This document shows, piece by piece, positions 1-64,000 of a DNA stretch of 64,000 bases. Below the pieces are notes generated by a model. The model had not been told where the DNA came from. It was given only the letters and a program-made list of their open reading frames with translations, and searched no databases. The position numbers and the translations under genes were made by a program. Positions within the stretch are counted from its first letter, which is position 1; every line of letters begins with the position of its first letter. This DNA is from Janthinobacterium sp. PC23-8 (GTDB taxonomy: Bacteria > Pseudomonadota > Gammaproteobacteria > Burkholderiales > Burkholderiaceae_D). The DNA lies in the NCBI RefSeq assembly GCF_002250505.1, contig NZ_NJGY01000002.1, forward strand, positions 776,407 through 840,406, written 5' to 3'.

Positions 1-429
1 CAGCCGCGACAGCACGGCGCACGCTTGCACCATGTCGACGATCTGGCCGCTTTCCGTCACTTCCAGTTCCAGCAAGGTGGCCGGCAAATCATGCTGGCGC
101 AGGCAAGCCTGCACCGTGTAAAACAGTTGCGGATCGCTCAGTTGCCGTACTGACAGGTTGACCGCGACCGGCACCAGCGGCAGGCCTGCCGCGCGCCACT
201 GCGCCAGTTGCCGGCAGGCGGTGGCAATACCCCAATTGCCCAGCTCGACGATGGTGCCGCTCTGCTCGCACAGGGCGATGAACTGCTGCGGGAACCCCAG
301 GCCACGGCCGGGCTGGCGCCACCGCAACAGCGCTTCCAGGCCCACCAGGCGCAAGTGCGAGGTATCGAACTTGCCCTGATAGTGAAAGCAGAATTCATCG
401 TTGTGCAGGGCGCAGGCCAGGCCAGCCAC
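1..429 (-). CDS. EAL-domain cyclic-di-GMP phosphodiesterase (3' end outside window)
   Basis: The minus-strand frame reads as the first part of an EAL domain: FCFHYQGKFDT, then VGLEALLRWRQPG, then VAVNLSVRQL and LELEVTES. These are the substrate- and metal-binding motifs of c-di-GMP phosphodiesterases (EAL itself is in GLEALLRW). The start is a GTG at 427-429 that overlaps the TAG stop of the upstream chemotaxis receptor by one base (TAGTG), which suggests translational coupling. No GGDEF or sensor domain precedes the EAL domain, so it looks like a stand-alone EAL protein fed by the receptor transcript. The gene continues past base 1, so later motifs are not visible. Family assignment is firm; coupling is inference. 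Confidence 0.8.
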   Translation of the reverse strand, partial: MAGLACALHNDEFCFHYQGKFDTSHLRLVGLEALLRWRQPGRGLGFPQQFIALCEQSGTIVELGNWGIATACRQLAQWRAAGLPLVPVAVNLSVRQLSDPQLFYTVQACLRQHDLPATLLELEVTESGQIVDMVQACAVLSRL

Positions 430-2018
430 TAGGCGGGCAGCCGCAGCACCGCGCGCGCCGGCGTCAAGCTGGCGTGCTCCTGCTGCAGCCGAAAGACACT
501 GACGACCTGCTGCAGCCGCGCCGCTTCGCTTTGCAGCGACTGCGAAGCGGCCGCCGCTTCTTCCACCAGCGCCGCATTTTGCTGCGTCACTTCATCCATC
601 TGCACCACCGCTTCGCTGACCTGGCCGATGCCCGTACTCTGCTCGGCGCTGGCGGTGGTGATGTCGCTCACCATGCGGCTGACCTTTTCCACCGCCTGCA
701 CCACGTCGGCCATGGTGGCGCCAGCCTGCGTGACGAGCGCCGAACCGTTGGACACCTGCAAGCTGGAGGCGGCGATCAGGGCGCGGATGTCGCGCGCGGC
801 CGAGGCGCTGCGCTGGGCAAGGTTACGCACCTCGGTGGCCACCACCGCAAAACCGCGCCCCTGCTCGCCGGCGCGCGCCGCTTCCACCGCCGCATTCAAG
901 GCCAGGATATTGGTCTGGAAGGCGATGCCGTCGATTACGCCGATGATCTCGGCGATCTGCGCCGAGGAGCTGCTGATCGCCTGCATGGTGTTGACCACCT
1001 GCCCGACCGCCTCGCCGCCACGGTTGGCGACCTGCGCCGCTGCCAAAGCCAGGGCGCTCGCTTCACGCGCATTGTCGACATTCTGCCGCACCGTGGAACT
1101 GAGTTCCTCCATCGCCGACGCCGTCTGTTCGAGCGAGCTGGCCTGCTCCTCGGTACGTGCCGACAGGTCGATATTGCCGGCCGCGATCTCGGTCGACGCG
1201 GTGGCGATGGTATCGGTGCCAGTGCGCACCTGCCGCACGATATCTTGCAGGTTGCCATTCATGGTCGACAGCGCGTCGAGCAGCTTGCCCGTTTCATCGG
1301 TGCCGTGGTGGCCAAAGGTGGAGCTGAGGTCGCCGGCAGCTACCGTCTGCGCCACGCCCAGCGCACGCTGCAGGGGACGCACGATGCTGCGCGTGACGAG
1401 CCAGGCCGTGACGACGGCAAACAAGATGGCCGCCGCGCTCAGGGCCAGCACCATCGCCCGCGCCGTCAGGTATTCGTCGTGCACGCGCTGTCCCGATTCC
1501 ACCATGCGCTCGTGCTGGTGCGTGATCAGGGCTTCGAGCGCGGCCATGTAGCGCAGCTGGTCGGCGCGCACGGTTTGCAGCAGCAAGGCGCTCGCTTCGT
1601 CACGCGCTCCGTCATGGAGCAGCGCCAGCACCTTGTCACGCCCCACATTGTAGACGCTGCGCGCATCCTTCACGCCCTCGATCAATTGCTTGCCCTTGCC
1701 GGAGTCGACCAATTTGTCCAGTTCGCCCAGCTTCTGCTCGGTCACCGCGCTGGCCTTGGCAATGACGTCGCGCTCCTGCGCCACTTGTTCCAATTCGTAC
1801 ATCAGGAACAAATTGCGCGAGGAGCGCGCAATCACGTTGACCTGCTTGATGATGTCATTGGCCAGCACGGTTTTCGGATATTCGCGTTCGACCACGCCAC
1901 GCATGCGCTCGTCCAGCAAGGACAAGCGCACCAGGCCCAGCGCGGCGACAGCCAGCAACAACACGGTCAGCACCGCGAACGACCAGCGCAAGCGCGTTCC
2001 TATATTCATATTCGCCAT
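429..2018 (-). CDS. Methyl-accepting chemotaxis protein
   Basis: A 529-residue transmembrane chemoreceptor: TM1 at about residues 12-32, a roughly 155-residue helical periplasmic sensor (four-helix-bundle type), TM2 near 190-210 ([18 protein letters not shown]), a HAMP linker, then the cytoplasmic coiled coil. The hairpin tip [20 protein letters not shown], the CheA/CheW-binding signature, is intact. The start chosen is the ATG at 2016-2018 directly before the TM1 segment; an upstream in-frame extension to 2159 is low-quality sequence. No C-terminal CheR-tethering pentapeptide is visible. Its stop overlaps the GTG of the downstream EAL gene. The ligand cannot be told from sequence. Confidence 0.92.
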
Positions 2019-2319
2019 ATTTTTGCATTCTTCAAGGTGAGGCAGATCGCCGTGGCCGCCACCACCGGCCATGGCGCATGTGTCATGGCAGAGCGAAACA
2101 GACAGCAGGATCGGCCGGCAGTGGACTAAAGCAGGAGCGAAGATGGCGTGCGCCGTCATCCGCGCCAGGGCGCATGATGCTACCGCAGCCAGTGTGAGTT
2201 ATCCGACAGGCAATGTCGCGTTAAGTTTTGCAAAATTTTGCTTAGATAACAAAACGTATATTTTCGTAACGATGTTTTTTCGGCAAAACCAACCATCATC
2301 AGGCCTACCCGCCGCCATG

Positions 2320-2344
2320 CAAAACGGCCGCACGAGGCGGCCGT
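2320..2344 (-). terminator. Rho-independent terminator, minus strand
   Basis: A perfect 8-bp stem (ACGGCCGC / GCGGCCGT, 5-nt loop) is followed on the minus strand by TTTT. It lies 13 bases after a short minus-strand open frame (2357-2461, 34 codons, TTG start, no Shine-Dalgarno) ending in SEDCQSVAII, which may be a tiny gene or a gene relic. Nothing else in 2019-2545 looks coding; the rest is AT-richer and probably carries the receptor promoter. Confidence 0.6.
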
Positions 2345-2545
2345 CCCGGCAGATAGTCAAATGATGGCGACCGATTGACAGTCTTCCGATTCCTGGTGCG
2401 ACGCCCTGGCCTTGCGCGCCAGCTGATTGGCCTGTGCCGAGAAAATGGTTTTGACAAGCAAGGAATCGAGAGCGAACGGAGATCATCCTTGGCTGCGCCG
2501 TTGAACCTCGTATAAGATGGTCGCAAAGCACACACCGAAAGCACC

Positions 2546-3490
2546 ATGGCCTATCTTATCGAACAAAAACTGGTGATTGGCGTCGCCTCGAGCGCGCTGT
2601 TCGACCTGTCCGACTCGCACCAGGTCTACCTCGACAGCGGCCCCGAGGAATACCGCAAGCACCAGGAAGCGCACCTCGACACGGTGCTGGGGCGCGGCGT
2701 GGCCTTTCCCTTTATCCGCCGCTTTTTAAATATCAACAAGCACCATCCGCACGAAGCGCCGGTGGAAGTGGTGCTGTTCTCGCGCAATTCGCCGGAAACG
2801 GGCTTGCGCGTGATGCGCTCGATCGCCCACTATGGGCTCGATATTTCGCGCGCCGCCTTCATGACCGGCAAGACACCCTACCCTTATCTGCCCGCCTTCA
2901 ACGCCTCGCTGTTCCTGAGCGCCAATGAAGACGACGTGCGCAGCGCCCTGGCCTGCAACTACCCGGCCGGGCTGGTGCTGCCTTCGCGCACCGAGGACGA
3001 CGAGGCCGACGACGAACTGCGCGTGGCCTTCGACTTCGATGGCGTGATCGCCGACGACGAGGCGGAAACCGTTTTCAAGCGCCATAACGACGTCGATGAA
3101 TTCCACGCCCACGAAACGCTGAACGTGGGCAAGCCGCACCGCCCCGGCCCGCTGGCCGATTTGTTCCAGAAACTGGCGGCCATGCAGCGCCTGGAAGAGC
3201 AGGCGCAGCAGCGCGACCCGGCCTACAAAAAGATCCTGCGCATCGCCATCATCACGGCGCGCAACGCGCCTTCGCACGAACGGGTGGTGACGACCCTGAA
3301 AAGCTGGGGCGTGGCGGCCGATGAAACGTTTTTCCTCGGCGGCATGGACAAGTCGCGCGTGCTGGCCGTATTCAGGCCGCATATCTTTTTCGACGACCAA
3401 CTGAGCCACTTGAAATCCAGCGGCGGCACCATCCCGATGGTGCACGTTCCCTTCGGCGTGGCCAATGTACGGGCGGGCGATGGTCTATAA
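2546..3490 (+). CDS. Cytosolic 5'-nucleotidase (PF06189-type)
   Basis: A 314-residue soluble protein of the bacterial 5'-nucleotidase family related to cytosolic cN-I. It is expected to dephosphorylate nucleoside monophosphates. The HAD-like acidic signature DFDGVIADDE lies near residue 161, with later conserved blocks IAIITARNAP and FFDDQ near 230 and 282, matching the nucleophile, motif II/III and terminal acidic motif of that fold. Full length, starting MAYLIEQKLVIGVASSALFD, typical of the family. It stands 60 bp upstream of mfd on the same strand and could share its transcript. Confidence 0.88.
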   Translation: MAYLIEQKLVIGVASSALFDLSDSHQVYLDSGPEEYRKHQEAHLDTVLGRGVAFPFIRRFLNINKHHPHEAPVEVVLFSRNSPETGLRVMRSIAHYGLDISRAAFMTGKTPYPYLPAFNASLFLSANEDDVRSALACNYPAGLVLPSRTEDDEADDELRVAFDFDGVIADDEAETVFKRHNDVDEFHAHETLNVGKPHRPGPLADLFQKLAAMQRLEEQAQQRDPAYKKILRIAIITARNAPSHERVVTTLKSWGVAADETFFLGGMDKSRVLAVFRPHIFFDDQLSHLKSSGGTIPMVHVPFGVANVRAGDGL

Positions 3491-3550
3491 TCGTACCTGG
3501 CTGCCCAGCCATCCCCGTCAACTGCCTCTGCCACCTGCGCCATCGCCTGC

Positions 3551-6500
3551 ATGTCCTTAGCCCTGAAAAAATCGCTCCCCAAGCCCGGCAACCGCTACGC
3601 GCTGCCCGCCCTGTATGGTTCATCCGACGCCTATGCGCTGGCGCTGGCCGCCTTGGCACTGAAGTCGCGCGGCCAGATGCTGGCCGTGGTGGTGGCGCAG
3701 GCCAGCGACGGCCAGCGCCTGCTCGATGAAATACCGTGGTTTGGCGGCCAGGAACTGCGCTGCCATCTGCTGCCGGACTGGGAGACCCTGCCCTACGACG
3801 CTTTTTCGCCGCACCAGGACCTGGTGTCAGAGCGCCTGGCCACCCTGCACGAAATCCAGAACCGCCAGTGCGACGTCCTGATTGTGCCGGCCACCACCGC
3901 GCTGGTGCGCCTGGCGCCGCCGTCGTTTCTGGCGGCCTACACCTTCTTTTTCAAGAAGGGCGAAACGCTGGACGAAGCGCGCCTGAAGTCGCAGCTGACC
4001 CTGGCCGGCTACAGCCATGTATCGCAAGTGATGTCGCCCGGCGAATACTCGGTGCGCGGCGGCCTGCTCGACCTGTTCCCCATGGGTTCAGCCCTGCCCT
4101 ACCGGCTCGACCTGTTCGGCGACACCATCGAGACCATCCGTACCTTTGACGCCGACACCCAGCGCTCGCTGTACCCGGTGCACGAAGTGCGGCTGCTGCC
4201 GGGCCGTGAATTTCCCATGGACGAAGCGGCGCGCACCACCTTCCGCAGCCGCTGGCGCGAGCAGTTCGAAGGCGATCCGTCGCGCTCGGTGGTCTACAAG
4301 GACATCAGCAGCGGCATCGCCTCGGCCGGCATCGAATACTATCTGCCGCTGTTTTTTGAACAAACCGCCACCCTGTTCGACTACCTGCCGCCCGACGCCT
4401 CGCTGGCCCTGGTGGGCGAAATCGACGCGGCAATCGGCCGCTTCTGGACCGACACGCAGTCGCGCTACCGCTTCCTGAAAGCCGACCGCGAACGCCCGAT
4501 CCTGCCGCCCGAATCGCTGTTTTTGGGCGACGAGCAGTTCTTTGCGCTGGCCAAGCCCTACGGGCGCCTGGCGATTGCCAAGTCGAACGATGCGCTGGCC
4601 TCCGAACTGTCGGCGCCGCTGCCCAATATTGCGGTGAACCGCCGCGCCGATGATCCGCTGGCCAATCTGCGCAGCTTCCTGCTGCAACCGGGGCGCAGGG
4701 TGATGGTCTGCGCCGAGTCGAACGGCCGGCGCGAAACCTTGCAGCAGTACTTTTCCGAATACGATTTGCAGCTGACGCCGGTGGAAGGCAGCGACGGCTT
4801 TTTGCAATCAAGCGCCAAGCTGATGCTGGGCGTGGCGCCGCTGCATGCCGGTTTCGAGCTGTACACGGACGCCGGCAACCTGGCGTTCATCACCGAGACC
4901 GAGCTGTATGCAGGTTCGGGCCGGCGCGTCGGCAAGAAAAAACAGGAAGGCGTCACCCAGGTCGAATCGATGGTGCGCGACCTGTCGGAGCTGAAAATCG
5001 GCGATCCGGTAGTGCATATCAACCATGGCATCGGGCGCTACATGGGCTTGACCAGCATGGACCTGGGCGAAGGCGAAACGGAGTTTCTGCACCTCGAATA
5101 CGCAAAAGACACCAAGCTGTATGTGCCGGTGTCGCAGCTGCACGTGATCTCGCGCTATTCGGGCGCCTCGCCGGAAGACGCGCCGCTGCATTCGCTCGGT
5201 TCGGGCCAGTGGGAAAAAGCGAAAAAGCGCGCGGCAGACCAGGTGCGCGACACGGCCGCCGAGCTGCTCAACCTGTATGCGCGCCGCGCGCTGCGCCAGG
5301 GCCATGCCTTCGAATACTCGTCGCACGATTACGAGCGCTTTGCCGACAGCTTCGGCTTCGACGAGACGCCCGACCAGGCCGAGGCGATCCACAATGTGAT
5401 CCGCGACATGACATCGGGCAAACCGATGGACCGCCTGGTGTGCGGCGATGTGGGTTTTGGCAAGACGGAAGTGGCGCTGCGCGCGGCGTTTATCGCCGTC
5501 ATGGGCGGCAAGCAGGTGGCCATCCTGGCGCCGACCACCCTGCTGGCCGAGCAGCACGCGCAGACCTTTGCCGACCGCTTCGCCGACTGGCCGGTGCGCA
5601 TCGCCGAACTGTCGCGCTTTCGCAGCGGCAAGGAGATCACGCAGGCCTTCAAGGGCATGGCCGACGGCACGCTCGATATCATTATCGGCACGCATAAACT
5701 GCTGTCCGATGACGTGAAGTTCACGCGCCTGGGGCTGGTCATTATCGACGAGGAACACAGATTCGGCGTGCGCCAGAAAGAAGCGTTGAAAGCGCTGCGC
5801 GCCGAAGTCGACGTGCTGACCCTGACGGCCACGCCGATCCCGCGCACCCTGGGCATGGCGCTGGAGGGTTTGCGCGACTTTTCGATCATCGCCACGGCGC
5901 CGCAAAAGCGCCTGGCCATCAAGACGTTCGTGCGCAGCGAAGGCGAAGCGATCATCCGCGAAGCGTGCCTGCGCGAGCTCAAACGCGGTGGCCAGATCTA
6001 CTTCCTGCACAACGAGGTGGAAACCATCCAGAACCGCCTGGCCATGCTGACCGAACTGCTGCCCGAGGCGCGCATCGCCGTGGCGCACGGCCAGATGCAC
6101 GAGCGCGACCTGGAAAAAGTGATGCGCGACTTCGTCGCCCAGCGCTACAATATTTTGCTGTGCACCACCATCATCGAGACCGGCATCGACGTGCCGACCG
6201 CGAATACCATCATCATGCACCGCGCCGACAAATTTGGTCTCGCGCAGCTGCACCAGTTGCGCGGCCGGGTCGGCCGTTCGCATCACCAGGCTTACGCCTA
6301 TCTGCTGGTGAATGACGTGCAGGGTCTCACGAAACTGGCGCAGCGCCGGCTGGACGCCATTCAGCAGATGGAAGAACTGGGCAGCGGCTTTTACCTGGCC
6401 ATGCACGACCTGGAAATTCGCGGCGCCGGCGAAGTGCTGGGCGAGAGCCAGTCCGGCGAGATGACGGAAATCGGCTTCCAGCTGTATTCGGACATGCTCA

Positions 6501-6994
6501 ACGAAGCCGTGCGCTCGCTCAAAGCCGGCAAGGAGCCGGACCTGGCCGCGCCGCTGGCGTCGACCACCGAGATCAACCTGCATGTGCCGGCGCTGCTGCC
6601 GGCCGACTTCTGCGGCGATGTGCATGAACGCCTGTCGATCTACAAGCGCCTGGCCAACTGCGCCACGCAGGACAAGATCGACGATATCCAGGAAGAGCTG
6701 ATCGACCGCTTCGGCAAGCTGCCCGACCCGGTGAAAGCGCTGATCGAGACGCACCGCCTGCGCATCGCCGCCAAGACTGTGGGCATCGTCAAGATCGACG
6801 TGCATGGCGAAGCGGCCACCCTGCAATTCATGGCCCAGCCACCGATCGATCCGATGCGCATCATCGACCTGATACAGAAGAACCGCCATATCAAGCTGCA
6901 TGGCCAGGACAAGCTGAAAATCAGCGCCACCATGCCGGACCTGGCGGCGCGCGTGACGCAAATCAAGACCACCATCAAGCAATTGACCGTTTAG
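3551..6994 (+). CDS. mfd: Transcription-repair coupling factor Mfd
   Basis: A 1147-residue SF2 translocase that removes RNA polymerase stalled at DNA lesions and recruits UvrA. In order: UvrB-homology N-terminal modules (residues about 1-340), the RNA-polymerase-interaction domain (from about 477, KIGDPVVHINHGIGRYMGL), the RecG-like motor with Walker A CGDVGFGKTE near 632 and DEEH box IDEEHRFG near 733, the ATP-linked TRG region RGRVGRSHHQAYAYLL, and the C-terminal UvrA-masking TRCF domain. Length and all motifs are normal for Mfd, with no truncation. Followed at 20 bp by serB on the same strand. Confidence 0.98.
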   Translation: MSLALKKSLPKPGNRYALPALYGSSDAYALALAALALKSRGQMLAVVVAQASDGQRLLDEIPWFGGQELRCHLLPDWETLPYDAFSPHQDLVSERLATLHEIQNRQCDVLIVPATTALVRLAPPSFLAAYTFFFKKGETLDEARLKSQLTLAGYSHVSQVMSPGEYSVRGGLLDLFPMGSALPYRLDLFGDTIETIRTFDADTQRSLYPVHEVRLLPGREFPMDEAARTTFRSRWREQFEGDPSRSVVYKDISSGIASAGIEYYLPLFFEQTATLFDYLPPDASLALVGEIDAAIGRFWTDTQSRYRFLKADRERPILPPESLFLGDEQFFALAKPYGRLAIAKSNDALASELSAPLPNIAVNRRADDPLANLRSFLLQPGRRVMVCAESNGRRETLQQYFSEYDLQLTPVEGSDGFLQSSAKLMLGVAPLHAGFELYTDAGNLAFITETELYAGSGRRVGKKKQEGVTQVESMVRDLSELKIGDPVVHINHGIGRYMGLTSMDLGEGETEFLHLEYAKDTKLYVPVSQLHVISRYSGASPEDAPLHSLGSGQWEKAKKRAADQVRDTAAELLNLYARRALRQGHAFEYSSHDYERFADSFGFDETPDQAEAIHNVIRDMTSGKPMDRLVCGDVGFGKTEVALRAAFIAVMGGKQVAILAPTTLLAEQHAQTFADRFADWPVRIAELSRFRSGKEITQAFKGMADGTLDIIIGTHKLLSDDVKFTRLGLVIIDEEHRFGVRQKEALKALRAEVDVLTLTATPIPRTLGMALEGLRDFSIIATAPQKRLAIKTFVRSEGEAIIREACLRELKRGGQIYFLHNEVETIQNRLAMLTELLPEARIAVAHGQMHERDLEKVMRDFVAQRYNILLCTTIIETGIDVPTANTIIMHRADKFGLAQLHQLRGRVGRSHHQAYAYLLVNDVQGLTKLAQRRLDAIQQMEELGSGFYLAMHDLEIRGAGEVLGESQSGEMTEIGFQLYSDMLNEAVRSLKAGKEPDLAAPLASTTEINLHVPALLPADFCGDVHERLSIYKRLANCATQDKIDDIQEELIDRFGKLPDPVKALIETHRLRIAAKTVGIVKIDVHGEAATLQFMAQPPIDPMRIIDLIQKNRHIKLHGQDKLKISATMPDLAARVTQIKTTIKQLTV

Positions 6995-7014
6995 ACTTTA
7001 ACCGCAGGCTGACC

Positions 7015-7881
7015 ATGACCAATACCTCCTCCGTGACCATGAACTTGATACTGCAGGGCGCCGATGGCGACCCGGCGCGCCTCGAGCGCATCGCCGCGCT
7101 GGCCGCACCCACCAGTATCACGCGCCTGGGGCCGCTTGCGCTGCGCTGCGAAAAAATCAGCTACTCGCAAGCGCTGCTGCCGACCATCGAGATGGCGGCG
7201 CAGGCGGCCCAGATCGACGCCACCTACCTCATGGGACGGCGCGCGCTGAGTGAATTCAAGCTCGTCGCCATGGACATGGATTCGACCTTGATCACCATCG
7301 AGTGCATCGATGAAATCGCCGACATGCAGGGCCTGAAACCGCAGGTGGCGGCCATTACGGAAGCGGCCATGCGCGGCGAACTCGATTTTACCGCCAGCCT
7401 CCGGCAACGCGTGGCCCTGCTCGAAGGCCTGGACGCGTCGGCGCTGCAGCGCGTCTACGACGAACGCCTGAAACTGTCGCCGGGCGCCGAAAAAATGCTG
7501 GCGGCCGTGCAAGCGGCCGGCCTGAAAACCCTGCTCGTGTCGGGCGGCTTTACCTTCTTCACCGAACGCCTGAAAGAGCGCCTGGGCCTCGATTACACCC
7601 ACGCCAATGCACTGGAAATCGTCGACGGCAAGCTGACCGGCAAGGTGTTGGGCGGCATCGTCGACGCCGAGGAAAAGCAGCGCACGGTCGAACGGGTATG
7701 CAAGGAGCTGGGCATCTCGCCGTCGCAGGCGATCGTCATGGGCGACGGCGCCAACGACCTGAAAATGATGGGCATTGCGGGCCTGTCGGTGGCCTTCCGC
7801 GCCAAGCCCGTGGTGCGCGCCCAGGCCGACGTGGCGCTCAATTTCGCGGGGCTGGACGGCGTGCTGAACGTGCTGGCCTGA
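7015..7881 (+). CDS. serB: Phosphoserine phosphatase SerB
   Basis: A 288-residue HAD-family phosphatase for the last step of L-serine biosynthesis. HAD motif I is DMDSTLI near residue 86 (the first Asp is the nucleophile), motif II SGGFTFF near 175 and motif III GDGANDLKM near 243. The N-terminal 80 residues form the small ACT-like domain of the SerB2/long-form class. The ATG at 7015 is used here; an in-frame ATG at 7039 (MNLILQG) matches the usual family N-terminus equally well. It ends back-to-back with the convergent MscS gene with no spacer. Confidence 0.96.
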   Translation: MTNTSSVTMNLILQGADGDPARLERIAALAAPTSITRLGPLALRCEKISYSQALLPTIEMAAQAAQIDATYLMGRRALSEFKLVAMDMDSTLITIECIDEIADMQGLKPQVAAITEAAMRGELDFTASLRQRVALLEGLDASALQRVYDERLKLSPGAEKMLAAVQAAGLKTLLVSGGFTFFTERLKERLGLDYTHANALEIVDGKLTGKVLGGIVDAEEKQRTVERVCKELGISPSQAIVMGDGANDLKMMGIAGLSVAFRAKPVVRAQADVALNFAGLDGVLNVLA

Positions 7882-9327
7882 CTATTTCGCCAGCCTGAAA
7901 AACTCGCGGATGCGCTCGATCATGCCTGGCGATTGCGGCGCGCCCGCAGCCTGGCCCGCCGGGCGCAGCAAGGCGTCTTCGTTGACGCTGCGGCGCCGCT
8001 CGATCAGTTCGGCGATGCGCCCGACCAGCATCGGGTTGCGCTCGAAAATCGCGGCCATGGTGTGCTTGGCCACTTCCAGGGTCACGCTGGCCACGCGGGC
8101 GCGCACATGGGCCGAGCGCGGCGCCCCCGTAAACAGCGACATCTCGCCGAAACAGTCGCCGGGCCACAGCCGCGCCACCTCCAGCGGGCCGTGCGGGCCG
8201 TCGATGATCACCTCGAAACTGCCCTCCAGCACCACGAACATGGTCTCGCCAGCGTCGCCGGCGTTCAGCAGCGCCTGCCCGGCGGCGGTATGCACCGTCA
8301 CTGTCTCGGCCGCGATCACGGCCAGTTCCTGGGCCGACAGCGCCGACAGATAGCGCGCGCTGCCCAGCACACTGGCGCGCACCTCGGGCAGCTCCAGGTG
8401 ATGCTGTCCATGGCCGCCATGGCGGCGCCATTCCACCTGCGTTCTGCTGGTCAGCGGCACGCCGGCGGCGCGCAGGAATTGCGCGCCATACTGCAGCGCC
8501 ACGTGGCTGTAAGTACCTGGCGACCTGGCGCCCACCTCGACGAAATACACCAGGCGATACGTGGCCAGGCCGTCCTTCAGGGCCGCCACCTGCACGTAAG
8601 GCGCAGGCTGGGCGGCCAGCAGGCCGTCCATTACCGCGCGCGCCAGGGCGTTGTCGAGAATGGCCAGGACGCGCGCCGTATCGTGTTCGGCATCCAGTTC
8701 CAGCACGCACTCGTATTTGGACAAGGGACTCGGGCGCGAGCGGTTGGTCACCATCACGCCGGCAAATTCGCCATTCGGTATCAGCACCAGATTGTCGGCG
8801 CGGTCGGCCAGCACCACGGTGCGCCAGGCGAAATCGAGCACCTTGCCAGACAGGTCGCGGCCACGGTATTGCAGGTCGACCCAGTCGCCCACGCTGATCG
8901 AGGCGTCCAGGTGCAGCGCAATGCCGGAAAATACGTCGGCCACCAGGCCGCGCAAACCAAAACCGAGGATCAGGCCGATCACGCCGGAGGCGCCCAGCAT
9001 GGCCGTCATCGACAGGCCGAAGACCTGGTTCAATATGCCGCAAAAAGACAGCGCGTAAATCAGGAAGGTGACGATCTGCAGCGCCAGCCGCGGCACCCGC
9101 ATGTCGGGTGTGCGGCCGCGCGCGGCCAGCGCCCACATCAGCTGGTCCAGCAGCATGGCCAGCAGCAGCAATTGCAGCAGCGGGATGCCGTCGCCGGCCA
9201 GCAGGCCCGCCGCCGCGCGCCCGTCGGCCAGCCAGCCGAACGGCCCACCCAATACTTCCAGTGACGCCAAAGCCAGCAAGATGCTGGCCACGGCCAGTAA
9301 TGCACTCCTGATCCAGTACTTGTTCAT
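7882..9327 (-). CDS. MscS-type mechanosensitive channel with C-terminal cyclic-nucleotide-binding domain
   Basis: A 481-residue membrane protein. Three or four hydrophobic helices lie before residue 140; the pore-lining, glycine-rich helix GASGVIGLILGFGLRGLVAD is followed by the MscS beta domain (SVGDWVDLQYRGRDLSGKVLDF, VLIPNGEFAG). A C-terminal cNMP-binding domain spans about 335-450 (AGETMFVVLEGSFEVII, GDCFGEMSLFTGAPRSAHV, the phosphate-binding cassette). This architecture is known for bCNG channels, which are gated by cyclic nucleotide and mostly respond weakly to tension. The start ATG at 9325-9327 precedes the first TM helix. The intron/IS block sits 133 bp upstream and may have displaced its promoter. 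Confidence 0.9.
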   Translation of the reverse strand: MNKYWIRSALLAVASILLALASLEVLGGPFGWLADGRAAAGLLAGDGIPLLQLLLLAMLLDQLMWALAARGRTPDMRVPRLALQIVTFLIYALSFCGILNQVFGLSMTAMLGASGVIGLILGFGLRGLVADVFSGIALHLDASISVGDWVDLQYRGRDLSGKVLDFAWRTVVLADRADNLVLIPNGEFAGVMVTNRSRPSPLSKYECVLELDAEHDTARVLAILDNALARAVMDGLLAAQPAPYVQVAALKDGLATYRLVYFVEVGARSPGTYSHVALQYGAQFLRAAGVPLTSRTQVEWRRHGGHGQHHLELPEVRASVLGSARYLSALSAQELAVIAAETVTVHTAAGQALLNAGDAGETMFVVLEGSFEVIIDGPHGPLEVARLWPGDCFGEMSLFTGAPRSAHVRARVASVTLEVAKHTMAAIFERNPMLVGRIAELIERRRSVNEDALLRPAGQAAGAPQSPGMIERIREFFRLAK

Positions 9328-9459
9328 GATGCCCCATCTTGCAAAATCGTCGGCATCACTGCCCCAGTGTTCATGATAGCGGGCGATTGTGACGCCGGCA
9401 TGACAAGCTGACCACGGCGCGCGCGCCGGGCACGATATTTTTGCTATATTGCAATTATG

Positions 9460-9532
9460 GTCGCGGTAGGGACAGAAGTCTCCTCCTGCCCCCCGCACAG
9501 ATCCCTGCGAGCGGCACTACCGCACAAGGCTC
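9460..9532 (-). ncRNA. Group II intron domains V and VI
   Basis: Domain V starts GAGCC one base after the maturase stop and folds as GAGCCUU/AGGGAUC (one G-A mismatch) topped by GCGG/CCGC. Domain VI pairs GGGGCAGGA with UUCUGUCCC (9 bp) and GCGG with CCGC, leaving a bulged UA on the 3' side. The bulged A is 7 nt from the proposed 3' splice site, the normal branch-point position. Pairing was worked out by eye. Confidence 0.75.
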
Positions 9533-10978
9533 CTACCTTGGGTGTGTGACGCGAAACCGTTCACTTGGATACGGATGAGTATTACGATAAGGTGGGATGT
9601 AGCGCTTCACTAACCGATTGAAACGCTCCCAAGACAGGCAATGTCGTTGGCTGCGACGCATTAATGTGTGCCGCCACGTTCGACAAATTTCCGTGCGAAA
9701 GCTGCATAGACGATGCGAGTTTCCGGGTACTGCGAAGTAGTTGAAATAGCCCTGCACGACCCGACCAAGCCATTTTCCAACAGCAGGTACATCATCGTGC
9801 ATTCTTTTCCTCAACTCCGCCCGGATTGCTTTTAGCGTTGCCCGCATTCGCTTCTTCACCGTCACACGCAGGATCGCAAACCAGCCTTGGCGGGTCTTCC
9901 CGCAACAGTGCGTGAAGCCCAGAAAGTCGAATGTTTCCGGCTTTCCTTCCCCCCGCAGCTTGCGCTGCTCCTGAGCATGGCGTCCGAATTCAATGAGTCG
10001 CGTCTTGTCTGGATGGAGCGCCAGTCCGAATTTCGCCATGCGTTCCCGCAGTGCGGCCAGAAACTGCCCGGCATCGTCCTTTCGCTCGAACCCGACCACA
10101 CTGTCATCGGCATACCGGACGATGATGATCCGTCCTGTCGCGTGTCGTTTTCTCCACTGATGCGCCCATAAATCGAGCACATAGTGGAGATAGATATTGG
10201 AAAGCAGCGGTGAAATCACCGCCCCTTGCGGACAGCCCTGCAAGGATTCGATACGCCTTCCATCCTCGATCACGCCCGCCTTGAGCCATTTGCCAATCAG
10301 CCGAAGTAGGCGCTGGTCAGCAATCCGATGCCCCAGAAATTGCATCATCCACTTGTGGTCGATGGTGTCAAAGAACGCCCGTATGTCCGCGTCCAGTATC
10401 CAGTTCACCCGATGGCTCTTGATCCCGACATCAAGCGCATCGAGCGCATCGTGCTGGCTGCGCCCCTGTCGGAATCCGTATGAGAATCCAAGAAATTCCT
10501 CTTCATAGATCGCGTTCAAGACCTTAACCACGGCCTGTTGCACGACCTTGTCCTCCAGTGCTGCAATTCCCAGCGGCCGCAACCTGCCGTCCGCCTTCGG
10601 GATGTACACGCGCCGCGAGGCTTGCGCACGATAGGCACCGGAATGTATTTCCCGATGCAATTCATGCACCCGTGTGTAAAGTAATTCCTCGTATTCTCCC
10701 CACGTCACTCCATCTACGCCTGCCGCCGCGTTCCGCTTCAGATCATAGAAACTTTCCACCAATAACGATGGCGTTACATGGTGGAGGAGTGCTGTGAATT
10801 TCATCCGCCCGCCCTTCTTGGCGGCTTCCCGTACGCGCTCAAGTCCCATCAACGCATTTTCCCGACTCTGAGTCCGGCATGCGGGAGGCTCTTGCGCGTT
10901 TCCCTCGGTTGCACCCCTTCCCTCCACCGTCTCCGCAGGCTTCCCCTTGTTCGACGGCTTCTTCGGTACTATGGGCAT
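9533..10978 (-). CDS. ltrA: Group II intron reverse transcriptase/maturase (LtrA family)
   Basis: A 481-residue protein that helps the intron RNA fold and splice and copies it during retrohoming. The RT catalytic box YADD is at residues 289-292 (IIIVRYADDSVVGF), with other RT blocks ILDADIRAFFDTIDH and QGCPQGAVISPLLSNIYL. A C-terminal group II maturase (X) region ends in RYIPPYRNTHPYPSERFRV. No HNH endonuclease domain follows, so mobility would rely on an En-minus route. The frame is open to 11332, but that extension covers the ribozyme domains; the ATG at 10976-10978 (MPIVPKKPSNKGK) matches the usual start of the family. Confidence 0.93.
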   Translation of the reverse strand: MPIVPKKPSNKGKPAETVEGRGATEGNAQEPPACRTQSRENALMGLERVREAAKKGGRMKFTALLHHVTPSLLVESFYDLKRNAAAGVDGVTWGEYEELLYTRVHELHREIHSGAYRAQASRRVYIPKADGRLRPLGIAALEDKVVQQAVVKVLNAIYEEEFLGFSYGFRQGRSQHDALDALDVGIKSHRVNWILDADIRAFFDTIDHKWMMQFLGHRIADQRLLRLIGKWLKAGVIEDGRRIESLQGCPQGAVISPLLSNIYLHYVLDLWAHQWRKRHATGRIIIVRYADDSVVGFERKDDAGQFLAALRERMAKFGLALHPDKTRLIEFGRHAQEQRKLRGEGKPETFDFLGFTHCCGKTRQGWFAILRVTVKKRMRATLKAIRAELRKRMHDDVPAVGKWLGRVVQGYFNYFAVPGNSHRLCSFRTEICRTWRHTLMRRSQRHCLSWERFNRLVKRYIPPYRNTHPYPSERFRVTHPR

Positions 10979-11361
10979 ATCCGACTTCTCAACAGCGTCG
11001 ATGGCGGCATTACGGCCACTGGCCTTTTCCACCCCGTCCGGCAACTTCCCGGGCACTGTTGAGATCTCCCAGCTTCTGTGCAGATTGCTTCCCGACATGC
11101 GCAGGTTCTCCGACCGCGCGGGATCAGAACATGACTTGCGATTGTCGCCATGCTCCATATTGCCTTCCGAGACAGTCAACGTCGTCGGCATCCCGATTCC
11201 TTGATTTCGCGGCTCAATGGCTGGCCTGTCGGTGTCCCCTGTCAACGCTTCGCCACACGCCTCACGACGTGTAACGCATGACTCGGGGTCAGAGTGATTC
11301 GCCATATCTTCCCTGTATTGAACTTTCATCAACTACAATCTGCCAGCTTATGCTGGCGCAC

Positions 11362-11380
11362 TGACTGTTCAGCCGTTATG
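11362..11380. repeat. Terminal inverted repeat, left end of IS
   Basis: TGACTGTTCAGCCGTTATG, read into the element. It is directly adjacent to the 5' end of the group II intron and overlaps the transposase stop codon. Confidence 0.85.
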
Positions 11381-12782
11381 CGGCTGGCTGGATAGGATTG
11401 CCGGCGAAGGCGCGCTGCAGGACGGTGAGCATGCCGTGCCCTTGCTTGCGCAGCGTATCGAGGCAGGAACGAATGACGCAGAAATGCTCGGCGCCAGCGA
11501 GCGTGCGGAAGCAGCCGGAGATTTTCTGTTTGACCTTGGGCATGCGCACGGCGCGCTCGCCAACATTGTTGGTGAACGGCACGGCCGGGTCGCTGATGAA
11601 GAGCAGAACCGCGTCGGCGTGCTGGCGGAAGCGGCGTAGCAAATTGGCCGCGACGGTTTGTTTGCTGCGGCCGCGTTGTCCGGCTTGTTGCGTGGTTTCG
11701 GGATGGATCGCTTCCCCCTCCCGCACCAAGGCGTCGTAGACAGTACGGAAGGCGGCAACCTCATTGGCGTCAAGCGTGCGCTGTTGGTGCCGGGCCGCCG
11801 TGCAGACCCGGTTGGCGCCGAGTAGCAACTGCATCATCGACTCGGGCCATTGCTGGCCGGTGACTTCCTTCACATAGACCAGTTCGCGCAACAAGTGGGC
11901 ATTGCATAAGGCATGGACCGAATCGTCAAGCCGCCAGTATGGCGCCCAGCAATCGTGCACCAGCACGCCAAGGCGGTTCGGCAGGATGCCATGCGCCTCG
12001 ATGGCCGCCATCCCCCGCTTGGCGTGTACGCCATACCAGGTCAGCGTGTCGTTGGCGGCGATGTGCAACCAGTGCAGTTTGCCAGCCACGCGCAGGCCCG
12101 ATTCGTCGGCGTTCAGGACCGGCGCTGCATGCAACCGGTCTGCAATGCAGTCCGCCGTCGCTTGCAGGGCCGCGCGCGCTTCGGCCACCCACGCCAGCAG
12201 CGTGGCCGGCGAGATCGTCAGGCCATACACATCGTGGATCAGTTCGGCGGCGCGCGCATACGGCAGCATTTGGCCTTGCGTCAAATGCACGCCCAAGGCG
12301 CGCACGTTGGGCCCGTATTGCACCAGTTCGGTAACGTCGTCGGGAAAGCTGCTGACATGGACCTGGCCGCAGCGGCAGGTCACTGCCAGCGTGCGGTGCT
12401 CGATGACGTCAAACACAGTGGCAGGCACGTCAATGATCTGGCGCCGCGCAGCCACCTCGGCCTGCTCCAGCGGCAGCGCGCTATAGCAACGCATGCACTG
12501 CTGCGGCAACGGATGATTGACCGTGTCGGTCGGTTTGGCAACGCGTTTGAGCGTTGTGCCCTTGTGACCGGCCTGACCGCCGGGCGGCTTGCCCGACGGC
12601 TCGCGCAACGAACTCGTCTTCTTGACCAAGCCATCGGACGATGGCGGCTTGCTCGAATTCTGGCTGGTCTTGCTGACCTTCGATTCCAGCGCATCGAGCC
12701 GTTCCCACAGCGACAACACGACGCTCTCAAGTTCACCGCGCGTGAGCGCAGAGAGGTCGGGAGGGGTGCGTTTTTTTGCCAT
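11376..12782 (-). CDS. IS66-family transposase
   Basis: A 468-residue transposase. The N-terminus has a leucine-rich coiled coil followed by SSKPPSSDG and the proline/glycine-rich stretch GKPPGGQAGHKG, then a zinc-binding region (CMRCYS, CRCGQVHVS). The DDE core shows NADESGLRV, HDCWAPYWR and NNVGERAVRMPKVKQKISG, which hold the expected catalytic acidic residues of IS66 TnpC. The frame is intact, so the enzyme may be functional. ATG at 12780-12782 (MAKKRTPPDL) is chosen; another ATG lies three codons upstream. Confidence 0.93.
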   Translation of the reverse strand: MAKKRTPPDLSALTRGELESVVLSLWERLDALESKVSKTSQNSSKPPSSDGLVKKTSSLREPSGKPPGGQAGHKGTTLKRVAKPTDTVNHPLPQQCMRCYSALPLEQAEVAARRQIIDVPATVFDVIEHRTLAVTCRCGQVHVSSFPDDVTELVQYGPNVRALGVHLTQGQMLPYARAAELIHDVYGLTISPATLLAWVAEARAALQATADCIADRLHAAPVLNADESGLRVAGKLHWLHIAANDTLTWYGVHAKRGMAAIEAHGILPNRLGVLVHDCWAPYWRLDDSVHALCNAHLLRELVYVKEVTGQQWPESMMQLLLGANRVCTAARHQQRTLDANEVAAFRTVYDALVREGEAIHPETTQQAGQRGRSKQTVAANLLRRFRQHADAVLLFISDPAVPFTNNVGERAVRMPKVKQKISGCFRTLAGAEHFCVIRSCLDTLRKQGHGMLTVLQRAFAGNPIQPAA

Positions 12783-12833
12783 AGCCAGCATGATGAACTT
12801 ATCCGCAACTGTTTACAACTTTTTTATTGCTGC

Positions 12834-12852
12834 CATAGCTGCTGAACAGTCA
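12834..12852. repeat. Terminal inverted repeat, right end of IS
   Basis: The minus strand reads TGACTGTTCAGCAGCTATG into the element; the first 12 bases are identical to the left repeat. The downstream flank starts CAAGATTC. Confidence 0.85.
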
Positions 12853-12881
12853 CAAGATTCTTATATTGATGGAGGTGATCG

Positions 12882-13680
12882 ATGAATGAGCACTCAATAA
12901 CCAACGGACGACGACGGGTCCTCGTGTCGGGTGCGAGCATTGCAGGTCTGACAATCGCCTGTTGGCTGAACCGCTTCGGATTCGACGTCACAGTGGTGGA
13001 GCGGGCTGCGACCGTGCGGTCGAGGTCGCCGAGCGGATGGGCATCCTGCCGATGCTGCGGAACGCGCACATTCAGTCCAGGCGCATTACTTTCCTGCATC
13101 CGGATGGAAGCGTTGCCGGTGCCATCCGGCCCGAAGAACTGACGGGTGGCGACGAACAGCGCGACATCGAACTGCCGCGTGGCGATCTCACCGATATCCT
13201 GTATGGCCTGACGCAGGACGGCTCAATCCGCTACCAGTTCAACGATTCGATTGCGTCCCTCAGCGACGACGGCACGGGCGTGAGCGTGAGCGTCGAAAGC
13301 GGCGCGGCCGGATACTACGACGTAGTCGTCGGCGCCGACGGCATCCACTCCCGTGCCCGGCGCGTGGTCTTCGGACCGGAGCAGCCCTTCAGCCATTACC
13401 TCGGCTACTGCTACAACGGCTTCTCGACGCCCAACTGGACGGCGCGAAGCAGCACCGCCTGATCACGGAGAAGTTCGCCGGCATCGGATGGGAAGTGCCA
13501 AGGCTGGTCGACGCGATGCTGCATACCGACGACCTGTACTACGACGTCGTGAGCCAGATACGACCTATATCCTTTCCGGCGAGCTGGCAACTTGCAGCTG
13601 TCCCTCTGATACATTCGCGCGCCACGAATTCTTGATGCGCCCTTATGCCGAGGCCAACCAGGATCTTGCAGCGAAGGAGG
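12882..13680 (+). pseudogene. Decayed FAD-dependent monooxygenase (TetX-like)
   Basis: It begins with a good Shine-Dalgarno (GGAGG) and an intact Rossmann start, VLVSGASIAGLTIACWLNRFG. Homology then jumps frame near 13020 with loss of the segment after VVERAATVR, continues as VEVAERMGILPML to VVVGADGIHSRARRVVFG, jumps again near 13435 (after NGFSTPNW), and ends with an isolated C-terminal scrap YILSGELATCS...MRPYAEANQDL in the first frame. At least three frame changes plus deletions mean no enzyme is made. It lies directly beside the IS right end. An intact monooxygenase of the same general family lies at 16873-18009. Confidence 0.8.
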
Positions 13681-14110
13681 GGCATTTCTGCTGCCGCTTG
13701 CACTGGGCGATATCGACGTGCGTGATCGGGCGCTGGCCAGCTTGGGTTCGGCCGATGCCTTTCGCGGTGATCGCATTACATCCGGGCTTCCCGTATTGGA
13801 CAACAGTCCCGATCGAAGCAGCAAGGCTCGGATGAGTGCTCGTGTTCCTGGCAAGCTCTTCAAGATAAGCTCGTAGCGCTTCGCCTGGCGTGAGAGCTGG
13901 GTCGCGCGAACGGCTGGTCTCCGCCAGCGACAAGAAACGCTCATTGCCCGTAGCGGCCAAAGGTGCCTCACGTGTGGGAAAGCGACGATAAAGCGTACCG
14001 ATACCGACGTCTGCGCGCTTGGCAACTCCCTCCAGCGGAACACCCGCTCCTTTTTCCAGGAAAAACTCCTCGGCTATTGGCACAGGTGTATTCGAACAGA
14101 TGCAAGACCG
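13643..14110 (-). pseudogene. TetR-family regulator remnant
   Basis: The minus strand encodes VAKRADVGIGTLYRRFPTRE, the end of a TetR helix-turn-helix, then an all-helical ligand-domain stretch (ALTPGEALRAYLEELARNTS) that becomes unrelated after VVQYGKPGCNAITAKGIGR. The first DNA-binding helix and a start codon are missing. It is convergent with the broken monooxygenase, so both are probably remains of one regulator/oxygenase unit. Confidence 0.65.
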
Positions 14111-14241
14111 GCTGCGCGAACAATGGCGTGTACGTATTGGACGAGCAAGTACGCCAAGTGCAGCAGTACCCCGCGTGGCCAATGAAGCCAATGGCATCAT
14201 TGGCCATGCGCTGCAAAACCTGGAAAAAGTGCTGGCGGCGC

Positions 14242-15858
14242 TTACCGAAGTCGATTTGCCGCACCGACTGGTATCCGCCGCGCAGGCGCCAGCACGGCCG
14301 CAGACGTGTCGACTACCGTGAAGCGACTCACCTGCGCCAGCAACGCCTGCGCCTGTTCGCGCATGCTGGCGGCGGCGGCGGCGGCCTGTTCGACCAGCGC
14401 GGCATTCTGCTGGGTCATCTCGTCCATCTGGCCGATGGCCATGTTGACCTGCTCGATGCCCTCGCTTTGCTGCTCGCTGGCGAGCGTGATCTCGCCCATG
14501 ATCTCGGCCACCTTGCGCACGCTCTCGACCACCTCGCTCATGGTCTGGCCGGCGTGGTCGACCAGCCGGCCGCCCTCGTCAACCTTGTCGACCGAGTCGT
14601 TGATCAGCGTCTTGATCTCCTTGGCCGCCGAGGCCGAACGCTGGGCCAGGTTGCGCACCTCGGACGCCACCACCGCGAAACCGCGGCCCTGCTCGCCGGC
14701 GCGCGCCGCCTCGACGGCGGCATTGAGTGCCAGGATATTGGTCTGGAAGGCGATGCCGTCGATGACGCCGATGATGTCGGCGATCTTGCCGGAACTGGCC
14801 TTGATCGAGCCCATGGTCTCGACCACCTTGCCGACCACGGCCCCGCCGCGCACGGCGATGCCGCTGGCAGTGACCACCAGCTCGTTGGCGTGGCGGGCAT
14901 TGTCGGCGTTCTGCCGCACGGTACTGGTCAGTTCCTCCATCGAACTGGCCGTTTCCTCGAGCGCGCCGGCCTGCGCTTCGGTGCGGGCCGACAGGTCGGC
15001 GTTGCCGCTGGCGATCTCCTGGGCCGCCACGGTGATGGTGTCGGTCGACAGGCGCACGTCGCCAACCAGCTGCGACAGGCTGCCGTTCATCTCGCCCAGC
15101 GCGTCGAGCAACTGGCCGGTTTCGTCGCGCGCCCGGTTCTCCACGCGCGAGGTCAGGTCGCCGGCGGCCACGCGGCGCGCCAGCGCCACCGCGCGTTCGA
15201 GCGGCTGCACGATCGAGCGGCCCAGCGCGATGGCCAGCGTGCTGCCCAGCAGCAGGATCACTGCGCCAAGTGCGAGCATCAGATTGCGGCTGGCGACGTT
15301 GATTTGCTCGATCTCCTCCGTGGCCTCATCGATCTGGCGACGCTGCTCGGCCAGCAGCGCTTCGGCCACGGCCAGGAAGGCGACGCTGACCGGGGTGTAA
15401 TGGTCGCGCATTTGCCGTTGCGCCTCCTCGACCTTGCCGGCCTTCTTGAGCGCCAGGATGGCATCGCGCGCGCCCAGGAAATCCTTGCGGCGTGCGCCCA
15501 GTTCGGCGTACAACTTCTTCTCGACGTCGCTGTCCATCCTCGCCTCGACCTGCTTTTGCAGTACGCTGGAGGCGGCCGACGAAGCCTTTATGGCGGCGGC
15601 AAAATAGTCGCCCAAGCTGGCGTCGGTGCTGACGATGATGGCAGTGGTGCGCGGGACCGCCGCGTACATGTAGCGATACCATTCCTGCAGATAGCGCTCG
15701 GTGGCCATCGGCTCCTCAATCATGCGGTGGGTAGCAGCCGCCACACCGCTCAGGCGCGTGATGCTGACCGCGATCGCGATCACCGACAGTAACAGAATGC
15801 TGGCAAAACCTAAGGCGAGACGCCGTTTGACGCTGATGTTGCTGAATATTTCAATCAT
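14242..15858 (-). CDS. Methyl-accepting chemotaxis protein
   Basis: A 538-residue receptor: TM1 at about 11-31 ([20 protein letters not shown]), a periplasmic four-helix-bundle-type sensor to about 185, TM2 ([21 protein letters not shown]), HAMP, then the signalling coiled coil with tip [20 protein letters not shown]. It is close to the receptor at 429-2018 in the signalling domain but distinct in the sensor. No CheR pentapeptide at the end (GAANRLR). The ATG start sits just upstream of TM1; the 5' flank 15859-15990 is AT-rich and likely holds the promoter. Confidence 0.93.
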
Positions 15859-16872
15859 GCTGGAACTCCCGGGTAAAACACGCCACGCCCGCGCGGCAAG
15901 GCCATCATCTTATCTCGAAAATCAATTAAAATGAGAAATTTGTTAATTATAAATAAAAAAATGATTATTTCGTTAGCTAAAGCTAACAGATGCGGCGAAA
16001 ATCACTCCGGCTCGACAGCATGCTGGTCACCTTGTTCGTGAACACTTTAGGATTTGGCAGGGGTTCGAAGCCCGGCTATGCGCTCCTCTCCAAATCGCTA
16101 CGCGAAACCCCGGCCTTCGGGCCGGGCTATTCTCTGCGCTCAAGCCTGAAGGCGGGATGTCAACCGGAGTCAGATTTAAATGTGTGAATGCATATTTTCA
16201 GAAACGGGAGAGTTATAAATTAGTTATTATTTTCAACAGCTTACCGAATTTGGAAAGCAATTACGTCAACTGGGATGCAAGGAAAGGAAATGTGCCACTT
16301 CCTGGGCGCCGAAAATCGACATCAATTCGCATCGTCAGCGTCTTATCGATACGATCCGAAATACGCAAAATAGCTCCATCGCAGCCGCGTGATAGCGATG
16401 CGCGCCTGCTTGTTGAATGGCCGCTTGTGCAGCGGCGAAGCGGGCGGCGATGCGCCGTACAGGTGGCCACTGCTTACGCATCGCTAGGGCGCGTCGAGCA
16501 GGGCTACGTTGAGCCGATAGGCCACATTCGCGCCGCACATGCGACAGGCGATTTCCAGTATGTCGCCATCACCGGGCAGCATTTGTTGGCGCCGATCTGA
16601 TGCACGATGCTGTGCCGCTGACAGCTTGCAATGCATCAGGGATGCACAGAGTCCCAAACCAGCTTGAGCGGTAGACCCGGGGGGAGATGTAGGCGGCACC
16701 GGTCGACCTCCGAGCGGCGTGCCGCCACGCCCTCACATGGGTCAATGTCGCACTTGGCCAACTGCGTGGTGATCGCCTGACCGGATAATCGCAAGCCTGA
16801 GCGGAATATCGAACAGGCCGCGGCAACGCCGCCAGCCCGGTAAACGCGGACGGCTTTGCGGTTCCGGCGGGA
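15859..16872. other. Intergenic region with decayed sequence, no confident gene
   Basis: The first 130 bases are AT-rich. 16109-16126 forms a strong CCCGGCC-TTCG-GGCCGGG hairpin without a U-tract. The minus strand between about 16250 and 16800 has short protein-like pieces in shifting frames (ILEIACRMCGANVAYRL; LRLSGQAITTQLAKCDIDP), suggesting a dead gene or transposase relic that I cannot name. Confidence 0.4.
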
Positions 16873-18009
16873 TCACCCTGGAAGGGGCGCTTGCCCCTGT
16901 AGCATCGCGGCCAGTGCCACGGCTGGGGCGGCGCCGCCCAGCAGCGCGTGCAGTGCGGCCCCTTCAGCCGCAGCTGCGGCACTGCGCGGGAACATGGCTT
17001 GCTCGTACGCGGCAAGCGCCGCCTCAACGTCGTCTCGATGGGCCACCAGGGCCAGCCCGAGTTCGGCGCCATCGAGCAAGGCCAGGTTGGCGCCTTCGCC
17101 GTTGGGCATAGCCAGGTGGGCGGCGTCGCCGAGCAGCGTGACGCCCGGAACGCGCGCCCAGCGATGCTCTGCCGGCAACGCATAGATCGGGCGAAACAAA
17201 GGCGGCGTGTCACTGTCGGTGATCAGCGCCTTGAGAGCCGGTGCCCACCCGGCGAATTCCTGCGCGACGCGCGCGCACCCAGCACCCGCGTCGCTGAAAT
17301 CGATGGCCGCAAACCAGGCTTCGGGCCGCGTGAGCATGACATATGTGTGCAAGGTCTCGCCACGCTCCCGGTGCGCCGCGATGGTTCCGTGCTGGCCAGG
17401 CGCGATCATCGCGCCGTTACCGACCAATGCGGCGCTGGCCGGGTGGCGGATCGCTGCATCGAACAGCCACGTCTCTATATAAGCCAGGCCTGCATAGGCT
17501 GGCGTGGCCTCGGACAGCAGCGGTCGCACACGTGACCACGCGCCGTCCGCGCCCACCAGCACGCGAGTCGCGACGGTCATACCATCGGCAAACGTGACTT
17601 CGTGTCTGCCGGCGTCGAGCGAGCGTACTGCGGTGACCTTTTGGCCCCACTGGACGGTGCCGGCCGGGAGGGAGTCGAGCAGCATCTGGCGCAGTTCGCC
17701 ACGCTGCACTTCGGGCCGTCCACCTGCACCGTCGTCTGACTGGTCGAGCAGTACCGTGCCGTCATAGTCCAGCACGTAGCTTGCCTGCCGGCCGGGCAGG
17801 ATCAAGTCCTGGAACGCGTCCAGCAGCCCGGCGGCCCGGAGCGCCACCTGGCCATTCTCCGCATGGATGTCGAGCATTCCGCCTTGGCTGCGCGCCGAGG
17901 GTGAAGATTCTGCTTCATACACCACGGCCACGATGCCGTGCAGGTGCAAAACGCGGGCGAGCAGCAAGCCCCCCAGGCCCGCGCCGATGATGGTGATTGG
18001 ATCATGCAT
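16873..18009 (-). CDS. FAD-dependent monooxygenase (TetX/PHBH-like flavoprotein)
   Basis: A 378-residue class A flavoprotein monooxygenase. It has the FAD-binding GxGxxG near residue 8 (IIGAGLGGLLLARVL), the DG motif VLVGADGAWSRVR near 150 and the GD motif LLGDAAHLAMPNGEGANLA near 296. The closest named group by motif is the TetX-like tetracycline-inactivating enzymes, but many relatives act on other aromatics, so the substrate is open. The start at 18009 is chosen because AGAGGA precedes it. It is divergent from a TetR regulator across a 68-bp gap with two palindromes; that layout matches drug-inducible tetX/tetR pairs and suggests repression by the neighbour. Confidence 0.85.
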   Translation of the reverse strand: MHDPITIIGAGLGGLLLARVLHLHGIVAVVYEAESSPSARSQGGMLDIHAENGQVALRAAGLLDAFQDLILPGRQASYVLDYDGTVLLDQSDDGAGGRPEVQRGELRQMLLDSLPAGTVQWGQKVTAVRSLDAGRHEVTFADGMTVATRVLVGADGAWSRVRPLLSEATPAYAGLAYIETWLFDAAIRHPASAALVGNGAMIAPGQHGTIAAHRERGETLHTYVMLTRPEAWFAAIDFSDAGAGCARVAQEFAGWAPALKALITDSDTPPLFRPIYALPAEHRWARVPGVTLLGDAAHLAMPNGEGANLALLDGAELGLALVAHRDDVEAALAAYEQAMFPRSAAAAAEGAALHALLGGAAPAVALAAMLQGQAPLPG

Positions 18010-18023
18010 GTTTTCCTCTTTTA

Positions 18024-18038
18024 TGGAACGTCGTTCCA
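18024..18038. promoter_or_regulatory. Palindromic operator 1 for the divergent TetR
   Basis: TGGAACGTCGTTCCA, a perfect 15-bp palindrome centred on 18031, 15 bp upstream of the monooxygenase start. It is the expected form and position of a TetR-family operator. Confidence 0.75.
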
Positions 18039-18044
18039 ATATCT

Positions 18045-18059
18045 TGGAACATTATTCCA
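18045..18059. promoter_or_regulatory. Palindromic operator 2 for the divergent TetR
   Basis: TGGAACATTATTCCA has the same TGGAA/TTCCA half-sites as operator 1. Its centre at 18052 is 21 bp away, two helical turns, so both sites face the same side of the DNA. It ends 18 bp before the regulator start, fitting autoregulation. Confidence 0.75.
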
Positions 18060-18077
18060 TATGTGTCAAGATGCGGC

Positions 18078-18764
18078 ATGACTACTCCGCCAACCCGTCC
18101 CCCAACCACCCGCGTGCGCCGCACAGCGTCCCTGTCACGCGAACAGATCGTCGACGCCGCCATCCACCTGCTCGACAGGGGCGGCGAAGCCGGGCTGACA
18201 TTCCGCACGCTGTCCGAGCAACTGGCCACTGGTCCCGGCGCGCTGTACGGGCACATCGCCAACAAGCATGACCTGGTCGCTGCGGCATGCGAAGCTGTGA
18301 TCGCCCGCACGGTAAACGTGCAGGCAAGCGACGCGTCACCGCAGGACACCGTGCGCGCAGTCGCACTGGCCATGTTCGACGCGCTGGACGCCCACCCGTG
18401 GGTCGGCCCGGCCTTGACTTGGTCGGCAGGACAGTTGACGATGGTGCGTATCATCGAGCAAATTGGCCAGCAGGTCGTCGCATTGGGCGTGCCGGCAGCG
18501 GCGCGGTGGGCGACGGTGACCGCGCTGCTGAACTACATCCTCGGCGTGGGCGGGCAAAACGCCGGCAACAGCAAGACCGCGCAGAAGCTCGGCGCCAATC
18601 GAGAGGATCTGCTGGCGTCCCTGGCGACAGCATGGTCGGCGCTCGATGCGCACGCGTATCCGTTCGTGCGCAGCGTCGTGACGCAGATGCGCGTGCACGA
18701 CGACCGCGCCGATTTCCTCTTCGGGATCAACTTGATCCTGGCAGGCATCAAGTCCCAACACTGA
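18078..18764 (+). CDS. TetR-family transcriptional regulator
   Basis: A 228-residue repressor. The N-terminal helix-turn-helix spans about residues 20-65 (SREQIVDAAIHLLDRGG, FRTLSEQLATGPGALYGHIANKHDL), followed by a helical ligand-binding/dimer domain of the TetR C-terminal type. The ATG at 18078 is preferred; an upstream extension would read through both operators. It probably represses the divergent flavin monooxygenase and itself through the two TGGAA-N5-TTCCA palindromes, with release by the monooxygenase substrate. That is inference from layout. Confidence 0.9.
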   Translation: MTTPPTRPPTTRVRRTASLSREQIVDAAIHLLDRGGEAGLTFRTLSEQLATGPGALYGHIANKHDLVAAACEAVIARTVNVQASDASPQDTVRAVALAMFDALDAHPWVGPALTWSAGQLTMVRIIEQIGQQVVALGVPAAARWATVTALLNYILGVGGQNAGNSKTAQKLGANREDLLASLATAWSALDAHAYPFVRSVVTQMRVHDDRADFLFGINLILAGIKSQH

Positions 18765-18836
18765 GCGCACCCATGGCGCCATCTTTGCCAAGCCGGGCCC
18801 CCCGGAGCGCTTCAACTTTGGCGCCGATCCAGTCGA

Positions 18837-19026
18837 CGTTGTCTTCTATCGTTCGAGGATTTGATTACTACCTGGAAGTCGACCGGAATTCCAAACGTTG
18901 CCGTGTTTGTCAATATCAAGGAGAACTTCTGGCCGGATGCGATAGGCAACCTCGCCCATGCGTTGAGTCCAGCACGTGAACTGGGGAAGGTTTGCACAGA
19001 TGCCAAGGGAGTGAGCCCCCGATGAT
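18837..19026 (+). pseudogene. C-terminal scrap of a saccharopine-dehydrogenase-like protein
   Basis: One plus-strand frame reads LSFEDLITTWKSTGIPNVAVF, then FWPDAIGNLAHALSPARELG and a stop. STGIPNV followed by a short C-terminal segment resembles the end of NAD(P)-binding saccharopine-dehydrogenase-like proteins. The N-terminal Rossmann part is absent, so this is a relic. Attribution is from memory of the family and is tentative. Confidence 0.35.
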
Positions 19027-19058
19027 GTGCAAGCTGGCGGAGTCCCCGTACTTCCGGG

Positions 19059-19619
19059 CTAAACGGACAGCAGGCGATCCCGTAGCCTACTCAAAGTGTC
19101 AGTGAAAATTTCCGTTTGATCTAAAGCCCTAGCCAAAACCAAGGCACCTTGTATACCGCCAACAACCTCTCTAGAAAGAGCTTTGGCCTCCTGCGGCTTG
19201 CGACCCGTCCGCTCCAGCGCAGCGGCAAGCGCATCGATCCAGGCTGCAAAGTAATCACGCACACGATCTGCAAAGCGATCACGCTCGCTGCCGAGCGCGA
19301 AAACTCCTACCAAACAGACGCGGCGACCAGAGAGGAAGTACCGGCCTACGTCGTCGAACATTGCCTTGATGCCTTCTACAGCATCCGCACGCTCGATCAG
19401 TGGTTCAAAAACATGCTGTTTGAACCACTCATCGACCTGAACCAGCACGGCTTCCGCCATTTCCTCTTTGCCTCCTGGGAAAAAGTGATAAATGCTGCCC
19501 TTACCCAGTTTGGTGCCTTCGCTGATGCGAGCCAAGCTCGCCCCCTCGAAGCCGTAGGTTCGGAATATTTCCCCTAGTAGCGGGATCACATCTTCCCGTT
19601 CCGCAATTATTCTAGCCAT
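19059..19619 (-). CDS. TetR-family transcriptional regulator
   Basis: A 186-residue regulator with HTH at about residues 8-50 (VIPLLGEIFRTYGFEGASLA, LGKGSIYHFFPGGKEEM) and a helical C-terminal domain. It begins 9 bp after the stop of the DUF1348 gene and is co-directional, so the two form an operon with the regulator second. Likely autoregulation through the inverted repeat upstream of the DUF1348 gene. Confidence 0.88.
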   Translation of the reverse strand: MARIIAEREDVIPLLGEIFRTYGFEGASLARISEGTKLGKGSIYHFFPGGKEEMAEAVLVQVDEWFKQHVFEPLIERADAVEGIKAMFDDVGRYFLSGRRVCLVGVFALGSERDRFADRVRDYFAAWIDALAAALERTGRKPQEAKALSREVVGGIQGALVLARALDQTEIFTDTLSRLRDRLLSV

Positions 19620-19628
19620 TCATCTTCC

Positions 19629-20099
19629 TTAAAAACCGAAACTGCTCAGCTCAGGATAATCGGCTGGGCGTGGGCCGCTATTGTCCCACAGGAACTTGCG
19701 ATCTTCAGGCTTGATAGGATGCTCGTTGATGCAAGCGTGACGGTGATGCATCAGGCCGTTCTCATCGAACTCCCAGTTTTCATTGCCGTAGGCACGATAC
19801 CACTGACCGGAGTCGTCATGGTATTCGTAAGCGAAACGCACTGCGATGCGCGCCCCGTCAAAGGCCCACAGCTCTTTGACCAGGCGGTAATCCAACTCGC
19901 GGGTCCACTTGCGTTTCAGCAGAACGACGATGGCTTCGCGCCCTTGCGCGAACTCGGCGCGGTTACGCCACCAGCTATCTTCGGTGTAAGCGAGGGCGAC
20001 TTTTTCTGCATCGCGAGTGTTCCAGCCGTTTTCAGCGAGACGGACTTTTTCGATTGCGGTTTCACGGGTGAAGGGCGGCAAGGGTGGACGGATAGACAT
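19629..20099 (-). CDS. DUF1348 / NTF2-like (SnoaL fold) protein
   Basis: A 156-residue protein: [52 protein letters not shown], then [28 protein letters not shown] and a C-terminal [15 protein letters not shown]. This is the full-length DUF1348 family, a cone-shaped alpha+beta pocket fold of the NTF2/SnoaL superfamily. The biochemical role is not established. It is often linked to TetR regulators, as here. Confidence 0.88.
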
Positions 20100-20116
20100 G
20101 TTAGTTCTCCTGGCTG

Positions 20117-20147
20117 TACTGATCGGAACACAATGTACCTATCAGTA
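20117..20147. promoter_or_regulatory. Inverted repeat, candidate operator of the DUF1348-tetR operon
   Basis: TACTGAT-N17-ATCAGTA, perfect 7-bp arms, 18 bp upstream of the DUF1348 start. The same stretch contains the direct repeat TGTACTGATC / TGTACCTATC. The position fits repression of the promoter by the TetR protein. Confidence 0.55.
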
Positions 20148-20199
20148 AAGAGACTATAGACGGGCAAATTTTTCTTTGCAAGCTTTTTTCAAAATGAGC

Positions 20200-20545
20200 G
20201 TAAGCGGCCAGCGCCCCCGCCTATGAATCCGTGAAGCCCCAGGCCAAACTCCGAATTTTTACTTGGAGATGAGGATGGTGAACACCGAACGCGAAGCGGT
20301 TTGGCAAGAGCGTGTTGAGCACTGGCGAGCAAGCGGACTGTCGCAGCGCGCCTTCGCCCTGCAAGAGGGCTATCCAATACGACAGGTGGGTTACTGGGTT
20401 CGCCGACTGACCCGGTCGCCGGCAACGCCTGGGCTTTTGCCGGTGCAGGTAACGCCAGCGCCGCCGGCGCCCGTCGCCACGTTTTTGCAGCAGCCGTAGC
20501 AGGGGTAAGGGAACTGGCATCCGCAGTCCAAGCGCCGCGTACACC
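20200..20545 (+). mobile_element. IS66 element remnant (left end)
   Basis: 20200 starts with GTAAGCG, the canonical outer end of IS66-family elements, followed after 70 bp by a tnpA-type reading frame. No tnpB or tnpC follows; the sequence passes into unrelated DNA before the acetyltransferase gene. The right boundary is approximate. Confidence 0.6.
20275..20499 (+). pseudogene. tnpA: IS66 accessory protein TnpA, truncated
   Basis: Reads MVNTEREAVWQERVEHWRAS, then GLSQRAFALQEGYPIRQVGYWVRRL, the helix-turn-helix start of IS66 TnpA, and stops after 74 residues. Full TnpA is longer, so the C-terminus is probably lost. GGAG lies upstream of the ATG. Confidence 0.6.
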
Positions 20546-20552
20546 GATCAAG

Positions 20553-20975
20553 ATGTGCGGTCCCGGACAGCAAATTTTGGGCATGGCGCCGGTGGGATGG
20601 CAGCTGCAGCCATGCGGATACTTGATGACGCAAACTCACACCGAGTCGGTTGCAGTATCCGTCCCACCCGGCTACCGAATCGAAGTGGCGGATGTTGGGA
20701 AGATGATCACTGCCACGATTGTGGCACCAAACGGCTCGGTTGCCACGAGCGGATTCGCAGCAGAGTATGGTCGTGCTTTCGTGTTCGACCGTATTCACAC
20801 CCATCCAGCTCATCGGCGACGTGGATTGGGCTGTGCATTGATGTCGGCACTCGGGAAAATACAGTCATCGGCCACGACAAGGGTGCTTGTCACTACCGAG
20901 AACGGCCGCGCCTTGTACGCTGCCCTGGACTGTACCATGGCGTCTGTTTACTCGATGATTGTTATTCCTGATTAG
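20553..20975 (+). CDS. GNAT-family N-acetyltransferase
   Basis: A 140-residue protein. Acetyl-CoA-binding motif A is clear: FDRIHTHPAHRRRGLGCALM, with the R-x-x-G-x-G/A pyrophosphate loop, followed by TRVLVTTENGRALYAALDCT (motif B). The substrate is unknown. The start is uncertain: ATGs at 20553, 20583 and 20625 are in frame, and the N-terminus may have been altered by the adjacent IS remnant. Confidence 0.7.
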   Translation: MCGPGQQILGMAPVGWQLQPCGYLMTQTHTESVAVSVPPGYRIEVADVGKMITATIVAPNGSVATSGFAAEYGRAFVFDRIHTHPAHRRRGLGCALMSALGKIQSSATTRVLVTTENGRALYAALDCTMASVYSMIVIPD

Positions 20976-21133
20976 ATAACCCGTCCTGTGCTCTTTACGA
21001 TGAGCTAGCGGTTTCCATTACTCATCAGCGCTACCCCAGCCAATACGCGCTGCATTGCGGAGGCGGGCTTTTACGATGATGTGATGAACAGGAACGATGG
21101 TGGAAATGTGTGCCCAATCGATATAACCACTCC

Positions 21134-21562
21134 TTACGTGACGCGGCGAAACGCTCGCCGGAGCGCCGGGGGCGCCCTCAGCGAACACGCTGCAGTCCAG
21201 CGGCGCATGGCGCGCGTCGATTCCGCCATCCTGTATTTGTCGAGCCAGCGTTCGGCCCAGACAGAAAACGGCTCCTGTGCCTTGCGCCGCCGGAGGTTCT
21301 CTTCTTTCGTGCGCGCTGGCGACACGCCTGCGGCGACGGCCTTGCGCGCCTCGGCAAGCGCTTCGCGCGCTTCACGCAAGCTCATGCCACCCACGCCATA
21401 CCGGCCCAGCGTAACGGTCTCCTGGCGTCCGTTCACGCGATAGTTGTAGCGGCAGGAAATGCCGCCGGACGCCGCCACCATCGCATACAGTCCGTCCCGG
21501 TCCGCCACCTTGTAGGGCTGCCCGGTGCCCTTGATATTTTTGAGCTTTGCATCTGTCAGCAT
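21134..21562 (-). pseudogene. P4-type tyrosine integrase, N-terminal fragment
   Basis: Starts MLTDAKLKNIKGTGQPYKVAD and continues through the DUF4102 arm-binding domain (NYRVNGRQETVTLGRYG, MSLREAREALAEARKAVAAG) into the core-binding domain (FSVWAERWLDKYRMAESTRAM), then loses homology at about residue 120. The whole catalytic domain (R-H-R-Y) is missing. It sits about 0.4 kb from the 3' end of guaA, a known integration site for such islands, with repeated arm-like motifs in between. It is the relic of an integrated element. Confidence 0.8.
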
Positions 21563-21575
21563 ATTTGCCTCCAAA

Positions 21576-21842
21576 CGTATACCATCACGCCAAAGAAATA
21601 ATCAATAAAATCAGTAATTTGCATGCGATTTTAGACGCTGATTCCATCGCATGAATGGCACTAAAACCGGCAAAAGTACCATCAACGATTCCGGCGTTTC
21701 CCAGACTTGGAAAAACCAATAAAAACAAGGACTTATCGCGCTGTATACCATCAGGTATACCATCAAGGCCCAACTGCGCCTGATGGTATACATATCTCCA
21801 CAGCATCATCCCAGGCACGCCATACCATCTTGAGTACCATCA
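21576..21842. repeat. Cluster of TACCATCA motifs, candidate integrase arm sites
   Basis: Copies of (G)TATACCATCA or close variants lie at 21576, 21675, 21742 and 21754 (tandem), inverted at 21781 (TGATGGTATAC), and near 21820 and 21832. They occupy the gap between the integrase fragment and the guaA terminator, the expected place for arm-type sites and the attachment core of a guaA-targeting element. Confidence 0.6.
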
Positions 21843-21894
21843 AAAAAACCTGCTCGGCGTTACCTGAGGTTGCCTGACAATGCGCCTCAAAATG

Positions 21895-21918
21895 AAAAAA
21901 CCCCTGAAAAATCAGGGG
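21895..21918 (-). terminator. guaA terminator
   Basis: On the minus strand CCCCTGA-TTTT-TCAGGGG is followed by TTTTTT, about 50 bp after the guaA stop. The other strand also ends in TTTG, so it may act in both directions. Confidence 0.85.
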
Positions 21919-21968
21919 TTTGTCTTTATCGTCCTACCCGGCTTTGCCAGCGGCTGCCAGACGGGAGA

Positions 21969-23579
21969 TCACTCCCACTCAATCGTCGCCGGTGGCTTGC
22001 CCGAAATATCGTACACCACGCGGTTGATGCCCCGCACTTCATTGATGATGCGGTTCGACACCTTGCCCAGCAGCGCGTGCGGCAGGTGGGCCCAGTGCGC
22101 CGTCATGAAGTCCTGGGTCTGCACCGCGCGCAGGGCTACTACCCATTCGTAGGTACGGCCGTCGCCCATCACGCCCACCGATTTGACAGGCAGGAACACG
22201 GCGAAGGCCTGGCTGGTCGCTTCGTACCAGTTGGCCGGCACGCTATCCTGATCGAAGCCTGGCACCACGACTGGCTCATACGGCGTGTTGCGCAGCTCTT
22301 CGATGAAGATGGCGTCGGCGCGGCGCAGCAGATCGGCGTAGTCTTTCTTGACTTCGCCGAGGATGCGCACGCCCAGGCCCGGGCCCGGGAACGGGTGGCG
22401 ATACACCATGTCATGCGGCAGGCCCAGGGCCACGCCCAGCTTGCGCACTTCGTCCTTGAACAGTTCGCGCAAAGGCTCCAGCAGTTTGAGCTTCATCGTG
22501 TCCGGCAAGCCGCCCACATTGTGGTGGCTCTTGATGGTCTGGCCTTTTTTACCTTTGCCGGCCGACTCGATCACATCCGGATAGATGGTGCCTTGCGCCA
22601 GCCATTTGGCATTGACCAGCTTGCCGGACTCGACCTGGAACACTTCGACGAATTCGCGGCCGATGATCTTGCGTTTCTGCTCGGGATCGGTAACGCCGGC
22701 CAGGTGGCCCATGAACTGGTCTTGCGCATCGACGCGGATCACTTTCACGCCCAGGTTCTTGGCGAACATGTCCATCACCATCTTGCCTTCGTCCAGACGC
22801 AGCAGGCCGTGGTCGACGAACACGCAGGTCAGCTGGTCGCCGATGGCGCGGTGGATCAGGGCGGCGGCCACGGACGAATCGACGCCGCCGGACAGGCCCA
22901 GGATGACGTCGTCGGTACCGACTTGCGCGCGGATTTTCTCCACCGCTTCGCTGATGTAGTCGGGCATGTTCCAGTCCGATTTGCAGCCGCAGATTTCATG
23001 CACGAAACGGCCGATCATGGCCTTGCCCTGCACCGTGTGCGTCACTTCCGGGTGGAACTGCACGCCGTAGAACTGGCGCTCTTCATCAGCCATGGCGGCG
23101 ATCGGGCAGCTCGGGGTATTGCCCATCAGCTTGAAGCCCGGCGGCATTTCCAGCACCTTGTCGCCGTGGCTCATCCACACTTTCAGCATGCCGTGGCCTT
23201 CGTCGGTGACGAAGTCGGCGATGCCGTTCAACAATTTGGTATGGCTGCGGGCACGCACTTCGGCATAGCCGAATTCACGCACCAGGCCGTTTTCAACCTT
23301 GCCGCCCAGCTGGGCCGCCATGGTCTGCATGCCGTAGCAGATGCCCAGCACGGGCACGCCCAGCTCGAACACGGCTTGCGGCGCGCGCGGCGAATCGCCT
23401 TCCAGGGTGGAATTGTGGCTGCCCGACAGGATCACGCCGGCGGCGCCATAGTTGCGCACGAATTCTTCGCTGACGTCGTACGGGAAGACTTCGGAAAACA
23501 CGCCGGAATCGCGCACGCGGCGGGCGATCAGCTGGGTCACTTGGGAGCCGAAATCGAGAATAAGGATTTTAGAATGCAT
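21969..23579 (-). CDS. guaA: GMP synthase (glutamine-hydrolysing)
   Basis: A 536-residue two-domain enzyme converting XMP to GMP with glutamine as nitrogen donor. The N-terminal class I glutamine amidotransferase has nucleophile Cys81 in VLGICYGMQ and FHPEVTHT near 176. The ATP-pyrophosphatase P-loop SGGVDSS lies near 233, and the C-terminal dimer domain ends [12 protein letters not shown] at 23577-23579 ([13 protein letters not shown]) is the family start. It lies just downstream of guaB on the same strand, completing the last two steps of GMP synthesis. The 3' end is intact despite the adjacent integrase relic. Confidence 0.97.
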
Positions 23580-23604
23580 GGTGGGGGCTTTATCTGGAGT
23601 CATT

Positions 23605-23631
23605 GCAAAACCGGCGCACTAGGCGCCGGTT
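23605..23631 (-). terminator. Terminator between guaB and guaA
   Basis: AACCGGCGC-(5 nt)-GCGCCGGTT, a 9-bp perfect stem followed on the minus strand by TTTTGC, 14 bp after the guaB stop. It could attenuate guaA transcription from the guaB promoter. Confidence 0.7.
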
Positions 23632-23644
23632 AGTCTGTCGCTAT

Positions 23645-25387
<1,743 letters not shown>

Positions 25388-25684
25388 ATGAGGCATATCG
25401 TCAGCACCCTGATTTTACTACTTCTATGTAGTTGTGCTGCCGATAACCCTTCGCAGGCACTTAGCGCTGACCTTGCAGGCCAAGGCAGCCTCGCCCTCGC
25501 CGCTCGCTATGGCGCGCCGGTCAGCTACAAGCTCCAAGGCGAGTACCTTCAGCTGAACTATGGAAGCGCAGCCGCTGGCTGCCGCCTCATCGTGCTGGTC
25601 GACCAGGATCAGCGCGTGGTCGGCTGGGCCAGCACCGGCAAGGACTGCGGGACTGACCACATTAGCGCTACGGTCGCGCATTGA
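25388..25684 (+). CDS. Small putative lipoprotein
   Basis: A 98-residue protein with a signal peptide and lipobox (ILLLLCSC, Cys at about residue 17) and a short periplasmic domain rich in Gly/Ala (SYKLQGEYLQLNYGSAAAGC). Two further cysteines (residues 60 and 85 region) could pair. No family recognised. It lies at the border between guaB and the prophage and may be chromosomal or prophage cargo; its end overlaps the convergent SOS-box gene by 17 bp. Confidence 0.6.
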   Translation: MRHIVSTLILLLLCSCAADNPSQALSADLAGQGSLALAARYGAPVSYKLQGEYLQLNYGSAAAGCRLIVLVDQDQRVVGWASTGKDCGTDHISATVAH

Positions 25685-25925
25685 GGTCTAGGCGCACCAA
25701 CTCCGCAATAGACGGCTCTTCGTCCAGCTCTGCACGCAACGCCTCGCGGATCATCCCGACCGCGCCGCCAGTTGGCCCGAGGCTGCGCTCAAGCTGATCC
25801 GCCCTGGATGCGATCGCGCGCAGGCGCCTGACCTCCCACAGCACGGCGCGCATGTCGGGCGAGTCGCTACGGAGCCGGATCTCCACCAGCTCGACGGTGG
25901 TAAGCGGTTTTCGAAAATTGCTCAT
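25668..25925 (-). CDS. Small SOS-box-controlled protein, function unknown
   Basis: An 85-residue, helix-rich, acidic protein (ELVEIRLRSDSPDMRAVLWE, EVRRLRAIASRADQLERSLG, IREALRAELDEEPSIAELV). No family recognised. ATG at 25923-25925 is chosen; a perfect LexA box ends 14 bp upstream of it, so expression should rise on DNA damage. In a prophage this suggests a role at induction (for example an anti-repressor-like or excision-timing factor), but nothing in the protein proves it. Confidence 0.6.
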   Translation of the reverse strand: MSNFRKPLTTVELVEIRLRSDSPDMRAVLWEVRRLRAIASRADQLERSLGPTGGAVGMIREALRAELDEEPSIAELVRLDLNARP

Positions 25926-25939
25926 GATTAACAATGGAA

Positions 25940-25959
25940 TACTGTACGCACATACAGTA
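25940..25959. promoter_or_regulatory. LexA (SOS) box
   Basis: TACTGTACGCACATACAGTA matches the CTGT-N8-ACAG LexA consensus exactly, with the flanking TA...TA also conserved. It lies between the minus-strand small gene and the plus-strand integrase fragment. Confidence 0.8.
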
Positions 25960-25993
25960 TATCGACTTGATGCGTGTTGTACAGTAAACAAAA

Positions 25994-26290
25994 GTGATGA
26001 CGGTCATGGCCGTTGCGTCGCGCCCGCCGCTGAAGAATTGGCGCAGCGACGACACCCTGGTGCTGGCCGGCGGCAAGAACGGCGCCTGGACGCCGCACGA
26101 CTTGCGCTGCACGGGTGCGACGATGATGCAGACGCTGGGTATTTCGCTGGAGTTGATCGACCGCTGCCAGAACCACGTGCTATCAGGCAGCAAGGTGCGC
26201 CGGCATTACATGCTGCACGACTATGCGGACGAGAAGCGGGCGGCGTGGGCGGCGCTGGGCGAGAAACTGATTTCGGTGGTAGCAGCATAG
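25994..26290 (+). pseudogene. P4-type tyrosine integrase, C-terminal catalytic fragment
   Basis: Encodes GAWTPHDLRCTGATMMQTLG, then SLELIDRCQNHVLSGSKVRR and HYMLHDYADEKRAAWAALGE: HxxR box, NH(V/L) and the nucleophile Tyr of P4-like integrases. The first catalytic Arg and everything N-terminal are missing, and the upstream region (LexA box) is unrelated. It is probably the tail of a dead integrase, maybe of the same type as the N-terminal fragment at 21134-21562, now on the opposite strand 4.4 kb away. Confidence 0.75.
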
Positions 26291-26326
26291 CCCATCAATG
26301 ACTATTTTTAAATTGGTTTAGAGTGC

Positions 26327-27085
26327 TCATTTACCGAGCAATTTCGGTAAATAGTCCAATGCCAATGGGTCGCGAGTCTTGAAGTAAATTGGGGCATTTT
26401 TTGGTATCCACTCATCATCAACAAATTGTATAAAAATTGGCAATACTATATTTGGATATTGGCGCGCCTCAAACTCTTGCCCAGAGGGGAATTTATGATT
26501 GTACATTTTATGTAAATCATTCATCTCTGGATGATTTTTTTTAAGATAATTTGCGAACAGTTTTCCGACACTCGTATCTGGCCGCATTTCCTTTCCATCA
26601 AAGGCTTTGTTTGGTATCTTATACCCAATGTGTTCAAATCTACCATATAACCTTACAAATAATTCACTGATCACAGAAAAGAAGCCCTTGTCCGTGCGAT
26701 CCCAATTATCATTGAACCGAACAATGAAGTTTGGAGTTTCTATTCTATCAATCCCGAAGCTTCCCTTTTTCCTGATGGAAGGGATGACTTCTTTGGTTAC
26801 CCATTTCCTAAACTCTTTGGCCGAGGGCTTGTTGCTCTTGAAGACAAGGGCGTACAAACCACTCTCCGAGATAAGGTTTACGCTTCGATTTTGACCTGAT
26901 ATCGGTAATACCGAGGTCAGCTTTTCATCATCATCAAGCCGCGAAACCGCATCAGTTGCATTTTTTATATCCAAAAGTTTGCAGACCTCTACAGCCACGA
27001 ACCAGATCTCACCTTCGATTTCGATTGTGGTTAAGTTATCCAGATGTGAATCGTCCTCGGCATATTTAAATATTTGCAATTGCAT
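26327..27085 (-). CDS. Bro-N domain phage antirepressor-like protein
   Basis: A 252-residue protein. The Bro-N DNA-binding domain covers about residues 1-110 (GEIWFVAVEVCKLLDIKNAT, RSVNLISESGLYALVFKSNK, FRKWVTKEVIPSIRKKG). The C-terminal half (about 120-250, FIVRFNDNWDRTDKGFFSVI to the C-terminus) is a separate domain I do not recognise. The DNA is visibly AT-richer than its surroundings, a sign of separate acquisition. GGA six bases upstream favours the ATG at 27083-27085. It lies beyond the lysis genes, a usual place for late cargo. Confidence 0.8.
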   Translation of the reverse strand: MQLQIFKYAEDDSHLDNLTTIEIEGEIWFVAVEVCKLLDIKNATDAVSRLDDDEKLTSVLPISGQNRSVNLISESGLYALVFKSNKPSAKEFRKWVTKEVIPSIRKKGSFGIDRIETPNFIVRFNDNWDRTDKGFFSVISELFVRLYGRFEHIGYKIPNKAFDGKEMRPDTSVGKLFANYLKKNHPEMNDLHKMYNHKFPSGQEFEARQYPNIVLPIFIQFVDDEWIPKNAPIYFKTRDPLALDYLPKLLGK

Positions 27086-27091
27086 TATCAT

Positions 27092-27508
27092 TCCAATTTA
27101 TTAACATCGTCCGAGACACATGCATCGGTCTAACAAATCATAGAACGTTGCGCACGAAATTGTCAAATGATATACCAAAATATACAATGCACAGTAAATT
27201 TCCAAAGTCTTGGGCCTCAGCGCCTTGATCGCCCCCCCTACGCCCCCCCCAGGAAGGCCGGGTGCCGCCTGATCCGCCGCACTTGCGCCGCGCGCCCAGT
27301 TCGCTAACTAAACTCGAGAACTCCTTGAGCGCTCATGAGGCACAGTAACCGCATCAATCGCGCGTCCGGGCCAAGAAACCACCGATCTGTGCGGCGCCAT
27401 ATCTCACCGCGCAGCCAGATTGCAGTTAGCACCCCCTTGCGCCTCAGCCCACGGCATTGCATTACCTCGCACCACCAGATAAGCCGACAATGCAATTTCT
27501 AGGCCGAT
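27092..27508. other. Intergenic, no gene seen
   Basis: The AT-rich 27092-27200 probably carries the Bro gene promoter. 27229-27250 has two runs of 7-8 C residues. No open frame here looks coding. Confidence 0.4.
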
Positions 27509-27805
27509 TTATTTCCCCCACTTATTTTCTTTTGCGTGGCACCCTGCAATAGCAACTTCCAGCTCTCCCTCGTATTTCCGTCCACGCGTCCAGTCCCGCG
27601 CCAGCGCCAAGATGATCTCGCCATCAGTTGCTGTCGCCGGCAACTTGTCGAACTCGTAGGCCGGGCGCGGCGGCACCTCGCCGATGCACGGCACCATCAC
27701 CGGCACCTCGACACGAACCGGCGCCGGCGGCGCGGTGGCGCAGCCGGCCAGCAGCGTGGTCAGAATAATTTTTGGAATAATTTGGTGCGCCATTTGGTGT
27801 TTCAT
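27509..27805 (-). CDS. Rz1-like outer-membrane spanin lipoprotein
   Basis: A 98-residue protein with a signal sequence and lipobox (LTTLLAGCATAPP), then a proline-rich segment (APPAPVRVEVPVMVPC, EVPPRPAYEF), as in o-spanins. It begins four bases inside the end of the preceding Rz-like gene (ATGA overlap). Together they should join the inner and outer membranes during lysis. Confidence 0.75.
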   Translation of the reverse strand: MKHQMAHQIIPKIILTTLLAGCATAPPAPVRVEVPVMVPCIGEVPPRPAYEFDKLPATATDGEIILALARDWTRGRKYEGELEVAIAGCHAKENKWGK

Positions 27806-28197
27806 CGCACGCTCTCCAGCATCTTCCTGACAGCCGGCATCGCCTCGTCGCAGGTCGTGGCGCTCACGCCGGCCAGCTGCGCCTGCGCCGCCTGATACCT
27901 CTTGCCAGCGGCAGCCGCGGCGGCCTGCGCTGCCTCGCCGCGCTGCTGGGCCAGCAGGGTTGCTCGGGCCATGCCGTCGACAGCACGGTTCTGCTCAGTG
28001 ATCGATGCGCGCAACTCGGCGCTGACGCCTTGCTCCTTCTTCAGCGCCGCCAGCGCCAGATCTCGGTCGCCAGCGACCAGCCACCAGCCGGTGCCGACGG
28101 CGCCGGTCACCACCAGCAGCACGGCAGCCAGCACGATGGCGGCCGCCCTCCAGATGCCGCCGACTGCCACGCCGGCCAGCGCAGTGACGGCGCTCAC
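27802..28197 (-). CDS. Rz-like inner-membrane spanin
   Basis: A 131-residue protein with one N-terminal TM helix (AAAIVLAAVLLVVTGAVGTG) and a long alanine/glutamine-rich periplasmic coiled coil (LAALKKEQGVSAELRASITE, LLAQQRGEAAQAAAAAAGKR). This is the i-spanin layout. It overlaps genes on both sides by four bases in the lysis cassette. Confidence 0.75.
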   Translation of the reverse strand: MSAVTALAGVAVGGIWRAAAIVLAAVLLVVTGAVGTGWWLVAGDRDLALAALKKEQGVSAELRASITEQNRAVDGMARATLLAQQRGEAAQAAAAAAGKRYQAAQAQLAGVSATTCDEAMPAVRKMLESVR

Positions 28198-28565
28198 GCC
28201 CCATTCTCCAGCAAGACCGTATCGAAATCGGGAATATCCACAGTCTGGCCGGCCAGCTCGTGCGTGCAGTCACCCAGGAACTGGATGCGACCATCGACCA
28301 CGAACGAATGGCACACGAACGGAACAGGCGCTGGTAACGGCGCATCGCCGCGCATCCATGCCGCGTGCGCCTCGTCGGCCAGCGGCTGCGTGCCGCGCAC
28401 CAGGATCGACGGCGAGAACGTTGGTCGTTCGGCGTTGCCGTTCCAGGTCCAGCGCGGGCCAGCGCCGGCACCAACCCACACCCGGTGCGGCACACCGCAG
28501 CCCGGGCACTCGAACATGAGGCCATCGCCCTGCACGCTTCGCAGGATGCACGACAGCGCGCTCAC
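28194..28565 (-). CDS. DUF6527-like phage protein
   Basis: A 123-residue protein with a zinc-knuckle-like FECPGCGVPHRVWVG, then WTWNGNAERPTFSPSILVRG, a CHSFVVDGRIQFLGDCTHEL block and VDIPDF. This resembles the DUF6527 family common in phage lysis regions; function unknown. The ATG at 28565 overlaps the endolysin stop; MFECPGCG at codon 17 is an alternative start. Confidence 0.65.
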   Translation of the reverse strand: MSALSCILRSVQGDGLMFECPGCGVPHRVWVGAGAGPRWTWNGNAERPTFSPSILVRGTQPLADEAHAAWMRGDAPLPAPVPFVCHSFVVDGRIQFLGDCTHELAGQTVDIPDFDTVLLENGA

Positions 28566-29083
28566 GCCAGCACCTTCAGCGCCGTTTTGAAATACGCCAG
28601 GCGCTCGGCCAGGCCATTCGTGCCGCCGTTGATGCGCCGCGTCACCGCCACCTGGTCGCCAGCGTCCGCCAGCGCATTGAGCCCGCGCGACTGCCAGAAC
28701 CAGCCAGCCGAGCGGCAGGCGTTGACGGTTTGCTCGAGCAGCGCGGGCTGCGCCAGCAGGTCCAGGCCCAAGGCCTTGCCGCAGGCGGCGTAGTTGCTGC
28801 GGCCGGTCACCTGGATCAGGCCACGGCCACGGAACCGCACGCCGTCGCCGGGCTGCACATTGCCCAGATCCTTTCGTCCCTCGTAGGCCGCGCCGCTGGC
28901 CAGTTCGCGCACATAGACCAGCTGGCCGGATTCGTGCGCCAGCTGGGCCAGGAACGACGCCTGGCGCACCGGCGTGTTGATGCCGAACTCGGCCATGGCT
29001 GCATTCAGGGCAGGTAAAAAAATACCCGCTTTGGCGCGGGCATTGGGCATGATGGTAATGAGTTGCTGGAGCGTCAGGTTCAT
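28562..29083 (-). CDS. Endolysin, glycoside hydrolase family 19
   Basis: A 173-residue muralytic enzyme. The GH19/lysozyme-like core has catalytic Glu in FLAQLAHESGQLVYV (about residue 52), YEGRKDLGNVQPGDGVRFRG, RGLIQVTGRSNY and TRRINGGTNGLAER. There is no signal peptide, so release depends on the neighbouring holin. Length is normal for phage GH19 lysins. Confidence 0.9.
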   Translation of the reverse strand: MNLTLQQLITIMPNARAKAGIFLPALNAAMAEFGINTPVRQASFLAQLAHESGQLVYVRELASGAAYEGRKDLGNVQPGDGVRFRGRGLIQVTGRSNYAACGKALGLDLLAQPALLEQTVNACRSAGWFWQSRGLNALADAGDQVAVTRRINGGTNGLAERLAYFKTALKVLA

Positions 29084-29511
29084 GGAAGGCTTTCAGGTGG
29101 AGGTGGAGGACCGCCGAAGCGGCTAAGTTTGGCCAGGCCGGCAGCCAGGTAGGCTTCGAGCACGCGCGCGCCTCCGAAGCCGGCGAGAGGGATCAGGCCC
29201 GCCTGCAGCAGGATCGGCACTTCCTGCCAGGCGCACAGGAAATACGTGACCAAGCCGGCCAGCAGCGACAGCAGCAGATCGCTGGTCACTTCCAGCGGCA
29301 CGGACTTGATGGTGATGGTCGGGCTGGCGATCTTGCGCAGCGTCGCTGCGGCGCCGCCGATCAAGGCCAGCACCACGGCAACGGCAACGGCCGCCGGTGG
29401 AATGGTCGACAGGTCACTGCCGAACGTGGCTTGCGCCGCAGCAGCGCCGGCGCTCCAGAAGCAGCCGAGCCATACCCAGCAGATTTTCTTCAATTGCAGA
29501 CTGTCGAGCAT
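29080..29511 (-). CDS. Phage holin (LydA/holin_3-like)
   Basis: A 143-residue membrane protein with hydrophobic segments at about 8-26, 37-58 (PPAAVAVAVVLALIGGAAAT), 77-93 and 100-118, and a proline-rich tail PPPPPES. The central SPTITIKSVPLEVTSDLLLS resembles the LydA/holin_3 type. ATG at 29509-29511 is chosen. It precedes the endolysin with a four-base overlap. Confidence 0.75.
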   Translation of the reverse strand: MLDSLQLKKICWVWLGCFWSAGAAAAQATFGSDLSTIPPAAVAVAVVLALIGGAAATLRKIASPTITIKSVPLEVTSDLLLSLLAGLVTYFLCAWQEVPILLQAGLIPLAGFGGARVLEAYLAAGLAKLSRFGGPPPPPESLP

Positions 29512-29924
29512 TGGTTGTCCTTGTTGCGTTGGTGGGCGTCGATGAACGCAATGAACATGATCGTGGCGGCATTCCACAGGTAGTAGGCCAGCAGGCCGCC
29601 GCTGCGCAGGTTGAAAAACTCGACATAGAGCTGGGCGATGTAGCAAAACGCCAGGGCGGCCAGGATGTAATGCCGCTGGCGCCGGCCAATGCGCCAATGG
29701 AAGCGATCAGGCAGGAAGTCGTTAACGACCGCGTCGAGCAACGCGGCGGCGCCGACAGCCATCAGCAGCCAGATCAGCACGGCGCCGTCGCGCGTCGAGG
29801 CCACCAGGTACATCAGCGAGCGCGGGTCGGTCATGGCCACATACCAGGTGACGATGGCATTGCCGCCGACGTACATGCGGAAGACTGAGCCGGCGCGGTC
29901 GACGCCGTTGTGCGGGGCGCCCAT
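29490..29924 (-). CDS. Small membrane protein of the lysis cassette
   Basis: A 144-residue protein with three likely TM helices (LIWLLMAVGAAALLDAVV, HYILAALAFCYIAQLYVEFF, GLLAYYLWNAATIMFIAFI). Family not recognised. Its start overlaps the fibre gene stop (TGATG) and its end overlaps the holin start by 22 bp, so it belongs to the lysis unit and could be a second holin or antiholin. Confidence 0.6.
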   Translation of the reverse strand: MGAPHNGVDRAGSVFRMYVGGNAIVTWYVAMTDPRSLMYLVASTRDGAVLIWLLMAVGAAALLDAVVNDFLPDRFHWRIGRRQRHYILAALAFCYIAQLYVEFFNLRSGGLLAYYLWNAATIMFIAFIDAHQRNKDNQCSTVCN

Positions 29925-31168
29925 CACACCGCCTTGACCATCACATACGCCCGGCCATCAGGCTCGATCGAGATCACACGCCCGACCGCGCGCAGGTACT
30001 GCGGCATGGTGATATCGTCCGCGTGCACGGCGATGCCGGCAATGCCCTCGCCATCATGCACCGGCACAATGTAATCGCCAGGCTGGGCGCCCAGCACATT
30101 CACCGGCACGCGGCCGGCGATGGCGATGCGGTCCACTTTCTGGCGCTCGATCTCCAGGGCGGCCTCGAACGTGGCCATAGCCTTGGCATCCTGCTGCACA
30201 GCAGCGGCGTGCACGGCCAGCGCTGCAGCATAAGCAGCCTGTTTCACCGCCCACTCGGCGTCGGTGTCGCCAGGCGTCACTACGTCGTGATATTCCTGTG
30301 GATTGGTGCCGGGCAGCGGCTGCTGCTCGGTCACATCAAGACGACGCGGCGGCTGGACTGGCGCTGGGCCAGCTTGAGGGTCCGGGCGCGGCCCGATGCT
30401 GCTCGCCCATGTATCACCACCGACGAATGATGGCAGCGTCGATTTAATAGCGAACATGACCGCAGGCGCCCACTGATCGGTGATCGTGTTTTCTGCCGTG
30501 ATTCCGACGATCTGCCCCTTTTCGACAGGGCCGCACGCCGCCGATTTGACGATATATTCGGCGTAGTCGTTGCCCATGGTATTGACGGTGCCCATCACAT
30601 CAATCCCGCGATCTGTAACGGAATTTTTACCCACAGACAGCACTGTGGCCCCCTGGGATGGAATCACGCCATTCCCAGCCCATGCCACTACAGATGGGTA
30701 CTCCGGACTGACGCCAGCGCGAATCAGGCGCTGGCCCTGCAGACCACCCGGGAAAAACCCGGCCATCCCCGCGACCTGCAGACGATCAGCACCACTATCG
30801 GACGATGTGCCAACGCCCAGATTACCGCTGGGGAATAATTTCATTTTTGCCCCGAAACCACCGGCGCCGAAAATCAATGTATTTTCTGCGCGGATTCCCA
30901 TGTCAACGTCCACCCCACCGCCTGTAGTGGCCGTGGCCTGCCCTATAAACGCGTACGTAACAGAGCTAAACGCCATCGACAGATATGCATTTCCGGCAGC
31001 GTTGCCGTTGTACCGACCGTAAATGCTGGGCGAATTGATGTTCACAGGGCCAGTGACCGTCCCGCCCGTGAGGGGCAGCGCGTTATAGGGTCCGGCCGCA
31101 AATGCGTCCCACATCTGGTTAAGTACCTCGACCACGTTTTTCATACCGGCTGTAAATTTCAATGCCAT
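29924..31168 (-). CDS. Tail fibre / distal tail protein
   Basis: A 414-residue protein. Low-complexity beta-rich N-terminal region (LPLTGGTVTGPVNINSPSIY, MKLFPSGNLGVGTSS), typical of phage fibre/needle repeats, followed by VMGTVNTMGNDYAEYIVK, a region like intramolecular-chaperone or peptidase-S74-adjacent fibre segments. A coiled coil (KQAAYAAALAVHAAAVQQDA) comes before a C-terminal beta domain. Probably contacts the host; the receptor is unknown. Confidence 0.7.
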   Translation of the reverse strand: MALKFTAGMKNVVEVLNQMWDAFAAGPYNALPLTGGTVTGPVNINSPSIYGRYNGNAAGNAYLSMAFSSVTYAFIGQATATTGGGVDVDMGIRAENTLIFGAGGFGAKMKLFPSGNLGVGTSSDSGADRLQVAGMAGFFPGGLQGQRLIRAGVSPEYPSVVAWAGNGVIPSQGATVLSVGKNSVTDRGIDVMGTVNTMGNDYAEYIVKSAACGPVEKGQIVGITAENTITDQWAPAVMFAIKSTLPSFVGGDTWASSIGPRPDPQAGPAPVQPPRRLDVTEQQPLPGTNPQEYHDVVTPGDTDAEWAVKQAAYAAALAVHAAAVQQDAKAMATFEAALEIERQKVDRIAIAGRVPVNVLGAQPGDYIVPVHDGEGIAGIAVHADDITMPQYLRAVGRVISIEPDGRAYVMVKAV

Positions 31169-31170
31169 TT

Positions 31171-32025
31171 TTAAATTCCTTCGATTTGGAGTGGTGCTGC
31201 ATAGGTTTCGTAGTACGGCGTGCTGACCGCGTCGAGGTTGGCCACGCGCCCGTACAGCATGTGGTCCTGCTCGAGCACCGGATCTGCATGCTCAGGGAAC
31301 AGGCTGAACAGCAGTGGCCGCACCGGGCCGCACTCGCGCAGGATGCGCATCAGGCGCGCCCGGTCAGGCGCCGTCAGGTGCGCCAGGTTGATTGCCAGTT
31401 TGTCGCTGGTGGTGCCCACTGCGGTTTTGGCAGTGCCAGCGGCAGTGCGATAAACCTCGGTCGTGTCCTGCAGCTGCAGGCTGGCGCCGTATTCGGCGTT
31501 GTTCTCGGGCGACCAGTAATTGCCGGCAACCAGGCGCGATATCTCGATGTAGCCGGCCGGCAGGTCCGGGCAATACACGTCGATCACCAGGCTGCGCACG
31601 AATACCGGCGCGAACCAGGCCACAGCATCGGCGCCACCACCGCGCGCCCAGGTGTTCGTGCCGCCCCATTGGTAGGCATTCCAGCCCAGCGGCAGCTCGC
31701 CGAACGGGTAGCTGTCCAGCGCCGCCTCGGGGCAAGGCATCATCCAGCCCGTGTCGATCACCGGCGCCGCATCGCCCGGCTGGCCGTAGCCGCGCACGCG
31801 CATGCGCGCGCTGCTGGTTGCGTTGGTGAAAATGAGCGCCACGCAGGCGATGCACTCCTGCGTGGGCCATGCGGCGGTGATGGTTTGCGTCGTACTGGTC
31901 GCGCGCAGTACCGCGCCCTTAGCGTCCCGCTGCAGGTTGGTCGGGCCGAGCGTGCCGGCCTGGCTCGATGCCGTCAGCGTCGCACGGTCGGAGGCGTTGT
32001 CATGGATGATGCGAAGATTCGGCAT
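31171..32025 (-). CDS. Phage tail-tip associated protein
   Basis: A 284-residue protein starting MPNLRIIHDNASDRATLTAS, then a galactose-binding-like beta sandwich feel (CIACVALIFTNATSSARMRV, RSLVIDVYCPDLPAGYIEIS). It lies between the fibre and tip genes. No specific name can be given; carbohydrate-binding is a guess from the fold-like pattern. The start at 32023-32025 replaces a longer frame that runs into the upstream gene. Confidence 0.6.
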   Translation of the reverse strand: MPNLRIIHDNASDRATLTASSQAGTLGPTNLQRDAKGAVLRATSTTQTITAAWPTQECIACVALIFTNATSSARMRVRGYGQPGDAAPVIDTGWMMPCPEAALDSYPFGELPLGWNAYQWGGTNTWARGGGADAVAWFAPVFVRSLVIDVYCPDLPAGYIEISRLVAGNYWSPENNAEYGASLQLQDTTEVYRTAAGTAKTAVGTTSDKLAINLAHLTAPDRARLMRILRECGPVRPLLFSLFPEHADPVLEQDHMLYGRVANLDAVSTPYYETYAAPLQIEGI

Positions 32026-32032
32026 GGTGTCC

Positions 32033-32746
32033 TCATGGTAAAAACTGGCCGTCGACGACAAAAAACGGGGATTTCTCGGTGAATGTCGAGTCCGCCGGCG
32101 GCGCGCCACTGCTGCTGCCGGACCGAAACATCAGACCCGGCGAGTAGGCGACGACGTTATCGCTGGATCGCAACGCAAACTGGCGCCGATCTGTTTTTAT
32201 GTAGCCTGGCTCCAGGTCGGTATAGGTAACGTCGTAATACGGACTGCTGCCAATGACAACTGGGCGCCCAATGCCAGGCGGCACGACTGCGGCAATGGAC
32301 AAATCGCCTGCTGCGATGGGCAGCGTAATATTTGGCGCCATAAAATCGTGAGTGATAATGCCGGCACTGTTTCTCAGCCTCAGTCCTGAGGTGCTGCCCG
32401 TGCTCGCTGCAGTAATCATGGAAAACGCCCAGATATCGACAGGAAACTGCTGGTCGAATCCGAGAGAATTTGGATTGTCGCCACAATAGGCGCCGATTGT
32501 GTACACGCCGTTGGCGTAGCCAGTATCGATAATGCCTACACGTCGCCCCACTGGTAGATCGATTGCCCAGATGATCGGGAGGTCGGACGCGAACGTGTGG
32601 CGAGAATAGCCGGCAATATTGGCGCCACCGGATGTAGATGGCTGCACCACAGCAACGAGCGACGCGCGGCCGATACAGGCGGTGCCGCGCGCCTCGCTGT
32701 GGACAACTAGCTCCCGGGCGCCGTTTCTAATTTTGAGGCCCCTCAT
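32033..32746 (-). CDS. Phage tail protein with GLKIR-type N-terminus
   Basis: A 237-residue beta-rich protein beginning MRGLKIRNGARELVVHS. The next gene upstream begins MTKGLKIRKSGRVVFDS, so both share an N-terminal tail-docking motif seen in small siphovirus tail proteins (DUF6453-like). Function beyond tail attachment is unknown. Confidence 0.6.
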   Translation of the reverse strand: MRGLKIRNGARELVVHSEARGTACIGRASLVAVVQPSTSGGANIAGYSRHTFASDLPIIWAIDLPVGRRVGIIDTGYANGVYTIGAYCGDNPNSLGFDQQFPVDIWAFSMITAASTGSTSGLRLRNSAGIITHDFMAPNITLPIAAGDLSIAAVVPPGIGRPVVIGSSPYYDVTYTDLEPGYIKTDRRQFALRSSDNVVAYSPGLMFRSGSSSGAPPADSTFTEKSPFFVVDGQFLP

Positions 32747-33024
32747 TTGAGATAGATTCCTGCGCTGGTTCGTGTGTTCGGCGCAACTGCTGTGGCAGGG
32801 AACGTAAATCGCGGATATCCCATTACCTCGTCGTATTGCCAGGTGCTGCGCACCGCACCATCGCTGAACAGCACAATTGGCGTGTGCCCAGTCGAGAACG
32901 CTGGGAATGAATACACACTCGCCGTACCTGTTATCGCAACGATGCCGAGGCAGACACCGCCGACAGCCAACGTCGAGTCAAACACCACGCGCCCCGATTT
33001 TCTAATTTTCAGTCCCTTGGTCAT
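32743..33024 (-). CDS. Small phage tail protein with GLKIR-type N-terminus
   Basis: A 93-residue protein: MTKGLKIRKSGRVVFDST, then GGVCLGIVAITGTASVYSFP and RFTFPATAVAPNTRTSAGIY. It looks like a short version of the following gene's product. It overlaps both neighbours by four bases. Confidence 0.6.
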   Translation of the reverse strand: MTKGLKIRKSGRVVFDSTLAVGGVCLGIVAITGTASVYSFPAFSTGHTPIVLFSDGAVRSTWQYDEVMGYPRFTFPATAVAPNTRTSAGIYLK

Positions 33025-35657
33025 GTGATGTACTCTCCTAACTCGACACACGGCAGTGCGTTCACGCCATCGTAGAAATACAATCCGGTACCGGTAAGGT
33101 CATACCCTGAGCCGCTGCCCGCGTTGCCGGCCGGACCGGAACGAGTAGGGCTGCGAACCAGATGGAACGATCCTGTGACGCCAGACAACTCGCCACCGAA
33201 TCGAGCAACGCCGTTGGTAATATCAAATCCCGGCGCATGCACATCACCCGACGGATATACCTCGAAATATTTTCCGGTCGGGTAACTCCCCATCCGGAAA
33301 ACGTCCGGACCCAGGTAAAACCCGCCTCCAGTCGCCGGCCAGTTCACATCGGTAAATGATCCTCCGCGAATCGATACGCCATACATATCGCCAGCATTGA
33401 CATTGCCCAGGTTCGCAGACAAGGCGGACAGTCGATCGACGGACATCGCTGCGGCGGCAACCGTGCCACTGACCAGCAGTCCGCCATCGATATGCGTACC
33501 CATCAGGAGCCAGCTCCCGTTATCGAAAAACTTGGTCAGGGTAAATGTCGGCGCCGAGATGATCGGACCGTACAGCGTGACCACATCTCGATTGATGGGC
33601 GCACCGAAGCCGGCGGCGGTCAGTTCAGCGGCGGCCGACGCATCGGACCAGGTCGAGTACCCGCCAGCCACCACCGTCTTGGTGCCGCGCTGTCCCTGCG
33701 GGCCGGTGGTGCCAGGAACTCCTTGATCGCCCCGGAATTTCGACCAGACGTAATCTTCCTTGTTGCCGCTTTCTGACTGCACCGCCCGATTTACAGACAG
33801 ACCGATATACATCGTGGTCGGGCCTGGAATATCGTATAGGCCGGCGCCATCGGCATAATCAGCGTATTTAATCCAGGTATAGAGCGATAGCCCGTCCGCG
33901 CCTGGTGCGCCAGGCACTCCATCGACACCCTTGATCAGCGACCAGGTGTACTGCGCAGGATCTGTGCCTTCAATTGCAGTCGTCTGGTTGTAGGCCAGTC
34001 CGATGAATGCCTTTCCAGCAGGGTTATCGGTCAGGCCCGCACCAGCGGCGCTGTCCGCGTACTTTACCCACGTGTACAGCGCCGGCGCCGCCGTGCCGGG
34101 TACGCCCTGGTCACCCTTGAATTTCGACCACACGTAATCGGCCGGGTTACTGCCCTCGACTTGGCTGGTGCGATTGGTCGAGAGGCCCAAGTACAGCGTA
34201 TTGGCGTTCGGTGTGTCGTACATGCCGGCACCGTCCGCGACGTCCGCATACTTGATCCACGTGTAGAAGGTCTGGCCGTCGGCACCTTTCACGCCAGGCA
34301 GGCCATTTGCACCGTCGGTGCCCGGCACGCCATCAGCGCCACGAATCAGTGACCATGCGTAATCGCCTGCAGACAGGCTCTCCACTGGCGTCAGTTTGTT
34401 ATAGGCAAGCCCGATCCAGGCCTTGCCGGTAGGATCGTCGACCAGGCCAGCGCCTGCGGCCGTATCGGCATACTTCACCCATGTATAAAGTGTCGGCGCA
34501 GCCAAGCCTGGGGTACCAGGCACACCTTGATCGCCCCGGAATTTCGACCAGACGTAGTCCGTCTTCACCAGGCTTTCAACGGCCGTCGGCCGATTGGTTG
34601 CCAAGCCGATATACAGCGTGCCGTCGTTTGGCACGTCATACAAGCCGGCGCCATCAGCCTGGTCGGCGTACTTGATCCACGTGTAAAGGGTGGCTCCATC
34701 GGCACCCTTGGTGCCGGGAATGCCATCCGTTCCTTTGATCAGCGACCAGGCATAGTCACCAGGCGCTGAACTTTCAACGGGCGTCGTTTTATTGTAGGCC
34801 AGACCAATATATGCTTTACCGGATGGATCATCAGATAACCCAGCACCAGCGGCGCCGTCAGCGTATTTGAGCCAAGTGTAATAAGTTGTCGCTGCAGCAC
34901 CAGGCACGCCTTGGTCGCCCTTGAATTTCGACCAGGTGTAGTCCGCCTTGTTGTCACTCTCCACCGAAGTAGTCTTGTTGGTCGCCAGTCCCAGATACAG
35001 CGTGGCGACCGTTGGCACATCGTACAGCCCGGTACCATCCGGAAGATCCGAATATTTGATCCACGTGTAAGTCGTCAGCCCATCGGCGCCTGGCGCACCC
35101 GGTACGCCGTCCGTACCTTTGATCAGCGACCAGGTGTAATCCGCTGGGTTCGTCCCCTCGACCGGTGTTGTTTTGTTGTAGGCCAAACCGATAAACGCTT
35201 TGCCCGCAGGGCTATCCGACAGTCCTGCGCCTGCTGCGCTGTCGCCGTATTTGACCCAAGTGTAGTACGTTGCGCCATCGACACCGGCGGCGCCATTGAC
35301 ACCGTCGAACACCTTGCTGACCACGGCCGAGCGCAGAAACTCGACGCCGGACTCGGCGTCTTTGACCTTGGCCTGCACGAAGGCCACATCGACCGACATA
35401 TCCACAAACCGCAAGGTGGCCACTTTGCCGTCGACGGCCAGCGCCGCGCCGGCAGACACGCTGAATTCCACAGTGCCGGTAATGCTCACCAGTTCCGCAG
35501 TGATCGTGATCGCTGCCGGCGTAGGGTTGCCGGTCCGGCTGACGGCAAACACCGGTGTACTCGCCTGCAGCAGCAATGTTTTCTCCACCACCGACACAAA
35601 ATAACGCGGCACCGTATTCATGATCAGGCGGTCGCGCTCGCCCAGCAGCGCGCTCAA
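33021..35657 (-). CDS. Modular tail fibre/tip protein with collagen-like spacers
   Basis: An 878-residue protein. An Ig-like N-terminal domain (about 25-115) is followed by eight modules of about 66 residues (130-655), each with a YTW(V/I)KYAD start, a conserved IGLAYN or IGLATN strand, a DYTWS...KG strand and a short GxxGxxG collagen-like linker. A beta-rich C-terminal part (SGTVAAAAMSVDRLSALSAN, GMYGVSIRGGSF-like) follows. Probably a trimeric tip or side fibre that reaches the host surface. No chaperone tail is seen. Confidence 0.75.
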   Translation of the reverse strand: MSALLGERDRLIMNTVPRYFVSVVEKTLLLQASTPVFAVSRTGNPTPAAITITAELVSITGTVEFSVSAGAALAVDGKVATLRFVDMSVDVAFVQAKVKDAESGVEFLRSAVVSKVFDGVNGAAGVDGATYYTWVKYGDSAAGAGLSDSPAGKAFIGLAYNKTTPVEGTNPADYTWSLIKGTDGVPGAPGADGLTTYTWIKYSDLPDGTGLYDVPTVATLYLGLATNKTTSVESDNKADYTWSKFKGDQGVPGAAATTYYTWLKYADGAAGAGLSDDPSGKAYIGLAYNKTTPVESSAPGDYAWSLIKGTDGIPGTKGADGATLYTWIKYADQADGAGLYDVPNDGTLYIGLATNRPTAVESLVKTDYVWSKFRGDQGVPGTPGLAAPTLYTWVKYADTAAGAGLVDDPTGKAWIGLAYNKLTPVESLSAGDYAWSLIRGADGVPGTDGANGLPGVKGADGQTFYTWIKYADVADGAGMYDTPNANTLYLGLSTNRTSQVEGSNPADYVWSKFKGDQGVPGTAAPALYTWVKYADSAAGAGLTDNPAGKAFIGLAYNQTTAIEGTDPAQYTWSLIKGVDGVPGAPGADGLSLYTWIKYADYADGAGLYDIPGPTTMYIGLSVNRAVQSESGNKEDYVWSKFRGDQGVPGTTGPQGQRGTKTVVAGGYSTWSDASAAAELTAAGFGAPINRDVVTLYGPIISAPTFTLTKFFDNGSWLLMGTHIDGGLLVSGTVAAAAMSVDRLSALSANLGNVNAGDMYGVSIRGGSFTDVNWPATGGGFYLGPDVFRMGSYPTGKYFEVYPSGDVHAPGFDITNGVARFGGELSGVTGSFHLVRSPTRSGPAGNAGSGSGYDLTGTGLYFYDGVNALPCVELGEYIT
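33690..35270 (-). repeat. Eight protein-level modules in alternating A/B order
   Basis: Odd modules (A) read TWVKYAD-AAGAGL-D-P-GKA-IGLAYN-TPVE then YTWSLIKGTDGVPG; even modules (B) read TWIKYAD--DGAGLYD-P-----LGLATN---VES then VWSKFRGDQGVPG. The order is A-B four times, so the unit of duplication is the 130-residue A-B pair. DNA copies have diverged but are still visible. Confidence 0.85.
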
Positions 35658-37123
35658 ACCATCACCCCGACGGTCACGCGGCCGGTCAGCCAGTAGCGCG
35701 ACAGCAGCACCACCACGCCAGCGGCGCCATCTTGCAGGCCATAGCGCGCATCGGTCAGGGTCACGGCCTGTCCCAGTTCCAGCATCATCATCTCGGGTTC
35801 TCCATCAAATTCGTAGATCGTGCGCGGCACGCTGTTCAATGCCAGGCGGCGGGCCGCTTCGGCATGCGCGTCGGCGCGGGTTTTCAGGCAGGTTTCGACC
35901 TGCACCGGGTCGTCGCTGATGCGGTACCGCGCACGCACGGCCTCGTCGGTGACGGTCTCGGTCAACCACTCGGTGGCGTACAGGTCGGCGTGCTCTGGCG
36001 GGATGCTGGTCGTCAGGCTGGCCTGCACGGTGTAGTTGCGGTCAAAGGCAATTTTCACAGCAGCCGCCACCGGCAGGCGCTGCACCGGGTGCAGGCTGCG
36101 CTCGCGCATGTGGTCCGGCCCGATCTGCACCGGCACGCCCAGGCCCGGCAACGCGACCTGCACCAGGCGCAGCTGGCCGGTGCGCGACATGATCGCCTGC
36201 GCGCCCACGCTGGCCGCCAGCTGCTGGATGGCCTGCGCCTGGTTGGTCCGGTCAGCCACGTACAGGCCCACCAGCTGCGGGTGCGCCGCGTCGAATGCGG
36301 CCAGGTTGGCCAGGTCCAGATCGGTGGCGGTGAAGCGATCAGCCGCCTTGCCGTAGCCGGTGGCGATGCGCTGCACCAGCGGCGCGATGCGCGGCGCGTA
36401 GCCGGCCACGTTGTCGCCCTGCACGCTGACGGTGATCACTTGGGCCAGCGGGTTGGTGATCAGCGTGAAGCGGCCTGCCGCATTATTGATCGTCGCGCCC
36501 ACCGGCTTGCCGTTGGCGCGCACCTCGGCAATCGACTCGACCGCGCCGAGGAATCCGTATTCCAAGGTGGCCGGGTTGGTGGCCAGCGGCGAAACGTTGT
36601 GGCATTCGCCGAACGGCACCGGCAACACCGCGTCCTTGTTCTGCGTGGCGCCGCCCAGCTTGGCCTCGGTGATCGGCGTATTGAGGCGCTGGAGCTTGTC
36701 GCGCAGCGCCAGGTTGATCGATTCGCGGCCCGACACGCCCACGTCGGCGATGATGCCGTCGAACACCAGGCGGAAGTCGGCGCGCGCCCAGGCCGGATCG
36801 CCGACCCAGACTCGGATCGCCCGATTGGACCACACGTCGACCAGCCAGCCGTCCAGCGCGCCGTCGGCGTTGTCCAGCTCGATGTCGCCGCCGGACAACC
36901 CGGCCTCACCGGTCAGGCTGACCTGCTCGGTGAAGGCCAGACCGCCGGTGACCAGCGGCTGGTACTCGACGTTGGCCGGCGTGTCGGCCGGGCCGGTGGT
37001 GTACAGGCGCGACGCGAGGTAACGCGTTACCTCGACGCCGGCCACGTTCACCTGGGCCTCGATCAGCACCATGCGCGTGGCGGCGCTCTCCTGCAGCCAC
37101 GCCAAAAACTGTGCATCTGTCAT
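35654..37123 (-). CDS. Phage tail-tip (baseplate hub-like) protein
   Basis: A 489-residue protein directly downstream of the tape measure with four-base overlaps at both ends, the position of the distal-tail/hub proteins in siphoviruses. Visible segments: VTRYLASRLYTTGPADTPAN, FTEQVSLTGEAGLSGGDIEL, FDGIIADVGVSGRESINLAL and the C-terminal LELGQAVTLTDARYGLQDG. These resemble hub proteins of Mu-like and long-tailed siphoviruses, but the exact family is not named. Confidence 0.65.
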   Translation of the reverse strand: MTDAQFLAWLQESAATRMVLIEAQVNVAGVEVTRYLASRLYTTGPADTPANVEYQPLVTGGLAFTEQVSLTGEAGLSGGDIELDNADGALDGWLVDVWSNRAIRVWVGDPAWARADFRLVFDGIIADVGVSGRESINLALRDKLQRLNTPITEAKLGGATQNKDAVLPVPFGECHNVSPLATNPATLEYGFLGAVESIAEVRANGKPVGATINNAAGRFTLITNPLAQVITVSVQGDNVAGYAPRIAPLVQRIATGYGKAADRFTATDLDLANLAAFDAAHPQLVGLYVADRTNQAQAIQQLAASVGAQAIMSRTGQLRLVQVALPGLGVPVQIGPDHMRERSLHPVQRLPVAAAVKIAFDRNYTVQASLTTSIPPEHADLYATEWLTETVTDEAVRARYRISDDPVQVETCLKTRADAHAEAARRLALNSVPRTIYEFDGEPEMMMLELGQAVTLTDARYGLQDGAAGVVVLLSRYWLTGRVTVGVMV

Positions 37124-40100
37124 TTTTGATACTCCACTGGTTTTCCCCAGGCCGATGTCTTGGCCGATTTTTCAACGCCAGCAACGACCGTTTTTGCGGC
37201 GCTGGCGTTCGACTCGACCGTGGCCTGAATAGTGGCGCCGGTCTGCTTTTTCTGGTCTTCACGCAAGCCCTTGATTTCGACGGTTTGAGCATCGAGACGT
37301 GAGTTCAATGCGCGGATCTCAGCGACCAGCGCATCGGAGCCAACATTGGAACCGGCCGAATAGCGCGTGGCATCGAATACCACCGGCACCGGCGCGCTGG
37401 TCATGGCGGCCTGCACGGCGACGGCTGGTGCATTCGTGAATTCCACGCCCAGCCCATTCGATACGCCCATCGCCACTTGCAGGTTGGCGATCGCCTGCGC
37501 CACCGTCAGCACGCTGTCGTTGATGGTGATCAGACCCAACACCTGAGCCGTCAGCGCATCCAGGCTGGCCTGCGCCACATCGACCTGCGTCGATGCCCAG
37601 CGCATGGCCTCGTCGTTGGCAGCCATCACGCGCGCGTAATCGGCCACGTAGCGCGCATCGGATGCATTGACCACCTGCGAGGCCGACAGGAAAGCCTGCT
37701 CGGCGGCGGACAGGCCGGACTGCGCCGTGCTGTCACCGGCGTTTGCTGCCGCCAGGGTTTTCTCGAACTGGGCTCGTGCCTCGGCATATTTCTGCTCCGG
37801 CGTCAGGGTCGACTGGGCGCCCAAGGCCATGCTGGCGTTCAAGCCGTTGAGGGTGACAACCCACGATTTCGACTTATCCAGTGCAGTCTTGGCAGCCGTC
37901 GATTCCGTTTCGTATGCCTTGGCGAGCGCATCCTTGGCTGTCACCACGGCCTTGGCAGCCTGCACCTGGTCGAACAGCGCCCGGTTGACGGAAGCCAGGC
38001 CGGCACGCTGGATAGCCAACAGTTCGTTTTCGCTTTTCGTCAGCTGGTTCAACTGCTGCTGCAGGTCACGGTGCTCGCTGGCGATCTCTGAAGCGGTTTT
38101 CGCTGCAACGGCGAACTCGCCCGTCGCAGCTGCCAACTCGGCCGCGTAGTCGGCCGCCTTCTTGAACGGCTCGGCGATCGCGATCAGCTGCGCATACATG
38201 GACTGGCCCGCCGTCGTGCTGAGGTCCTGCGCCAGCACCAAGGCCTTGAACTGGTCGACCGTGGTCACGCCCGATGCGCCCAACTTGCCCATGGCATCGT
38301 TCGCCGATTTGGTGATCGGTGCCATGCGCTCAGCTTCAGTCAGGAAGTTTTCGACAAAGTAGCTGGTACCGCTGGTCAGCTTGTCGAGGCCGCCGGCCGC
38401 ATTGATCAGCCCCTCGCTCAGCGACACGGCGGCCAGGCCGGTGACGCCGAACGATTTATTCAACACGGAAAGGACATCGCTGACCTGCATATAGTCGTTC
38501 GACACGCGCGCCAGCGTTTCAAGATAACCCTCGCCGACGGCCTGGTATTGCTCCAGGCCAGCCACGCCGAAGCTGGCCATGTCATCACCCAATTTGCTGA
38601 ACGCGGCTTCGAGCGCTTTCTGCAGATCGTCACCACTCAGCCCCTTGAGCGACACATCCAGGCCGACCACAAACGAATTTAATTTCGCGGAGAATGCATC
38701 GCCGCCCAGGCCCAGCGCCGACGCCGCAGAACGCACGGTATCGCTCAGACCCATGATGATTTTGGCAAACTGGCCGTTTGCCTCGGCGCCGAGGCCGGAC
38801 AGTGCGCGATGATATTTATCGCTTGAGAACCAGCCGCCGGAAGTCTTCGTGTCCGTGTACTGGCTGGCCGAGACCCCGCCCGCCTGAATACTGGCCAGCG
38901 ACGTTTTCCCGAAAGTGACGCCAGTATCGAGCGTCGTCGTTTTCCCGCCGAAAATCGAGCCGATCAGGCCGCCGACGGTTTTGCCCAGCAGCCCACCGAT
39001 CAGCGGAATTTTCCCGAGCACGCTATCCGCGAATTTCTGCGCGGCACCGAGCGAATCCGGCGCCGTGGCGCCAGTCACGCCCGCATTGCGCACCAGCAGA
39101 CTGCCCAGCCCGCCGATGCCCTGCACGATCTGGTGCAGCGAGCCGACCATCTGTGCGCCCTGGGCCAGGCCCAGGCCGGAGTTTTTCTCCATGATGGCCA
39201 GGCTGTGAGCGATCGATTCGGACTTCGCGGACGAATTGCCCAGCACCGAGCCGGTACCGGTGGCGGCCTGCCGGTCTTTGGCGGTCGTGTCAGCACCCCC
39301 ACCGCCTCCAGCAACAGCAAAGCCCAACGCCGCCATCACGGCCGCCATCGCTGCCATGCGCGCCCAGGCAGAATACGGATCGCCCTGTGCCTGGGTTGCC
39401 ACGCCCACGGCTGCGGCGGCAGCGCCCTTGGCCGCAGATGCAGCCAGGTCCGGTGCCACGCTGGCCACCGTCGCCGCTGTTTCAGTTGCTTTAGCAGTCA
39501 CAAACAGGCCCGTGAATGCCGTAAGCAGTCCGCTTTTGGTGACCATGCTCTGGATGGCCATGGCCATTTCGAACGCGCGGTAAGCTTTCTCTGCGCCTTC
39601 CAAAGCCCTGTAGCCGGCGCTGTTTTCCTTGAAAAATCCCTTGGCGGCGCTGGCCATGTCGCCATAGCTCTTGATCTGCGCCTGGGCGCCCTGCTGTGCC
39701 GCCATGCCCTGGGCTTTGGCAACCTTGTCGCGATCGCCGTGAGCGTCTTGGATCGATGACTTTAATTGCGCAGCGACGGCCGCTTGCGTGCGCTCGTAGC
39801 CCGTCAGTGCAGTAGTCAAACTGCCGATGGCTTTGCCGACGGCTCCGAATGATTCGGCCATGCCGGTGGCAGCAGCCTGCGCCGCCGTGTCGACGGCCGT
39901 CAGAATATCCAGCAGTTCCTTGGCCTTGGCGACGTCGGTGCCTGCCTCCTGGGCCTGGGAGATGCCTTGCACGGCACGAAGGCGTTTCAGACCATCAATT
40001 TTCAAATTGTTCAGTTCAATGGTTTTTTCAGCGCCGGCGATGCCAGCCAATGCTGCGTTCTTTTCCGCGATATCAGCGATCATCACGGCCGTCTTGGCCG

Positions 40101-42672
40101 CTGGCAGCATGCCGTAGGTTCGTATCTGCATTTCAACGGCCGCCACTTGGTCATTGATCGACGCGATTTCCTTGTTCGCGGCATCGGTGGCAGCCGTCGC
40201 AGTTGCCGCCTGGCGCAGGCGCTCTTCCTCGTCGCGCATAAAGCTCGCGTCGAAAAAGGCCTTCTCGGCCGCGTCGCGTTTGCCCAGGATCTCGTTCAGC
40301 TCCTTCTGGTGCTTGGCCGCCTCGGCTTTGGTCGCGCTGTTGTGCCCTTGTAGTGCGCCGATCTCCTGGTCAAAAGCATCGATCTCGGCCTCGTAGGTTT
40401 TCAGGGCGTAGTCGCGCTTGTTCTGGTAGGCCTGCTGTACGGACAGCTCGCCACCCTTGAGGTACATGTCATCGAGCTTGCCCAGGGCGTCGTAGTGCGC
40501 TTTGGCAGTTGCCGCTTCCTTCGCGTATTGCTTGATTTGATCGGCGAGTTCAGTGTTTTCGACCTGATCAGCTTTCGGTTTGGTCTGCTCTGTGTGCGCC
40601 TTCGTTCGGGCAGCGATACCGGCGGCAACAGCTTCAGGCGTGAGTAGTGGCGAATCCGGGTCGACAGCCCTGATTGCCTCGCGATTCTGCTTGTAAGCAT
40701 CCAGGGCAACCGCCAACTCACTCATTCCCTTCTTCTGCATGCGGATATCTTCGGCGTGGATCATTGCGGCAGCATGAACAGCGCGAGAATTATTTTCCAC
40801 GGTCTTGCCTTGTGCAATTGCGGCAGCATCGGCTTGATTCAGCCGGTCAACAGCATCAACCAATTTAAGAACAACTTCAGCGCGCTTTTCCTGAAATGCA
40901 GGAATAGGGAAATCAGCAGCGCGGCCATATTGTTTATTCTCAATAGCCATTTTCGTATCAAGATCCGCCAGCCATCCGCTATAAGCCTTTACATCACGCC
41001 CTGGAGTATCTTTTTTTCCATATTCGCCAATTGCGTCCATCGCCTTGCCAATTGCCGCAGTAATCCCATGCCATGCCTTTGCTACACTGCCGAGATTTTC
41101 GATCATTTGATCAGCGCCATCCTTGGTGGCCCTTGCAAATTCGGCGGTGGCTACTGCTGATGCGGCCTTTGCATCGCCATCCTTCTCCAGTGCTCGAATC
41201 TGCTCATAAACAGAGAGCGTCAAAAAGTGATACGTATCGTCAAGCTTGACGGTCGCACGAGTGATCACCTCCGTAGCGCGATTGGTGCTACCAGTCGACT
41301 GAACGGCCAGGGATTCGAATTCTTTGATGGTTTTTTTGACAGAGGTTCCAGTCGCATATTCAAGAGCGATGACAGCATCGGTGATGTATGCGATCTGGTC
41401 GCCGGTAAATTTACCCGTGCCAGTCAACTCCGTAACAACCTTTTTAGCCTCGCCAATACTCCCATGCGCAGCAGTCGCGGCATGCGCCAGTTCATTCAGC
41501 TTGTCACTGGTGACGCCTGCATAGTTGTTGGTCGAGATCAGGGCGTTATTCATCTCACGCTGCTCGCTGGCACCTTTGATCATCGCGTACGCTACCGTGC
41601 CCAGGGCGGCGGCGAAACCCAGCACGGCCAGGCCGGTGCTGCTGAACAGCAGCCCGGCAGCGCCGGTTTGTTCGCCGAGAACCATCATCGAACCGCCGAA
41701 GCGCTGGAATTGGCCCTGGCTCAGTTCGTGGGCCAGTACCAGCAATTCGCGCTTGGCGCTGGCCGACTGGAAGCTGAAGCCTTCCATGTGTCCGCCGGCC
41801 TTCTTGGCCCCCTCTCCCGTCTCGGCCAGCTTATTGATCAGCGGCGCTGCAGCGTCGGAAACTCCCAGCTGGGCTGCGCGGTACGTTTGCAGTTGCTGTG
41901 TCGTCATGCCCAGCGTGGCCACCTGATCTTGTAAGCTTTTGATAAAGCGATCGCCGGCGGCAGCTGCGCGATCCTGCGCGCCAGCGGCATCACGCGCGGC
42001 CCGCTCTTCACGGTGCATCGCATCGATGCTATTGCCCAGAGCTGCCGCTTTGGTCTGGGCTGCACTACCCAGGCCCAGCTCGGCAGCACGATAACGCTCC
42101 AGTTCGCCGCGCGCCATGCCGAAGGTGTCAATCTCGCGCTGCAGCTGCACCAGCATCTTGTGATTCGACTCTTCGAGAGTGCGCGCGGCTTCGGCAGCCT
42201 GGCGCATGAGGCGGCTCGTGTCGGCCATCGCGCCGTTGTAGTCGGCCTGCTTTTTCCATGTACGCTCCGTAGAGGCACCGAGGCTGTCGATGCCAGCGGC
42301 GGCGGCCTCGCTGCTGCGCCAGACGCCCATTGAGGAACCCATGAAGCCATCAAGCGTGTTACTGCCGCCGAGGAAGACAGTTCGAATACGGGTAGCGGTG
42401 GCGCCCATAGCGTCAATGGAGGTGGTCGCCGCATCGACTTTTGGCACCAAGCGCGCGCCGGCCTCGCCGATGGCGTCCACGGCCGCAGCGCCTTCGGCAG
42501 TTTTCCCCTTCGCGTCAGTACTGGCTTTGCCAAGTTTGTCAATGGCCGTCGTCGCGCTATCAACCTTCTTCTCGACACCCTCACTTGCGGCACCGAGGCG
42601 GTCCATAGCCTGGGCGCCTTGCTCCAGTTGGCGCGTATCAATCGAAAGTCTTAGTTCAGCAATGTCTGGCAT
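37120..42672 (-). CDS. Tail tape measure protein
   Basis: An 1850-residue protein, the longest in the window. N-terminal coiled-coil region (LRLSIDTRQLEQGAQAMDRL) with repeated alpha-helical heptads, hydrophobic segments near 330-360 (LLFSSTGLAVLGFAAALGTV) and near 1110 (AAMAAVMAALGFAVAGGGG), and further coiled coils to the C-terminus. It sets tail length and is ejected with DNA. By the usual rule of about 0.15 nm per residue the tail would be about 270-280 nm. Part of the N-terminal third (40.6-41.5 kb) is AT-richer than the rest. Confidence 0.93.
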   Translation of the reverse strand: MPDIAELRLSIDTRQLEQGAQAMDRLGAASEGVEKKVDSATTAIDKLGKASTDAKGKTAEGAAAVDAIGEAGARLVPKVDAATTSIDAMGATATRIRTVFLGGSNTLDGFMGSSMGVWRSSEAAAAGIDSLGASTERTWKKQADYNGAMADTSRLMRQAAEAARTLEESNHKMLVQLQREIDTFGMARGELERYRAAELGLGSAAQTKAAALGNSIDAMHREERAARDAAGAQDRAAAAGDRFIKSLQDQVATLGMTTQQLQTYRAAQLGVSDAAAPLINKLAETGEGAKKAGGHMEGFSFQSASAKRELLVLAHELSQGQFQRFGGSMMVLGEQTGAAGLLFSSTGLAVLGFAAALGTVAYAMIKGASEQREMNNALISTNNYAGVTSDKLNELAHAATAAHGSIGEAKKVVTELTGTGKFTGDQIAYITDAVIALEYATGTSVKKTIKEFESLAVQSTGSTNRATEVITRATVKLDDTYHFLTLSVYEQIRALEKDGDAKAASAVATAEFARATKDGADQMIENLGSVAKAWHGITAAIGKAMDAIGEYGKKDTPGRDVKAYSGWLADLDTKMAIENKQYGRAADFPIPAFQEKRAEVVLKLVDAVDRLNQADAAAIAQGKTVENNSRAVHAAAMIHAEDIRMQKKGMSELAVALDAYKQNREAIRAVDPDSPLLTPEAVAAGIAARTKAHTEQTKPKADQVENTELADQIKQYAKEAATAKAHYDALGKLDDMYLKGGELSVQQAYQNKRDYALKTYEAEIDAFDQEIGALQGHNSATKAEAAKHQKELNEILGKRDAAEKAFFDASFMRDEEERLRQAATATAATDAANKEIASINDQVAAVEMQIRTYGMLPAAKTAVMIADIAEKNAALAGIAGAEKTIELNNLKIDGLKRLRAVQGISQAQEAGTDVAKAKELLDILTAVDTAAQAAATGMAESFGAVGKAIGSLTTALTGYERTQAAVAAQLKSSIQDAHGDRDKVAKAQGMAAQQGAQAQIKSYGDMASAAKGFFKENSAGYRALEGAEKAYRAFEMAMAIQSMVTKSGLLTAFTGLFVTAKATETAATVASVAPDLAASAAKGAAAAAVGVATQAQGDPYSAWARMAAMAAVMAALGFAVAGGGGGADTTAKDRQAATGTGSVLGNSSAKSESIAHSLAIMEKNSGLGLAQGAQMVGSLHQIVQGIGGLGSLLVRNAGVTGATAPDSLGAAQKFADSVLGKIPLIGGLLGKTVGGLIGSIFGGKTTTLDTGVTFGKTSLASIQAGGVSASQYTDTKTSGGWFSSDKYHRALSGLGAEANGQFAKIIMGLSDTVRSAASALGLGGDAFSAKLNSFVVGLDVSLKGLSGDDLQKALEAAFSKLGDDMASFGVAGLEQYQAVGEGYLETLARVSNDYMQVSDVLSVLNKSFGVTGLAAVSLSEGLINAAGGLDKLTSGTSYFVENFLTEAERMAPITKSANDAMGKLGASGVTTVDQFKALVLAQDLSTTAGQSMYAQLIAIAEPFKKAADYAAELAAATGEFAVAAKTASEIASEHRDLQQQLNQLTKSENELLAIQRAGLASVNRALFDQVQAAKAVVTAKDALAKAYETESTAAKTALDKSKSWVVTLNGLNASMALGAQSTLTPEQKYAEARAQFEKTLAAANAGDSTAQSGLSAAEQAFLSASQVVNASDARYVADYARVMAANDEAMRWASTQVDVAQASLDALTAQVLGLITINDSVLTVAQAIANLQVAMGVSNGLGVEFTNAPAVAVQAAMTSAPVPVVFDATRYSAGSNVGSDALVAEIRALNSRLDAQTVEIKGLREDQKKQTGATIQATVESNASAAKTVVAGVEKSAKTSAWGKPVEYQK

Positions 42673-42683
42673 AGATCGCCCAT

Positions 42684-42739
42684 AAAAAAAGCCACCCGAA
42701 GGTGGCTATGCACGAAAAAAAAGCCAGCAAAAGCTGGCT
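42684..42739 (-). terminator. Two tandem Rho-independent terminators
   Basis: Minus strand: AGCCAGC-TTTT-GCTGGCT with a T8 tract (42715-42739), then AGCCACC-TTCG-GGTGGCT with a T7 tract (42684-42707). They lie between the zinc-ribbon gene and the tape-measure start, inside the late tail operon, so late transcription must read through them. Confidence 0.9.
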
Positions 42740-42749
42740 CGGAAAATTA

Positions 42750-43334
42750 TTAGGGCTTTTCTTTGATTCCCCACTCGACTAATGTCCAGTAGTTATGATC
42801 ACTGCGCTTCATATCGGTTTGCGCTTGCACTGCCGTCGATAGTGAAATTTGCATGACATTGTCTTTCACTTGTAAAACGGTCCATTTCTGATTTGCTTTC
42901 AAGTTTCCGCCATGAAAACAGAATGGATCGTTGTTTACGATCGTAGCCCAAGCGGTAAGTTCGCCAGCATCCCGATGCTGCAATGCTTTGGAAAAGGCGG
43001 ATGGAAATTCACAGCCATACGACGATTCCATCATCGATACCACATCGTCGGCATGAATCGCATTTGGGTCGTTTGCAATAGCTTTCCGCTTATTCGAATC
43101 CGCAATGCCGAAAATGATCGCACTGCCCAAAAAAAGAACGACCAAGACCGCAACTGCCCATGCAACATAGTAGAAAATCCCACGGGACTTCCTTGCAGGC
43201 AATCCGTCGGGCGACGCGACCGGAGTAGAAAACTGCGCCTCCACGCCGGCTACTTGCGGGTGGCCACATTTCGGACAGGCATTTGCCAAGTTACTTATTT
43301 TGCTCCCGCACTCAGTACAGTCGATTAATGCCAC
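42750..43334 (-). CDS. Zinc-ribbon membrane protein (prophage cargo)
   Basis: A 194-residue protein: N-terminal zinc ribbon CTECGSKISNLANACPKCG (two CxxC pairs), a TM helix at about 54-78 (FYYVAWAVAVLVVLFLGSAI) and a C-terminal soluble domain with two Cys (SYGCEFP, DPFCFHG). The GTG start at 43332-43334 has AGGAGG four bases upstream; longer ATG starts lack any site. It interrupts the tail genes, lies behind tandem terminators and probably has its own promoter, as a moron would. Confidence 0.75.
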   Translation of the reverse strand: MALIDCTECGSKISNLANACPKCGHPQVAGVEAQFSTPVASPDGLPARKSRGIFYYVAWAVAVLVVLFLGSAIIFGIADSNKRKAIANDPNAIHADDVVSMMESSYGCEFPSAFSKALQHRDAGELTAWATIVNNDPFCFHGGNLKANQKWTVLQVKDNVMQISLSTAVQAQTDMKRSDHNYWTLVEWGIKEKP

Positions 43335-43455
43335 AACACCTCCTCGTTTATCAAGGGGCAATGTTACACCAATGCCATCAAGCAATATAACCTGACCATA
43401 CCAAATCTCGCATGTTGTGTCATTTTTCTGACGATGGCTTTTGCATCTGTGGCAA

Positions 43456-43806
43456 CTAAGGCTCGTTTTGGTGGTACATGAACAGCGCATCCAGGCGATC
43501 AATCACGCCTTCCTCGAACGGATCGAAGCGAATGCCGTGGCGCGCCTGCCAGGCCAATATCTCGGCGCTGGACAGCGCATTGACTGCCATACCGCACTGT
43601 CGTTTCTGGTTCAGCTGGGTGAACCAAGTCCAGAGGTATGCCAGCTCGGGCGGAAGTTGCGGCACTGCCGGCGCCTCGGGTGCGCGGTACAGCGGGTTTT
43701 GTCTGGCAGTATCCAGGTGATCGCCCTTGGCGTTGCCATCGCCTGCCACTGTCGCGCGATCGAACAGGTGATCGGCGTACAGCAGCAGGGCCTGGATCAG
43801 ACCTTC
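43456..43806 (-). CDS. Tail assembly chaperone, T part of the GT frameshift product
   Basis: The frame is open without a stop from the slippery site at 43806 to 43456 and gives 116 residues: EGLIQALLLYADHLFDRATV then LAYLWTWFTQLNQKRQCGMA and WQARHGIRFDPFEEGV. It has no good ribosome site of its own (first in-frame start-like codon is GTG at 43749), as expected for a segment made only by -1 frameshifting from the upstream gene, giving a product of about 268 residues. DUF1799-like tail proteins have this sequence style. Confidence 0.75.
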   Translation of the reverse strand, partial: EGLIQALLLYADHLFDRATVAGDGNAKGDHLDTARQNPLYRAPEAPAVPQLPPELAYLWTWFTQLNQKRQCGMAVNALSSAEILAWQARHGIRFDPFEEGVIDRLDALFMYHQNEP

Positions 43807-44261
43807 AAAAAATTGGCGTCGTTTTCCAGGGCGGCCGTTACGCGCTCTTGCCAGGTCGGGTATTTGTCGAACGCCGCGGCGATCATCGACTTGTCGAACG
43901 CAACCGGTGCGCCGTTGCTGGTGAAACCGTACCAGTCGACGGCCACTGCCAGCGCCAGGCGCTTCTGGTTGTCATCGATGACGGTCACCAACTGGTTAGA
44001 GCCTTCGTCGGTCGAGGCATCGATGGCGGTCTTGCGCTTGGCCGACTTCTTGTAGCCTTCGGCGCGCAAGGCGTGGTTTTCCTTGCGGTATTCGTCGGAA
44101 TTCTTGCCGACGATCTTGATGCCGGCCACGGGCTCGCCGTCGGCGTCAAAGATCACGGGCACGTCGAAGGTGACGCGCGCGGCCGGCGCGGACAGGTTGG
44201 CGATGTCGAAGCCGGCGACTGCCAGGGCTTGAGCGGTGTTCAAGGAAGCGATGGTATTCAT
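43797..44261 (-). CDS. Tail assembly chaperone (lambda gpG-like)
   Basis: A 154-residue acidic protein (MNTIASLNTAQALAVAGFDI, VTFDVPVIFDADGEPVAGIK, AAAFDKYPTWQERVTAALEN) located between the tail tube and tape-measure genes, where siphoviruses encode the G chaperone that coats the tape measure. The ATG at 44259-44261 is chosen over a longer frame. Its last codons contain the slippery heptamer that joins it to the following T-like frame. Confidence 0.75.
   Translation of the reverse strand: MNTIASLNTAQALAVAGFDIANLSAPAARVTFDVPVIFDADGEPVAGIKIVGKNSDEYRKENHALRAEGYKKSAKRKTAIDASTDEGSNQLVTVIDDNQKRLALAVAVDWYGFTSNGAPVAFDKSMIAAAFDKYPTWQERVTAALENDANFLKV
43806..43812 (-). promoter_or_regulatory. -1 ribosomal frameshift site
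   Basis: TTTTTTG in the phase T TTT TTG (N-F-L codons), three codons before the G stop. This is the X XXY YYZ form. Slipping back by one enters the T frame, which has no stop upstream of 43456. It matches the conserved G-GT arrangement of long-tailed phages. Confidence 0.8.
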
Positions 44262-44362
44262 GGATATTGCCTTTTCGTGGGATGGAGAATAAGTGCCCGT
44301 GCCGGCCGCCGCGCCCACGAAGGCGACAGCGACCGGTCGGTGCTGGGGTGGCGCATGCGCCA

Positions 44363-44387
44363 AAAGAAAGCCCGGCGCTTGACCGGG
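44363..44387 (-). terminator. Terminator after the tail-region Bro-N gene
   Basis: Minus strand CCCGG-(7 nt)-CCGGG then CTTTCTTTT, directly after the stop codon of the Bro-N gene. Confidence 0.65.
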
Positions 44388-44894
44388 TCAGGAAAGAAGT
44401 GATGGTTGAATCTGGTTACTGATCTGATTCAGTCGTTCGGTGAGCGGCGGCTTGCGCGTCTTGTGCTCGCTCAGGCCTTTGCCGCACATGCTGGCAAAAC
44501 GGTCTTGGTCATCGGCAGCAGCCTTTGCCTTGAACCACTCAACCATCAGCGAGTGCTGCGGCACACCCTGGCGCTCCGCATGCTCGAGCTGATCGAGCAC
44601 CCAGCGGCGGAATGCCACGCCATTCGATGTTCGTGCAAACATGCCGACAAGGTGCGCGCCACGCAGGCTAAAGAGCCGAATATCGGATGGCGGCGCGCCA
44701 CGTCCCAAACTGACGGCCTGAAAAACTGTCGTCATCGAGGTGGAAAATTCACGCTCGTGACGCTCAAAAATCCGCGAGACCTGGTCGCTTCGCTTGTAAC
44801 CCAGTGCCACGGCGATATCGGCAGCGCTAAGCCATGTTTTGCCGTCGTGTTCGACCAAGGAAAAGTTGTGGTTATTGAATTTCAATTCATGCAT
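44388..44894 (-). CDS. Bro-N domain protein inside the tail module
   Basis: A 168-residue protein: MHELKFNNHNFSLVEHDG, TWLSAADIAVALGYKRSDQV, then LFSLRGAHLVGMFARTSNGV and FRRWVLDQLEHAERQ, the Bro-N fold of phage antirepressor-like proteins. ATG at 44892-44894 has AAAGG seven bases upstream. It separates the tail tube gene from the tail chaperone, has a terminator at its end and a GC-rich hairpin (44915-44933) before it, so it is probably cargo inserted in the tail operon. Confidence 0.75.
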   Translation of the reverse strand: MHELKFNNHNFSLVEHDGKTWLSAADIAVALGYKRSDQVSRIFERHEREFSTSMTTVFQAVSLGRGAPPSDIRLFSLRGAHLVGMFARTSNGVAFRRWVLDQLEHAERQGVPQHSLMVEWFKAKAAADDQDRFASMCGKGLSEHKTRKPPLTERLNQISNQIQPSLLS

Positions 44895-44939
44895 GGCAGA
44901 GCCTTTCATTGAACGCCCGGCGCGCAGCCGGGCAAAGGG

Positions 44940-46145
44940 TTACACCAGGCTCGTATCCTGGAACGCCACGGTCGTGGCCTCGTGTTGCGCATCAGTGCCC
45001 TGGTAGCGGAGGATGTCAAAAGCGCACGTGACGATCTTGTTCTTCTCGCCGTCATCGACCTTGGCGCTGGTGATCTTGATGCGGCCCATGGCGATGGTCA
45101 TCACCTCGGCCAGCGGCGCCGTGCTAGCCGCCATGGCGTAGGCCAGCGGCAGCTCGACTTCCTGCTTGAAGTAGTCGATGTATGCCGAATCCTGCATCAG
45201 CACCGTGAACTGCCCCGAGCCCAGCACCTTGCCGCGCGAGGCGGCGGTAGCAAACTTGGAGCCGATCACGGGATCGATCTTGACCTGGCCGTCCAGCGAC
45301 AGCGACATGCCAGTGCAGATTTGCGACGGGATGCCGGCGACCGACAGCATCGCTGTGGCGCCGGAGAACTTGCCGGTACCAGGCGTGGCGGCAGGCGCAT
45401 TGAAGTAGGCGGCCGGTGTCGTCGCGCCTTCCAGCTTGCCCATCAGGGTGAAGTCCATGCTGGTGATGCCGTTCGGCTGCACAGCAATATCGACCTTGCT
45501 CACCAGCTGGTCGATGAAGCAGCGATTCACCGCGATGCCCGGATCCTGCACTTCTGCAGTGAACCAGTCGGTGGTGTGGCCGGTCAGCGGCGTGAAGGAG
45601 CGCTTGCCGGTCGCGGTTACGGTCACCGGGTCGCCGGCGGCTTTGACCGTCATCGCCGAGCCGTCCATGAACTGACCTGCCAACACCAAGGCAGTCACCG
45701 AGGTAACGAAGAAGTTCTTGCCGTTGTTGGTGGTGGCAGTGGTGGCAAAGCCGCCGATGCGCACGACGGTACCGGCGCGGTGGCCGTCGGCGAGCCAGGA
45801 GCCAGCACTGCGCGTCAGGCCCGTCGCACCCGATGCGATGGTGGTTTGCGCCGTGGTCAGGCCGCCAGCCGTGAAGTCGCGGCGCAGCAGCGCGGCCAGC
45901 AGCACGGCGTAGGTACCGCACGAGGCCTCGCCCTTGATGGCGCCGGAGGTGCGGAAGTTGCCCAGGCGGGTGTCGCCCTGTTGCTGGCTCGGGTCGATCT
46001 CGTTGCTCGAGTACTTGTCGGCGTCCGTGTCGAACGTCGCGGTCACACGCGGGTAGAGCCGGCCGTTGGCGGCCAGGGCCTTGCTGCCTTCCGCTGGTTG
46101 CTTGCCGATAACGAGCAGGCTGTCGATGCCGTTTGCAGTGGTCAT
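44940..46145 (-). CDS. Major tail (tube) protein
   Basis: A 401-residue protein in the tail-tube position: MTTANGIDSLLVIGKQPAEG, LGNFRTSGAIKGEASCGTYA, FTPLTGHTTDWFTAEVQDPG, VDIAVQPNGITSMDFTLMGK and a final Ig-like segment TAPLAEVMTIAMGRIKITSA. The style matches siphovirus tail tube proteins (phage_tail_tube family). Followed by the Bro-N insertion and then the chaperones. Confidence 0.85.
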   Translation of the reverse strand: MTTANGIDSLLVIGKQPAEGSKALAANGRLYPRVTATFDTDADKYSSNEIDPSQQQGDTRLGNFRTSGAIKGEASCGTYAVLLAALLRRDFTAGGLTTAQTTIASGATGLTRSAGSWLADGHRAGTVVRIGGFATTATTNNGKNFFVTSVTALVLAGQFMDGSAMTVKAAGDPVTVTATGKRSFTPLTGHTTDWFTAEVQDPGIAVNRCFIDQLVSKVDIAVQPNGITSMDFTLMGKLEGATTPAAYFNAPAATPGTGKFSGATAMLSVAGIPSQICTGMSLSLDGQVKIDPVIGSKFATAASRGKVLGSGQFTVLMQDSAYIDYFKQEVELPLAYAMAASTAPLAEVMTIAMGRIKITSAKVDDGEKNKIVTCAFDILRYQGTDAQHEATTVAFQDTSLV

Positions 46146-46170
46146 GGTGGGGATTGCCTTTCTTTGGTCG

Positions 46171-46194
46171 AAAAAAAAGACCGCCGAGGCGATC
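46171..46194 (-). terminator. Rho-independent terminator before the tail tube gene
   Basis: Minus strand GATCGCC-TC-GGCGGTC (7 bp with one T-G pair, tight loop) followed by T8, between the tail-terminator gene and the tail tube start. Confidence 0.65.
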
Positions 46195-46212
46195 TGTGTG
46201 GGGTGATGCGGG

Positions 46213-46614
46213 TTACAGGTTGCAGAAATACCGGATCTTCACTGGCACCATCCAGCGGTCGCCATCCTCGCGACCATCGGCAATTTCCGGCGTGCGCTCG
46301 ATCTGCACGGTCACGTCGTTCTTGGTGAAGCTGGCACCGCGGTGAAACAGAGCCGCGATCATCTCGGCGCGCGCACCTGCGGTAGCAGTACCCTGCCCTG
46401 GCGGATACATCAGGCTAACTTGGAAGATGCCGCGCTCCTGGCGCGAGCCATCGCCCATGGAATAGTTGTGCGGCGCAGCTGGTAGCAGGTAGGCCGCCTG
46501 GTATGGCCGGCCGGTGACTGGCGTGTACGGCACGTTCTGCCATGCGGTATCGATTGCCGGCGCGAGGCTGGCCAGGGCCGCCTCCAGCGCAGCGCGGATT
46601 GTTGGTTGGCTCAT
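46213..46614 (-). CDS. Tail terminator-like protein (DUF4128)
   Basis: A 133-residue protein: TIRAALEAALASLAPAIDTA, PYQAAYLLPAAPHNYSMGDG and RQERGIFQVSLMYPPGQGTA with a C-terminal WMVPVKIRYFCNL. This is the DUF4128/lambda gpU-like pattern, the ring that stops tail polymerisation. It lies between the gp10-like head-tail joining gene and the tail tube. Confidence 0.75.
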   Translation of the reverse strand: MSQPTIRAALEAALASLAPAIDTAWQNVPYTPVTGRPYQAAYLLPAAPHNYSMGDGSRQERGIFQVSLMYPPGQGTATAGARAEMIAALFHRGASFTKNDVTVQIERTPEIADGREDGDRWMVPVKIRYFCNL

Positions 46615-47108
46615 AATTTGTATGTCGAATAGCCTTGGGCGAAGTCACTTTCACTCGTACCGCCACGCAGTTCGAGCACCGACTTATCGACTATTTTTTG
46701 AAAATTCAGCACAGTCAACATGACAACACCTATCGGCGCCCGGCGCGCCCATCCATCCTCTATTCGCTTAGCATAAGGTAAATTATTGACGAGATAAATG
46801 ACATCCCCTGCTTTCGCAGCCCTCATCGCATCGCCATGGGCTGCTATCGTGGCTGCACCATCTTTATCGATACGATCAAGGACGGCAGTAGCCGGTGAGC
46901 CAAGCGATAATTGCCAATTGCCCCTAAATCTGCCGCCAGCGTAACCAGGAGGCGGCTTGCGCTTCCAATATATGGCATCGCCAACAGGCGACCTACTGTC
47001 GATTTCTTTAGAAATCCCCATCGTAATGGAGCGTACAAGCAGATCTTGACTCGCCTTGGTCTTGGCGATGAACTCGCCGATCTGCATGGAAAATGAACCC
47101 TTAGCCAT
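46611..47108 (-). CDS. HK97 gp10-like head-tail joining protein
   Basis: A 165-residue protein: QIGEFIAKTKASQDLLVRSI, SRSPVGDAIYWKRKPPPGYA, GGRFRGNWQLSLGSP and YAKRIEDGWARRAPIGVVML. SPVGT-like plus G-x-x-R-x-N-W is the hallmark of gp10/minor tail protein Z-like joiners. ATG at 47106-47108 overlaps the preceding stop. Confidence 0.8.
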   Translation of the reverse strand: MAKGSFSMQIGEFIAKTKASQDLLVRSITMGISKEIDSRSPVGDAIYWKRKPPPGYAGGRFRGNWQLSLGSPATAVLDRIDKDGAATIAAHGDAMRAAKAGDVIYLVNNLPYAKRIEDGWARRAPIGVVMLTVLNFQKIVDKSVLELRGGTSESDFAQGYSTYKL

Positions 47109-47482
47109 CAAATCCCCCTGAGTTGCAGCGTGTGCAGCACGGCCACGTCGACCGGTTCGGTCTTGCCCGCGTTCTGGATCGTGTAGCTGACGTCGCCGAA
47201 CAGCACCAGGTCAGCCGTGGTCGGCGCCGGCATTGGTAAGCCGTTGCGCTGCAGCGCCGACAGCAGCAGCTTCTGGTCGCCCGCCTGAATCAGCGTGCCG
47301 TCGATGTTTTCGGCCTCGTAGGCGATTTTCACGCCCGTGCCTTCGTAGTCGGTCGTGGTGCTGGGCGCTGCGCCCACGTCGGGATCGTACACGCCAGTCA
47401 CGACTCGGCGCAGCACCACGATGCCGCCCTTGCGGCGCAGCGACTGGTCAGCGCGCGCGGCGGTTTTGACGTAGTCGGTCAT
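47108..47482 (-). CDS. Head-tail connector protein
   Basis: A 124-residue beta-rich protein (GGIVVLRRVVTGVYDPDVGA, YEAENIDGTLIQAGDQKLLL, TTADLVLFGDVSYTIQNAGK). Position and length fit a gp9/gp10-type stopper or connector between capsid and tail; no family can be named with certainty. Confidence 0.65.
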   Translation of the reverse strand: MTDYVKTAARADQSLRRKGGIVVLRRVVTGVYDPDVGAAPSTTTDYEGTGVKIAYEAENIDGTLIQAGDQKLLLSALQRNGLPMPAPTTADLVLFGDVSYTIQNAGKTEPVDVAVLHTLQLRGI

Positions 47483-47485
47483 AAG

Positions 47486-47857
47486 CTATGGCACTTTCAC
47501 GTAGTCATACGGCGGCGTCTCAGCGAAGCGCACCGCCCTGATCGTGGTCTTGCCGTCGATCAGCGCGCGCAGCACCCGGTGCCAGCCGTCCATAATGAAG
47601 CCCTGCTGGCACATGATGATCGGGTAGCTGGTGTCGACGTCGAGCGCGCGGCGCACGTGGTGCGCGATGCCGTAGGCCGATCCGACAGGGGTCCAGACCT
47701 CGCTGCCGGAGTAGATCGCCGACAGCGGCAGGTCGAACGGGACGAGATCCTTGGCGCGTGCGATCAGGTTGGTGACGATCCACACCTTGTCGCCCTCGCG
47801 GTAGGTGTTATCAGCGACGAAACAGCCGTCGATCTTCACTGCCGGATATGCGCTCAT
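47486..47857 (-). CDS. ParB/sulfiredoxin-fold-like small protein in the head module
   Basis: A 123-residue protein with YPIIMCQQGFIMDGWHRVLR, resembling the phosphate-binding box of ParB-like N-terminal domains (G-x-x-x-DG-x-H/R-R). It is conserved enough to suggest a nucleotide- or DNA-linked function, but sits between head-tail connectors. Overlaps its upstream neighbour by four bases, so it is part of the same operon. Confidence 0.6.
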   Translation of the reverse strand: MSAYPAVKIDGCFVADNTYREGDKVWIVTNLIARAKDLVPFDLPLSAIYSGSEVWTPVGSAYGIAHHVRRALDVDTSYPIIMCQQGFIMDGWHRVLRALIDGKTTIRAVRFAETPPYDYVKVP

Positions 47858-48366
47858 GCTCGTGTCACCTTCATCGAATTGCCACCACCGGTTGCGCCAA
47901 AGTACGGCACAAGGAGCGCGTCCACGGCCACGAAGCGCTCGCGCGCGTCCGTGGTGTTCTGGAAGTACTCCGTTTCCAGCGGCCCGGTCTTATCCTTCTT
48001 AATGGCGTTCGAACCGGTGTCGAGGTCTGGCAGCAGATCCTCGCCGTTACCGGCGCGCACGGCCAGGTCGATGCAGGCATTGATCACGTCGACCGGCACC
48101 GTGGTGCTTGGCACGGTGAAGCCGTCCACTGCCACGTTGTAGCGCGGCCAGTCCAGCGCCTGGCGCTGATATACGCGGCGGCCGGCCCAGCGCGTGCGGT
48201 AGGTGGCCATGAACAGCGTCGCCTTGCGCAAGGCGATCTCTTTGGAGGACTCGGCCAGCGCCGCCCAGGCGATCAGGCCCAGGCTGGCGCAGCGCGCATC
48301 AGCTGCGGCGACGCTGGCATAGGATTCGGCATTGGCCAGGCCGGCGCCGGTTTCAGTGATGAGCAT
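47854..48366 (-). CDS. Head-tail connector (DnaT-like/P22 gp4-like adaptor)
   Basis: A 170-residue helical protein starting MLITETGAGLANAESYASVA with KEIALRKATLFMATYRTRWA and VPVDVINACIDLAVRAGNGE. This is the DnaT_2-like putative adaptor protein found next to capsid genes. It attaches to the portal ring. Confidence 0.75.
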   Translation of the reverse strand: MLITETGAGLANAESYASVAAADARCASLGLIAWAALAESSKEIALRKATLFMATYRTRWAGRRVYQRQALDWPRYNVAVDGFTVPSTTVPVDVINACIDLAVRAGNGEDLLPDLDTGSNAIKKDKTGPLETEYFQNTTDARERFVAVDALLVPYFGATGGGNSMKVTRA

Positions 48367-48412
48367 GATGATCCTGATATGGAAAGCCCGCGCGCGGCAG
48401 GAGGTGCTGCAT

Positions 48413-48808
48413 TTATGCCTTGGCGGCTTTTGCTGGCTTTTCGGTCGAGGCGGCCACCGCTGCGGCGGATGCCGCTGCAGCGGCTGCGACCGCAGTGCTC
48501 CGCTCGGCTTGGATGGTTACAAGCTCGGCGCTCAAGCGCTGCGCCTCGACTTCGTTGACCCGCGCCTGCTCGGCAACGCGCTCCTCCGCTTCGGTCAGGC
48601 GCTGGGAGCGCTCGTCCAGCGCGCGCTCGCGCTCCAGCATCTGGTCGCGGGCAGCGAGCAATTCGACCTTGGTCGGGACGTACTCAGCAACCATCGCCTC
48701 TCCTGGCGGCGCCATAGTGAAGCCGTTATGCAGGCACGCCTCACGCGCGTCGATCGGTTCCTTCTGATGCGGACTTCCGTCCGGATCGTAGCAAGTTACT
48801 AATGCCAT
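48413..48808 (-). CDS. Phage protein with coiled coil and alanine-rich tail
   Basis: A 131-residue protein: DPDGSPHQKEPIDAREACLH, then a coiled coil (about 47-100, LLAARDQMLERERALDERSQ) and an Ala/Lys-rich end (AAAAASAAAVAAS). No family is recognised; it lies in the head module downstream of the capsid gene. Confidence 0.6.
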   Translation of the reverse strand: MALVTCYDPDGSPHQKEPIDAREACLHNGFTMAPPGEAMVAEYVPTKVELLAARDQMLERERALDERSQRLTEAEERVAEQARVNEVEAQRLSAELVTIQAERSTAVAAAAAASAAAVAASTEKPAKAAKA

Positions 48809-48864
48809 GTGATTCTCCAGGTAAAACGAGCCGGATTTCTCCGGCCCTTGAGTTGTTTGACGGC

Positions 48865-49278
48865 TTAGCGCTTCGCCAGGAATGCCGAAAAGTTGATACC
48901 GGTAGCGACGGTACCAGCCACCAGCGTGCTCAGGCGGATGTAGCGTTTCAGCACGCCATTCTCTTCATTGCGGAAGGGGACGACGAAGCGACCAATGCCG
49001 GTGGGGTTATCCATCGGCACAACCAGGTTGCCCAGCACCTTCTTGGCCAGGCAAACACCCAGCGAGGTCATTGCCGCAACGCTCGATCCCTCCACCGATA
49101 CGGTGTAGATTTCGTCGCCACTTGCCACCTCGATCGCCGAGACGTCCAGTACCAGGAAGCCGTCGAACAGGCCTTCGCCAAGATCGAGGATGGCGCCATC
49201 GGTGGACGCCGCGATCAGACCAGCCGCTTTCAACACGGTGGCCGCGTCGAAGGTGAGCATCGAATATTGATTTGCCAT
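48865..49278 (-). CDS. Small head protein, possible decoration protein
   Basis: A 137-residue beta-rich protein (AILDLGEGLFDGFLVLDVSA, VLGNLVVPMDNPTGIGRFVV, GVLKRYIRLSTLVAGTVATG). It lies immediately downstream of the major capsid gene, the usual place of a decoration or Bbp16-like protein. Assignment is by position and fold feel only. Confidence 0.6.
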   Translation of the reverse strand: MANQYSMLTFDAATVLKAAGLIAASTDGAILDLGEGLFDGFLVLDVSAIEVASGDEIYTVSVEGSSVAAMTSLGVCLAKKVLGNLVVPMDNPTGIGRFVVPFRNEENGVLKRYIRLSTLVAGTVATGINFSAFLAKR

Positions 49279-49306
49279 GATGTTTAATCCTTATCTTTGG
49301 CGGTAA

Positions 49307-50350
49307 TTAGGCGACGACAGGAGCGTCGGCAATGGACCACAGGCGAGTGGCGGCGCGGCCGTTGAACACGGCGAAGCCGTTGTACCACTCGACGCGGGTG
49401 CGCAGCACTGGCGAGGTTTGCAGCTCGCCCAGGTCGCGCACGTCGACGCCACCGTTCTGAATACCTTGCACGCCACCTTCACCCAGCGAAACGACGTAGA
49501 TCGAAGTCGCCGTCGCAGTGCCGGAAGTGGCCGCTTCGGTGAATGGCAGGATCGGATTTCCCAGGTGGTCCAGGTCGACCACGATAAACGGCAGGCCGTT
49601 GTACATCTCGACTGGCTTGCCGAAGGCGTCGACACCGTAGGTCAGGAAGCCGCCCACGCTGGTATTGCGCGCGGCCTGGGTCAGACGGCGGCGCATGGCC
49701 TTCGACATGACCAGATGGGTCGGATTCAATGTCTGGTCGATCGCTTCGTCCAGCTTCGACAGCGACAGCGCCGTACCGCCGGCCGTCGAGCCGGCAGCGA
49801 TCATCTGGCCGCCCGTGATGCGCACCTGCAAGCCATCGAATTCACGCGGATCGGACTGGCTGTCGCCCTTGATGAATTTCTGCGTCCAGGCCAGCGACAA
49901 TGCGCGCACCTTCATCGCCTCGTGCACTGAGCGCTGCTGGGCGCCCATGGTGTCGATGATGAACTTGTCGACGTCGAGGTCGCCGCCAGCGATCACCAGC
50001 GATTCGGTGATCGGGTTCAGGATGCCGGTCGACGCCGTGTAGGCTTCGTTGACGCCACGGAAGCCGACGCCAGGAAGCGATGCCTCGCGGTTGTATTTCA
50101 TCGCATTACCGCTGATGGTATCGAATGGCAGGTTCATCAGGACGCCCGACGATCCGGCGTACAACTCAATAATTGCCTGGCGGATAACGTCGCCAGTTTC
50201 CAGTTTGGCCGCCTCCACCAGCGTCAGCGCACACTTGATCAGCCCTTGCCGGTACATGAACTGGCTGACCTGTACGTATGCGATTTCGCGGAGGTCATGG
50301 ACGATCGCGGCCATGATGGCCGCAGCCACCAGGAAGAGTTTTTTGAACAT
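49307..50350 (-). CDS. Major capsid protein
   Basis: A 347-residue protein: TISGNAMKYNREASLPGVGF, RGVNEAYTASTGILNPITES, HLVMSKAMRRRLTQAARNTS, then VEMYNGLPFIVVDLDHLGNP. These features and length fit HK97-fold capsids of the portal-DUF4055 phages. It follows the scaffold gene after 11 bp. The N-terminus (MFKKLFLVAAAIMAAI) is hydrophobic and might be removed. Confidence 0.82.
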   Translation of the reverse strand: MFKKLFLVAAAIMAAIVHDLREIAYVQVSQFMYRQGLIKCALTLVEAAKLETGDVIRQAIIELYAGSSGVLMNLPFDTISGNAMKYNREASLPGVGFRGVNEAYTASTGILNPITESLVIAGGDLDVDKFIIDTMGAQQRSVHEAMKVRALSLAWTQKFIKGDSQSDPREFDGLQVRITGGQMIAAGSTAGGTALSLSKLDEAIDQTLNPTHLVMSKAMRRRLTQAARNTSVGGFLTYGVDAFGKPVEMYNGLPFIVVDLDHLGNPILPFTEAATSGTATATSIYVVSLGEGGVQGIQNGGVDVRDLGELQTSPVLRTRVEWYNGFAVFNGRAATRLWSIADAPVVA

Positions 50351-50361
50351 GGAATTACCCT

Positions 50362-51135
50362 TTATTTTGCCCCCGCGCGTGCAGCGGTCAGCCGCTCCGT
50401 CGGGGAAAGTTTTGAGAGGTCAGCGCCACCGGCGCCGGCCTTGCCACCTGCAGCACCACCGCCGGAAGCACCCGTACCCTTGAGGATTTTGTCCTTGTTC
50501 GGGTACTGGTTGACGATAACCTGCAGCGCTTCTTCGAAATCAGCGTGCTCACCATGCCGGGTTGCGGAGAAAATCGGGTTGCCGCTGTGATCCAGTGGCA
50601 CCAACTTCCCGCCTTCGACCTTGAAGCGATCGCCGAACACCTTCTGCGCGATGTCAGCGGGGATGGCCAGCTTGTCGGCAATGAACGCCGAGCTGGAGAA
50701 ACTGCCCCCGATGATGTGGTCGTTCAGATTGGAAGTGAGCTTGGCGTTCTCGTCAGCCAGCGATTTCTCGCGGGCCTCAGCTGCTCGCGTGGCATCCGCC
50801 ACAGCCTGTTTTGCAGACGCTGCTGCTGCGTCCTTGATCTCTTGCACCTTACCGGCTGCGATCAGGTCGCCTTCCTTGATGTTCTTGGCCAGTTCCAGCG
50901 CCTTGCGGGCCGCCTCGCCGTCTTCAATGCCGTCGAAAGCCTTCAGCTTGCCTTCGGCCAGCTCGGCACGCTCACGGTGACCTTTTGCTTCACCGTTCAG
51001 GCGCGAGATGGACGCAATCGTGCTGTCAGCGTCGAATGGAGCCTCACGGCCGTCGCCATAAACAAAGATGGGTTGCTTCTTATCACCTTCGCCGGTGGTG
51101 ACGATATTGCCGTTGGCGTCGAATTTGAATGGCAT
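50362..51135 (-). CDS. Capsid scaffolding-like protein (DUF6651)
   Basis: A 257-residue acidic protein with a central coiled coil (about 55-140, LEL-AKNIKEGDLIAAGKVQ) and a glycine-rich, disordered C-terminus (GTGASGGGAAGGKAGAGGAD) ending KLSPTERLTAARAGAK. It is located directly before the capsid gene, as scaffolds are. ATG at 51133-51135 (MPFKFDANGNIV) is used. Confidence 0.75.
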   Translation of the reverse strand: MPFKFDANGNIVTTGEGDKKQPIFVYGDGREAPFDADSTIASISRLNGEAKGHRERAELAEGKLKAFDGIEDGEAARKALELAKNIKEGDLIAAGKVQEIKDAAAASAKQAVADATRAAEAREKSLADENAKLTSNLNDHIIGGSFSSSAFIADKLAIPADIAQKVFGDRFKVEGGKLVPLDHSGNPIFSATRHGEHADFEEALQVIVNQYPNKDKILKGTGASGGGAAGGKAGAGGADLSKLSPTERLTAARAGAK

Positions 51136-51208
51136 GGTTGTTTCTTTCTGGGCATCCGCCCTATCAATGACCTTCCGGCCGTGCACCGCGTCGCGTCCGC
51201 TTGCGGCA

Positions 51209-51274
51209 ATAAAAATGCCGCCTCAGTAGGCGGCACGGTAAATCGTTGGTCATAAAATGCCCGCCGGAGCGGGC
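51209..51274 (-). terminator. Two terminator-like hairpins before the scaffold gene
   Basis: Minus strand: GCCCGC-TCCG-GCGGGC then ATTTTATG (51253-51274), and GCCGCC-(6 nt)-GGCGGC then ATTTTTATT (51209-51234). They lie between the small 50-aa gene and the scaffold gene. Confidence 0.75.
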
Positions 51275-51283
51275 TTCATGGAT

Positions 51284-51436
51284 TCAGATATAGGGGTGGA
51301 AGCTGGATTCACTCAGCCAGTCGAAGTAAGCGCCCCGGGGAGTTCTCCCGTTTCCTTCTTTGCCGAGGCCGATACACGACCAGCCTAATGCGTTGCGCAC
51401 GATGAGCGGTTTAATGATCATTTCATCTGATTCCAT
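51284..51436 (-). CDS. 50-residue phage protein, previously short for annotation
   Basis: MESDEMIIKPLIVRNALGW, then SCIGLGKEGNGRTPRGAYFD and WLSESSFHPYI. The ATG at 51434-51436 has AAGGA seven bases upstream and the stop is followed by terminator-like hairpins, so it is a complete small transcription unit end. No family is recognised. It sits between the MuF and scaffold genes. Confidence 0.6.
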   Translation of the reverse strand: MESDEMIIKPLIVRNALGWSCIGLGKEGNGRTPRGAYFDWLSESSFHPYI

Positions 51437-51471
51437 TGAATGTCCTTGTTCTGGCGCGCGACTTGCGACCG

Positions 51472-52668
51472 TTATTTGTACTTCGCCTGCAGTTCCTCCA
51501 AGGTCAGCTTGCGCCCCTTGAGGTTCATCAGGTCATTCAAGGTGATCTTGCCCGCCTCGTACATCTCGGCGCGACCCGGCCCCAGGTATTCGGCCCGCCA
51601 GGCCTTGTCCTTGCTGGCCAGAAAGTCTTTGAAGTTCATCTTGCTGCTAACCGGGCCGCCATCACTGGGGCGCGTGCTCTCGCCGGGCTCGTCCAGATCG
51701 ATGCCTAAGTCCTTGAAAGACTTGGTGCGCGTGCTGAGCACACAGCGGCAGCTGAAATGAATGGCGCCCGGCCCTCCTGCCCACTCGTGTGTGTGATTAA
51801 TCGGCTCCTGCCCATCCAGCGTGTACTCCTGCAGGTCACGCATGGCGCACAGCAGGCAGGTATGCGAGTCGAGCGTCGACAGCCAGACCAGGCACTCGAT
51901 CAGATCGACGTTTTGCTGGAACGATGCGAGCCGCGCAGCATTGGCCACGGCCTGCACCGAACTGTGCACCAGCGCGCGCGCATTTGCGGCTGACGTTTTC
52001 AGGATGCCCTGCTCGCCCGGCGCAACAGGATCCGGCGCGGCGCCAGGCGCCGTTTGCGGGGGCGCTGGCGGTGCGCGCAACAAAGCTGCCACCTTGCTCG
52101 TTGGCGGCGCTGCAGGCGCACCAGCCTTGCCAGCCCCCAGGTCAGCAGCCTTCACGCTCTTGCCCAACACGCGCGACACGATCTGCGACGTCGTTTCACC
52201 CTGCGCCGCACCGAGGCGCACCTGGCTGGCGAAGCGGAATTGCGTATCGAGCGCCTGGCGCTTCCACCAGTCCGCCGACGGCGCGCCCTTAATCAGCGTG
52301 TCGCCGACCAGCTTTTCGAGGTAATTCGCCGGCGGCAGCTTGGCGCCCAGTTCGATCTTCAAGGCCTGCGTCAGCACCTTTGCCGTGTAATCGGCCTCGA
52401 TGCGCACCATGCCGGTCAGGTTCCGGGTCATTTCGGCCTGCATGCCAGTGTAATGCGATGCGATCACCGCATTCGACTCGCGCAGCAGCGCGCCCAGGCG
52501 CTGCTTGCCATACGTGGATAACTCGCCCTCGTTCAGCTTGGCCGTGAGCTCCTTCGACATAGCTGCCATCAGCAGCAGGATCTTCTCTTGCGTGCCGGCA
52601 GAAAAGCGCAGCAGATTCAGGGAATGCACGAGGAACATCTCGGCAATCCACTCTTCGAGCGCGCCCAT
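51472..52668 (-). CDS. MuF-like minor head protein
   Basis: A 398-residue protein. The N-terminal 180 residues are helical; the central linker is Ala/Pro-rich (PPAPPQTAPGAAPDPVAPGE); the MuF domain follows with DSHTCLLCAMRDLQEYTLDG, HTHEWAGGPGAIHFSCRCVL, the CxxC...H...CxC pattern of phage head morphogenesis (Mu gpF) proteins. The C-terminal tail is acidic to basic. It ends 35 bp before the 50-aa gene and directly follows the portal gene. Confidence 0.85.
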   Translation of the reverse strand: MGALEEWIAEMFLVHSLNLLRFSAGTQEKILLLMAAMSKELTAKLNEGELSTYGKQRLGALLRESNAVIASHYTGMQAEMTRNLTGMVRIEADYTAKVLTQALKIELGAKLPPANYLEKLVGDTLIKGAPSADWWKRQALDTQFRFASQVRLGAAQGETTSQIVSRVLGKSVKAADLGAGKAGAPAAPPTSKVAALLRAPPAPPQTAPGAAPDPVAPGEQGILKTSAANARALVHSSVQAVANAARLASFQQNVDLIECLVWLSTLDSHTCLLCAMRDLQEYTLDGQEPINHTHEWAGGPGAIHFSCRCVLSTRTKSFKDLGIDLDEPGESTRPSDGGPVSSKMNFKDFLASKDKAWRAEYLGPGRAEMYEAGKITLNDLMNLKGRKLTLEELQAKYK

Positions 52669-54042
52669 CTATGCCGCCATCAGAGTGGGAGTAGCCGACA
52701 GGATCCGCTCCTGCTCCGCTTCCCAGTCAAGATCCGGGGAAAGGATGCCGCGCCGCTTGAGTTCGTTGAAGTAGCTTTCAGCTGACAACAGGCCGGTCGA
52801 CGCGCCTTTGAACAGAAGCTCAGCGCTGGCCTCGGCCAATGTTGCGGCGCCGAAGTCTTTGTAGACGGTGATGTGGCCACCCTCTTTTTCACCGACCCAT
52901 TCAGCCATGAACTGCAACGCCTGATCAGCCGAGTCCTCGATGTTTTGCGCAACCTTCTGCAGTGCACAGGCGCCTTGTTCGTTATCGGCAATGGTCTGGG
53001 CAACGCTGGTGCCGCCGGGCTTGATGACGAGCAGCTCGGCGCCAGACTGGCGCATCTGATCCTCCAGGTCCAGCAGCACTTGCCGACCAGCAGCAACCGC
53101 AGCACCAGACATTTCGACGTACTTCATGTCAGCCTCGGGATGATCGGCCTTGACCGCGCTTCCCGCGCCAACTGCGATCTCTGCTGCCTCAAGCATTTTG
53201 GCAAACAGGATCGGCACGCTCAGTATGTGTAAGTTGGTCTGCCGGTCGCTTTTCGTCTGCCAGTGCTCGACGTTGGCATACGCCAATTCCAGCAAAGCTG
53301 GCTTGGCACTCATAAAACCCAGGCGGTTGCCGTAGACCGGCACGAATGGAATGCGGCTGATGGTGGTCACGCCACCATCGAACACGGCCCAGTCATCGCT
53401 CTTGGCACTGTCAAGCTTGCGCCATACCTGCCAACCGCCACGGTGCAGCACGCGCACTTGCTCAATGCTCTTGGTGGCGAACTCGCCGTCCTGCACCTTG
53501 ACGACTTCCAAGAGGCGCAACTGCGACAGGCCCGCCGAATCATCAAGCCAACCCAAAATGTTTTTTGGGTGGATTTGCACAAAATACGGGCGCACAGCAG
53601 CGGCCAGCTCTTCTGCCTTGGTAACGTACAGCGGCTTGCCGTCCTTATTGCGCGTGGGAGGGTGATCGACCAGGATGCCGCTGAAACCGAAGCCCAGCGC
53701 CTCTTGACCGACCTCCGCCAGGAAAGAATGCAGGTTGCGACCTGTGCGATCAACATCCTCGCACCAGGCTTTGAGCTTCGCCGGCACGTCATCGCCGTAG
53801 GTGACTGGCTTGCTGAATGGTTTCGCACCAAGCACCTCGATCGTGCGACCGTATGCGGGAAACAAGGTGGCGACGGCCAAGCGAATCGTATGGGCTTCGC
53901 GATCCTCGGCTGGCCATCGCGGCATGTGGGTCTCGCCGGCAGCGCGCATGGCCTTCGTGCCGCCGAGCAGCGCTTCGATCAGGTCGCAGTGCTCATTCAG
54001 CACAGCGGCCTCTGGCGATTGCTTGCGTACGGGATGGGTCAT
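52669..54042 (-). CDS. Portal protein (DUF4055)
   Basis: A 457-residue protein: MTHPVRKQSPEAAVLNEHCD, IEVLGAKPFSKPVTYGDDVP, GFGFSGILVDHPP, RPYFVQIHPKNILGWLDDSA, PFVPVYGNRLGFMSAKPALL and a C-terminal coiled region. DUF4055 members act as portals in siphoviruses: the dodecameric channel for DNA. It lies between terminase and MuF as expected, abutting the MuF gene. Confidence 0.85.
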   Translation of the reverse strand: MTHPVRKQSPEAAVLNEHCDLIEALLGGTKAMRAAGETHMPRWPAEDREAHTIRLAVATLFPAYGRTIEVLGAKPFSKPVTYGDDVPAKLKAWCEDVDRTGRNLHSFLAEVGQEALGFGFSGILVDHPPTRNKDGKPLYVTKAEELAAAVRPYFVQIHPKNILGWLDDSAGLSQLRLLEVVKVQDGEFATKSIEQVRVLHRGGWQVWRKLDSAKSDDWAVFDGGVTTISRIPFVPVYGNRLGFMSAKPALLELAYANVEHWQTKSDRQTNLHILSVPILFAKMLEAAEIAVGAGSAVKADHPEADMKYVEMSGAAVAAGRQVLLDLEDQMRQSGAELLVIKPGGTSVAQTIADNEQGACALQKVAQNIEDSADQALQFMAEWVGEKEGGHITVYKDFGAATLAEASAELLFKGASTGLLSAESYFNELKRRGILSPDLDWEAEQERILSATPTLMAA

Positions 54043-54056
54043 GTAAATCCTTGTTG

Positions 54057-56255
54057 TTACATGCGCAGCGGCGATACCGTGGCGCCCTTCTTTGTGATCG
54101 GGTAGCGCTTCACGAGGAAGTAGCCGTTCGCGTCGCAGTTCGAGACAATTGGCGATTGCGCATCTAGCTTGAAGCAGCCGAGATCAGGCACTGTCAGGCA
54201 ATACACCTCGCGAACGTCTTGCAGGGAAACATCCGTCACAAGACTTCCGCGTGCTGTAACGATTTGCCTCGAACGATGCACCGCACTTCCCGCAGATGCG
54301 AGTAACGTTGTCAAATCCGCTCTGCCGTCTGGCATGGGCTTTACATGCCTTGGAGCAGAATTTGACATCGCTGTTCTTGACGGTGCTGCTTGCGGCGAAC
54401 TGCTTTCCACAGCATGAGCAAGCGGCTGGAGCTGTTGCTCGAAGAGCTGCAACAGTTTTTTGATATTGCTCTTGGTGCCACTGCTTACCGGCGTCCGATG
54501 CGTGCCATGCTTTCGTCCGCGATTGATAGGTTCTACCCATTTCGGCAATTTCATCAGCCCGCTCATAACCATGTTCGCGGTTATGCTCGTCACCGGGCAA
54601 GCACAGCAAGTTTTCAGGCTGGTTGTTGCTGCGGTCGCCATCGACATGGTGTACGTGATGATCTCCCTGAATTGCTCCGTGCCACGCAATCCAGACTGCA
54701 CGGTGGAGCCGCTTTTCTCCGTCGGACACTGAGTCTTGGAAGTATTTCCCGCAAAGGTAATAACGCCTGCCCTCAAATTCTTGACAGGTTGCACTAACGA
54801 CATGCACTCGTGGCCCATCAGGTCTTTCGCTTGAATCCATTCGCCGCTCCTCACAAGAAAAAGATGATCTTGCGAGCATTCTATAACGTAACCATTCGCA
54901 ATCGTGATCTTAACTGTGCGTTTGGCACCAGTCTTGCCTGCGCCACGGTAAGGCACCCACTCGCCATCAGGGCCAAGAACCTCGCCGGCGACGGGCAATT
55001 CATCGAACCGATATCGACCTGCGCGCGTCTGCACCATTGTGCTGGCGGTGAAGCAGGCGTGGTCATGGCCAGACTTCTTGTCCGGCTGGCCGTCGGCGCC
55101 CCACACCTGCTGCTCCAGCGCCTCGGTCGTAGTCGGGCACAGGTCGGTATTGATCTTCCAGCGGCGCTCACCCTGGGCGTTCAGGATCATGCCGTTGTAG
55201 GCGTTGACCCGGTCCTTGACCGCAGGGTTTGAGTGGTTCACTTCGAGCAGGAAGCCCGCCTGGCGCAAAATGGACAGATCGGACTCGCTGGCGTTCTTGC
55301 TGCTGGTGTTCTGGCCGGAAGCATCCGGGAAAATCTTCACTTGGTGGCCCTTGTCCTTGAAGTCCTCCGTCAGGATCCTGGCCATGGCCGGCGTATCGCG
55401 CACTTTCACACGCTCGGCCAGTGTCATCGGCTGGCCCTCGCGAACCACGTTGATGCACGCCGTCATGTTCAGCACGTTGAAGTCGAGGCCCACCTGCAGC
55501 GGCTCACCAGGCAGAATGATCTGCGTCGTGCGGTTTTTGAAGCGGTCAAAGTCCGGATAAACCGAGCCGCTGGTCAAGTTCGTGAACTTGCCGCGCAAGT
55601 AGGCATCGATCAGCGCTGGCGGGTAGCTGGCCAGCAGCGACGGAATGTAGTCGGCGGGCAGATTGAGCTCGTTGTCGAACGTGCTCGCCTGAATCAGGCC
55701 ATACAGCGTCGCCAGCTCGGGCTTGTCGCGCACCGCCTTCACGAACTGCTGGTAGACGAACTTAAAGCCTTCCGGCGTGGTCGTCACGTCGATGCCGTTG
55801 AGCAGGCCCGGCACGTTGTAGCGCATCCGCGCGATGATCTTGCGCCAGGCCGTTTGTGCCTTGAGCATCGGCATCACGTCCAGCTCATCGATCAGCGCGT
55901 GGCCGATCTTGAAGCCGACGATGGTTTCAGGCTTCTCCATAGAGCGGCAGATGACCGTGCCGCGATATAGCCGCCCCTCGTACACCTCGACCTCGTGATC
56001 TCCCTGCTTCACCTTGATGCGCAAGCCCATCGCATAGGCCACCTCCTCCATCGTGGGATAGAAGATGTCGCGGATCTGCGGATAGGTCGGCGCGAAGTAA
56101 CCTTGGCTGATGCCTGGCCACTGCCAGAAATGCATGCAGATACCGACGCAGCCCACGAAGGTTTTGCCGGAGCCGAAACCCGCGACATAGGCCTTGTACT
56201 TATGGGGCAGGTTCAGGAAGGCAGCCTGCGGGATATTCAGGTCAAGCTGGATCAT
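54057..56255 (-). CDS. Terminase large subunit interrupted by an intein
   Basis: A 732-residue precursor. The N-terminal ATPase has Walker A GFGSGKT at about 26-32 and Walker B HALIDELDVM near 128. The RNase H-like nuclease has VGLDFNVLN near 256 and KIFPDASGQN near 300. After GHDHA at residue 400 the sequence enters an intein (401-706) and resumes at CDANGYFLVKRYPI. The intein thus sits inside the third nuclease motif (DHA/CDA), which is rebuilt only by splicing. Mature terminase would be 426 residues, normal for the family. ATG at 56253-56255 is chosen; it overlaps the small subunit by 14 bp. Confidence 0.9.
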   Translation of the reverse strand: MIQLDLNIPQAAFLNLPHKYKAYVAGFGSGKTFVGCVGICMHFWQWPGISQGYFAPTYPQIRDIFYPTMEEVAYAMGLRIKVKQGDHEVEVYEGRLYRGTVICRSMEKPETIVGFKIGHALIDELDVMPMLKAQTAWRKIIARMRYNVPGLLNGIDVTTTPEGFKFVYQQFVKAVRDKPELATLYGLIQASTFDNELNLPADYIPSLLASYPPALIDAYLRGKFTNLTSGSVYPDFDRFKNRTTQIILPGEPLQVGLDFNVLNMTACINVVREGQPMTLAERVKVRDTPAMARILTEDFKDKGHQVKIFPDASGQNTSSKNASESDLSILRQAGFLLEVNHSNPAVKDRVNAYNGMILNAQGERRWKINTDLCPTTTEALEQQVWGADGQPDKKSGHDHACFTASTMVQTRAGRYRFDELPVAGEVLGPDGEWVPYRGAGKTGAKRTVKITIANGYVIECSQDHLFLVRSGEWIQAKDLMGHECMSLVQPVKNLRAGVITFAGNTSKTQCPTEKSGSTVQSGLRGTEQFREIITYTMSMATAATTSLKTCCACPVTSITANMVMSGLMKLPKWVEPINRGRKHGTHRTPVSSGTKSNIKKLLQLFEQQLQPLAHAVESSSPQAAPSRTAMSNSAPRHVKPMPDGRADLTTLLASAGSAVHRSRQIVTARGSLVTDVSLQDVREVYCLTVPDLGCFKLDAQSPIVSNCDANGYFLVKRYPITKKGATVSPLRM
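54138..55055 (-). other. Intein in the terminase large subunit
   Basis: 306 codons. The N-terminal splice block starts CFTASTMVQTRAGRYRFDEL; block B is GYVIECSQDHLFLV (conserved His present). The C-terminal blocks are VREVYCLTVPDLGCFKLD (block F) and SPIVSN before Cys (block G). N1 Cys, terminal Asn and +1 Cys are in place; the penultimate residue is Ser instead of the usual His, a tolerated variant in some inteins. The region between the blocks is read in frame without stops but has no recognisable endonuclease; that is encoded in another frame. Confidence 0.85.
54184..54840 (-). CDS. HNH homing-type endonuclease, nested out of frame in the intein
   Basis: A 218-residue protein in a different frame from the terminase/intein. 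HNH_3 motif at about residues 45-90: LHRAVWIAWHGAIQGDHHVH, then HVDGDRSNNQPENLLCLPG with DEHN. Two zinc ribbons follow (CSCCGKQF...KFCSKACK; RICGKCGASF...KSCDGCF). A strong Shine-Dalgarno GAGGAG (54847-54852) lies six bases before the ATG at 54838-54840, so it can be translated independently. The base composition is less GC-rich than the terminase. It spans intein residues 72-291. Probably promotes homing of the intein. Confidence 0.85.
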   Translation of the reverse strand: MDSSERPDGPRVHVVSATCQEFEGRRYYLCGKYFQDSVSDGEKRLHRAVWIAWHGAIQGDHHVHHVDGDRSNNQPENLLCLPGDEHNREHGYERADEIAEMGRTYQSRTKAWHASDAGKQWHQEQYQKTVAALRATAPAACSCCGKQFAASSTVKNSDVKFCSKACKAHARRQSGFDNVTRICGKCGASFEANRYSTRKSCDGCFPARRSRGVLPDSA

Positions 56256-56703
56256 CGTTCTTTCGCGCCCCATCCTTGACGCCGATGATGATTTGCACGG
56301 GCGTCGGCAGCTGATCGCTCGGCTCGGCCTTGCCCTTGTTCACGTAGATATCGCCCACTTCCTTGGCGGCCTGCTCGTAGAGACTGGCCACCAGCGGCAA
56401 GTTGCGCATGTTCTCGGCCTTCTGTGCCAGTCGGGCCAGGCCGCGCAGGCGAAATGCCTTGCTGGCGATCGGGATTTCCTCGGCAGTGGCGCGGAACTTG
56501 GCCCGTGTCTCTTCGAAGATCGTTCGCCATTTCTGGCTCAGGTTGCGGCCGACGTACGTGTTCGGGTCGTACAGCGACACCTGCTGGCGCGGCACATCGA
56601 GGCCGAATTCTTCCTTTACTGCAACAGATACTTGCGTCGGCGAGTCGAAACAGGCCAGCGCTGTGACGACGTACAGCTTCACCTCGTCCTTGAGTGCGGC
56701 CAT
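56242..56703 (-). CDS. Terminase small subunit (DUF2280)
   Basis: A 153-residue protein: MAALKDEVKLYVVTALACFD, SPTQVSVAVKEEFGLDVPRQ (HTH), then SLYDPNTYVGRNLSQKWRTI and a coiled-coil. This is the DUF2280 family of small terminases that recognise the packaging site. It is followed by the large subunit with overlap. Confidence 0.88.
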   Translation of the reverse strand: MAALKDEVKLYVVTALACFDSPTQVSVAVKEEFGLDVPRQQVSLYDPNTYVGRNLSQKWRTIFEETRAKFRATAEEIPIASKAFRLRGLARLAQKAENMRNLPLVASLYEQAAKEVGDIYVNKGKAEPSDQLPTPVQIIIGVKDGARKNDDPA

Positions 56704-56733
56704 GTTTTAGTTTCCTGTAAAGCAACGTAAAGC

Positions 56734-57372
56734 CTACGCAGCCTTCAGCAAACAGGTTCCGCAAGCCCTCGCGATGTTGATTCTCGCCACTTCGGGCGGT
56801 GTCTTTGCTGCATCGATCATGCGCTGCACGTCCTCGCTGGCGCCGTAGCGGCGGACCACGCCGATGAACTCTTCGACATCGTGCGACCGCATGCACAGCT
56901 TCGGCAATCCGTACTTGTTGAATGCTGGCGCGCCGAATTCATCCATCTCTTGGGCGATGTGATAAAGCTCGTGTTCGACCAGGGCGCAGAATTCGGCGTC
57001 GCTGCAGGCCAAGCAATACGATGCGTCCAGGGTGATGAGGAAGTCCGGCACCATGCCGAACCAGTCGGCCATCTGCTGTTGCTGGCGGCCCTTTTGCCAC
57101 GGCCCGCAGCGGAAGGTGACCTCTTCGCACTGACCCAGCACAGTGCGGCCCGCCTTCACGAACCCTTCCGGCGCCCACAGGAACTGCACGTCGGCATATT
57201 CCAGGTGGGCGTGGTCTTTGTTGTAGAGCGCGCCGCCTTCGGTGAGGATGGTTGCGCGCGCCCACTTGAGCACCTCGGGCGCGGGCAGATAGCGGTTGTT
57301 CAGTGGGTCGGTGAATTCGGGTGGCGGTACCGGGCGGCCTATGCCTGGCGCAGTTGGTTGTCTGCGCGTCAT
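56734..57372 (-). CDS. Putative phage metallopeptidase
   Basis: A 212-residue protein with zinc-binding HExxH in CALVEHELYHIAQEMDEF (about residue 130-137) and CMRSHDVEEFIGVVRRYG. PF18894-like 'putative phage metallopeptidase', which is usually found upstream of terminase genes. The substrate is unknown. Stop is 30 bp before the small terminase start. Confidence 0.82.
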   Translation of the reverse strand: MTRRQPTAPGIGRPVPPPEFTDPLNNRYLPAPEVLKWARATILTEGGALYNKDHAHLEYADVQFLWAPEGFVKAGRTVLGQCEEVTFRCGPWQKGRQQQQMADWFGMVPDFLITLDASYCLACSDAEFCALVEHELYHIAQEMDEFGAPAFNKYGLPKLCMRSHDVEEFIGVVRRYGASEDVQRMIDAAKTPPEVARINIARACGTCLLKAA

Positions 57373-57373
57373 G

Positions 57374-57622
57374 CTATTGAGCGCCGTCGACGTCGACCAT
57401 CACGGGCGGCATCGCTACGCCCATCACCCACAGCCGGACGGCGCGGCCGGCGTTCAGCGCGGCCAGTTCGTCGGCATCAGGGCGCCAGTACGACAGCACG
57501 GCCGGCAGGTCACCGACGTGCGTGCGCGTGACCGGCAGCGCGCTACATGGCAGTTCGCCCTGATCCCAACCTGCAGGTGCGCCGAGCACGTCGGTGTTCG
57601 ATGGGTGTTGGATTTTTTGCAT
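57374..57622 (-). CDS. Small phage protein
   Basis: An 82-residue protein: MQKIQHPSNTDVLGAPAGWD, then QGELPCSALPVTRTHVGDLP and DADELAALNAGRAVRLWVMG. It resembles small phage proteins of unknown function. It ends one base before the metallopeptidase start region. Confidence 0.6.
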   Translation of the reverse strand: MQKIQHPSNTDVLGAPAGWDQGELPCSALPVTRTHVGDLPAVLSYWRPDADELAALNAGRAVRLWVMGVAMPPVMVDVDGAQ

Positions 57623-57759
57623 ACTGGCTTTCAATGTGTCACCGCCCGTGCCAAGCAGGGCCGCGATGAATTGCGGTGGAGCCTCTTGGCCATGATGCGT
57701 CGGTGACTGCGCCCGTTTTTCAAAGCCCTGCCACTGGAGCGCGCTGGCAGTCGCAAGTG

Positions 57760-58074
57760 TCAGTTGTATGGGATGCCGCCGCGCCGGGCGTGCTTCATCA
57801 TGGCCAGGTGTGCAGCCTCGGTGCGCTCGCGCATCCAGGCGTCAAAGCCGTCATCAGCGTGGCATTGGGCGATGAATACCGACACGCTTCCGTGCGCGGT
57901 CTCTGCCAGCGCATCGCCGGTTGCCTCACTGATGAGAATGTGCCCCGCGCGATCTGTCGCGTAGACGATGACCTCGCCACGCTCCTCATCGGCCATCGTG
58001 CACATGGCGATCGGCGCGCCGTTGAAAAATACCGTAGCCCGGTATGCGTCCGGGTCGCCTACTGTGATGCGCAT
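57760..58074 (-). CDS. Small phage protein, unknown
   Basis: A 104-residue protein (VFFNGAPIAMCTMADEERGE, VFIAQCHADDGFDAWMRERT). Not recognised. 125 bp after it toward 57635 hold no gene. It follows the small membrane protein gene. Confidence 0.55.
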   Translation of the reverse strand: MRITVGDPDAYRATVFFNGAPIAMCTMADEERGEVIVYATDRAGHILISEATGDALAETAHGSVSVFIAQCHADDGFDAWMRERTEAAHLAMMKHARRGGIPYN

Positions 58075-58083
58075 GAGATCTCC

Positions 58084-58230
58084 TTATGCGGTGAAAGCGT
58101 GCAGCGTCGGCTTGGCCAGTGCCCACAGCCAGAGCCAGGCCAGCAGCACGAGCGCGACGATGGTGCCGCCGATCAGTGCGCCTAAGCACACCAGGGCGAT
58201 GAACATGGCGCGGAAGTCGATATCGAACAT
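58084..58230 (-). CDS. 48-residue membrane protein
   Basis: MFDIDFRAMFIALVCLGALI then GGTIVALVLLAWLWLWALA: one long or two short TM helices. ATG at 58228-58230 (GAGGC upstream). Prophage membrane protein of unknown role, nine bases before the next gene. Confidence 0.5.
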   Translation of the reverse strand: MFDIDFRAMFIALVCLGALIGGTIVALVLLAWLWLWALAKPTLHAFTA

Positions 58231-58306
58231 GCTGGCCTCAAATAGAAAAGCCGCAAGCGCTGTGATGCGGCTGGCGGCGAAACCCGGCGTGCCGGGCAAG
58301 GAGAGC

Positions 58307-58380
58307 TGGAGCGGGTGAAGGGAGTCGAACCCTCGTGGAAAGCTTGGAAGGCTTCCGCTCTACCATTGAGCTACGCCCGC
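58307..58380 (-). tRNA. tRNA-Gly (anticodon UCC)
   Basis: 74 nt including encoded CCA. Acceptor GCGGGCG/...CCCGC, D-arm AGCTCAATGGTAGAGC, anticodon loop CTTCCAA with stem GAAGC/GCTTT, T-arm GAGGGTTCGACTCCCTT. All arms pair. Phage-encoded tRNA inside the late region. Confidence 0.93.
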
Positions 58381-58658
58381 GAAATCTGGTTGCCGGTTAC
58401 AGCGTCCGGCGCCGAATAGCCACGGTTACAACGCGCGTCGGCTGGGTGATGCATATCCTGCTCGTGGTTTTGGGCTGATTGATGCGCTAAGGCCTCGCCA
58501 GTGCCAAACTACCCGCTGCGCCGATGGCTAAATGCGCGGTAAGTCGCCTTCACATTTGCGCCGCTTGGCGCTGGGGATGGATTCTGCGCTACTTCATGGT
58601 GCACCTCCTTTTCAGGCCTGCGGCGGCATGCTCGCGCGCGCATCCGGCCAGTTCAGAT
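58381..58658. other. Gap with a perfect ribosome site and a two-codon frame
   Basis: No long gene. On the minus strand AGGAGG (58604-58609) lies six bases before ATG-AAG-TAG (58589-58597). A GTG frame starting one base after the AGGAGG could give 31 residues, but has no spacing. Between this and the tRNA no other feature is clear. Confidence 0.4.
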
Positions 58659-59054
58659 TTATACGGTGTGAGTACCCTCGACGCCGCGCCGCATCCGTTC
58701 GATGGTGCGCTGTTGCAGCCAGTGCTGGGCTTCTTCAATGTGCGTCAGAGCGCAGGCGTTCGCCTTGCATGCAAACGGCCCGGCTTGGAAGCTGCGCAGG
58801 CGGTCGGCCACGATGGCCAGCAATACCTCGTGCGTGACGCCGTTGGCGCCATTCTCGGGAATCGGGCCATTCTGGAACATGAGTACCAGTTCGGAGTCCG
58901 GCGCGCCGACGGTGCTGCACGACACGTTTTTGCTGGCGTCGAAACCACCGATCTCGTAGCGATGGTTGGCGCCACCACTGCCCGGTGCATCGGTGACGGT
59001 GATCGAGATCGTATCGTTCGCAGGGTTGATCTTGTGCTCGTTGATGGTGCGCAT
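58659..59054 (-). CDS. Tad1/Acb2-like protein (candidate cyclic-nucleotide sponge)
   Basis: A 131-residue protein. The N-terminal beta part is ISITVTDAPGSGGANHRYEI, ELVLMFQNGPIPENGANGVT; the C-terminal helical hairpin is HEVLLAIVADRLRSFQAGPF, ACALTHIEEAQHWLQQRTIE and RMRRGVEGTH. The pattern resembles proteins with an Acb2/Tad1 hairpin domain, of which Tad1 traps Thoeris signal molecules and Acb2 traps CBASS cyclic nucleotides. Similarity is from memory, not from a search. AAGGA precedes the ATG. Located in the early/late border with small cargo genes, a common place for anti-defence genes. Confidence 0.6.
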   Translation of the reverse strand: MRTINEHKINPANDTISITVTDAPGSGGANHRYEIGGFDASKNVSCSTVGAPDSELVLMFQNGPIPENGANGVTHEVLLAIVADRLRSFQAGPFACKANACALTHIEEAQHWLQQRTIERMRRGVEGTHTV

Positions 59055-59096
59055 AGCAATCCTTATTTGTGCCGCACTGGCCGGGCGGCGTACGGG

Positions 59097-59258
59097 TTAT
59101 CTGTCGCGCTCGGCTTGCGCCTGACGCTCTGCGGCCACCAAGACCCATCCAAGTTCGCGGCGCACCTCTTCGCGCGTGGGGAGCGGCTCGGGCGGCGGCG
59201 TGCGGCGCTCCAGGTGGGCGCGGTCCAGGTGGCGAGGTGGTTTGGTGATGTGCGCCAT
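59097..59258 (-). CDS. 53-residue phage protein
   Basis: MAHITKPPRHLDRAHLERR, then TPPPEPLPTREEVRRELGWV and LVAAERQAQAERDR. ATG at 59256-59258 has GAGG five bases upstream. The start is after the terminator at 59287-59310, so it is the first gene of the late transcript. Function unknown. Confidence 0.5.
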   Translation of the reverse strand: MAHITKPPRHLDRAHLERRTPPPEPLPTREEVRRELGWVLVAAERQAQAERDR

Positions 59259-59286
59259 GCCGGCCTCGAAAAGTGAATCGCCAATG

Positions 59287-59310
59287 CAAAAAGCCGACTC
59301 AAGGTCGGCT
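59287..59310 (-). terminator. Rho-independent terminator in the late leader
   Basis: Minus strand AGCCGAC-(5 nt)-GTCGGCT then TTTTTGC. It lies about 170-200 bp downstream of the candidate late promoter and before the first late gene, the place of the lambda tR' terminator that Q overcomes. Confidence 0.8.
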
Positions 59311-59526
59311 TCTATCTGCTCCAGCGCTATCTGCGAAGTGAGCAATATCTACGATTTTCAGGGCGAGCAGGTCCGGCGCTGGGTCGGGGTGCTGCCGCAA
59401 GTTCCGGGTATGGGCGCCCTGGCTTTCACCATGCGTAACGATTCCGGAAGAATTTTACTGAAAAACGAGTTAGGCAATAACTATACACGAAATACTGTGT
59501 TTACAACCAGTGCACACGAATATTTT
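59311..59526. other. Leader between the Q-like gene and the late terminator
   Basis: No gene is supported. AT-rich part near 59450-59520 holds the candidate promoter. A plus-strand frame (YDFQGEQVRRWVG...) is open but has no start with a ribosome site and runs antisense into the Q-like gene, so it is not called. Confidence 0.5.
59480..59506 (-). promoter_or_regulatory. Candidate late promoter (pR'-like)
   Basis: Minus strand TTGTAA (59501-59506) and TATAGT (59480-59485) with 15 bp between. This spacing is short, so it is a weak match; the position just after the Q-like gene and before a terminator is what supports it. Confidence 0.4.
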
Positions 59527-60057
59527 TCAGTCTGCCGTGCGCAACTTTGCGTTGGCCCGGCGCGCGTGGCTGTCGCACAACGCCGTCAACTCACTCACCA
59601 TGTCGAGCGCCAATTTTTTCTCGTACTCGCGCATGCCGGTGATCTCTCCGGTGCCACTGCCCTTGCAGGCCGTGCACTGGCGGTTACCCATCAGTGCAGT
59701 GACGCCAGTTCCCGCGCATTTCTTGCAATGACTATCGAGCCAGTGCGCGAGCGAGGCCTCGGCCACGCGCTTGAACAGTGGGTAGGCGAGTTGCAGGTCG
59801 GAGGACTTCACCCAGAAGCGCGCCTTGCCCTTCTCGGCCACGGCGGCGATCCAGATGCGCAACAGCTGCGCCAGGTTCTGCTGATTGCCCTCGAACTGGC
59901 GGTTGATCGTGCCGTCGGCGTACTTCACGCGGCACAGCAGCGCGCCGATATCGCCGGCTAGCGCTGCGGCGGCCAGCGGCTCAGTTTGGTGGTGCAGCGC
60001 GTCGTCCAGCAGGTTGGACGATCCGATTGAAGCGATGTAGCGGTCAGCGAATCCCAT
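59527..60057 (-). CDS. Q-like late antiterminator
   Basis: A 176-residue protein with a zinc-finger region of the DnaJ type, CKKCAGTGVTALMGNRQC then TACKGSGTGEITGM, and the C-terminal helix MREYEKKLALDMVSELTALC. This is the pattern of lambdoid (82/933W) Q antiterminators. It lies directly before a leader with a terminator and the late genes, as Q does. Function as antiterminator is inferred from family and position. Confidence 0.75.
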   Translation of the reverse strand: MGFADRYIASIGSSNLLDDALHHQTEPLAAAALAGDIGALLCRVKYADGTINRQFEGNQQNLAQLLRIWIAAVAEKGKARFWVKSSDLQLAYPLFKRVAEASLAHWLDSHCKKCAGTGVTALMGNRQCTACKGSGTGEITGMREYEKKLALDMVSELTALCDSHARRANAKLRTAD

Positions 60058-60129
60058 GGGTGCCTTTCATTTGTGAGCCAATGTTAACACCCATTCCCGA
60101 TTTGAAATAGTGCGTTCTACGATGATTTT

Positions 60130-60555
60130 TCATACCCTCAATACCCCTGTTTTATTGAACTCGCGGATCGCCGCAAGTGACGCCCGGGAAATGTCAAAAT
60201 TTGACACCGTGCGCAGGAAAACCATCGTTTTGCCAATGCCCTCGCGCAGCACGCGCATCTCGTCGCCGTTGACGCCAAAGGTGCCGGTGCGCTGGGCGCG
60301 CGCCTGGATTTCGGCGATCGCTTCGACCATGGCCTGAGCCACCGGCAGGATCTCGTGGCCGTCCGGCGCCGTGCGCCGCGTCATGTCGGCGTTGCTCAGC
60401 AGGTCGTAGACGTGCTGCTCCCGAAAGTGGTTTTTGCCCATCGCCTCGCTGGCCTGGAATCCCGGCATTTCGAAGGCGATGTCCTTTCGCAGCCCGGCCG
60501 GCAGCACGGCCGGCTTCTGCACGTACCGCTTGCGCGGCTTCTTGTTGCCGCTCAT
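60130..60555 (-). CDS. Phage protein, unknown
   Basis: A 141-residue protein: MSGNKKPRKRYVQKPAVLPA, FEMPGFQASEAMGKNHFREQ, HVYDLLSNADMTRRTAPDG, then QARAQRTGTFGVNGDEMRVL and ISRASLAAIREFNKTGVLRV. Not recognised. It overlaps the RusA-like gene by four bases. Confidence 0.65.
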   Translation of the reverse strand: MSGNKKPRKRYVQKPAVLPAGLRKDIAFEMPGFQASEAMGKNHFREQHVYDLLSNADMTRRTAPDGHEILPVAQAMVEAIAEIQARAQRTGTFGVNGDEMRVLREGIGKTMVFLRTVSNFDISRASLAAIREFNKTGVLRV

Positions 60556-60914
60556 GCTGAGCCGCCGATCTCGATGCGTACCGCGCCCGGCTTGGCGCCG
60601 TACTCGCGCCGCAGTGTGACCGGGTCGAATCTGGCATCGTTGACGCCCAGCGCATCGGCCACGCCATCCAGCGAAGGCTTCAACGCCGCCAGCAGGTTGT
60701 CGCGGTCGCGCGCTCGGCGGTCGGGCTGGATGAATGTGATGGTCAAGGCAATGGCGCCGGCGCTGACGACCTGGCCTTGCATCGCGTTTTTCGTGAGAAG
60801 CGTGGCGCAGTCGCGCGCCTGCTTGCGCAGCGCCGATGTGGCGCCCCAGTGCAGACCCTTGCTGCGGTTCGGGTTGAGCTTGGCGCTCGGCCAGGGCAAG
60901 GTGAAGGCGATCAT
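60552..60914 (-). CDS. RusA-like Holliday junction resolvase
   Basis: A 120-residue protein: FTLPWPSAKLNPNRSKGLHW, then ITFIQPDRRARDRDNLLAAL, KPSLDGVADALGVNDARFDP. D-x-DN and the DG-x-x-D segment are the acidic residues of RusA nucleases. It probably resolves recombination or replication intermediates. Confidence 0.85.
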   Translation of the reverse strand: MIAFTLPWPSAKLNPNRSKGLHWGATSALRKQARDCATLLTKNAMQGQVVSAGAIALTITFIQPDRRARDRDNLLAALKPSLDGVADALGVNDARFDPVTLRREYGAKPGAVRIEIGGSA

Positions 60915-61267
60915 TGGCCAGCCTCCAGCTTGGAGGCCACGGCCAGCGTAAGCGCCATGCGCGTCGCCGCATCCCGGTCGTCGGCGATGTGGTCGACCGC
61001 CGCCCGCGTCGCGCAGTTGGCCCCAGCGCCCCAGCGGCCATACACACTACCCCAGTTGTGCAGCACGTCGACCTGGTGGTCGGCTGCCAGCCGCCCGATT
61101 GCCGCCCAGTCGCCAGCCCAGTCCGGCACCAGCGCCTGGCCACGGCTTTCGGCCGCGCCCGCCGGCGGCGTGCCGACCAGGGCGCCGTTCACCTCGGCGA
61201 TATTGGACCAGCCAAGCAGCTCGGCAAGGCGTTTGTTTGCTGCGATTTTATTTTCTTGATTTTTCAT
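60911..61267 (-). CDS. Phage protein (DUF2591-like)
   Basis: A 118-residue protein: MKNQENKIAANKRLAELLGW, DWAGDWAAIGRLAADHQVDV and TRMALTLAVASKLEAGQ. It resembles DUF2591-type phage proteins, function unknown. Overlaps neighbours on both sides by four bases. Confidence 0.65.
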   Translation of the reverse strand: MKNQENKIAANKRLAELLGWSNIAEVNGALVGTPPAGAAESRGQALVPDWAGDWAAIGRLAADHQVDVLHNWGSVYGRWGAGANCATRAAVDHIADDRDAATRMALTLAVASKLEAGQ

Positions 61268-62118
61268 TTTGAGCCTTTTGAGGCGTTTTTTTGATTGCGG
61301 ATGACCTCGGGTAGCGGGCCGCTATCGTTCGTCGCGTGGCGGCCCGGCACGTGGGCGCGGCGCAGTATTTGCTGTGGGTCAGAAGCCTGCATTTCGGCGT
61401 GCGGATCAATTTGACGCACGCGATCGTTCGTCGCGCGCTTGAATTCGATGTCAGCCAGGCGCTGCTCTTCGACGGCAGCCAGGCGGGCCGCGTCCTTGGC
61501 AGCGGCGGCATCGAGCTGCATCTGCTTGATCTTGGTCAACTGCGCGCGCGCCGCTTCGTCCGGCGTTGGATCTTTTTTCCCCGCCAGAAGGCCGGCCACG
61601 GCCGGTGCGGGCAGCAGTCCCGCCCTCACCGCGCTGTCTAGCACCTCGACGTGCCGGGTCTTGTCCCATCCCACCGAGGCCACCCACTCGGCCGGGCGCC
61701 GCGCCAAGCGTGCAGCCGCCACGATGCGCTCGTACGCTTCCAGGAACGGCTTGCGCGCGCTGATCGCGCCGCTGGAGTCGAGCACCGGCCGGCAGATCCG
61801 GAACGCCTCGGCGATCTCGGTCGTCCAGACCACGCTGGCCATTTCGTCCTGGCTGGTCAGCGCGATGGCCCAGGCCTCCTCCGCACCTGGCCGGCCGTCC
61901 ATGAGCTTGCAGCGCTTGGCGATGCCGGCCGGTACCGGCGCAAACTCACCGTTTTCGTCCTGGTAGGCCTGCATGGCGGCCTGCACCGTGCGCAGCGGGT
62001 AAGGCTCAAGGTTAGCCAGCCAGGCGCGCACCATGGCGGGCTCGGGAAGCGACTTGCCGTAGGCGGCTAGCGTTTCGGCCAGCAGTTGCATGAAGCGCGG
62101 GGTGTCGGCGGCGTTCAT
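61264..62118 (-). CDS. Phage replication-associated protein
   Basis: A 284-residue helical protein: MNAADTPRFMQLLAETLAAY, PEPAMVRAWLANLEPYPLRT, TVQAAMQAYQDENGEFAPVP and a lysine-rich C-terminal coiled coil. It follows the O-like replication gene with overlap, the place of a helicase loader. No P-loop is seen, so it is not a DnaC ATPase. Confidence 0.6.
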   Translation of the reverse strand: MNAADTPRFMQLLAETLAAYGKSLPEPAMVRAWLANLEPYPLRTVQAAMQAYQDENGEFAPVPAGIAKRCKLMDGRPGAEEAWAIALTSQDEMASVVWTTEIAEAFRICRPVLDSSGAISARKPFLEAYERIVAAARLARRPAEWVASVGWDKTRHVEVLDSAVRAGLLPAPAVAGLLAGKKDPTPDEAARAQLTKIKQMQLDAAAAKDAARLAAVEEQRLADIEFKRATNDRVRQIDPHAEMQASDPQQILRRAHVPGRHATNDSGPLPEVIRNQKNASKGSK

Positions 62119-63026
62119 GCGGGCACCATGTCGATGATGTCGCCGGCCGGCGTGGCGGTGCCCAGCAACTCACGCATGACCCGCTCGTTCGTCTGCTCGA
62201 TCGTCTCGCTGCCGGCGCTGGCGCGGGCCTGGCCGGCGTCGTTGCGGATGAAGCGATCGATGTGATCAGCATCGCGCAGGATCAGGTCCAAGCCATTGAA
62301 CTTCGTGTTGCGGTCGTTCTGGCCCATGTTGTGCGGCGTCTTCGCGCAGCCACGGATGGCCCTGCAGATGTCGGCCGGAGAATAATTTTTGAGCGCCTTG
62401 GCGATCAGGCGCTTTCGTTTGCCGTCCAAGGCCGACTTTGGCGAGTCCATGACTTTTTGCCAAAACGCGAAGATCGTTTTCACGGGGTCGAGCTGGGTTT
62501 GCTCGACAAGGGGGTTTTTCTTCTGCTCTTGTTCCTGTTCTTGTTCCTGTTCCTGTTCTTGGCTTCGAAGGGGCTTGCAAGGGGCTTCGGAGGGGCTACC
62601 GAAATCCCGCATGTTTTTCATGTGAAAAAAGGGGGCATATTTCTCGTAGAAGCCGCGCAGATGCTCGCTCTCCGGCAGATCGTTGTAATCGTTTTGAATG
62701 CCGATGCAGCGCTTGTCGTCCGGCTTCAGTTGGTCGGCGATCTGGTACGCGGCCATTTCGTAGACCCAAACTACCTCCGCTTCGTGATCGTAGGCGCAAA
62801 ACCCGGCTTCAATGGCTCCTTGAAGGCCCTTCGAAGCCCCTTCCATGCCCAGGCCTGTTTCGTGCGCGACAGTGACGATCGACAGGTAATACAGGCCGAG
62901 CATGTTTGAAGTAGGTGCCGACATCAGGTACATGCCGACGACCAACGATTCCATGCCCTGCTTGCGCAGCGCCTTGCCCGTCTTGCCGATCCAGAATTTA
63001 GGGCTGACCTTTGCATAGTCACGCAT
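62115..63026 (-). CDS. Phage replication initiation protein
   Basis: A 303-residue protein: MRDYAKVSPKFWIGKTGKAL, RKQGMESLVVGMYLMSAPTS, NMLGLYYLSIVTVAHETGLG, then a linker with a Glu-Gln dipeptide repeat (about 155-170) and a C-terminal domain (TIFAFWQKVMDSPKSALDGK, CRAIRGCAKTPHNMGQNDRN). The N-terminal winged-helix style with a linker and C-terminal helicase-recruiting domain is like lambda O/DnaT-type initiators. Start at 63024-63026. Confidence 0.75.
   Translation of the reverse strand: MRDYAKVSPKFWIGKTGKALRKQGMESLVVGMYLMSAPTSNMLGLYYLSIVTVAHETGLGMEGASKGLQGAIEAGFCAYDHEAEVVWVYEMAAYQIADQLKPDDKRCIGIQNDYNDLPESEHLRGFYEKYAPFFHMKNMRDFGSPSEAPCKPLRSQEQEQEQEQEQEQKKNPLVEQTQLDPVKTIFAFWQKVMDSPKSALDGKRKRLIAKALKNYSPADICRAIRGCAKTPHNMGQNDRNTKFNGLDLILRDADHIDRFIRNDAGQARASAGSETIEQTNERVMRELLGTATPAGDIIDMVPA
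62525..62565 (-). repeat. Glu-Gln codon repeat in the replication gene
   Basis: Six-base units of CAA/CAG and GAA/GAG in seven tandem copies code for (QE)n. It marks the linker between two domains and is a slippage-prone tract. Confidence 0.8.
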
Positions 63027-63342
63027 GGCCGCCCTCCTGCGCACGCGCTGCGCCGAACAGTGCAACCACCGGTGGCTCACCGTCCAGGCGCGGCTGTGTA
63101 GCGATCAGATGCGCCCACGTCTCGCCTGCAAGCACCTTTTCTACGGTGCGTACGTGCACGCCCATGCGCGCGGCCAGCGCCCCATTGCTCAAGTTGTCGC
63201 GGATGTGGGCGCGCAGGTCCTGGCGCTTTTCCTGCGCCGAGCGAATCTCGCGCACCTGGTCATCCGTCAGTTTCGTTTGCGAAAGCGCCTGGCCGCGCGG
63301 CGCGAACTCATATGCGCGCATCAGGTAGTCATCACGATTCAT
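63019..63342 (-). CDS. Phage helix-turn-helix protein
   Basis: A 107-residue protein: MNRDDYLMRAYEFAPRGQAL, LTDDQVREIRSAQEKRQDLR, NLSNGALAARMGVHVRTVEK (HTH), VLAGETWAHL. Overlaps the replication gene by 8 bp; likely an early regulator. The ATG at 63340-63342 is chosen. Confidence 0.7.
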   Translation of the reverse strand: MNRDDYLMRAYEFAPRGQALSQTKLTDDQVREIRSAQEKRQDLRAHIRDNLSNGALAARMGVHVRTVEKVLAGETWAHLIATQPRLDGEPPVVALFGAARAQEGGHA

Positions 63343-63350
63343 GGCGGCTC

Positions 63351-64000
63351 TCACGATTCACGCTCCGCATCCAGCGCCTCGAAGTCAAACAGTGTAGGCA
63401 TGCTCACCTCGCGCTCCATCGCCTGGCAGTAGTGCACTTGGTCGGTGAAATATGCCGGGTTCAGTTCGCTGCCGGCGCCGCGGCGGCCCAGCTTCATCGC
63501 GCGCACGGGCACGGTACCCAGGCCGCAGAATGGGTCGTAGATCACCTCGCCCGGGTTGCTGTAACGGCCGATGAGGCGGTCCACAATATCGATCTGAAAC
63601 GGGCAAACATGCTTTTCGACCGCGCGCGCCGACTGCTCGCCGTTCAAGGTGCGCATGCGCACGATGTCGTGCCACACGCCCGGATCGGCGCTGCCCGGCG
63701 CCAGGCTGAGATAATCCGCCGGCAAGGCCTTCCCGGCCAGCAGCGCCTCGCCCACCTCGACGTGGTATTCGTAGTTGTAGACGTTGTCCAGAGACATGCT
63801 GGTGAACATCTTGGCCAGCTTGCCCGGGCCAAAGCTGGCCAGCTCGGCCGCGCCCAGCAGGCGATCGCCACTGGAGCGCCAGAACGCATGTGCGTCGACC
63901 TGCCAGCGCGCGACGCTGTAGCCGGTGCCGGGAATCGGCGCGGCCTTGCGATCAAACGGGATCCGGTCGCCGGCATCGTCCAAGCACATCGGCTTCGCCT
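63351..64000 (-). CDS. DNA methyltransferase, C-terminal part (5' end outside window)
   Basis: At least 216 residues of a site-specific DNA methyltransferase: GVWHDIVRMRTLNGEQSARA, HVCPFQIDIVDRLIGRYSNP, VIYDPFCGLGTVPVRAMKLG (S-adenosylmethionine-binding F-x-G-x-G) and RRGAGSELNPAYF. It is the C-terminal half of an N4/N6-type enzyme whose catalytic DPPY/SPPY motif would be beyond the edge. Such prophage enzymes often protect DNA from host restriction. Confidence 0.8.
   Translation of the reverse strand, partial: AKPMCLDDAGDRIPFDRKAAPIPGTGYSVARWQVDAHAFWRSSGDRLLGAAELASFGPGKLAKMFTSMSLDNVYNYEYHVEVGEALLAGKALPADYLSLAPGSADPGVWHDIVRMRTLNGEQSARAVEKHVCPFQIDIVDRLIGRYSNPGEVIYDPFCGLGTVPVRAMKLGRRGAGSELNPAYFTDQVHYCQAMEREVSMPTLFDFEALDAERES

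Follow-up and report, generated by a model that had tools for sequence, protein, structure and literature searches.

An HNH homing-type endonuclease gene lies out of frame within a contiguous intein of phage terminase large subunits

Introduction

In canonical endonuclease-containing inteins, for example those of the LAGLIDADG type, the endonuclease is encoded in frame and is part of the protein that is spliced out. Dassa et al. reportedly described, in 2009, fractured genes in which a homing endonuclease gene is located between the two halves of a split intein. Out-of-frame HNH insertions, as in ShiLan, and HNHs between split-intein halves are thus both already known. According to the accessible sections of PMC11855218, the ShiLan domain is a hidden out-of-frame HNH in a mycobacteriophage DNA methylase; in these sections its authors state that there is no intein or intron, that the insert is thought to be retained in the protein, and that a Shine-Dalgarno (SD) sequence is undetectable. 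Another methylase with an out-of-frame HNH is mentioned in the abstract of PMC12613952, and part of PMC6892783 describes a split PolB intein in Pseudomonas phage MIJ3 with an HNH between its halves. For terminase large subunits (TerL), excerpts of PMC5050341 indicate that mycobacteriophage TerL inteins splice and that some of them cut, and TerL inteins and free-standing homing genes near the terminase are covered in excerpts of PMC5050341 and PMC10448857. The portions available of PMC3229294, PMC6293099 and PMC12768974 contained nothing closer. In the literature searched, which had most subscription papers outside its reach, we found no description of an intact intein with an endonuclease encoded within it in another frame.

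Here we analysed a stretch of 64,000 nucleotides from Janthinobacterium sp. PC23-8 (contig NZ_NJGY01000002.1, positions 776,407 to 840,406), referred to as the window. The original prediction for this DNA was that an HNH endonuclease is nested out of frame inside a terminase intein.

Results

A contiguous intein in the terminase gene

The terL frame had been predicted to stay open across a 306-codon intein with clear splice blocks, and no internal stop codon was found in this frame between 54057 and 56273 (Table 1). The intein comprises C407-N712 of the 738-residue ORF, with the junctions HDHA/CFTAS...PIVSN/CDANGY, and the terminase consists of residues 1-406 and 713-738. The spliced TerL would therefore have 432 residues from the listed start; the length of 426 residues given in the original prediction is obtained only if Met7 is the start. 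A Pfam search with the window TerL revealed Terminase_6N (E = 3.7e-27) and Terminase_6C (E = 4e-10). For the window alone, the Intein_splicing match (5.4e-5) was under the Pfam gathering score; the same family was found in 37/38 and 33/37 related outer ORFs. Cys1, His64 of block B and Asn306 are invariant in all of the 66 aligned inteins, and the residue after the intein (+1) is Cys in 34 and Ser in 4 of 38. The uninterrupted TerL of Klebsiella phage KY271399 spans the extein join (64% over 427 aligned positions, both exteins included), this empty-site evidence being the one site examined among 932 TerL records. The insert thus has the splice residues, the Hint fold and a reading frame shared with the host gene, and an intein-less allele exists.

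Table 1. Features of the terL locus in the window
Feature	Position	Strand	Basis or remark
terL, terminase large subunit precursor with intein, 738 aa	54057..56273	-	one open frame, without internal stop; Terminase_6N, Terminase_6C
N-extein, 406 aa	55056..56273	-	alignment to uninterrupted TerL of Klebsiella phage KY271399
Intein, 306 aa, C1 ... N306, followed by Cys+1	54138..55055	-	C1, H64, N306 invariant in 66/66
N-terminal Hint segment, intein residues 1-90	54786..55055	-	AlphaFold block pLDDT
Linker, intein residues 91-267, out-of-frame reading of the HNH gene	54255..54785	-	pLDDT, identity to L003
C-terminal Hint segment, intein residues 268-306, blocks F and G	54138..54254	-	block pLDDT; Foldseek intein/Hint matches
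C-extein, 26 aa (CDANGY...)	54060..54137	-	alignment to KY271399 TerL
HNH_3 homing-type endonuclease, C-terminal Cys (zinc-ribbon-like) motifs, 218 aa + stop	54184..54840	-	-1 frame of terL
GAGGAG, Shine-Dalgarno-like, 6 bases before the HNH ATG at 54840	54847..54852	-	sequence
153-aa ORF just upstream of terL, in the place of the terminase small subunit	56242..56703	-	small subunit annotated there in homologous phages

The alignments used for AlphaFold contained 66 of 71 inteins and 63 of 71 HNHs. In the intein model, the block pLDDT was 95-98 for residues 1-80, 85 for residues 81-90, 43-68 for residues 91-270 and 96-98 for residues 271-306, and the low-confidence middle is the part that overlaps the HNH gene. 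The pTM was only 0.51 because of this middle part. A Foldseek search using the intein model returned 27 matches with E up to 0.001, all of them inteins or related Hint domains, with gp41-1 at the top; the gp41-1 intein also ranked first by sequence profile (4e-20). The two ends of the intein are therefore predicted with confidence to form a mini-intein, around a middle modelled with low confidence. On this architecture, splicing is a prediction well supported by analogy. Reading the insert as a group I or II intron was rejected, as no Rfam match was found up to E 1 in 53500-56800 and no Rfam intron reached the gathering threshold in 10 related loci.

An HNH gene in the second frame

The first ATG of the HNH ORF is at 54879, and the start preceded by GAGGAG, at the spacing given in the original prediction, is at 54840, with coding sequence at 54187-54840 and the stop codon at 54184-54186. 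From the latter start the gene covers intein residues 72-291, as had been claimed. The outer terL codons begin at HNH codon position 2, which places the HNH in the -1 frame of terL. HNH_3 was matched by the window HNH with E = 6e-12 (Pfam) and was present in 63/63 relatives, among which H64, H65, N77 and H86 of the window HNH are invariant, together with four Cys residues. The AlphaFold model of the HNH had a mean pLDDT of 90.5. Its best solved relative was I-HmuI, the only clear one by sequence profile (E = 3.4e-5), with a weak structure match (E = 0.18). A single HNH copy was found in the genome of the window, and 2/399 genomes of the order, this one included, contained a match.

In 41/70 nested loci, the HNH frame has a start codon preceded by 4 or more SD-matching bases; the corresponding numbers for the two other frames over this stretch are 17/70 and 11/70. 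The remaining 29/70 nested HNHs have no SD match of this length, and 6/7 of the +1-frame HNHs are among them. In the nested loci, the HNH frame usually opens near intein residues 50-95, and in complete nested inteins its stop lies 5-30 residues before the last Asn of the intein. In 12/58 of the -1-frame loci, this stop is formed from the block F Tyr codon and the next Asp/Asn codon, or from the same with His.

Recurrence of the nested arrangement

An HNH-profile scan of IMG/VR, from which the best 80 matches were kept, gave 59 HNHs nested in a contiguous intein, 52 of them in the -1 frame and 7 in the +1 frame. The other loci were 10 split, 9 neither, 1 with an open second frame without an intein (L063) and 1 incomplete (L095). 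The intein start of one nested locus (L089) is lost at the contig end, and only the C half is visible in one split locus (L031).

A second query contained the last Hint segment and the first C-extein residues and no HNH sequence. Among its best 80 of 546 relatives, 78 were contiguous inteins with HNH sequence in the -1 frame, and none (0/80) had an in-frame HNH; an in-frame HNH was likewise absent among the IMG/VR loci classified from the best 80 matches of the HNH query. This sample of 80 contains 65 distinct outer proteins in 47 clusters, and the HNH model was covered to at least 75% in 76/80 loci. One locus (L187) is a 128-aa mini-intein without HNH. Two others (L179 and L182), both counted within the 78, retain just 37 residues of the HNH in an intein of 147 aa, and one (L161) begins inside the intein. 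The second sample draws on kin of the nested loci because the query was built from these, and some contigs are common to both IMG/VR samples.

Nested loci were also found in 4/12 named phages examined, out of 18 matching phage records, namely Tetrasphaera TJE1, Acinetobacter Highwayman, Rhodobacteraceae LS06-2018-MD07 and gut phage MT838676. Among genome contigs, the 8 of 23 loci with long matches (L099-L106) comprised 5 complete nested loci, 1 nested locus cut at the contig start, 1 split and 1 neither. Free-standing HNH relatives adjoin terL in phages SN1, PAE1, Shemara, EauM-23, BP10, Poludnitsa and FBPa53. By eye, no second-frame HNH was seen at the Hint domain in the head protein of Escherichia phage Ec1-ASingh. 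The nested arrangement is thus no one-off: of the forms sampled at this TerL site, it is the most frequent.

A sequencing frameshift in the window, which would undermine the original prediction, is very unlikely because 78 of the best 80 second-query loci have the same layout and an 83%-identical HNH on a different contig keeps both frames open. A sequencing error or chance ORF was accordingly rejected by the recurrence in relatives. The homologues also retain both the splice motifs and the HNH, in the proportions given above.

Openness and selection in the two frames

The openness of the terL frame over the HNH was examined in 44 representatives of the 47 clusters of the second sample, chosen blind to HNH or openness; clusters represented by L187, L179/L182 or L161, or without an HNH match, were outside the test. 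No stop was present in the terL frame, compared with 110.8 expected from synonymous shuffling of the HNH codons, and the third frame of the same 44 representatives had 1019 stops vs 945 expected. The control was a set of 33 non-nested HNH relatives, which showed no stop deficit (205 vs 193 and 514 vs 533, observed vs expected); in this comparison, which excluded L063, L095, L100 and L105, "nested" is defined by zero stops, and the 0/71 of the nested set is by construction. The non-nested HNHs average 6.2 stops in the -1 overlap phase and 15.6 in the other. The terL frame is also open in each of the seven +1-frame loci, where extein codon usage predicts about 9-19 stops per locus and shuffling predicts 6-13. 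For the window by itself, the count of 0 stops across the HNH core (1.7-2.3 expected, P 0.03-0.06) is mildly unusual and near chance. Chance openness is therefore rejected for the set and poorly rejectable from the window alone.

The HNH dN/dS was 0.07-0.30 in 6 of the 8 nested pairs with computable dS, showing the purifying selection that the original prediction requires of this frame, and the dN/dS of the linker frame was 0.66-2.3. Between the window and L003, identity is 83% for the HNH, 56% for the linker, 77% for Hint N, 88% for Hint C and 81% for the N-extein, with a dS of 1.3, near saturation. When HNH constraint and stop avoidance were simulated for this pair, without transition bias, the expected linker identity was 0.50 +- 0.02 vs 0.56 observed; the observed linker conservation was exceeded by 0/60 simulations in 4/5 pairs and by 3% in the fifth. 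This slight excess may reflect transition bias or some real constraint on the linker. No sign of strong amino-acid-level selection on the linker was seen in the nested-pair comparison or the simulation. The HNH frame is under purifying selection, and the linker frame is mostly just kept open. The proposal that one DNA segment provides a linker in one frame and a conserved HNH in another thus held, with both frames kept in relatives.

Split relatives

When profiles of the Hint halves were applied to the non-nested loci, 14 of these had the HNH flanked by two ORFs, each with one half; the two halves share a phase in 9 and do not in 5. Cultured phages are included in these 14. In Lactobacillus phage CL2, the annotated terminase ends in the intein N half, and the C half and the terminase end are in an unannotated ORF. 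Vibrio phages 1.238.A and 1.245.O are also among the split relatives (C half weak, E = 0.004), and the split Brochothrix phage BL3 has only a short HNH remnant overlapping the halves. The window is not of this type, its host frame being contiguous. Judged from these ORF layouts, the nested arrangement grades into the split ("fractured") form.

Mobility and phylogeny

Among 134 nested loci, 2297 pairs have an HNH identity of at least 50%, and in 1383 of these the TerL N-extein identity is below 35%; these pairs are non-independent, and unequal rates may contribute. None of the 2297 pairs has an extein identity that exceeds the HNH identity by more than 0.2. Mobility is invisible in the pair of the window and L003 because their exteins (0.815) are as alike as their HNHs (0.835).

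An HNH tree was built by a quick method without L002, L095 and L124 and was used for label counts only, 48/103 of its inner branches having support below 80. In this weak tree, free-standing HNHs are interleaved with nested ones (14 changes for "free"), and one change separates the -1 and +1 groups. The order of the free, nested and split states is left unsettled by this tree.

Discussion

The locus is probably a composite mobile element, in which a mini-intein captured a free-standing homing gene out of frame. The chassis would be a mini-intein whose two Hint segments together have about 130 aa, placed ahead of a conserved D-A-x-R-Y-like stretch in the C-terminal part of TerL. An HNH_3 gene, of a family also found free-standing beside terL, would have been captured out of frame at the place where inteins normally hold their endonuclease domain, and would have retained its own start and stop codons. 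Ribosomes translating terL would read the HNH DNA in the wrong frame, as a low-complexity linker, and the Hint segments would fold together and splice to give mature TerL. Other ribosomes would initiate at the HNH ATG and produce the nuclease, which would cut intein-less terL alleles, and repair of the break would copy intein and HNH together. The homing step is suggested by the family of the HNH, its place, its patchiness and its mobility; translation from its own start, target cutting and a direction from nested to split are likewise presumed steps.

Because the HNH brings its own stop, an in-frame insertion would truncate terL, and only the other two frames would survive. This argument, which is our own, agrees with the lack of in-frame members among the best 80 of 546 relatives. 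The -1 frame would be the most used since fewer stops need removal there, judging from the non-nested HNHs. Once a stop arises in the outer frame, trans-splicing from two genes would be the sole way out; with openness lost, terL would be fractured into a split intein, matching the look of the split relatives. More tentatively, and on balance doubtfully, the TerL-site inteins might be a widespread class whose overlapping homing gene is kept open by two-frame selection and was captured at least twice, in two frames, with outer-frame stops fracturing the gene into natural split inteins.

Three other explanations were weighed. The HNH could be a packaging partner of the terminase and not a homing enzyme, the overlap being operon compaction: the family lies beside or inside terL, and the HNH of HK97 acts with the terminase in cos cleavage, as stated in part of PMC10448857. 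However, many such TerL genes have no HNH (Klebsiella phage), HNH-free and decayed inteins exist, HNH and intein are common to very different TerLs, and the HNH occupies the usual endonuclease place of inteins, so we consider this role quite unlikely. Very unlikely, in our judgement, is an HNH that began as an in-frame intein domain and was moved by two compensating frameshifts, which would make the overlap a form of decay. Its location where inteins have in-frame endonuclease domains and the one change between the -1 and +1 groups in the weak tree would suit such an ancestor, but no classified locus is in frame, the HNH frame is strongly conserved with its own start and stop, and free-standing and nested relatives are interleaved in that tree. 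Least probable is that the HNH is made as a TerL-Hint-HNH fusion through programmed -1 ribosomal frameshifting: although the -1 frame, which holds nearly all nested HNHs, is also the direction in which bacterial ribosomes commonly shift, this bias has another cause in the stop numbers per phase, an in-phase simple slippery heptamer was found in the searched stretch of only 9/63 -1-frame loci, the one heptamer of the window (GGGAAAT) is downstream of the HNH ATG, this ATG is often just 2-5 codons from the point where the HNH frame opens in the nested loci, seven loci use the +1 frame, and SD-preceded starts are enriched in the HNH frame. The heptamer, start and frame counts thus disfavour a frameshift fusion.

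The nested arrangement gives inteins a third way to hold an endonuclease, as an overlapping gene that is neither in frame nor between split halves, and it offers a reason, namely that a homing gene with its own stop codon cannot be in frame in an essential gene. One HNH family connects free-standing genes by terL with contiguous and with split inteins, which opens the origin of split inteins to testing; if the more tentative proposal of a widespread class is true, natural split inteins would have arisen stepwise, by a route that could be examined in present-day relatives of either state. For annotation, terminases with the insert conceal an unannotated nuclease gene, as in terL of Tetrasphaera phage TJE1, and split relatives conceal the last piece of the terminase, as in Lactobacillus phage CL2.

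Compared with known systems, the locus resembles canonical inteins in having an endonuclease between the Hint halves and a presumed homing cycle with mini-inteins and decay; however, the window HNH is in the -1 frame and not in frame with its intein. Split or fractured inteins likewise have a separate endonuclease ORF between block B and block F in an essential phage gene, whereas the window and most sampled loci have an unbroken intein that the endonuclease gene overlaps in another frame. The mycobacteriophage TerL inteins lie in the ATPase domain, as far as the source excerpts describe them, whereas the window intein is found in the nuclease region at the C-terminal end and has an HNH in another frame. 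I-HmuI is alike in the HNH motif region, but it is encoded by a group I intron and its structural match is weak. ShiLan shares with the window an HNH with Cys/zinc motifs in another frame of a phage gene whose own frame is open throughout, and, in the accessible sections of its description, a patchy distribution suggesting homing. Unlike ShiLan, the insert in the window is an intein with invariant splice residues, and its host is a terminase.

Genomic setting and variant forms of the intein

The 68-kb IMG/VR contig IMGVR_UViG_2854727110_000001 carries an HNH gene and a terL identical to those of the window, and the window element therefore sits in a predicted provirus. Among the related loci, the HNH occupies the +1 out-of-frame phase in seven (L034, L045, L053, L054, L070, L074 and L090). 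This phase demands far more stop removal than the -1 phase, and a Shine-Dalgarno match before the HNH start was absent in six of the seven.

In the split terL inteins of CL2 and BL3, the N half forms the end of the annotated terminase, and a small downstream ORF, unannotated in CL2 and annotated as gp3 in BL3, carries the C half and the terminase C-terminus. The HNH of BL3 is only a short remnant. The two Vibrio phages have a single long, contiguous intein-like insert near the terL P-loop. Their C-terminal site holds a second intein, of the split type, whose halves flank an unannotated HNH. Inspection by eye of the Ec1-ASingh head-protein insert revealed no second-frame HNH.

An HNH-free form, a mini-intein of 128 aa, was found in L187. 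The inteins of L179 and L182 are 147 aa long and keep, in the other frame, 37 residues from the HNH end; this piece is a remnant of HNH deletion.

Positions of intein features in related loci (numbered per locus)
Locus	Feature	Position	Strand
Lactobacillus phage CL2 (L015)	terL with split intein	455-2771	
Brochothrix phage BL3 (L124)	terL with split intein	709-2604	
Vibrio phages 1.238.A (L122) and 1.245.O (L123)	terL with two intein-type inserts	218-3946	
Escherichia phage Ec1-ASingh (L205)	head protein with Hint/intein-like insert	655-2646	reverse
L187	mini-intein at the TerL site of the window intein	3189-3570 region	
L179 and L182	HNH remnant in intein	about 3386-3496
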